From: a virus
Length of the DNA stretch: 23,427 nt
Direction: 5' to 3' (one strand)
IMG/VR virus record: IMGVR_UViG_3300009610_000640
Span: 1-23,427 of that record
Shown here: piece by piece, positions 1-23,427 of the stretch
Layout: every line of letters starts with the position of its first letter
How positions within the stretch are numbered: position 1 is the stretch's first letter
Notes under the pieces: generated by a model
Told to the model about the DNA's origin: nothing
The model's input: only the letters and a program-made list of their open reading frames with translations
The model's database searches: none
Translations under genes and position numbers: made by a program

Positions 1-1776
1 ACGCGGGAAGTCGAGAAGGCGAACCAGGCCTTTGGCGGCCTGAGCGAGGAGGGGATCAAACAGGTCATCGCGCGATCGAGTGAGTACCTGGCGGCCGGCC
101 TCAAGCTCACGCCGGCGATCCAGAACGTCCGGTACGCGCATCTCGACTTGTTGGCCGCGCTGATCCCGGTCACGAATAACACGAAGTTTCTGCTCGACCA
201 CACGCAGAGCGCCCTGCCCGCCTTCCGGGCCTATGGCGACGAGGTCAGCGGCCTCAGCGCGAAATATCAGCACTTCAACAACATCCTCGGCGATGCCCCG
301 AACGGCATGGCGCGGATCTTCGCCCTCCTCAACAAGACGGGCACCGGGCCGCTCCCCGCGATCGGCAACCAGTTGGAGGAGTCGCTCACCGCCGGGGCGA
401 TGCGCTTCGTGCAGGGGTTCCCGCAACTGCTCGAGGCGGCGGGCGCCGGGCGCGGGGTCGGCCAGCAACTCGGGGCGCTGGTCGGCGAGTCGATCGGCGC
501 GGCGATGCAACTGGCCATCAAGGACGCGCTCAAGGAGACGAGCAAACTCAACCAGGCCGGCGCGGCGATGGCGGTCCCGATCGTCACGCAGATGTTCACC
601 GAGGTGTTCCGCAATATTGTCCAGGCGCAGGGCGCCGCGGAGCGGTTTCAAGAGTCCCTGCGCGAGATGACGGCCGACCTGCACACGCAGCTCGTCGGCC
701 CCAACAGCCCGTATGAGGACTTCGAGGACCTCGAGGCGGCCGCGAACGACCTCGGCCTGACGTTCCAGGATGTCTGGAACCCGGATGGCGTCAACACCTT
801 CGGCCACCACTTGCAGGAGCGCATCGACGAGTTCAAGGAACTCGAGCGTGCCGCGGAGGCGTGGAAGAAGAAAGTCACGGGCGCCATCGATGAACTCGGC
901 GACGCGTTGCACGACTTTGGCGGCACGGTGCCCAAGTCGCTGCGGCCGATGATCGAGACGCTGCTCGAGTCCAAGGATCTCACCGGCGACATGCGCGAGG
1001 CGCTCGAAGGGCTGGCGGGCGATCCCACCTGGCAGACGGTCGCCGCGCGCGCCGAGGCGCTCGGGATCAAGTTGGCCGACTTGGGGCCGAAGTTCCAATC
1101 CGCGCGCCTCCATGACATCGCATTCGGCTTCCTGCACGACCTCCAGCTCTTCGAGGACTGGGGCGTCGACATGGACGGCGCCCTGCGCGGGATGGCGGAC
1201 GAGCTCTCCACCCTCTACCAGGAGGCGAAGAAGGGCGAGATCACGCTGCCGGCGTCGCTGCGGCCGTACATGCAAAAGCTCATCGATCTCGGGCTCCTCG
1301 TCGACGACACGGGCAAGAAGGTCGACAGCCTGGACGACATCAAATTCGAGGACATGGAGGACACCGCGCTCGGCCAGATCAAGACGATTCTGGAGGAGAT
1401 CGCGCAACTCCTGCGCGACGGGCTCCCGCGCGCGGCGGAAACCGGCGCGGAAGAGGTCGCGCGAGCCTTCAGTCGCAATCCGATCGTGATTCCGATTGTG
1501 TGGGGCTCGCCGGGCGCGCCGCCGAGCCAAGCCGTGCCGCGCGTGCCGGCGCCAACGGCGCCGACGATTCCCGGGCCGGTCGTCCCGCGGATCGGCGATC
1601 GCGGGGGGGCGCAGGGCGAGTACGTCGACTACGGCGCGACGTCGCCGGACCTCGCAGGCGACGGCGCCAGCGCGACGCCGATCAATATCACGGTGGTCTC
1701 GACGCTCGACGGGCGCGAAGTGGCGCGCAACCAGGTGCGGCACATCCCGCGCGCGTTGCAGCTCGCGGGGCTCTGA
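1..1776 (+). CDS. Tail tape measure protein, C-terminal part (5' partial)
   Basis: The reading frame is open from base 1, so the gene begins before the window; 591 residues are visible. Tape measure proteins set tail length and lie inside the tail tube. The call rests on length (large even when truncated), the Ala/Leu/Glu-rich helical composition, the position just upstream of hub and tail-tip genes, and the C-terminal end with a STLDGREVARNQVRHIPR segment, which resembles the conserved end of many siphovirus tape measures. A Pro-rich stretch (about residues 505-535) precedes this end. No transmembrane segment or peptidase motif is obvious in the visible part. The stop at 1774-1776 lies 4 bases before the next gene, indicating one late operon. 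The main alternative is another large helical tail protein; the N-terminal part and size are unknown. Confidence 0.75.
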   Translation, partial: TREVEKANQAFGGLSEEGIKQVIARSSEYLAAGLKLTPAIQNVRYAHLDLLAALIPVTNNTKFLLDHTQSALPAFRAYGDEVSGLSAKYQHFNNILGDAPNGMARIFALLNKTGTGPLPAIGNQLEESLTAGAMRFVQGFPQLLEAAGAGRGVGQQLGALVGESIGAAMQLAIKDALKETSKLNQAGAAMAVPIVTQMFTEVFRNIVQAQGAAERFQESLREMTADLHTQLVGPNSPYEDFEDLEAAANDLGLTFQDVWNPDGVNTFGHHLQERIDEFKELERAAEAWKKKVTGAIDELGDALHDFGGTVPKSLRPMIETLLESKDLTGDMREALEGLAGDPTWQTVAARAEALGIKLADLGPKFQSARLHDIAFGFLHDLQLFEDWGVDMDGALRGMADELSTLYQEAKKGEITLPASLRPYMQKLIDLGLLVDDTGKKVDSLDDIKFEDMEDTALGQIKTILEEIAQLLRDGLPRAAETGAEEVARAFSRNPIVIPIVWGSPGAPPSQAVPRVPAPTAPTIPGPVVPRIGDRGGAQGEYVDYGATSPDLAGDGASATPINITVVSTLDGREVARNQVRHIPRALQLAGL

Positions 1777-1780
1777 CGCG

Positions 1781-4700
1781 ATGGCGATCACGTTTGTCGC
1801 CAGCACGACGGCCACGCCCGGTGCCAATGGCGGGACGACGGCGGCGATCAATACGACCGGCGCGACGCTCCTTGTGATCGGCGTCTCCGCCTATGTCGGC
1901 GCCGGGGGCACGGTCACCGTCAGCGATTCCAAGGGCAACACCTATACCGGCACGCCCGCGGTCGTCGCCGCCGGGCAATTTGCCCATCGCTTCTTTTACG
2001 CGCTCGCGCCCGTGGTCGGCACGGGCCACACCTTCACCGCGACCGGCACGGGGATTTACCCAGCGATCCTCGTCCACGCCTTCGCCGGCGTGGCCGCGTA
2101 TCAGTTTGCGACCGGCGCGACAGGCGCCAGTGTGTCGAGTCTCGCGACGGGTGCGCTGACGCCCGTCAGCGATGGCGCGCTCCTGCTGACCGGCGACTGC
2201 GGGCAAGCCACCGTCACCGACACGATCTCGTCGCCCGCGGGCTTCACGCTCACCTCGGTCCCGCAAGTTGGCGGGACTAATTGCCAGGGCGGGCTCGCCT
2301 ATGCGGTGCAGGCGACCGCGGCGGCCGTCAATCCCACTTGGGGTTTTAGTCCCGCGCAGTCACAAGCCGCCGTCACGCTGGCCGTCTTTCTCGCGACGAC
2401 GCCGACCTACGCCTTCGGGCGCGTCCAAGCCACGCCGAAAGTGACGACCGTGGGCGATCTGACGTCTGTGGCGGTGACGTTTGGGACGGCGCCCACCGTC
2501 GGCCACGGCGTCGTGATGGCGGTCATCAGTCACAGCAGTACCGCAGTGACCGCGGTGACCGACACCGCCGGCAACACGTACGTCCTCGCCAAAAGCCAGT
2601 CGGAAACCAACCTGCCCGATACGGTCGACCTGTATGTCTGCGCGGCGATTACCGCCACCGCCACGCCGTTCACGGTGACGGCGACGGGCGTGTCCACGCG
2701 GCGGATCGCCGTCGCCATCGAAGCCACTCTCCCGCTCGTCGTCGATCAAACCGCGGGCACGAACGGCGTGGGGAACACGGGGGGCGTGGGGCCGACGGCC
2801 GCGGTCGCCGGCCCGGATAGTTTCGTGGTCGCCGTCGTGGGCCAAGCGTCGGCGATCGTCGTGGTGGCGGGCGCGTTCCCCGCGTGGACGCAAGAGGCCG
2901 AAGAAGTCGCCGCGTCCGTGCGCGGGGAAGTGGACAGTCGCTCCGTGCCGGGGAGCGCGGGATCGGGCCAGAGTGCCGCCTGGACGTTTGACGGAGCGAC
3001 CTTCTGGGTCGGGGCCATCGTCGCGTTCAAAGCGGGGACGCCCGCGCTGGTGACCGTGCCCGACGTCGTCGGGCTGACCGCGGCGGCGGCGGACACCACG
3101 CTTGTCGGGGCCGGGTTCGTGACCGGGACGGTGACGACGGCGCCGTCCTCCACGGTCGCGGCTGGCCTGGTGATCGCGCAGAGCCCGGCCGCGGGCGCCA
3201 GTGCGGCGCTCGGATCGGCCGTCGATCTGGTCCTCTCCAGCGGCGTGGGCCGCTGGACGCTCGTCATCGCGGGCGTCGACAAGACGCCGATTGTCGACAG
3301 TCTCTCCATTACCTGGGCGCTCAACGAGCGCACCCGCGCGACGGCGGTGCTGAGTGACACGATCCCCGATCGGTACGCCGAGATTACGAGCACGACGAAA
3401 GACGGGGGCGCGCTCCTGTTCGGCGGGTTGATCCTGTCGCGCGCGTTTGCCGGGCGCAATCAATACGATCCCGACTTTCAAATGACGCTCGATTGCGGCG
3501 ACTGGTTCGCCGCCACCGATTGGGTCCACGCGACGCTCGCGTACGCCGCCGACGTGCCGCTCGAAGCGGTGCTCGTCGATCTCGTCGACGGGTATCTCGC
3601 GCAGTACGGGATCACGCTCGACGCCGCGCAAGCGACTGGCCCGACGCTCGCCCCGTTCTCGTGGGTGAGTAAGCGGGTGTCGGATGCGATTCGCGAACTC
3701 ACCGATCGCACCGGGTATGTGGCGACGATGTCGCCGACGAAAGTGTTACGGATGATCTTCCCGGGCACGCTCGCGGCGCCGTTCGCGATCACCGAAGATG
3801 CCACGCACGTGCAAGAGTTGTCGTGGCGCGACCACGATCAAGCGGGCGGCGGCGCCGTCAATACGGTGCGCGTGATTGCCGGCCCCACGGGCGCCCACGA
3901 TCGCGGGTACGAGCGGCACTACGGCGATGGCGTCACACGGGTCTGGGAACTCGACGCGCTCTTTATCACCGAGATCGGCGCGCTCCATGTGTTCAGTGAG
4001 GGGGCCGGCGGCTATCCGCTCGCGACCTACGGCGTCGACTTCTGGCCCGACGGGCAAGATTATCCGTGGTCGCAGGATCCCGTGACGAACACGATCCGGC
4101 AACGCGCCGATCAACCCGTGCTCGCCGCCGACGACTACTGGTGGCTCGACGGCTATATCGCGTCCTACCCGATGACGATCACGGCGACGTGTCCCGAGAT
4201 GAGCGCCTCGCCCGCGCCGCCGGTGATCGAGCACGTCGAGATCCGCACGGATGTCATGTCGCGGCCCGTCGCGCAAGAGATCGCCGACGCGCTGATCGCG
4301 CAGCTCGGCGGGTGCGCCTCGAGCGGGGGGCCGCCCGAAGTGATCACGTTCCGGACGGACGAAGACGGCGTCGAAGTCGGCCAGGCGATCACCGTCGATC
4401 TCCCGACGACGCGCTCGATCGCGGGCGAGTTCGTCGTCACGAGCGTGGCGCTGTCGATCGTGCTCGACCCCGACGCCGACACCGAACCGTATTGGCTCTA
4501 CACGGTGGAGGCGCAGGACAGCGACCTCTATCAGGGCTCGTACTTGACGGGCTGGCGCAAGCTCACCGGCACGGGCGGCGATGCGGCGGCGGGGTCGGGC
4601 GGCGGCGTCGCGTCGGGCGGCCTGGGCGCCGTGATGCAGTCGCCCGCGTACCTGGGCGGATCCCGCGGCGTGTCGGTGTCGGCGAGCCCGGCCGCCTGGC

Positions 4701-4981
4701 TCCCCGTCGTCAACTACGTGCCCTTCATTGCGCCCGCGTCGTTTCTCGCCCGCGTCCGCGTGGAACTCTTCGCGCTCAATCCGGGCGTCACCGCCCAGGC
4801 CCGGCTCTACAACGTCACGGCCGCGGCGGCGGTCGCCAGTTCGTCGGTGGTGACGTCCTTGACCGCCGTGGCGGTGTCGTTCGGCGCCGACGTGGAGATC
4901 GGCAAGGCGTACCGGCTCGAAGTGATTGCGGGCACCGCCGCCGAGGGCGTGTTCGCGATCGGCACGATTGAGGCCGCATGA
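1781..4981 (+). CDS. Large tail hub/tail-associated protein with PASTA domain
   Basis: 1066 residues from the ATG at 1781; the open frame extends further upstream but overlaps the tape measure gene out of frame, so this start is preferred. Visible layout: two successive Thr/Ala/Gly/Val-rich beta domains (about 1-205 and 207-422), each with a GNTY motif, suggesting an internal duplication; a PASTA-like domain (about 424-490, starting VPDVVGLTAAAADTTLVGAG and ending in a QSPAAGA loop); a hub-like region (about 491-925, starting RWTLVIAGVDKTPIVDSLS) resembling siphovirus baseplate hub/Tal proteins; a Gly-rich linker; and a C-terminal beta domain (about 945-1066). It probably caps the tail tube and contacts the cell. 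PASTA domains are known from peptidoglycan-sensing kinases and penicillin-binding proteins, so wall binding is an inference. It overlaps the next gene by 4 bases (ATGA). Confidence 0.7.
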   Translation: MAITFVASTTATPGANGGTTAAINTTGATLLVIGVSAYVGAGGTVTVSDSKGNTYTGTPAVVAAGQFAHRFFYALAPVVGTGHTFTATGTGIYPAILVHAFAGVAAYQFATGATGASVSSLATGALTPVSDGALLLTGDCGQATVTDTISSPAGFTLTSVPQVGGTNCQGGLAYAVQATAAAVNPTWGFSPAQSQAAVTLAVFLATTPTYAFGRVQATPKVTTVGDLTSVAVTFGTAPTVGHGVVMAVISHSSTAVTAVTDTAGNTYVLAKSQSETNLPDTVDLYVCAAITATATPFTVTATGVSTRRIAVAIEATLPLVVDQTAGTNGVGNTGGVGPTAAVAGPDSFVVAVVGQASAIVVVAGAFPAWTQEAEEVAASVRGEVDSRSVPGSAGSGQSAAWTFDGATFWVGAIVAFKAGTPALVTVPDVVGLTAAAADTTLVGAGFVTGTVTTAPSSTVAAGLVIAQSPAAGASAALGSAVDLVLSSGVGRWTLVIAGVDKTPIVDSLSITWALNERTRATAVLSDTIPDRYAEITSTTKDGGALLFGGLILSRAFAGRNQYDPDFQMTLDCGDWFAATDWVHATLAYAADVPLEAVLVDLVDGYLAQYGITLDAAQATGPTLAPFSWVSKRVSDAIRELTDRTGYVATMSPTKVLRMIFPGTLAAPFAITEDATHVQELSWRDHDQAGGGAVNTVRVIAGPTGAHDRGYERHYGDGVTRVWELDALFITEIGALHVFSEGAGGYPLATYGVDFWPDGQDYPWSQDPVTNTIRQRADQPVLAADDYWWLDGYIASYPMTITATCPEMSASPAPPVIEHVEIRTDVMSRPVAQEIADALIAQLGGCASSGGPPEVITFRTDEDGVEVGQAITVDLPTTRSIAGEFVVTSVALSIVLDPDADTEPYWLYTVEAQDSDLYQGSYLTGWRKLTGTGGDAAAGSGGGVASGGLGAVMQSPAYLGGSRGVSVSASPAAWLPVVNYVPFIAPASFLARVRVELFALNPGVTAQARLYNVTAAAAVASSSVVTSLTAVAVSFGADVEIGKAYRLEVIAGTAAEGVFAIGTIEAA

Positions 4982-5511
4982 AAACCACCGACATCCATTG
5001 CGACACGATCCGCGTGAGCGGCGCCCTGTACGAGCGGGCGCGCGACGTGCCGATGGGGATCTGGCAGCCGTACGCGATCGCGTGGACGGGCACCACGACG
5101 CACCCGGCGATCGGCAACGGCACGATCGCCGCCGACTATGCGCTCGTCGGGATGACGTGCCATGTCCGCATCGCGCTCACGTGGGGCTCGACGACGACGC
5201 CGGGCGCGGGCACGTACCGGCTCACGCTCCCGCACCGCTCCTCGGCGCACAAGACGGCGGTGCCCGCGTACTTGAACGTGCAAGATCGCTTCTACACGGG
5301 CGGCGCCCTGCTCGTCGCCGTGCCCGGGGAGTTGTTGCACGTCGTGATCGCGACGCCGAGCGGCGCCCGCGGGGTGCTCTGGGCGCCCGGCGAGCCGAAC
5401 GCGATGGTGGCGGGGGATCAACTCATTATCGCGGGGGTGTTCGAGGTCAACGTGATCCCGCCCGTCGTGCGCGCGCCGGGCGATCCCGAGCCCGACGCCG
5501 AGGGCCAGTGA
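4978..5511 (+). CDS. Tail tip / minor tail beta-sandwich protein
   Basis: 177 residues; the ATG at 4978 overlaps the previous stop (ATGA), so translation is coupled. The core about residues 28-85, with WQPYAIAWTGTT, a GNGT turn, a YALVGMTCHVRIALTWGSTT segment and a GTYRLTLP strand, resembles a beta-sandwich module that recurs at the ends of phage minor tail and fibre proteins of GC-rich hosts. The residues after about 165 are Pro/Asp/Glu-rich and look disordered. No enzyme motif is seen. Position after the hub-like gene and before a lipoprotein suggests a structural role at the tail tip, possibly in adsorption. The family assignment comes from pattern recognition only. Confidence 0.6.
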   Translation: MKTTDIHCDTIRVSGALYERARDVPMGIWQPYAIAWTGTTTHPAIGNGTIAADYALVGMTCHVRIALTWGSTTTPGAGTYRLTLPHRSSAHKTAVPAYLNVQDRFYTGGALLVAVPGELLHVVIATPSGARGVLWAPGEPNAMVAGDQLIIAGVFEVNVIPPVVRAPGDPEPDAEGQ

Positions 5512-5729
5512 AGCGGCGGGTCCTCGCCCTGGTGCTGCTCTTGGGGAGCGGCTGCGCCTCCCATGCGTTGTGGCTGCGCGGGAGTCCGCCGGTGTTGGAA
5601 GACTATGCGGCGGTCCATGTGCGGATCTATCGCCTGGGGCTGGACTGTCGGCTCGAAGTCATCACGAAGACGGACACCGTGGTCACGTTGCCCACCCGGT
5701 GTCTGACGGTGCCGCACGTCGCGCGGTAG
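5508..5729 (+). CDS. Small predicted lipoprotein
   Basis: 73 residues from the GTG at 5508, which overlaps the previous stop as GTGA. The N-terminus has two Lys/Arg, a hydrophobic run (VLALVLLLGSG) and Cys16, a lipoprotein signal. The lipobox is imperfect (G at -3 rather than L/V/I). The mature part is about 58 residues with two further cysteines (near 48 and 67) that could form a disulfide in the periplasm. It is the last gene of the tail module before the att region. A Rz1-like spanin lipoprotein or a superinfection-exclusion lipoprotein are possible, but neither is demonstrated: there is no adjacent Rz-like gene and the mature part is not Pro-rich. Confidence 0.55.
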   Translation: MKRRVLALVLLLGSGCASHALWLRGSPPVLEDYAAVHVRIYRLGLDCRLEVITKTDTVVTLPTRCLTVPHVAR

Positions 5730-5802
5730 GGAAAAGTGCAGGGAAACCGGCGTAATTCGTAAATCCCAGAGGGGCTTCGATCCCCGCCCCCGGCACTTTT
5801 CC
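5730..5802. repeat. 10-bp perfect inverted repeat enclosing the att core
   Basis: GGAAAAGTGC at 5730-5739 is exactly complementary to GCACTTTTCC at 5793-5802, with 53 bases between. Inside lie GGGA (5741-5744)/TCCC (5764-5767) and GGGG (5771-5774)/CCCC (5782-5785), so the 73 bases could fold into a three-armed, tRNA-like shape. It lacks a recognisable D-arm and anticodon arm, so it is not called as a tRNA. The right arm coincides with the end of the tRNA-like att core. 5730-6067 as a whole contains no gene; it holds this repeat, the core, the arm-type repeats and a -10 element. Confidence 0.6.
5776..5796 (+). other. attP: Candidate attP core: 3' end of a tRNA gene
   Basis: Read as tRNA positions 54-73 these bases fit exactly: T-loop TTCGATC (5776-5782), 3' T-stem CCCGC (5783-5787), 3' acceptor strand CCCCGGC (5788-5794), discriminator A (5795), then CTTTT. 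The 5' T-stem strand that should precede it (GCGGG) is absent: GGGGC is found instead, so identity stops at the T-loop as expected for a phage att core copied from a host tRNA. The implied host tRNA has a GCCGGGG 5' acceptor strand (a tRNA-Leu would fit). P4-type integrases commonly recombine at tRNA 3' ends and lie next to att, as here. Confidence 0.6.
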
Positions 5803-5910
5803 ATGCAATCCGTGACTCGTCCGTAACCGTCCGCTAGGCCACGCCACCATCCAGTGCGCCGACGATTCAGGCCGAATTCCTAACAAAATCGGCGCCTGCA
5901 GGGAATCCTG

Positions 5911-5916
5911 TATAAT
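5911..5916 (+). promoter_or_regulatory. Candidate -10 element of the int promoter
   Basis: TATAAT at 5911-5916 matches the sigma-70 -10 consensus exactly, in an otherwise GC-rich region about 150 bases before int. No good -35 is seen at 16-18 bases upstream. One of the candidate arm repeats (5897-5906) lies in the spacer, so bound integrase or Xis could block it. Activity is inferred only. Confidence 0.35.
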
Positions 5917-6067
5917 CCGTAACGTGCCGCTGGCGTCCGTAATACACCGTGACAAGCCGGGCTATCCGGTAGGGAAAAAACCGCCTTTCCCTGCACCAGA
6001 CGCCCTCCAGCGGAAAAGTCCCTGCATGGTGACCGAAAGTCCCTGCAGCTCATAGGAGCACCCAAGC

Positions 6068-7288
6068 ATGTTGACCGATGTCCTCATCACGAAAACGAAA
6101 CCCGAACCCACCCGCGAAGTCCGTCTCAATGACCACCAGGGCTTGCACCTGGTGGTGCTGCCCAATGGCCGCCGCTACTGGCGGTGGGACTACACCTTCC
6201 AGGGCCGCCGCAAGCAGCTCTCGTTTGGCAAGTACCCGATCGTCACATTGAAGGCCGCCCGCGAGCGGCAGCGCACCGCACAACTCCTCCTCACGGACGG
6301 CACCGACCCGAGCGAGGCCCGGCGCGAGGAGAAGGTCGCGAACGTCACCACGATGTTTACCACCCTCGCCACCGAGTACCTCGAGAAGGCCGCGCGCACG
6401 CTCGACCCGAAAACGATCAGCAAGAAGACCACACTCATCGAGCGGTATCTCTACCCGACGCTGGGCACCAAGCCGATTGCCAAGATCCTCCCGGCCGATG
6501 TCTTCGCGGTACTGGCGCCGATCGATCGGCTCGGGCGCCACGAGACGGCGCACCGAGTCCGCCAGCTCGCGAGCGAGGTGTTCCGGTTCGCGACTGCCAG
6601 CGGCCGCTGCCTGATGGACCCGGCCGCGCACCTGGTCGGCGCGCTCACGCCGGTCACGACTCGACACCATCCCGCGCTCATCGCGCCGAAGGATGTCGGG
6701 CAACTCCTCACCGCAATGGACCACGCCGACGGCTCGCCGTTTGTGTGCGGCGCGCTGCGCCTCGCGCCGCTGGTGTTCGTGCGGCCGGGTGAACTCCGGA
6801 ACGCCATCTGGAAGGAGTTCGACCTGGATGGGGCGATGTGGCGGATCCCTTCGGCACGCATGAAGGTCGACACGCATCTCGATCACCTGGTGCCGCTCTC
6901 GAAGCAGGCCGTCGCGATTCTGCGGGATCTCAAAGCGCTGGCCGGGAGTAACCCGGTGGTGTTCCCGGGCATGAAGCATCCGAGTCGGCCGATCTCCGAT
7001 GCGACGCTGCCGACGGTGCTCCGCCGCCTCGGCTACAGCCGCGAGCAGCAGAGCTTCCACGGCTTCCGCACCATTGCGGCCACGCATCTGCGCGAGATCG
7101 GCTTCGACAACGACCTCGTCGAACTGCAACTGGCGCACAAGATCAGCAACCCCGTGCGCGCGGCCTATGACCGGGCCGCCCGGGTCCCTGAGCGCGTGGC
7201 CATGATGCAAGCCTACGCAGATCATCTAGACCGGCTGAAGGGCGGGAACGTGGTCGACTTCACGCCGCGGCGGGCGAGCGCCGGCTAG
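6068..7288 (+). CDS. int: Tyrosine site-specific integrase, P4 type
   Basis: 406 residues. The ATG at 6068 has an AGGAG site at 6054-6058, 9 bases upstream. The N-terminus (about 1-90) is the arm-DNA-binding domain typical of P4-type integrases (DUF4102-like, with GLHLVVLPNGRRYWRW and LSFGKYPIVTLKAARE). A core-binding helical domain covers about 95-195. The catalytic domain shows R239 (RPGEL), K266, H331 and R334 (HGFRTIAATHL), H357 (LQLAHK) and nucleophile Y367 (RAAYDRA), so the full active-site set is present and the enzyme is predicted active. It catalyses integration and excision between attP and a host attB. Its length is usual for the family. It follows the att region directly; the AlpA-like protein at 9648 is a plausible excision partner. 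Confidence 0.95.
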   Translation: MLTDVLITKTKPEPTREVRLNDHQGLHLVVLPNGRRYWRWDYTFQGRRKQLSFGKYPIVTLKAARERQRTAQLLLTDGTDPSEARREEKVANVTTMFTTLATEYLEKAARTLDPKTISKKTTLIERYLYPTLGTKPIAKILPADVFAVLAPIDRLGRHETAHRVRQLASEVFRFATASGRCLMDPAAHLVGALTPVTTRHHPALIAPKDVGQLLTAMDHADGSPFVCGALRLAPLVFVRPGELRNAIWKEFDLDGAMWRIPSARMKVDTHLDHLVPLSKQAVAILRDLKALAGSNPVVFPGMKHPSRPISDATLPTVLRRLGYSREQQSFHGFRTIAATHLREIGFDNDLVELQLAHKISNPVRAAYDRAARVPERVAMMQAYADHLDRLKGGNVVDFTPRRASAG

Positions 7289-7297
7289 GAGTAGACG

Positions 7298-7313
7298 TTT
7301 GGCTCCCGCCAAA
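7298..7313 (+). terminator. Short hairpin after int, weak terminator candidate
   Basis: TTTGGC (7298-7303) and GCCAAA (7308-7313) are perfectly complementary around a TCCC loop, 9 bases after the int stop. Only TTT follows, so this is at best a weak intrinsic terminator. Confidence 0.25.
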
Positions 7314-7328
7314 TTTCCGCCGGGCTCG

Positions 7329-7347
7329 TGTGACGTGGCACGTCACA
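7329..7347. promoter_or_regulatory. 8-bp perfect palindrome, candidate operator
   Basis: TGTGACGT (7329-7336) and ACGTCACA (7340-7347) are perfectly complementary around GGC. No T-run follows, so a protein-binding site is more likely than a terminator. It lies 50 bases upstream of the exported-protein gene and may control it; the binding regulator is unknown. TGTGA/TCACA half sites recall CRP/FNR-family sites, but the 9-base spacing between them (ACGTGGCACG region) differs from the CRP consensus. Confidence 0.4.
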
Positions 7348-7396
7348 TTCTGAGGCGGTCCTTGTTGGTCTAGTTGTTGCTCGTTCTGGAGGCGTG

Positions 7397-7858
7397 ATGA
7401 CGCGTGTATTGGTAATTAGTGTGGCACTACTGGTGATGACAACGGCCGGTCTGGCGGCCGAGAAACAGGTGGCGGTCTACCTCGTCCCGCCCACGGCCCC
7501 AGGGGAATTTCAGGACCCGGCCCTCTTGCAACGGATCGCCGCGACGCGTGATCTGCGCGAGCGGATCAAGTGGGCGTGGCGCAAGGACATCGTCCTGGTG
7601 GACCGCCGCGAGGACGCCGTGGTGGTCGTCGAAGTGATCGACCGCGGCGCGCACGTGGCCGAGAAGGTCGTCATGGTCCAGGTGACGGTCGGCGAGTACA
7701 CCACGGCGATCCAAGGGCGCAGTGAGACGAGCCACATCGCGACGGGCGACCTCCTGCTGGCCGCCGCCACCGAGTCCACCTGGAAATACGCCGCGTGGGA
7801 TGCGGCGAAACAGTTGGGCGCGTTCATCCGCGCCAACCACCAGAAACTCAAGAAGTAG
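7397..7858 (+). CDS. Small exported protein of unknown function
   Basis: 153 residues from the ATG at 7397; GGAGG at 7388-7392 is 4 bases away. A GTG at 7394 is also in frame but too close to the ribosome site. Residues 1-21 form a signal peptide (hydrophobic VLVISVALLVMTTAGL, then A-A before EKQVAVYLV), so export is predicted. No cysteine suited to lipidation and no known enzyme motif is visible; the mature part alternates beta-like Val-rich segments (DAVVVVEVIDRG, EKVVMVQVTVGEYTT) and ends with a Lys-rich helix. It has its own upstream palindrome and lies between int and the lysogeny block, outside the tail and early operons. That fits an independently expressed cargo (moron) gene. No family was recognised. 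Confidence 0.65.
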   Translation: MTRVLVISVALLVMTTAGLAAEKQVAVYLVPPTAPGEFQDPALLQRIAATRDLRERIKWAWRKDIVLVDRREDAVVVVEVIDRGAHVAEKVVMVQVTVGEYTTAIQGRSETSHIATGDLLLAAATESTWKYAAWDAAKQLGAFIRANHQKLKK

Positions 7859-7875
7859 GCCCGGACCAGGACGCG

Positions 7876-8619
7876 CTATCGGCCCCCCGGCGGCGGGGGC
7901 CGCCGGCGCCGCATCGCTGCATGAACGGCGGCAAAGGCCGGCGTCGTGATGCTGTACTCCAGGCCGACCGGCTGCCCTTCCCACGTCCGCTCCAGCAGCG
8001 CACACGCCATTGGCACGAGCGCCTCGAGCGTGTCCGGCATCCGGACCGCGCCGATGTTCTCGGCATCGCCCGACCCGCGGATCGTCTCACCCGGCCACAC
8101 CTCGAACAACCACATCGGCCCATGACTCTGGAACTGCGGATAGAGCCGCGGTAGCTCGATGTCGTGCAGCGCAATCCACGCGCCCGGCCGCATCACCGGC
8201 GCCAGGTGTAAGACATCGAGCAGCGGGAACGGATGATGGTGATTCGCGTCGATGAAGGCGAAGTCCACGCCGCCGAGTGGCATCGTGAGGCCAATCTTCC
8301 GAGCATCGCTGTCGAAGTCCTGGATCCATCGCGTCTGGTGCGTGGGGTACATCTCGTCGACGGCGGCCCCGACCGCCTTGCTGGGGTCGAAGTAGCAGGT
8401 CGCGCGGACGTCGACCGAAACCAGCCGCCGCGGCGGGGGCAACAAGTCGAGCGCCGCGAGCAAGGCGGCCGAGCTGGTGCCGGCGGCGACGCCGACCTCG
8501 ACCACGAGCGCGGGCTGGGCCGCGGCGACGCGGTCGGCCAGGAACGCGAGATCGCCCAAGCTACACCCGCCCTGCACCCACGCCGGTGGCGGACGCAGGT
8601 CGAACAACTGAGGGGCCAC
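7876..8619 (-). CDS. Class I SAM-dependent methyltransferase
   Basis: 247 residues, GTG start at 8619 (codon 8617-8619). The Rossmann-fold features are clear: motif I VVEVGVAAGTS (39-49), an acidic end of strand 2 (SVD, 68-70), DFAFIDANHHH (119-129) and LHDIE (151-155). The IDANHHH/LHDIE pattern resembles the Methyltransf_24/TylF-like group that methylates sugars or small molecules. There is no DNA-methylase NPPY or PC motif, so DNA is an unlikely substrate. The gene lies downstream of the repressor on the same strand and probably shares its transcript, so it would be expressed in the lysogen. A role in altering host surface glycans is an inference from this placement. A 6-bp palindrome (GGGGCC/GGCCCC, 8612-8625) covers the start codon and could limit initiation. 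The C-terminus is Arg/Pro-rich. Confidence 0.75.
   Translation of the reverse strand: MAPQLFDLRPPPAWVQGGCSLGDLAFLADRVAAAQPALVVEVGVAAGTSSAALLAALDLLPPPRRLVSVDVRATCYFDPSKAVGAAVDEMYPTHQTRWIQDFDSDARKIGLTMPLGGVDFAFIDANHHHPFPLLDVLHLAPVMRPGAWIALHDIELPRLYPQFQSHGPMWLFEVWPGETIRGSGDAENIGAVRMPDTLEALVPMACALLERTWEGQPVGLEYSITTPAFAAVHAAMRRRRPPPPGGR
7887..7906. repeat. GC-rich hairpin between convergent genes
   Basis: CCGGCGGC (7887-7894) and GCCGCCGG (7899-7906) are perfectly complementary around GGGG. It lies within the last codons of the methyltransferase gene, near where it converges with the exported-protein gene. It might slow transcription from both sides, but it has no U-tract and may simply reflect Pro/Gly codons. 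Confidence 0.3.
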
Positions 8620-8638
8620 GGCCCCGTCAGTCTACAAG

Positions 8639-8842
8639 CTACAAGACGGCGGCGAGCAGGATCCCGGCGAGCAGGCCCGCGCTGGGCCGCCGCGTGCGGG
8701 GCCGCCGCATTTTCGCGGGCTGGCGCCGCAGCGTCAGATCGAAGAGCTCAGCGATGGCTTGCGCTTCGAGGACGGCGCGCCCGGGGCGGACTCGGGCGAT
8801 GGCTCGCAGTTGGGCGCACGCGCGCGTCAGGACCTGATTCAA
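8639..8842 (-). CDS. Possible small protein or displaced repressor C-terminus
   Basis: 67 residues if read from the TTG at 8842. It overlaps the repressor gene in another frame by 95 bases. From about 8842 downward this frame looks more like coding sequence (mostly G/C third positions, helix-forming LNQVLTRACAQLRAIARV and AIAELFDLTLRR) than the repressor frame, which turns into Arg/Pro/Ser-rich sequence. The end (GLLAGILLAAVL) is hydrophobic and might anchor in a membrane. No well-placed ribosome site is seen; a GGAG lies about 12-13 bases before the TTG. Either this is a small overlapping gene, or the repressor is read across a +1 shift, or there is a one-base error in the sequence. Confidence 0.35.
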   Translation of the reverse strand: MNQVLTRACAQLRAIARVRPGRAVLEAQAIAELFDLTLRRQPAKMRRPRTRRPSAGLLAGILLAAVL

Positions 8843-9296
8843 CTTTGGCGAAGAGCTCCAGGATGTTGATGAGGGGTCGAAGGTGGGCAACGGCGTGCGC
8901 GATGATGTCTTGTTGGTGCTCGATGATCCGTTGCTGTTTGCCAATGCGTTCGGACGTCGGCGCGAGTTTGAGACGACTAGATACATGCGACTCTCCGGAG
9001 GCGGTAGGCGGTGGAGGGGAGTCTGGGAGATCGGGCGGGTCAAACACGTCGAGACGGACGTCGTCGGGGTCAACAAAGAGCGCGCTGGCGGGGACCTCGA
9101 GAAACTCGGCAATCTGATCCACGTCTTCAAACCGGAGGCGGCGCCGGCCGCTGAGGACGTGCCCAATCCAGCCATCCGTCTTGCCGACGAAGCGCGCGAG
9201 ATCGGCCCGCGCCCCGCGCTCGTCGAGGCGCACGGCGATATTGCGGCGGAGGGTGTCGAGGGTGCGGCTGGTCAAGGCGTGGAGTTTCACGGGCAC
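8748..9296 (-). CDS. Phage repressor, XRE-type HTH protein
   Basis: 182 residues from the GTG at 9296. Residues about 12-75 form a helix-turn-helix of the XRE/Cro-CI type (ADLARFVGKTDGWIGHVLSG as helices 2-3, then a FEDVDQIAEFLEVPASALF segment). The middle is a Pro/Asp-rich linker, then a long helix (about 108-145) that could oligomerise. There is no LexA/CI-type serine peptidase domain, so RecA-driven self-cleavage is not expected. The gene is divergent from a Cro-like gene, with operators between, so it is the likely lysogeny repressor. The start codon is about 7 bases from the predicted transcription start, like leaderless lambda cI mRNA. The last 30 residues are suspect (see the overlapping frame). 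A different HTH regulator is the main alternative. Confidence 0.75.
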   Translation of the reverse strand: MPVKLHALTSRTLDTLRRNIAVRLDERGARADLARFVGKTDGWIGHVLSGRRRLRFEDVDQIAEFLEVPASALFVDPDDVRLDVFDPPDLPDSPPPPTASGESHVSSRLKLAPTSERIGKQQRIIEHQQDIIAHAVAHLRPLINILELFAKVESGPDARVRPTASHRPSPPRARRPRSASHR

Positions 9297-9299
9297 AAT

Positions 9300-9339
9300 G
9301 TTTACAAGGAGTAAACACCTTCACGCGCCGTGAAATCAA
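9300..9339 (-). promoter_or_regulatory. Repressor promoter with two palindromic operators
   Basis: On the minus strand, TTGATT (9339-9334) and TTTACT (9315-9310) are 18 bases apart and fit a -35/-10 pair. Two perfect palindromes overlap it: GTTTAC/GTAAAC around AAGGA (9300-9316), covering the -10, and TTCACG/CGTGAA around CGC (9320-9334), filling the spacer. Proteins bound here would repress or tune the repressor gene. The two palindromes differ in sequence, so they may bind different proteins, for example repressor and Cro. Confidence 0.5.
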
Positions 9340-9377
9340 GCGCGATCGCCACACGGTCCTGTTTGCCAAGATAGTCC

Positions 9378-9426
9378 TTGACGTACATTGCCATCCCGTA
9401 TAGCTTGCGGGTATCGTGAGCAATAC
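9378..9426 (+). promoter_or_regulatory. Candidate early promoter and operator upstream of the Cro-like gene
   Basis: TTGACG at 9378-9383 is a good -35. The -10 is less clear: TAGCTT at 17 bases (9401-9406) or TATAGC at 15 bases (9399-9404). GTATAGCT (9398-9405) and AGCAATAC (9419-9426) form an inverted repeat matching at 7 of 8 positions, spanning the -10 and the GTG start at 9416; this may be an operator. The early operon to 17452 would start here. Confidence 0.4.
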
Positions 9427-9622
9427 GACGGGGCGGCGGCGCCTGGAGGCGTGGCTGAAGGCGTCGCGGCAATCGCGCCGATCGCTGGCGCGGGACATCC
9501 GCGTCTCACCGGGGTACGTCACGCACCTCCTTACCGGCACCCGCACGCCGTCGCTCCGGATCGCGAAACGTCTCCAGGACTTGACCGGGATTCCGGCCGC
9601 CGACTTCACGCCCCCCAGCTAA
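9416..9622 (+). CDS. Cro-like small HTH regulator
   Basis: 68 residues from the GTG at 9416. Nearly the whole protein is one XRE-type helix-turn-helix: RRSLARDIRVSPGYVTHLLT (about 21-40) followed by RTPSLRIAKRLQDLTG. Size and position (first gene rightward, divergent from the repressor) are those of Cro, which would shut off the repressor and favour lytic growth. The ribosome site is weak (GCGGG at 9407-9411). It might instead be an activator of the lysogeny promoter (CII-like); size and position favour Cro. Confidence 0.7.
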   Translation: MSNTTGRRRLEAWLKASRQSRRSLARDIRVSPGYVTHLLTGTRTPSLRIAKRLQDLTGIPAADFTPPS

Positions 9623-9647
9623 CTCCGTTCCCGAGGAAAGGCCCGGT

Positions 9648-9860
9648 ATGCCTGCCGCCGTGCGTGTCCCTGCTGCCGATCCGAAATTGCTGACGCTGCA
9701 CGACGTGTGTCGGCGGCTGCGGCTCGGCCACTCGAAGGTGTACGCGCTTATCAAGGAGGGCCGCTTCCCGGCGCCGCTCAAGGTCGGCCGCGTGTCGCGC
9801 TGGGTGACGCGGGAAGTCGACGCGTGGGTGGAAGACCAGATCGCCGCCAGCGAACGGTGA
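9648..9860 (+). CDS. AlpA/excisionase-type HTH protein
   Basis: 70 residues; ATG at 9648 with GAGGAAAG (9633-9640) 7 bases upstream. The sequence LLTLHDVCRRLRLGHSKVYA, then LIKEGRFPAPLKVGRVSRW and a final VDAWVEDQI helix, is a clear AlpA/HTH_17 (MerR-like winged helix) pattern. Such proteins act as excisionases (Xis) or transcription factors of int in P4-type elements. With a P4-type integrase in the same phage, a role in excision is likely, although int is 2.4 kb away and not in the same operon. It lies between the Cro-like gene and the replication gene, and its stop overlaps a GTG of the next frame. Confidence 0.75.
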   Translation: MPAAVRVPAADPKLLTLHDVCRRLRLGHSKVYALIKEGRFPAPLKVGRVSRWVTREVDAWVEDQIAASER

Positions 9861-9865
9861 GCGCC

Positions 9866-10474
9866 ATGCGGGCACGACTGCTCAAGCCCGGCTTCTTTCA
9901 GAACGAGGATCTCGCCCGGCTACCCGTGCGGGCGCGGTTGCTCTTCGCCGGCCTGTGGTGTTTGGCCGATCGGGCAGGGCGCCTCGAGGACCGGCCGGAA
10001 CGCATCCGCGCGGCCATCTTTCCGTACGAACGGGTCCGCGTCAGTGACCTGTTAGCGCGGTTGGAACAGGCAGGATTCCTAAAAAGGTATCAGTCCGCGT
10101 CGACGTGTTGCATTGCGCTGCCACGATTCGCCAAACATCAACGCCCGCATCATCGAGAACCAGAGAGCAATTTGCCGCCCGAGCCGCGGAAAGGTACGGC
10201 TCGGCCCCTACCTCGCCCACCAGATCCGGTAACTAGATCCGGTAAAGATCAAGATCCAGATCAAAAGATAACCGCTCCGCGGTCCGTGATTCCGTTCCGC
10301 GTCTACGCCGCGATCGCCACGCGCGCCCTGGCCGAGACCCGGACCGACGACCTGGGCGACCTCGCGGAGCAATTCAAAACCCTGTGCGCGCGGCAGGACG
10401 TGCCGTATGACGCCGAGACCACCCAGAAGGCCATCGACGCTGCCAGAGTGGCGCGGGCCAAGAGGCGCGCATGA
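9866..10474 (+). CDS. Phage replication initiator-like protein
   Basis: 202 residues from the ATG at 9866 (GGTGAG 4 bases upstream); a GTG at 9857 overlapping the previous stop would add three residues. The N-terminal part (MRARLLKPGFFQNEDLARLP, LLFAGLWCLADRAGRLEDRP, a winged-helix segment to about residue 90 and a FAKHQRPHHREPES end) matches a family of phage proteins at the position of replication initiators (DnaD/replisome-organiser type). A Pro/Lys/Asp-rich linker (about 95-140) carries iteron-like repeats in its DNA, then a short helical C-domain follows (about 140-202). The protein probably binds the origin and recruits host helicase. No helicase or primase gene is seen nearby, so the host replisome is presumably used. 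The direct function is inferred. Confidence 0.6.
   Translation: MRARLLKPGFFQNEDLARLPVRARLLFAGLWCLADRAGRLEDRPERIRAAIFPYERVRVSDLLARLEQAGFLKRYQSASTCCIALPRFAKHQRPHHREPESNLPPEPRKGTARPLPRPPDPVTRSGKDQDPDQKITAPRSVIPFRVYAAIATRALAETRTDDLGDLAEQFKTLCARQDVPYDAETTQKAIDAARVARAKRRA
10222..10262 (+). repeat. Iteron-like repeats, candidate replication origin
   Basis: AGATCCGGTAA occurs at 10222-10232 and 10235-10245 with a 13-base period, followed by AGATC at 10246-10250, 10252-10256 and 10258-10262. The region is clearly richer in A/T than its surroundings, and an AAAAGATAA stretch follows. It lies in the linker-coding part of the replication-initiator gene, as the lambda origin lies inside gene O. Confidence 0.5.
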
Positions 10475-10686
10475 CGACGAAGTATCCCCGGTCGATTGAC
10501 GAACCCGAATGCCCCTGGTGCGACGGCACCGGCGAGTGGGAAGTCGAGTACCCGGATCGCGCCACCGATGCCACCGGCGGCCAGGCGTTTCACGTGGAAC
10601 GCTGCCCGTGCACGAAGTGCGGCGGCACCGGCGTCGCGAAGTTCGATCCAGCGGATCTCCTCGCGCGCATGAGGAACGAGCGATGA
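10471..10686 (+). CDS. Small zinc-binding protein with DnaJ-like CxxCxGxG repeats
   Basis: 71 residues; the ATG at 10471 overlaps the previous stop (ATGA). It contains CPWCDGTG (about 14-21) and CPCTKCGGTG (about 46-55), two CxxCxGxG motifs like the zinc-binding repeats of DnaJ, and ends with a short charged helix. The four cysteines likely bind one zinc ion. Small proteins of this kind are common in phage early operons but have no assigned role. Its stop overlaps the start of the Dam gene (ATGA). Confidence 0.65.
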   Translation: MTTKYPRSIDEPECPWCDGTGEWEVEYPDRATDATGGQAFHVERCPCTKCGGTGVAKFDPADLLARMRNER

Positions 10687-11579
10687 ACAAACTTGCGAAG
10701 TACACAGAGCGGAGCAAGGGGCTTGCTAAGTACGACCCGAAGAAGGGCATGAAGAAGATCGCGTTTCTCGAAATGGTCGAGAAGCATTACGCGAAAGCAA
10801 AAGACGCTGGTCAACTGACGGCGGCAATCCGCGCCAAACTCGAAGCTCAAGCTGAATTTGTGCTCTGGTGGGATACGCAGGTCGAGAAACAAGACGGACG
10901 CCCGTCAGATAAGCGTCGCGGATCTGCGACGCTTATCGCTGGGCGTGACGGCCTCCCAGATCGGTCCTCCATCCATCGTTGGCGCGTGAAGCTTAACGAT
11001 CCTGACAAGTTCGAGAAGACGTACATGGACATCTGCGCCAAGTACCCAAAACTGCTGGAGTTCGATCAGACCGCGCACGTCTCGCAGAACTCCGGCGAGA
11101 ACGAATGGTATACGCCCGCCGAGTACATCGAAGCGGCCAGGCGGGTGATGAACGATGGGATCGATCTGGATCCGGCGACTAGCGTCGCGGCCAATAAGGT
11201 CGTACAAGCGGCGCGCATCTTCACGGTCGAGGAGAATGGGCTAAAGCAAAACTGGGCCGGCCGGGTCTGGCTAAATCCTCCTTATGCCCAACCACTGATC
11301 GACGAGTACGCCACCAAGCTCGTCGCGCACGTCCGCGCGGATGACCTCGAAGCGGCAGTCGTGCTCGTTAACAACGCCACGGAAACACAGTGGTTTCAGA
11401 AGATGGCCGCGGTCGCCGATGCGATCTGCTTTAAGAGCGGCCGGATCCGGTTCTGGGGTCCGAACCGCGAAGAGGGCACACCGCTCCAGGGCCAGGCCTT
11501 TCTCTACTTCGGCGCGGAAATCGACCGCTTTATTCGCGAGTTCCGCGCGTTTGGGTTCGTGCTCGTGGTGCCGGAGTAG
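10683..11579 (+). CDS. dam: DNA N6-adenine methyltransferase (phage Dam)
   Basis: 298 residues; the ATG at 10683 overlaps the previous stop. The C-terminal half matches the phage DNA N-6-adenine methyltransferase family: EWYTPAEYIEAARRV, IDLDPATS (about 160), VWLNPPYAQP with the catalytic NPPY at about 198-201, and a closing region with RIRFWG and GQAFLYFG. The first 130 residues are Lys-rich and helical and may bind DNA; they contain a long DNA hairpin at 10902-10951. The enzyme would methylate adenines in phage DNA, protecting it from restriction or timing packaging. The gene and the next are visibly less GC-rich than the surroundings, suggesting separate acquisition. Target site unknown. 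Confidence 0.88.
   Translation: MNKLAKYTERSKGLAKYDPKKGMKKIAFLEMVEKHYAKAKDAGQLTAAIRAKLEAQAEFVLWWDTQVEKQDGRPSDKRRGSATLIAGRDGLPDRSSIHRWRVKLNDPDKFEKTYMDICAKYPKLLEFDQTAHVSQNSGENEWYTPAEYIEAARRVMNDGIDLDPATSVAANKVVQAARIFTVEENGLKQNWAGRVWLNPPYAQPLIDEYATKLVAHVRADDLEAAVVLVNNATETQWFQKMAAVADAICFKSGRIRFWGPNREEGTPLQGQAFLYFGAEIDRFIREFRAFGFVLVVPE
10902..10951. repeat. Long perfect hairpin inside the Dam gene
   Basis: GATAAGCGTCGC (10908-10919) pairs perfectly with GCGACGCTTATC (10926-10937) around GGATCT. Outer arms CCGTCA (10902-10907) and TGACGG (10946-10951) extend it by 6 pairs, leaving an 8-base bulge on the right. The repeat lies in codons for a Lys/Arg/Gly-rich stretch between the helical N-part and the catalytic domain. 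Confidence 0.7.
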
Positions 11580-11584
11580 TTAGG

Positions 11585-12148
11585 ATGGACGCCCGCGCCT
11601 TCTTTCCCAAGCGAGAGCCAGGCCTGATTAATCATCGGCCCCGTGCCCGGCAGATCAACTGCTTTACCGGTCTCAAATTCGGAACGATCACGCCGACGGA
11701 TCTCGATGGTCTCATTGATTACCACAATGAACGCTTTGCATTTTTGGAATTAAAACTGCGGGATGCGCCGGTTACAAAGGCGCAAGCGAAAGCATTCACT
11801 CGCGTTGTCGATGCGATCGAGATCGCAAAGAAGCAAGCGTGTTTCTTCGTGGCTGAACACACGGCGGATGATCCGATGGAGGATGTTCCGGCGGATCGCT
11901 GCCTCGTCCGGTGTTTCTACACGCACCAGAAGTGGCACCGCATCGTGGACGACATCACGCTGCTCGCGGCCCTTAATCGTTTTCTGGGATTTAGTACTGA
12001 CCGCATCGCCTGCACGATCCTGACGTTTGAAGAAGCCTGTCGCGGGAGACCTTTTCAAGAGGACTTGTCCGCCACTCAAGCACAGTCACCAATTGCACGT
12101 GCACCGTCCGTAGACGAGATTTTCCGTAGTTCAGGAGGATTCAAATGA
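11585..12148 (+). CDS. PD-(D/E)XK nuclease-like protein
   Basis: 187 residues; ATG at 11585, 5 bases after the Dam stop, with only a weak ribosome site. The segment ITPTDLDGLIDYHNERFAFL followed by ELKL shows D41, a strand, then E55-x-K57 and Q67, the arrangement of a PD-(D/E)XK nuclease core. Similar phage proteins have DxDG..E.K with a Gln-containing helix. The rest (to 187) contains a helical segment and a disordered end, with no second recognised domain. It may process DNA ends or degrade host DNA. Sitting right behind Dam, it might spare methylated phage DNA, but this is inference. Third positions and GC are lower than in neighbouring genes. The match is at motif level only. Confidence 0.5.
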   Translation: MDARAFFPKREPGLINHRPRARQINCFTGLKFGTITPTDLDGLIDYHNERFAFLELKLRDAPVTKAQAKAFTRVVDAIEIAKKQACFFVAEHTADDPMEDVPADRCLVRCFYTHQKWHRIVDDITLLAALNRFLGFSTDRIACTILTFEEACRGRPFQEDLSATQAQSPIARAPSVDEIFRSSGGFK

Positions 12149-13041
12149 ACACGAATCTTGCGACCGCTTCCGCGGTGCCGATCGCACCGTCCCCCTACAC
12201 GCGCGAGCAGATCGATCTGATCAAGCGGCAGGTCGCCGTCGGGGTCACCGACGACGAGCTGCGGCTGTTTCTCTACCAATGCCAGCGCACCGGCCTCGAC
12301 GCCTTGACCAAGCAGATATACGCCATCAAGCGCGGCGGGCGGCTCACGATTCAGACGGCGATTGACGGCTTCCGGCTCATCGCGCAGCGGACCGGCGACT
12401 ACCGCGGCCAGGTCGGGCCGTTCTGGTGCGGCGCCAATGGGATCTGGGCGGATGTGTGGCTGTCGAACGAGCCGCCGGTGGCGTCGAAGGTCGGCGTGTG
12501 GCGGAAGGAGTTCCAGGAGCCGGTGTGGGGCGTGGCACGGACGGACGCCTATGCGGCGCGCAATGAGCGCGGACAGTTGTCCGGCTTGTGGCGGACGATG
12601 GCCGACACGATGGTGGCCAAGTGCGCGGAAGCCTTGGCGCTCAGAAAAGCGTTTCCGCACGAGCTCAGCGGCATTTACAGCGGCGACGAAGTGCAAGAGC
12701 AGGCCGTCGACCACGAGACCGGCGAGATCGTCCCGGCGCCGCGCCAGATGCCCAAGCCCACGCCGAAACCGAAGCCGGCGCCGAAGGAGCCCGAGGGCGG
12801 CCCGCAAGCGATCACCGTCAACGTCCTCGGCGTCGTCCAGCGGCCGATGACGGACGGCCGCGTCAAGTTCATCATCAGCGGCAACGACGGCAAGACCTAC
12901 CAGTCGCTGCAGCTCGAGCACGCCACGACCGCGAAAGAAGCGCAGAGCGCCGGCCTGCCGGTGGCGATCGAGTACACGACCACGACCGACGGCCGGATCA
13001 TTCAGTCGATCGCCGAAGTCGAGCCGGAGCCGCCGGTATGA
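12145..13041 (+). CDS. bet: RecT/Bet-family single-strand annealing protein
   Basis: 298 residues. The ATG at 12145 has AGGAGG at 12133-12138, 6 bases upstream, the strongest ribosome site in the window, and overlaps the previous stop. Residues 18-180 show the Bet signature: YTREQIDLIKRQVAVGVTDD, LFLYQCQRTGLDALTKQIYA, TIQTAIDGFRLIAQRTGDY and MADTMVAKCAEALALRKAFP, then ELSGIYSGDEV. It anneals complementary single strands during phage recombination and repair. After a Pro/Lys linker (200-220) there is an extra C-terminal domain (221-298) with beta-strand character (AITVNVLGVVQR, VKFIISGNDGKTYQSL) that looks OB-fold-like and is not part of the usual Bet. A nuclease gene follows directly, as exonuclease genes often accompany bet. 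Confidence 0.9.
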   Translation: MNTNLATASAVPIAPSPYTREQIDLIKRQVAVGVTDDELRLFLYQCQRTGLDALTKQIYAIKRGGRLTIQTAIDGFRLIAQRTGDYRGQVGPFWCGANGIWADVWLSNEPPVASKVGVWRKEFQEPVWGVARTDAYAARNERGQLSGLWRTMADTMVAKCAEALALRKAFPHELSGIYSGDEVQEQAVDHETGEIVPAPRQMPKPTPKPKPAPKEPEGGPQAITVNVLGVVQRPMTDGRVKFIISGNDGKTYQSLQLEHATTAKEAQSAGLPVAIEYTTTTDGRIIQSIAEVEPEPPV

Positions 13042-13457
13042 CGGCGACCACGACCAGCCGCGGCGTGACCTTTCGCCGGCCGACGCTGGACGAAAAATCC
13101 GAGCAGGCGAATATCAAGCACCTCGTCGGGCACCTCGGCGGCCGGGTCTACACCCTCGGCACGCGCCGCGCGCAGTACTGCGGGACGTGCGGCTGCACCA
13201 ACACCGACCAGGGCACGCGGCAGACGGAAGGGCTCGGCGACCTTGCGATCTACCTGCCGCCGTCGCCGCGTCAGGTGCGCCAGAACCCCGACGCGCCGTG
13301 GGTCTTTCTCTGGGTCGAGTGCAAAGGCCGCGGCGGCACGCTCACACCTGAGCAAGTCGAGTTTCGGTACATCAACCAGCGCGCTGGCGTCGTGTCGCTG
13401 GTCGGCGGTCTGGACGCCTTTCTGGAGTGGCTGTCGATCGGCGGGTGGGCGCGGTGA
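13038..13457 (+). CDS. VRR-NUC-type PD-(D/E)XK nuclease
   Basis: 139 residues; ATG at 13038 overlaps the previous stop (ATGA). The pattern EGLGDLAIYLPP (G67-D68), a strand VFLWVECKGRGG (E94-x-K96) and LTPEQVEFRYINQRAGVVSL (Q106) is the VRR-NUC nuclease core. Such proteins are structure-specific nucleases, often thought to resolve Holliday junctions or replace RuvC/RusA in phages. An insert with C48, C51 and C53 may bind zinc, with a fourth ligand not obvious. Coupled translation with the Bet-type protein suggests a joint role in recombination. VRR-NUC stand-alone proteins of this size are common in phages. Confidence 0.8.
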   Translation: MTATTTSRGVTFRRPTLDEKSEQANIKHLVGHLGGRVYTLGTRRAQYCGTCGCTNTDQGTRQTEGLGDLAIYLPPSPRQVRQNPDAPWVFLWVECKGRGGTLTPEQVEFRYINQRAGVVSLVGGLDAFLEWLSIGGWAR

Positions 13458-13639
13458 CCGACCGGCGTCAGTGGCACGGGCTGCCACATCGCGTCGTCTG
13501 GCGGCAGAACCGCGCGAGCGGGCTGTGTGGGGACTGCGGCCAGCCGGTGACCCGCTTTGCCCGCTGCACGCGCTGCCGGGCGCGCGAGGCCGCCAACCAG
13601 GCGCGCCGGCGCCGAGACCGGCGGATGCTCGAGGTATGA
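13454..13639 (+). CDS. Small zinc-finger-like basic protein
   Basis: 61 residues from the GTG at 13454, overlapping the previous stop as GTGA. It has two CxxC pairs (LCGDCGQ at about 24-30 and CTRCRARE at about 38-45), then an Arg-rich helix (ANQARRRRDRR). The composition suggests a zinc-stabilised nucleic-acid-binding protein. It runs directly into the HNH gene. No family recognised. Confidence 0.55.
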   Translation: MTDRRQWHGLPHRVVWRQNRASGLCGDCGQPVTRFARCTRCRAREAANQARRRRDRRMLEV

Positions 13640-14086
13640 GTGCCCAAGCGGCCGGACAAGGCGTGCCGGGTGCTCGGCTGTCCCTACGTGGCGCCGTGTC
13701 CGGTGCATGGCCGCCAGGTCACCGAGCCGCTGCGCCAGGCCGAACGGGACCGCGGCCGACTCAGCGCGCACCGGCGCGGCTACGGCCACAAATGGCGCGG
13801 CTTCGCCGAGCGGTACTTCGCCGAACTCTGGCGGCTGAAGGTGCCGCGGGCCGGGCAATGCGGCTGCCGCCATCCGTCGGCGCCACCGACCGACGACTCG
13901 GTGTGTGCGCGCGAGGGGCTGATTCGCATGGCGACGCTCATCGACCACATCATCCCGATCACCGGTCCCGGCGACCCGTTGCTCTACGACAAAAGCAACC
14001 TACAAGGGCTCTGCGACACCTGTCACAACAAAAAGCGCAAGCGCGAATCGGACGCCGCCAAGCGCCGGCACGGGAGACGCGCATGA
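13640..14086 (+). CDS. HNH endonuclease
   Basis: 148 residues from the GTG at 13640, directly after the previous stop, with GAGG at 13631-13634. The HNH core is clear: LIDHIIPI (D102, H103), DKSNLQGLC (N120), and CDTCHNKK (C125, C128, H129), preceded by RGYGHKWRGFAERY, the typical phage HNH lead-in. An N-terminal CPYVAPCPVHG may bind another zinc. Phage HNH proteins located before terminase genes often aid packaging by nicking at cos with the terminase, as in HK97-type phages. Here the terminase is 3.5 kb downstream, so that role is possible but not certain. It overlaps the next gene by 4 bases. Confidence 0.85.
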   Translation: MPKRPDKACRVLGCPYVAPCPVHGRQVTEPLRQAERDRGRLSAHRRGYGHKWRGFAERYFAELWRLKVPRAGQCGCRHPSAPPTDDSVCAREGLIRMATLIDHIIPITGPGDPLLYDKSNLQGLCDTCHNKKRKRESDAAKRRHGRRA

Positions 14087-14172
14087 CTCACCACAAGCCG
14101 CCCGGGCAGCTCGTCGTCGCCCTCGCGCTGTTCGCGTTTGGGATCTGGGTCTTGACGTGGATCTGGCCATGA
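14083..14172 (+). CDS. Tiny single-pass membrane peptide
   Basis: 29 residues: MTHHKPPGQ, then a hydrophobic helix (LVVALALFAFGIWVLTWIWP) ending in two Trp. The ATG at 14083 overlaps the HNH stop, GGGAG at 14072-14076 is a suitable ribosome site, and its stop overlaps the next ATG at 14169. This chain of overlaps supports translation. A role is unknown; small pinholin-like or host-takeover peptides are possible. Confidence 0.55.
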   Translation: MTHHKPPGQLVVALALFAFGIWVLTWIWP

Positions 14173-14396
14173 CCGACGCGCCGTTCACCGAGACGCACCG
14201 CGCCACACTGCAAGCGTGGCTCGACATCCCAGTGCCTACGTATCCGACGCCGTGCGGGCCACTCGACGCGGCGATTCGTGCCGCGCTCGCGGAGATCGAC
14301 CGGCTGACGAAAGAAGTCGAGGCGATGCGAAGCGAGAATCCTCCACCACTTCCGCGCCTGCGCCGTCGCCCACTGCACTGGAAAGGGACGCCATGA
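14169..14396 (+). CDS. Array gene A1: small coiled-coil protein
   Basis: 75 residues; ATG at 14169 in an ATGA overlap. First member of a local duplicated family. It starts MTDAPFTETHR, then a variable Pro-rich stretch, then a heptad-like helix (AAIRAALAEIDRLTKEVEAM) and the tail ENPPPLPRLRRRPLHWKG, here with S before the E. The helix is the family signature, repeated in three other genes downstream. Unknown function; the helix probably oligomerises. Confidence 0.6.
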   Translation: MTDAPFTETHRATLQAWLDIPVPTYPTPCGPLDAAIRAALAEIDRLTKEVEAMRSENPPPLPRLRRRPLHWKGTP

Positions 14397-14599
14397 CCGA
14401 CGCGCCGTTCACCGAGACGCACCGCGAGACGAAACGCGAGAAGCATCAACAGCGGTGCGCGGGGTGCGGGCATCGGCAGTTTCAGCATCGCCGGTATATG
14501 CGCGGGACGAATCGGCACGGCAGTCGGTGGGTCTGCACCGTGGACAACTGCCCGTGGGCGGAGTGCCGAGGCTTGCCCGAACAGGAGCCATCGAAATGA
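14393..14599 (+). CDS. Array gene Z1: small zinc-finger protein
   Basis: 68 residues; ATG at 14393 in an ATGA overlap. Its first 11 residues and their DNA are identical to those of A1 (37-base direct repeat), but the remainder differs: two Cys pairs (RCAGCGH at about 21-27, then VCTVDNCPWAEC at about 47-58), with several His and Arg. A zinc-binding, possibly nucleic-acid-binding protein. It seems to be a hybrid made by duplication of the start of A1 onto another body. Confidence 0.6.
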   Translation: MTDAPFTETHRETKREKHQQRCAGCGHRQFQHRRYMRGTNRHGSRWVCTVDNCPWAECRGLPEQEPSK

Positions 14600-14811
14600 C
14601 CGAGTTCACCGCCACCGACCGCGAGACGCTCACGAAATTGCGGGATGACGAACAAGTTGGCGTGCCGCTCCGAGAGCCAGAACTGGCCGCCATCGACGCC
14701 GCCCTCGCGGAGATCGACCGGCTGACGGCGGAACTCGACGCCATGCAGAAAGAGAACCCGCCGCCGTTCCCTCGTCTCACGCGGCGCCCGCTGCACTGGA
14801 AGGCGCGATGA
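14596..14811 (+). CDS. Array gene A2: small coiled-coil protein
   Basis: 71 residues; ATG at 14596 with AGGAG at 14583-14587, and an ATGA overlap. It starts MTEFTATDRETLTKL and carries the same helix (AAIDAALAEIDRLTAELDAM) and the same tail (QKENPPPFPRLTRRPLHWK) as A1, so it is a clear paralogue. The middle stretch differs. Unknown function. Confidence 0.6.
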   Translation: MTEFTATDRETLTKLRDDEQVGVPLREPELAAIDAALAEIDRLTAELDAMQKENPPPFPRLTRRPLHWKAR

Positions 14812-14948
14812 CCGACTGGCGCGAGACGCACCGCCGCAAACGAAAGCGCAAGCCTGAACGACGATGCTCACAGTGTGGGCGCACGTTCCGTGCGAAGCCG
14901 TGCGGGTTCAGTCATGCCGCGATAGGGCGATGGAGGCCGAAGCGATGA
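14808..14948 (+). CDS. Array gene Z2: tiny zinc-finger protein
   Basis: 46 residues; ATG at 14808 and stop at 14946-14948 both in ATGA overlaps. It starts MTDWRETHRRKRKRKPERR and has RRCSQCGRTFRAKPCGFSH, a C-C-C-H pattern like a small treble-clef or zinc finger. The ETHR start and zinc part correspond to Z1, so it appears to be a shortened paralogue. Very basic; nucleic-acid binding is likely. Confidence 0.55.
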   Translation: MTDWRETHRRKRKRKPERRCSQCGRTFRAKPCGFSHAAIGRWRPKR

Positions 14949-15169
14949 GCGACTGGGGCGAGACGCACCGGAGTCGGCTCCTATGGCTGGGAGGCGATCC
15001 TGATCTGCCCGACGAAGATACGGTAGCCATCGCCGCCGCCCTCGCGGAGATCGACCGGCTGACGAAAGCGAACGAAGCGGCGCTGGCGCTGGCTGACCAG
15101 TGGGACGCCGCGGCGCCGCCGAATTATGCGCGTCTCTTGCGAGAGGCGATGCTGCGAGGGCTGCCGTGA
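14945..15169 (+). CDS. Array gene A3: small coiled-coil protein
   Basis: 74 residues; ATG at 14945 in an ATGA overlap. It starts MSDWGETHRSRL, then an acidic stretch, then the family helix (IAAALAEIDRLTKANEAALA). It lacks the NPPP...LHWK tail of A1 and A2; the C-terminus is a separate Leu/Arg helix (NYARLLREAMLRGLP). The helix-coding DNA (15035-15068) is nearly identical to that in A1 (14280-14313). Confidence 0.6.
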   Translation: MSDWGETHRSRLLWLGGDPDLPDEDTVAIAAALAEIDRLTKANEAALALADQWDAAAPPNYARLLREAMLRGLP

Positions 15170-15348
15170 CCGCCGAGCAACGCGCCACGCTGGAGGAAAA
15201 ACGTCACGCCGCCAGTGTTCGGAGGTTTGCGAGTGACGCGCGTCTCGTGGCCGCCATCGACGCCGCCCTCAAGGAGATCGACCGGCTGCGTGCCGAGAAC
15301 AAGGACCTCATCGCGACCCTGAATGCGTATGACGAGCCAGAGGCGTGA
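15166..15348 (+). CDS. Array gene A4: small coiled-coil protein
   Basis: 60 residues from the GTG at 15166 (GTGA overlap). Contains the most diverged copy of the family helix (AAIDAALKEIDRLRAENKDL) in a protein that starts VTAEQRATLEEKRH. No zinc part and no Pro-rich tail. Last member of the array; the next gene overlaps its stop by one base (TGATG). Confidence 0.55.
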   Translation: MTAEQRATLEEKRHAASVRRFASDARLVAAIDAALKEIDRLRAENKDLIATLNAYDEPEA

Positions 15349-15641
15349 TGAGTCGCCGCGAGACCGACATCGTCACGACGGTCTGCTCGCTCTCGGTGCG
15401 CGAGCGGCTGATTCTGGACGATATGAAGCGGATCCTCGGCCTGGCCAGTGACGCCAATCTCATCCGTTCATCGCTGTGGTTCTATGCGCGCCATCTCGAC
15501 TTGCCGGTGCAAGTCGGCGACTTCGGCCTGCGGATGCCGGGCCGCAGCCGCCGGACCCGCCGGCCGGCCGGCAAGCAATCCGCTGTACCTCGTCGGCCGG
15601 CGCCCGTCACGATGCTGCCACCCCGCCCGAAGGAGGGCTAG
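15348..15641 (+). CDS. Hypothetical early protein, possibly ribbon-helix-helix-like
   Basis: 97 residues from the ATG at 15348; a GTG at 15345 adds one residue. The N-terminal half (TVCSLSVRERLILDDMKRIL, SDANLIRSSLWFYARHLDLP) has a strand-helix-helix look with a conserved-type SLWFYARHLDL helix that recalls CopG/Arc-like DNA-binding proteins. The C-terminal half is Arg/Pro-rich and disordered. It could be a small regulator of late genes. The call is tentative. Confidence 0.5.
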   Translation: MSRRETDIVTTVCSLSVRERLILDDMKRILGLASDANLIRSSLWFYARHLDLPVQVGDFGLRMPGRSRRTRRPAGKQSAVPRRPAPVTMLPPRPKEG

Positions 15642-15818
15642 ATGCTGACGACCCTCGTCTCCGTGGTGATCGTCCTCGTCATCCTCGGCGTCGCCGTGTA
15701 TCTCATCGAAACGTACCTGCCGATGCCGCGGCCGTTCAAGATCGTCATTCGCGCCGTCGTGGTCATCGGCCTGCTGCTGTGGCTGCTGGCGCTCGCCGGG
15801 CTCGTGAGCTACGCCTGA
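15642..15818 (+). CDS. Two-helix membrane protein, holin candidate
   Basis: 58 residues; ATG at 15642 with AGGAGG at 15631-15636. Two transmembrane helices (about 4-22, LVSVVIVLVILGVAVYLI, and about 38-56, RAVVVIGLLLWLLALAGLV) joined by a short LPMPRPFK loop. The pattern recalls small phage/bacterial membrane proteins of the Thivi_2564 type and has holin-like size. No endolysin is recognised in this window, so the lysis role remains unproven. It overlaps the next start by one base (TGATG). Confidence 0.6.
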   Translation: MLTTLVSVVIVLVILGVAVYLIETYLPMPRPFKIVIRAVVVIGLLLWLLALAGLVSYA

Positions 15819-16867
15819 TGTACACCCGCTGCGACGTCGCCTCGTCCGGCCGTTACGAGTACCAGGCGATCGGCAACTTCTTCCCGCGCGTCGACATCAA
15901 CCCCGACGGCGTCTGGGTGGTCGGCGACTGCCACGCCGACGGCACCGTCTTCATCCGCACCTCGGCCGGCGAGCAGCACGAGCTCGGCCCCCGCGCGCCC
16001 GACAATCCCATCTGTGTGCGCTGGCTGCCCGAACGTGCCGTGTTCAAAGTCGCGTGGGTGAACGGCTACGCCCAAGGCCAGACGATCGACGTCAACGGCC
16101 TCGGCCAGCGGATCCCCGACAGCGAGGGCATGTTCGACGCCAGCGGCGCCGGCTCCCAAGGGATTCGCGACATCGACGAGCAGGGCACGATCTTTTTCAA
16201 AGACGCGACCGATTACCGCGTGCTCGATGGCGTCGAGCTCCTGCACTGGCGCGAGCGCGGCGATTACGTCGTCGGCGTGTGTCTCCACACCTGGCTCGGT
16301 GTGAGCGTCTTCGTGCACTCGACCGAGACGTGGTACCGCGCCTATCCGCACCACGTCGACCTGCTGCCCGGCATTGCGGAGAACGGCACCGTCGCGGCGA
16401 GTGGCGCCGAACCGGGTGGCTTTATCACGCTGGCCGACTGGCTGACGCGGCCCTTCGACCCGCACGCCACGACGCCGCCGATTGAGCCGCCCGTCGAGCC
16501 CGTGGATCCGCCCGACCCGCCGGATCCGACTAAGCCTATCGACCCTATCGACCCTATCGACCCTATCAAGCCGCCCGTGACCAGCCAGGTGCGTCATGCG
16601 CTGCTGATGTTCGACGACGGGTTCGTCGAGGTCTACGAACGCACCCACCAGGATCACGGCCAGGAGGGCCGCCCCTACCTGGCGCTCCAGAACATCGATG
16701 GCCGCGTGCTGGCCGCCAATGCCGACACGGGGACGCTCGAGTGGCGGGACCCGGGCACCGTACCCGGTGTGTGGGAACGCTTTATCTCGGTGCCTGGTGG
16801 CTACGCGATCTTGCGTGACGGCTATGTGGGCCTGGTGGCCCGTGCGGCTTGGCTCGAAGACGACTAA
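15818..16867 (+). CDS. Predicted beta-rich protein with Pro-Ile-Asp repeats and a trefoil-like C-terminus
   Basis: 349 residues from the ATG at 15818 (TGATG overlap). Residues 1-210 consist of strand-turn repeats rich in aromatic, Gly and Asp residues (NPDGVWVVGDCHADGTVFI, INP/IDE-type turns), suggesting a beta-propeller-like fold. A Pro/Asp-rich linker (about 220-255) holds PIDPIDPIDPI. The C-terminal part (about 258-349; LLMFDDGFVEVYERT, LALQNIDGRVLAANADTGTL, GVWERFISVPGGYAILRDG) looks like a fascin-like or ricin-like beta-trefoil. No signal peptide. Such folds bind sugars or proteins, so an adsorption or decoration role is possible, yet it sits in the early operon away from the tail genes. 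No close family recognised. Confidence 0.55.
   Translation: MYTRCDVASSGRYEYQAIGNFFPRVDINPDGVWVVGDCHADGTVFIRTSAGEQHELGPRAPDNPICVRWLPERAVFKVAWVNGYAQGQTIDVNGLGQRIPDSEGMFDASGAGSQGIRDIDEQGTIFFKDATDYRVLDGVELLHWRERGDYVVGVCLHTWLGVSVFVHSTETWYRAYPHHVDLLPGIAENGTVAASGAEPGGFITLADWLTRPFDPHATTPPIEPPVEPVDPPDPPDPTKPIDPIDPIDPIKPPVTSQVRHALLMFDDGFVEVYERTHQDHGQEGRPYLALQNIDGRVLAANADTGTLEWRDPGTVPGVWERFISVPGGYAILRDGYVGLVARAAWLEDD
16535..16570 (+). repeat. 9-base tandem repeat coding for Pro-Ile-Asp
   Basis: Three exact copies of CCTATCGAC (16535-16561) followed by a degenerate fourth (CCTATCAAG, 16562-16570), in frame, giving the PIDPIDPIDPIK linker. Copy number could vary by slippage between isolates and change linker length. 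Confidence 0.85.
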
Positions 16868-16902
16868 CCAAAAACAACACGAAACCAAGGGAACCACACA
16901 CC

Positions 16903-17166
16903 ATGAGCAGCAACGACCCGAAGCGCCCGCCCCGTCCGTCGCAACTCCCGGCCGACAAGCCTGAGAAGCCCGACGTCGACCGCCCGGACCACCCCGAGGT
17001 GGACCCCGACGATCCTGAAACAAAACCGGATCCGAAACCTGGGGATCGTCCCAAGCCGGAACAACCGATCGCCCCGCCGCCGTCCACGCCCCATCCCGAG
17101 CCGCGGCGTGAGGCGAGTGGGCTGCAGTCACCTGGCGCCATTCCCGGTGACCGCCTCGGACGGTAA
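16903..17166 (+). CDS. Disordered Pro/Asp/Lys-rich protein
   Basis: 87 residues from the ATG at 16903, with a weak AAGGG ribosome site about 12 bases upstream. The first 65 residues are almost entirely Pro, Asp, Lys and Glu (for example KPDPKPGDRPKPEQP), without predicted folding. The gap before it (16868-16902) is AT-richer. Function unknown; it may be a linker or a charged accessory protein. The next gene begins 8 bases later. Confidence 0.45.
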   Translation: MSSNDPKRPPRPSQLPADKPEKPDVDRPDHPEVDPDDPETKPDPKPGDRPKPEQPIAPPPSTPHPEPRREASGLQSPGAIPGDRLGR

Positions 17167-17173
17167 AGCGGTC

Positions 17174-17452
17174 ATGCGGGACGGCGCGGGCGACGCAGCG
17201 CGTGGGCCAGCACGGGGCGCCAGCACCGGGTGGGTCGATCATCTCGAAACCTCCGACTCGATCTTCAGCCTGGAACTGGCTCCATGCCCGGCCTGCCAGC
17301 GGTCCCATCGCGTCACCCTCTCGCGGATTGGGTGGTTCGCCTTCCGCTGTGGCCGGACCGAGATGACCGGCCAAGTCGATCACTGGATCCGAACGCGTCG
17401 GACCTGGGAGTCGTCACACGCGGGGCCGATCGTCGACTCATACCCCCGATGA
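17174..17452 (+). CDS. Small zinc-ribbon-like protein
   Basis: 92 residues from the ATG at 17174; the frame is open further upstream but would overlap the previous gene. CPACQRSHRV (about 42-51), with a further Cys at about 63 (FAFRCGRTE), suggests a half or irregular zinc ribbon. Trp- and Arg-rich segments follow (VDHWIRTRRTWESS). It is the last gene before the palindromic gap and the terminase. No family recognised, and the start is uncertain. Confidence 0.45.
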   Translation: MRDGAGDAARGPARGASTGWVDHLETSDSIFSLELAPCPACQRSHRVTLSRIGWFAFRCGRTEMTGQVDHWIRTRRTWESSHAGPIVDSYPR

Positions 17453-17470
17453 GTACCGCGCCCGCGCCCG

Positions 17471-17522
17471 GTACCCCGGGGGGGTACGCGCCGCGGCCGG
17501 GCCGCGGCGCCGGGGACCCCCG
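17471..17522. other. Three adjacent GC-rich palindromes, candidate cos/pac region
   Basis: The 153-base gap 17453-17605 has no gene. It contains GTACCCC/GGGGTAC (17471-17487, GGG between), CCGCGGC/GCCGCGG (17491-17507, CGG between) and CGGGG/CCCCG (17511-17522, AC between). Packaging sites in cos phages lie just upstream of terS, and an HNH protein is encoded upstream. The structures also could act as a terminator for the early operon, though no T-run follows closely. Confidence 0.35.
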
Positions 17523-17605
17523 AACGCCAATCGCACATGCGACCGCGTTTCCCGGACCGCGTTTTGGGGTCACGAGGGGGTCAGTCGGGCACGAAAGGGA
17601 CAACA

Positions 17606-18097
17606 ATGCAGGGACGCAAGCCCGTGCCAACCGCGTTACGGATCGCGCGGGGGAACCCCCGGAAGCACACAATCTCGCGCGATGAGCCGGTGCCGCCGCC
17701 CGCCGTCGACCTGGCGGTGCCGGCGCTGCTCGAGAGCGACGCCGATGCGCGGCGGGCCTGGGACGACACCGCGCCGATGCTCCAGCGGCTCGGCGTCTTC
17801 ACGACGGCCGATCGGGACGCCTTGATTCTCTACTGCGTGACGTTTGCGCGCTGGCAGCAGGCCGAGCGCGAGCTCCGCACGAAGGGCTCGGTCGTGGCGT
17901 ACCGCAAGGGCAGCAAGGCGCCGATCGTGTCGCCGTATGTGGCGATTGCGAATCAACTGGCGGCGCAGTGTCGCGCGTTGCTCACCGAGTTTGGGCTGAC
18001 CCCCGTGTCGCGGACCCGGCTGCACGTCCCGAAGGACGACGGGTCCGACCAGAAGGACAAGTTCTTTGGCGCACGTCCTCGCAGCAAGCCAGCGTAA
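17606..18097 (+). CDS. terS: Terminase small subunit, P27 family
   Basis: 163 residues; ATG at 17606 with AAAGGG about 6 bases upstream. The MQGRKPVPTALRIARGNPRK start, the ALILYCVTFARWQQAERELR helix, the APIVSPYVAIANQ segment and the EFGLTPVSRTRL end are the P27-type small terminase signature. It recognises the packaging site and directs the large subunit to phage DNA. It overlaps the large subunit by 32 bases, as in many phages. Confidence 0.9.
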   Translation: MQGRKPVPTALRIARGNPRKHTISRDEPVPPPAVDLAVPALLESDADARRAWDDTAPMLQRLGVFTTADRDALILYCVTFARWQQAERELRTKGSVVAYRKGSKAPIVSPYVAIANQLAAQCRALLTEFGLTPVSRTRLHVPKDDGSDQKDKFFGARPRSKPA

Positions 18098-19865
18098 CGG
18101 ACGGCCCCTGTCGAAAGACGGCGGCTGGTGGGGGAAAGGCCCGCCACCGACGGCCCGCTGGCCGGGCGTGACGATTGAGCTGCCGGCGCGGTACGTGCCG
18201 AGCCGCCATCGCTGGGAAAGCTTCGACGGCCGGTACTACTACGACAGCGTCGAGGCGGATCGCGCCTGCGACTTTTTCAAGGAGTGCCTCCATCACCACA
18301 TTGGCGAGTTCGCCGGCCGCTCGTTCCAGCTCTTGCCGTACCAGCAACTCCTCCTCACGAAGCCGCTCTTCGGCTGGAAGCGGACGAATGACGGGCTGCG
18401 GCGCTTCCGGAAATTATTTGCGTTTATTCCCAAGGGCGGCGGGAAGTCCCCGTGGGCGGCGGGGACCGGGCTGTACATGATGCTCTGCGACCACGAGCCG
18501 GCGGCGGAAGTGTACGCGCTGGCCGTCGATCGGCAGCAAGCGCGCGTCGTCCACACGAACGCGAAGGTGATGGTCGAGGACGCGCCGATCATTGCCGACA
18601 TGTGCGAAGTGTGGCGCGACGCCATCTATCACCCCGACTCGCGCTCAACCTACCAGGTACTCAGTGCGGACGCGGCGAGCAAGCACGGGTTCCGCCCGCA
18701 TTGTGTGATTTTCGATGAGTTCCACGGCCAGCCCAATCGGGACCTGTACGAGGCGTTCAAGAAGTCGATGGTGAAGCGGCGGCAACCGCTGATGATTCTG
18801 ATCACCCATGCCGGCACCGACGATGAAGGGATTTGCTACGAGGAGTACGACTACAGCAAAAAAGTCCTCTCGGGCACGATTACGGATCCGACGTGTCTCC
18901 CGGTGATCTTCGAGAAGCGCGACGACGAGGACTGGCAGGCGCCGTCGACCTGGGCGCGGGTGAATCCGGGGCACGGGATCACCATCCAGGCGCAAGCGCT
19001 CGCGAGCGAAGCGGCCGAAGCCGCCGCCGAACCGCGCAAGCTGAATGACTTCTTGAGGTTCCACTGCAATGTGTGGACGAATCAGGCGACCGCGTGGATC
19101 CCGCTCGACTGGTGGGACAACACCGGCGACGCGCTGCCGCCCGACGACGTCCTGCGGACCGCGCCGGTCGCCGCCGGCCTCGACCTCGCGCAGAAGTACG
19201 ACCTCGCGTGTCTCACTATCGCCTTCCGCTTCCCCGTGGCGGAACCGCTTCCCGTTGCCGTGGCCGACGCCGACGCACCCGCGCCGAAGACCGTCGACTT
19301 GAACTATGCGATCGCGCTGGTGCCGTTCTTCTGGATTCCACGCGACACCATGCACGAGCGCGAGCAGCGCGACGGCGTGCCGTATTCGCAGTGGGTGGCC
19401 GATGGCCTGGTGACGGCGACCGAAGGCGGCGTCATCGACTACTCGCGGATTTATCAGGACATCGTGACGAAGATCGTCCCGCGGTTCCCGCGCTTGAAGC
19501 AGTCGACGATCGGCTACGACCCGGCCTTCGCCACCGATCTCGCGACGTCGCTGCGCGATCGCGCCGGGCTGAAGGTCGCCGAGGTGCTGCAGAACTACAC
19601 CCACTTGTCGGAGCCCGCGCAGGTGTTTGAGGCACTAGTGAAAGCGGGCCGGGTGACGCATGGCGGCCACCGGGTGCTGCGCCATCACGTCGAGAACGTC
19701 GCCATCAAGACCGACGACGGCGGCCGGATCCGGCCGGTGAAACCGAAGACGGGCGGCAAACGGATTGACGGCGTCGTGGCGGCGCTGATGGCGCTCAAGA
19801 TGCTGGCGGCCAACGCGGCGCCGCCGCCGCAGTACTCGGTCTTTGTGGTCGGGGGCCGGCGGTGA
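18066..19865 (+). CDS. terL: Terminase large subunit
   Basis: 599 residues from the TTG at 18066, inside the end of terS; this start precedes the WWGKGP and YYYDSVEADRACDFF segments seen in relatives. ATPase part: Walker A-like IPKGGGKS (121-128), Walker B CVIFDEFHG with D217 and E218, coupling motif ITHAGT (246-251). Nuclease part: GLDLAQKYD (D373), a central IGYDPAFATDLATSLR segment and KRIDGVVAALMALKM near the end supply the acidic residues of an RNase H-like nuclease. It is the packaging motor and cuts genome concatemers. Length is usual for the HK97/P27-associated large terminases. It overlaps the next gene by 4 bases (GTGA). Confidence 0.95.
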   Translation: MAHVLAASQRNGRPLSKDGGWWGKGPPPTARWPGVTIELPARYVPSRHRWESFDGRYYYDSVEADRACDFFKECLHHHIGEFAGRSFQLLPYQQLLLTKPLFGWKRTNDGLRRFRKLFAFIPKGGGKSPWAAGTGLYMMLCDHEPAAEVYALAVDRQQARVVHTNAKVMVEDAPIIADMCEVWRDAIYHPDSRSTYQVLSADAASKHGFRPHCVIFDEFHGQPNRDLYEAFKKSMVKRRQPLMILITHAGTDDEGICYEEYDYSKKVLSGTITDPTCLPVIFEKRDDEDWQAPSTWARVNPGHGITIQAQALASEAAEAAAEPRKLNDFLRFHCNVWTNQATAWIPLDWWDNTGDALPPDDVLRTAPVAAGLDLAQKYDLACLTIAFRFPVAEPLPVAVADADAPAPKTVDLNYAIALVPFFWIPRDTMHEREQRDGVPYSQWVADGLVTATEGGVIDYSRIYQDIVTKIVPRFPRLKQSTIGYDPAFATDLATSLRDRAGLKVAEVLQNYTHLSEPAQVFEALVKAGRVTHGGHRVLRHHVENVAIKTDDGGRIRPVKPKTGGKRIDGVVAALMALKMLAANAAPPPQYSVFVVGGRR

Positions 19866-20071
19866 CCGACCCGGTCCGCCCCGTGCCCGATCCGGACGGC
19901 CCGCGCCGGCCGGGCCGCCCGCGCGCCCTCGAGCCGCGGTCGTCCGTCTCGACGAGCCTCGCGGTGACGGATCACGATCGCCTCATCGCCGCCGCCCAGG
20001 CGCGCGGGCTCTCGGTCTCGGCCTTTGTCCGTGGGGCGCTGCTCAGCGCGCTCCGGCTGCGTCCGCGGTAG
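19862..20071 (+). CDS. Small ribbon-helix-helix-like protein
   Basis: 69 residues from the GTG at 19862, overlapping the terL stop. The N-terminus is Pro/Arg-rich (DPDGPRRPGRPRALEPR); the C-terminal 40 residues (SSVSTSLAVTDHDRLIAAAQ, RGLSVSAFVRGALLSAL) have the strand-helix-helix pattern of Arc/MetJ-type DNA-binding proteins. Its place between terminase and capsid genes is unusual; it may regulate late genes. Confidence 0.5.
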   Translation: MTDPVRPVPDPDGPRRPGRPRALEPRSSVSTSLAVTDHDRLIAAAQARGLSVSAFVRGALLSALRLRPR

Positions 20072-20124
20072 TTTCGCTACTGGAAAACTCGCCGCCGGCC
20101 GATTGGGCCGCACACTTTCGGTCC

Positions 20125-22029
20125 GTGGTCTATCGCGCCTACTCGGTGCTGGACGTCAAGGGGCTCGATCCGGAGCTCCGCAGTCTCGAGGGGGTCGCGA
20201 CGACGCCGTCGACCGATCGCATGGGCGACGTCATCGAGTCGACGGGCGCCACGTTTGCGAATCCCCTCCCACTTCTGCTCTTTCACGACGCGCGCCTGCC
20301 GGTCGGCACCGTCGCGCTCAACACCGCCAGCGCCGCCGGCATTAGCTTTCGCGCCACGCTGCCGACGATTCCCACGGCCGGGTCGCTCCGCACGCGGGTC
20401 GACGAAGCGTGGGATTCCATCAAGGCCGGGCTGATTCGCGGCGTCTCGATTGGGTTTCGCCCGCTCGATGGCGGCATTGAGCAACTGAAGTCCGGCGGTC
20501 TCCGCTTTACCAAGATCGAAATTCTCGAACTCTCCCTCGTCGCCGTGCCGGCCAATGCCGACGCGCGCATCGACAACATCCGCGCGATTGACGCGCCGTA
20601 TCTGAGGAGTCAGAGACCCATGGCGACACCTACGACGTTGGAGCAACTGACGCAATTCACGGCGATGCGCGACGCCAAGGTCGCGCGCATGGCCGAGCTG
20701 ATGACCGCGGCGGCGGCGACGGGCGCCACGCTCGACGACGCGCAGTCGGCCGAGTACGACGCGCTCGCCGAGGAGAAAGAGAAAATCACGAAACATCTGG
20801 CGCGGCTCGAAGTGCAGGAAGCGACGAACCGGGCGGCGGCCGTGCCGGCGCATGGGACGTCGTCGGCCGCGGCCGCGGCCTCACGGAGCGGCGACCCGTC
20901 CACGCGGATCTACGTGCGCGACAACCTGCCGCCGGGCATCGAGTTCACGCGCGCGATCATGTGCAAGCTGGTCGCCTTTCTCTATCCCGGGACCTCGCCG
21001 GTCGCGGAGGCCCGGACGCGCTATCCCGACAATCACCGCGTGCACCAGTACCTCGAGCGGACCGCGGTGCCCGCGCACACGACAGTGAATACCAGCGCGC
21101 TCATCGATCCGACCAACCTCACCACGGAATTTCTGGAGTGGTTCCAGCCGCAGACGATCATCGGCAAGTTCGGCCAGGGCGGCGTGCCCGACCTGATGCG
21201 GGTGCCGTTCAACGTCGGCATCGCCGGGCAGACGAGCGGCGGCGAGGGTTACTGGGTCGGGGAGGGCAAGGCGAAGCCCCTGATGAACTTCACCTTCGAT
21301 CGGACGCCGCTGGGCTTCTCGAAAGTGGCGGCGATCAGTGCGATCTCCGAGGAACTCATCCGGTTCTCGTCCCCGTCCGCCGAAACCCTGATCCGCAATG
21401 CGCTCCGCAACGCGCTCGTGGCGCGGCTCGACAAGGACTTCGTGGATCCCGCGAAGGCACTGGTGGCGAATGTGTCGCCCGCCTCGATCACGAACGGGGT
21501 CGTGCCGCTGACGTCGAGCGGGTCGACGGCCGATGACGTCCGCAACGACATCAAGGCGCTCCTGAGCGCGTTCGTCAGCAGCAATCAGGATGTGACGAAC
21601 GTGGTGCTGATCACCACGCCGGCCGTCGGCCTCTCGTTGGCCCTGATGCGCAACGCGCTGGGGCAACCGGAGTTCCCGGGGAGCTCGCGGACGGGCGGCA
21701 CGCTCGAAGGCTTGCCGTTGATTGTGTCCCAGCACGCGCACACGGCGGCGGCGGGCGACATGCTGATCGCGGCCAATGCGGACGCGATCGCGCTGGCCGA
21801 CGACGGCCAGGTGACGGTCGACGCCAGCCGCGAAGCCTCCCTCGAGATGTCCGATGCGCCCACCGGCGACGCGGGCGCGGCGACGCCGGTCGCGACGTCG
21901 CTCGTCTCGATGTGGCAGACCAACTCGCTCGCGCTCCGTGCGGAGCGGTTCATCAACTGGAAGAAGCTCCGGAGCGGGGCGGTGGTCTACATGGAAGACG
22001 TCGTCTGGGGCGGCTCGACCGGGTCGTAG
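20125..22029 (+). CDS. Fused prohead protease and major capsid protein
   Basis: 634 residues if started at the GTG 20125. The frame is open upstream, but the earlier part overlaps the 19862 gene; a CTG at 20080 is a weaker choice. Residues 1-155 are an HK97-type prohead protease (S78): GVATTPSTDRMGDVI, catalytic His54 in LLFHDARLPVGTV, Ser108 in IRGVSIGFRPL, and FTKIEILELSLVAVPANADA. Residues 166-265 form a charged, helical delta-like scaffolding domain; 266-634 is the HK97-fold major capsid protein (EGYWVGEGKAKPLMNFTF, KVAAISAISEELIRFSSPS, ending with KKLRSGAVVYMEDVVW). In HK97 these are separate genes. Met166 (ATG 20620) has its own ribosome site and could give free capsid protein of 469 residues. 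It precedes the portal gene, unlike the common order. Confidence 0.85.
   Translation: MVYRAYSVLDVKGLDPELRSLEGVATTPSTDRMGDVIESTGATFANPLPLLLFHDARLPVGTVALNTASAAGISFRATLPTIPTAGSLRTRVDEAWDSIKAGLIRGVSIGFRPLDGGIEQLKSGGLRFTKIEILELSLVAVPANADARIDNIRAIDAPYLRSQRPMATPTTLEQLTQFTAMRDAKVARMAELMTAAAATGATLDDAQSAEYDALAEEKEKITKHLARLEVQEATNRAAAVPAHGTSSAAAAASRSGDPSTRIYVRDNLPPGIEFTRAIMCKLVAFLYPGTSPVAEARTRYPDNHRVHQYLERTAVPAHTTVNTSALIDPTNLTTEFLEWFQPQTIIGKFGQGGVPDLMRVPFNVGIAGQTSGGEGYWVGEGKAKPLMNFTFDRTPLGFSKVAAISAISEELIRFSSPSAETLIRNALRNALVARLDKDFVDPAKALVANVSPASITNGVVPLTSSGSTADDVRNDIKALLSAFVSSNQDVTNVVLITTPAVGLSLALMRNALGQPEFPGSSRTGGTLEGLPLIVSQHAHTAAAGDMLIAANADAIALADDGQVTVDASREASLEMSDAPTGDAGAATPVATSLVSMWQTNSLALRAERFINWKKLRSGAVVYMEDVVWGGSTGS
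20604..20622 (+). promoter_or_regulatory. Internal ribosome site and start for free capsid protein
   Basis: GAGGAG at 20604-20609 lies 10 bases before an in-frame ATG at 20620, exactly at the junction of protease and scaffolding domain. The downstream product begins MATPTTLEQLTQF, like the start of stand-alone HK97-type capsid proteins. By contrast, the fusion start has no clear ribosome site. Confidence 0.55.
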
Positions 22030-22031
22030 CA

Positions 22032-22262
22032 ATGACCAAGACGGTGGTCGTCCAGGCGCGCGCGGCCTTCAGCTATCAGGGCCGCGGGCTGCGCGCCGGC
22101 GAGCTCGTGACGATGACGCCGATTGATGCGGCGACGGCGGCGCGGCATGGGCTGGTCTCGTTGACGCGCGTGTCGCGGCGGCCGGCTGAGCCGGTCACCG
22201 AGGCCCCTAAGAAGACCAAGCGCCGGTATCAGCGACGGGACCTCGAGGCCGAATCCTCGTAA
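22032..22262 (+). CDS. Small head-module protein
   Basis: 76 residues; ATG at 22032, 2 bases after the capsid stop. The first half (KTVVVQARAAFSYQGRGLRA, GELVTMTPIDAATAARHGLV) resembles small phage proteins found near head genes, with an SH3-like strand pattern; the second half is Lys/Arg-rich and disordered. It may be a head decoration or connector accessory. Function not established. Confidence 0.55.
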   Translation: MTKTVVVQARAAFSYQGRGLRAGELVTMTPIDAATAARHGLVSLTRVSRRPAEPVTEAPKKTKRRYQRRDLEAESS

Positions 22263-22272
22263 CGGGGGCGAA

Positions 22273-23427
22273 GTGGCGTGGTGGCAGACTCTCGGTCTGG
22301 GGCTCAAGTTCCGACGCGCCCGCGTCGCGGGCGCGGGCCTCAGTCCGGTCGACGGCCGGAGTGGCGGCTCGGGCGGCTGGTGGCCGATCGTCCGGGAGTC
22401 GTACCCGGGCGCCTGGCAGCAGAACGTCACCGCCACCGCTGAGACGGTCCTCGCGCACGCGGCGGTGTACGCCTGCATCACGCTGATCGCGTCCGATATC
22501 GGGAAACTCCGGATCCGGCTCGTCGAGCAGGACGCCGACGGCATCTGGCAGGAAACCGAGAACACCGCGCACACGCCAGTGCTCCGCAAGCCGAATCGGT
22601 ATCAAAACCGCATCAAGTTCTACGAGCAGTGGATCACGTCGAAGCTCATCCACGGCAACACCTACATCATCAAGCAACGTGACCAGCGCGGCGTCGTGAC
22701 CGCGCTCTACATCCTCGACCCGACGTGCGTGACGCCGCTGGTCGCGCCCGATGGCGGCGTCTACTACCAGGTCAAGCGCGATCTGTTGTCGCAAGTCCCC
22801 GATGACGTCACGGTGCCGCAGTCGGAAATCATCCACGACGTGATGGTGCCGCTCTATCACCCGTTGTGCGGGGTGTCGCCGATTTACGCCTGCGGCGTGT
22901 CGGCGCTCGCGGGGCTGCAGATTCAGAGCAACTCGGCGAAGTTCTTTATGAATCGCGCGGTGCCGTCGGGCATCGTGACGGCGCCCGGCGCGGTGCCGCA
23001 AGAGAAGATCGACGAGATCAAAGCCGTCTGGCAGCAAGCCTACGGGGGCGACAACTACGGCGCGGTCGCGGTCCTCAGTGACGGGCTCAGCTACAAAGAG
23101 ATGGCGATGTCGGCGACCGACTCGCAGCTCATCGAGCAACTGCAATGGACGGCGACCAATGCGTGCACGGCGTTCCATGTCCCGCCGTACCTGATCGGGA
23201 TTGGCGCGATGCCCGCCAACAGCAATCCGGAGTCGCTCCAGATTCAGTACTACAGCCAGTGTTTGCAGAACTTGATCGAATGCATCGAGCTCCTCCTCGA
23301 CGAAGGGCTCGAGATGACGAAGAACGCGAGCGGCCGGCCGATCGGCACCGAGATGGATCTCGACGACTTGATGCGCATGGACACGGCGACCCTCGTCAAG
23401 GCGAGTGCCGACGCCATCAAGGGCGGC
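22273..23427 (+). CDS. Portal protein, HK97 type (3' partial)
   Basis: 385 residues visible from the GTG at 22273 (GGGGGCG just upstream); the gene runs off the window. After a Gly/Arg-rich start, AHAAVYACITLIASDIGKLR, LRKPNRYQNRIKFYEQWITS, HGNTYIIKQRD, EIIHDVMVPLYHPLCGVSPI and FHVPPYLIGIG form the Phage_portal signature of the HK97 gp3 family. Twelve copies form the vertex pore through which the terminase packages DNA. It comes after the capsid gene, the reverse of the usual order. The C-terminal part is missing. Confidence 0.92.
   Translation, partial: MAWWQTLGLGLKFRRARVAGAGLSPVDGRSGGSGGWWPIVRESYPGAWQQNVTATAETVLAHAAVYACITLIASDIGKLRIRLVEQDADGIWQETENTAHTPVLRKPNRYQNRIKFYEQWITSKLIHGNTYIIKQRDQRGVVTALYILDPTCVTPLVAPDGGVYYQVKRDLLSQVPDDVTVPQSEIIHDVMVPLYHPLCGVSPIYACGVSALAGLQIQSNSAKFFMNRAVPSGIVTAPGAVPQEKIDEIKAVWQQAYGGDNYGAVAVLSDGLSYKEMAMSATDSQLIEQLQWTATNACTAFHVPPYLIGIGAMPANSNPESLQIQYYSQCLQNLIECIELLLDEGLEMTKNASGRPIGTEMDLDDLMRMDTATLVKASADAIKGG

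Follow-up and report, generated by a model that had tools for sequence, protein, structure and literature searches.

Two short coding blocks as probable recombination linkers for small early genes of phages

The 23,427-base IMG/VR virus contig IMGVR_UViG_3300009610_000640, analyzed here over its whole length and referred to as the window, reads from its gene content as a temperate tailed phage. Its genes run from the end of the tail module through lysis genes, a tyrosine integrase, a repressor, a Dam-like methylase, RecT and an HNH gene to an array of six very small genes, which is followed by terminase, capsid and portal; the structural genes were named in part on the assumption that the usual phage gene order holds. 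The RecT gene lies 1.1 kb upstream of the array and points in the same direction. The array is 7 kb away from the integrase gene, at the end of the early operon, a position held in lambda by the nin region. Among phage records the window terminase has only distant relatives, below 60% identity. A Methyltransf_24/CmcI-like methyltransferase gene (7876-8619, minus strand) is located between integrase and repressor, a position of the lysogenic-conversion type, and a perfect 9-nt tandem repeat at 16535-16567 (CCTATCGAC, 3.7 copies) falls within a proline-aspartate-rich stretch of a predicted protein.

Features of the window, with the evidence for each
Feature	Position	Strand	Evidence or remark
Tyrosine integrase	6068-7288		
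HTH repressor		-	
RecT-family single-strand annealing protein	12145-13041	+	PF03837 E=2.3e-29, phrog_2780 E=6.7e-62
HNH endonuclease, just upstream of array	13640-14086	+	PF01844 E=3e-8, phrog_144
A1: START1, loop, HELIX, LHWK tail (75 aa)	14169-14396	+	open frame; START identical to Z1
Z1: START1, zinc-ribbon-like body CxxCGH...H...C....C....C (68 aa)	14393-14599	+	G001 relative 64% aa, dN/dS 0.29
A2: divergent start (MTEFTATDRETL), HELIX, LHWK tail (71 aa)	14596-14811	+	open frame; predicted structure
Z2: START2 (MTDWRETHR), short basic CxxCG protein (46 aa)	14808-14948	+	start common to A3
A3: START2 (MSDWGETHR), HELIX, own tail (74 aa)	14945-15169	+	HELIX 1 mismatch in 39 nt
A4: GTG start, divergent N-terminus (VTAEQRATLEE), HELIX (60 aa)	15166-15348	+	HELIX 5 mismatches in 39 nt
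START1 block, copy 1	14166-14202	+	repeat match; identity profile
START1 block, copy 2	14387-14431	+	45 nt identical to contig G001
START2 block, copy 1	14805-14833	+	repeat match; also in G002 and, diverged, L030
START2 block, copy 2	14942-14970	+	repeat match
HELIX block in A1	14271-14309	+	mismatch scan
HELIX block in A2	14689-14727	+	39 nt identical to G001
HELIX block in A3	15026-15064	+	mismatch scan
HELIX block in A4	15253-15291	+	mismatch scan
98-aa gene overlapping A4 end	15345-15641	+	relative beside G002 array, 73% aa over 74 residues

All six frames of the array (14169-15348) are open and stand in the order A1-Z1-A2-Z2-A3-A4 given by the initial annotation, and every pair of neighbors overlaps by 4 nt, as ATGA or GTGA. 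The 37-nt start described there as identical in A1 and Z1 is an exact match (14166-14202 and 14390-14426), and the common LHWK tail of A1 and A2 corresponds to a 104-nt 3' part with 76% identity. The fourfold repetition of helix DNA was also borne out, as a 41-nt family with 78-95% identity to the reference copy; a 27-nt helix pattern gave 3 matches in the window and 0 in 100 shuffles. The helix family is present in all four A genes as had been proposed, but the AEIDRL motif ascribed to them reads KEIDRL in A4. The assignment of two zinc-finger genes is fair for Z1 but tentative for Z2, whose metal-binding pattern is only partial. A second start is common to Z2 and A3 (29 nt at 93%).

The array frames look coding because dN/dS is 0.29 between Z1 and its relative in contig G001 (0.19 for the body alone) and 0.21 between A1 and A2. 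Homologues are present in other contigs; neither a lack of homologues nor frames broken in relatives, which would have spoken against the array as annotated, was encountered. The predicted model of A2 consists of two helices, residues 3-17 in the start region and 27-53 in the helix region (mean pLDDT 74), while Z1 was modeled, at low confidence (pLDDT 65), as a ribbon whose start is unstructured. A fold search with the A2 model returned no significant match (E 0.6 or worse), the array proteins have no Pfam match near the cut-off, and searches of phage records with them gave no meaningful match. Among described defence and anti-defence families, PADLOC yielded no match except a weak one of Z1 to an MTase region (E=0.024). 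These searches gave no support to the anti-defence or host-takeover role suggested by the initial annotation, which is possible at most, and our confidence in any protein function for the array products is low.

Two short stretches of coding DNA recur within these genes. START, of about 40 bp, comprises a Shine-Dalgarno-like stretch, the ATG and ten codons, with the peptide MTDAPFTETHR, and spans about -9 to +33 around the ATG (GGAGACGCC ATG ACC GAC GCG CCG TTC ACC GAG ACG CAC CGC). HELIX is a coding block of 27-39 bp that encodes AIDAALAEIDRLT. The window holds two copies of START1, two of START2 and four of HELIX. On the A2 model, a small hairpin would have one arm encoded by START and the other by HELIX, with loop and tail open to exchange.

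Relatives were found by searching IMG/VR contigs with Z1 and the start peptide, and the blocks were then mapped by mismatch scan; the relatives are a few metagenome contigs, mostly fragments. Almost perfect copies of START and HELIX occur in about ten further viral contigs, where small genes open with MTDAPFTETHR and then continue differently. G001 (IMGVR_UViG_3300044742_000224) has five copies of START1; G002 (3300044742_000333) has three of START1, two of START2 and several of HELIX; G003 (3300009597_000046) has at least one copy, at the contig end. G004/G005 carry one block copy, G006/G007/G008 one or more, and L030 (IMGVR_UViG_3300011412_000164) a single START2-HELIX gene, while L096 (3300012167_000091) and L097 (3300011402_000040) contain further forms. 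The copy number of the family varies, as had been anticipated, from 1 to 6 genes per contig, at differing genome positions. The carrier phages are otherwise unlike, with backbone DNA mostly 68-82% alike and a GC content of 42-67%, and phages of 42% GC contain a GC-rich START that has a single mismatch over 39 positions. START stands at a gene start in every copy, usually spanning the overlap with the preceding gene. A degenerate start pattern had no match in an 84,980-species genome collection, A-type and Z1 queries none in 50,697 phage records, and the A-type query none in 72,556 plasmids; no block occurs in 58 genome loci that carry related terminases and represent many phyla.

Several individual copies deserve description. 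The L030 gene (802-1116, plus strand) lies antisense between the terL/RHH genes and a protease gene; the window phage, a close relative of L030 with a TerL 82% identical in amino acids, has no family gene and almost no spacer at this site. In L005 (4806-4859) START is followed by only six codons (MTDAPFTETHRETGEPK stop), apparently an empty cassette, which overlaps the preceding gene. On the reverse strand of L096, at about 6511-6636, a short gene combines START with a zinc ribbon (CCHVPIASDQRFCPKCGY) and, in frame just ahead of the stop, another copy of START. In L023 (G006), START is found inside a longer frame (reverse strand, 14995-15522) with no stop before it, so that a 175-aa fusion is an alternative reading. 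A left-half START in L095 was set aside, as it may be due to chance, the common stretch being only about 23 nt. The same tyrosine integrase occurs in L005 (3434-4501) and L027 (13703-14770) with the array directly behind it in both, unlike in the window. Small ribbon-helix-helix-like genes stand beside or within several arrays (the 98-aa gene of the window, L022 at 15999-16199, and next to the START gene of L030), which may be coincidence. The 42%-GC relatives L023, L024 and L097 carry a tRNA-Leu with the anticodon TAA.

At the DNA level, START is a short conserved sequence at a gene boundary with a sharp identity plateau. Over 13 copies (78 pairs) the mean pairwise identity is 0.8-1.0 from -3 to +33 and 0.58-0.72 from -9 to -4, and at distances over about 12 nt it falls on both sides to the chance level of 0.22-0.35 (background 0.25); the profile of HELIX is likewise high in the block and at chance level outside. 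Exact START matches extend over 35-47 nt in many pairs, and only 8-20 nt are unbroken in some phage pairs. When codons for the same amino acid were compared by phage pair, the identical fraction was 0.89-1.00 for START and 0.74-0.97 for HELIX, against 0.37-0.74 for backbone genes (RecT, terminase, portal, capsid, a replication gene and others); no single p-value is given for this comparison because the pairs are not independent. Codon bias alone would produce the identity of two STARTs with P of about 3e-4 and that of two HELIX copies with 2e-5. Between Z1 and its G001 relative, silent differences affect 0 of 9 START codons and 12 of 26 body codons (p=0.015), and between A1 and A2, 1 of 10 HELIX codons and 11 of 16 tail codons (p=0.005).

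Related phages switch modules at these blocks. In G001 and G003 a common integrase gene (91% DNA identity) runs into START, behind which the bodies are unrelated. G003 and the window have unrelated upstream flanks and a common A1 body after START, with 90% identity just behind the block and 95% over the 66 nt from START on. L097 and G006 have a 1.3-kb flank in common through START, then unrelated bodies, and regain 98.9% identity inside HELIX. Within G002, two genes have the same body (RSFSxLCxGGNEDVA) but different starts, START1 in one and START2 in the other, and the identity between these genes ends in HELIX. One site, behind a gene common to five contigs, has four states: a START with an empty 17-aa frame in G001; START, zinc ribbon and second START in L096; half of START with another body in G006; and none of these in G007 and G008, with respect to which G006 has about 127 nt extra at START. 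The Z1 body also exists free-standing, with no START, in AT-rich phages (L006/L007). Our confidence is high in this pattern of blocks and junctions, in which START and HELIX coincide with the points of sequence switch. Comparison of the contigs, several of them partial, demonstrates that reassortment at START and HELIX across phages of 42-67% GC has happened.

Could the junctions be chimeras that arose when metagenomes were assembled across short repeats? At 35-47 nt, the blocks have a length at which a short-k assembly can go astray. However, separate metagenomes give the same joins (G004 and G005 are 99.1% identical, G007 and G008 are alike, and gene 'a' recurs in G001, L096 and G006), and frames and overlaps are intact at the joins, which makes this explanation very improbable. 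According to the initial annotation, an A-Z pair had undergone serial tandem duplication within the window phage, the bodies then diverging, followed by domain shuffling. The shuffling is strongly supported, the family genes varying in number and in genome position. Serial duplication, for its part, finds some support in the A1/A2 tail, the common start of Z2 and A3 and the presence of four HELIX copies in one array. Yet the Z1 and Z2 bodies can hardly be aligned, their 37% amino acid likeness sitting mostly in the common start, while Z1 is far nearer to the gene of another phage (64% over the whole protein, 58% in the body), and the A1 body likewise has a close relative elsewhere. Moreover, divergence after duplication would not spare START and HELIX alone, which are near-identical at silent sites between much diverged bodies. 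Because the blocks recur and related phages switch sequence there, duplication of the A-Z pair finds no support as the main history; the junctions between phages largely refute it, and we consider it unlikely. Local duplication looks to be confined to the tail of A1 and A2, to which the start of Z2 and A3 may perhaps be added.

The remaining alternatives concern the nature of START. It might be a functional nucleic-acid signal maintained by selection, a translation element or an RNA- or DNA-binding element resembling the Start-Associated Sequences (SAS) of cluster K mycobacteriophages. That START spans a Shine-Dalgarno sequence, a start codon and the stop of the preceding gene fits such a role, and SAS, too, recur where small non-structural genes begin that belong to different families (PMC3203893). 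On the other hand, START reaches 33 nt into the coding region, HELIX lies inside genes, flanking sequences change where the blocks lie, SAS motifs do not exceed chance in the window, and START has no unusual DNA folding; we regard a signal as improbable, though less so than the other alternatives of this paragraph. Alternatively, START could be conserved for its peptide, a tag or helix at the N-terminus by which unrelated small proteins would be directed to one partner that they have in common. Diverged starts do retain ETxRxTL with different DNA (G006a and START2, more loosely A2 and A4), and the peptide forms helix 1 in the A-type model. But it is unstructured in the low-confidence Z1 model, amino acid changes among START1 copies are about as many as silent ones, and selection on the protein alone leaves the silent-site identity unexplained, so that this reading too is unlikely. 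That START, or START with its body, might be mobile through an insertion mechanism of its own is suggested by the lone antisense gene of L030 and by the extra length of G006; as neither terminal inverted repeats nor a target duplication came to notice, no known mobility protein is encoded, and START forms no stable hairpin, we give this very little weight. A hairpin or attC-like structure was rejected for START, and for HELIX, which folds slightly better than shuffles (z -1.7), the indication is weak.

We therefore favor, with a probability of about 0.6, the reading that the array is a hypervariable run of small accessory genes ending the early operon and put together through recombination at two short blocks of coding sequence. 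START and HELIX would be coding recombination linkers for reassorting small early genes, probably by means of phage annealing recombinases. START would supply the Shine-Dalgarno-like stretch, a start codon overlapping the preceding stop, and ten codons, and a body joined in frame behind it would be translated at once, coupled to the preceding gene and with the same N-terminus. Because START brings ribosome site and frame, a swapped-in body would be expressed within the coupled operon, and such exchanges would be unusually likely to work. HELIX would encode helix 2 of a small hairpin made of two helices, and exchange there would swap tail or loop. The products may be small hairpins and zinc ribbons that bind proteins, their variable parts making contact with proteins of the host or of rival phages.

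We consider it moderately probable that phage recombinases drive the exchange. RecT is encoded in the window, G004 and G005, ERF in G003, and an AAA_24 (Sak4-like) protein in G006, G007 and the contig of L097, although AAA_24 matches also occur in every control genome. No recombinase gene was found in G001, an 8.9-kb fragment, and none above the cut-off in G002; the phages of the START/HELIX family have no RecA homologue, and Rad52 (PF04098) is lacking in the five contigs tested. The link of the recombinases to the blocks is one of gene neighborhood, and such genes are common in temperate phages. Annealing or homologous pairing would take place at blocks of 27-47 bp, aided by RecT here and by ERF or a Sak4-like protein elsewhere. 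Pairing requires at least 31-34 bp with RecA and 23-27 bp with Red-beta, and phage recombinases of the Rad52-like type favor short and diverged stretches (PMC3945230); Sak4 of HK620 is reported to have annealing activity (PMC5928155). In phage pairs with exact START matches of only 8-20 nt, the joints would need tolerant pairing or later mutation.

A bolder version, to which we hold only tentatively, makes START a portable gene-start cassette. Phages of different lineages would thereby place one ribosome site and one 11-residue N-terminus in front of unrelated frames. The resulting small proteins would form a combinatorial family in which the cap (helix 1) and helix 2 are constant while loops, tails and zinc ribbons can be exchanged; the empty 17-aa START gene of G001 and the double-START protein of L096 could then be intermediates of exchange.

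Boundary sequences of lambdoid phages were reportedly treated by Clark et al. in 2001, and PeSL elements of T4-like phages are said to have been described by Arbiol in 2010 and Comeau in 2014. Conserved boundary sequences, or linkers, have been proposed for phage mosaicism and are not identifiable at most joints, a single case of about 50 bp being reported from the mycobacteriophages Island3 and Brujita (PMC3029335). Like START, they are short conserved stretches of gene edges at switch points, usable by homologous recombination (PMC3029335). The present blocks differ in that one holds the Shine-Dalgarno sequence, the start codon and ten codons while the second lies inside genes, and in that many copies of the same blocks occur in several phage lineages of differing GC content. 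PeSL elements are likewise repeated short elements among small genes that mediate modular shuffling, but each is, as cited in PMC4503421, an early promoter with a stem-loop between genes, whereas START and HELIX are protein-coding and have no intergenic space. Between 13500 and 15900 of the window no promoter-like site was found, with the sigma-70 type consensus as the pattern, and the one terminator-like site is at chance level; identity with PeSL elements was rejected on these grounds and because the genes overlap. SAS resemble START as repeats with a Shine-Dalgarno core at the starts of non-structural genes, but they are noncoding, 13 bp in length (GGGATAGGAGCCC) and upstream of the start (PMC3203893), whereas START runs into the coding region; identity with SAS was rejected, the single window match having 2 mismatches (chance 0.56) and lying outside the array. 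Finally, the array genes recall morons in being small accessory genes at differing places in related phages, among them the antisense L030 copy, an extra gene that the window lacks at the corresponding place. They differ from morons in being translationally coupled, and neither a promoter nor a terminator of their own was found in the array region of the window.

It has long been asked how phage genomes are broken and rejoined at the edges of genes, and the idea of boundary sequences is old as well; what is new here is a probable coding linker that includes the gene start and is paired with a second linker inside the gene. The START/HELIX family offers a repeated, defined linker in coding sequence, with joints visible on both sides, in phages that have their own annealing proteins, and it makes the linker model directly testable. 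If the start peptide also matters for function, the blocks would provide a natural route to combinatorial sets of small phage proteins.
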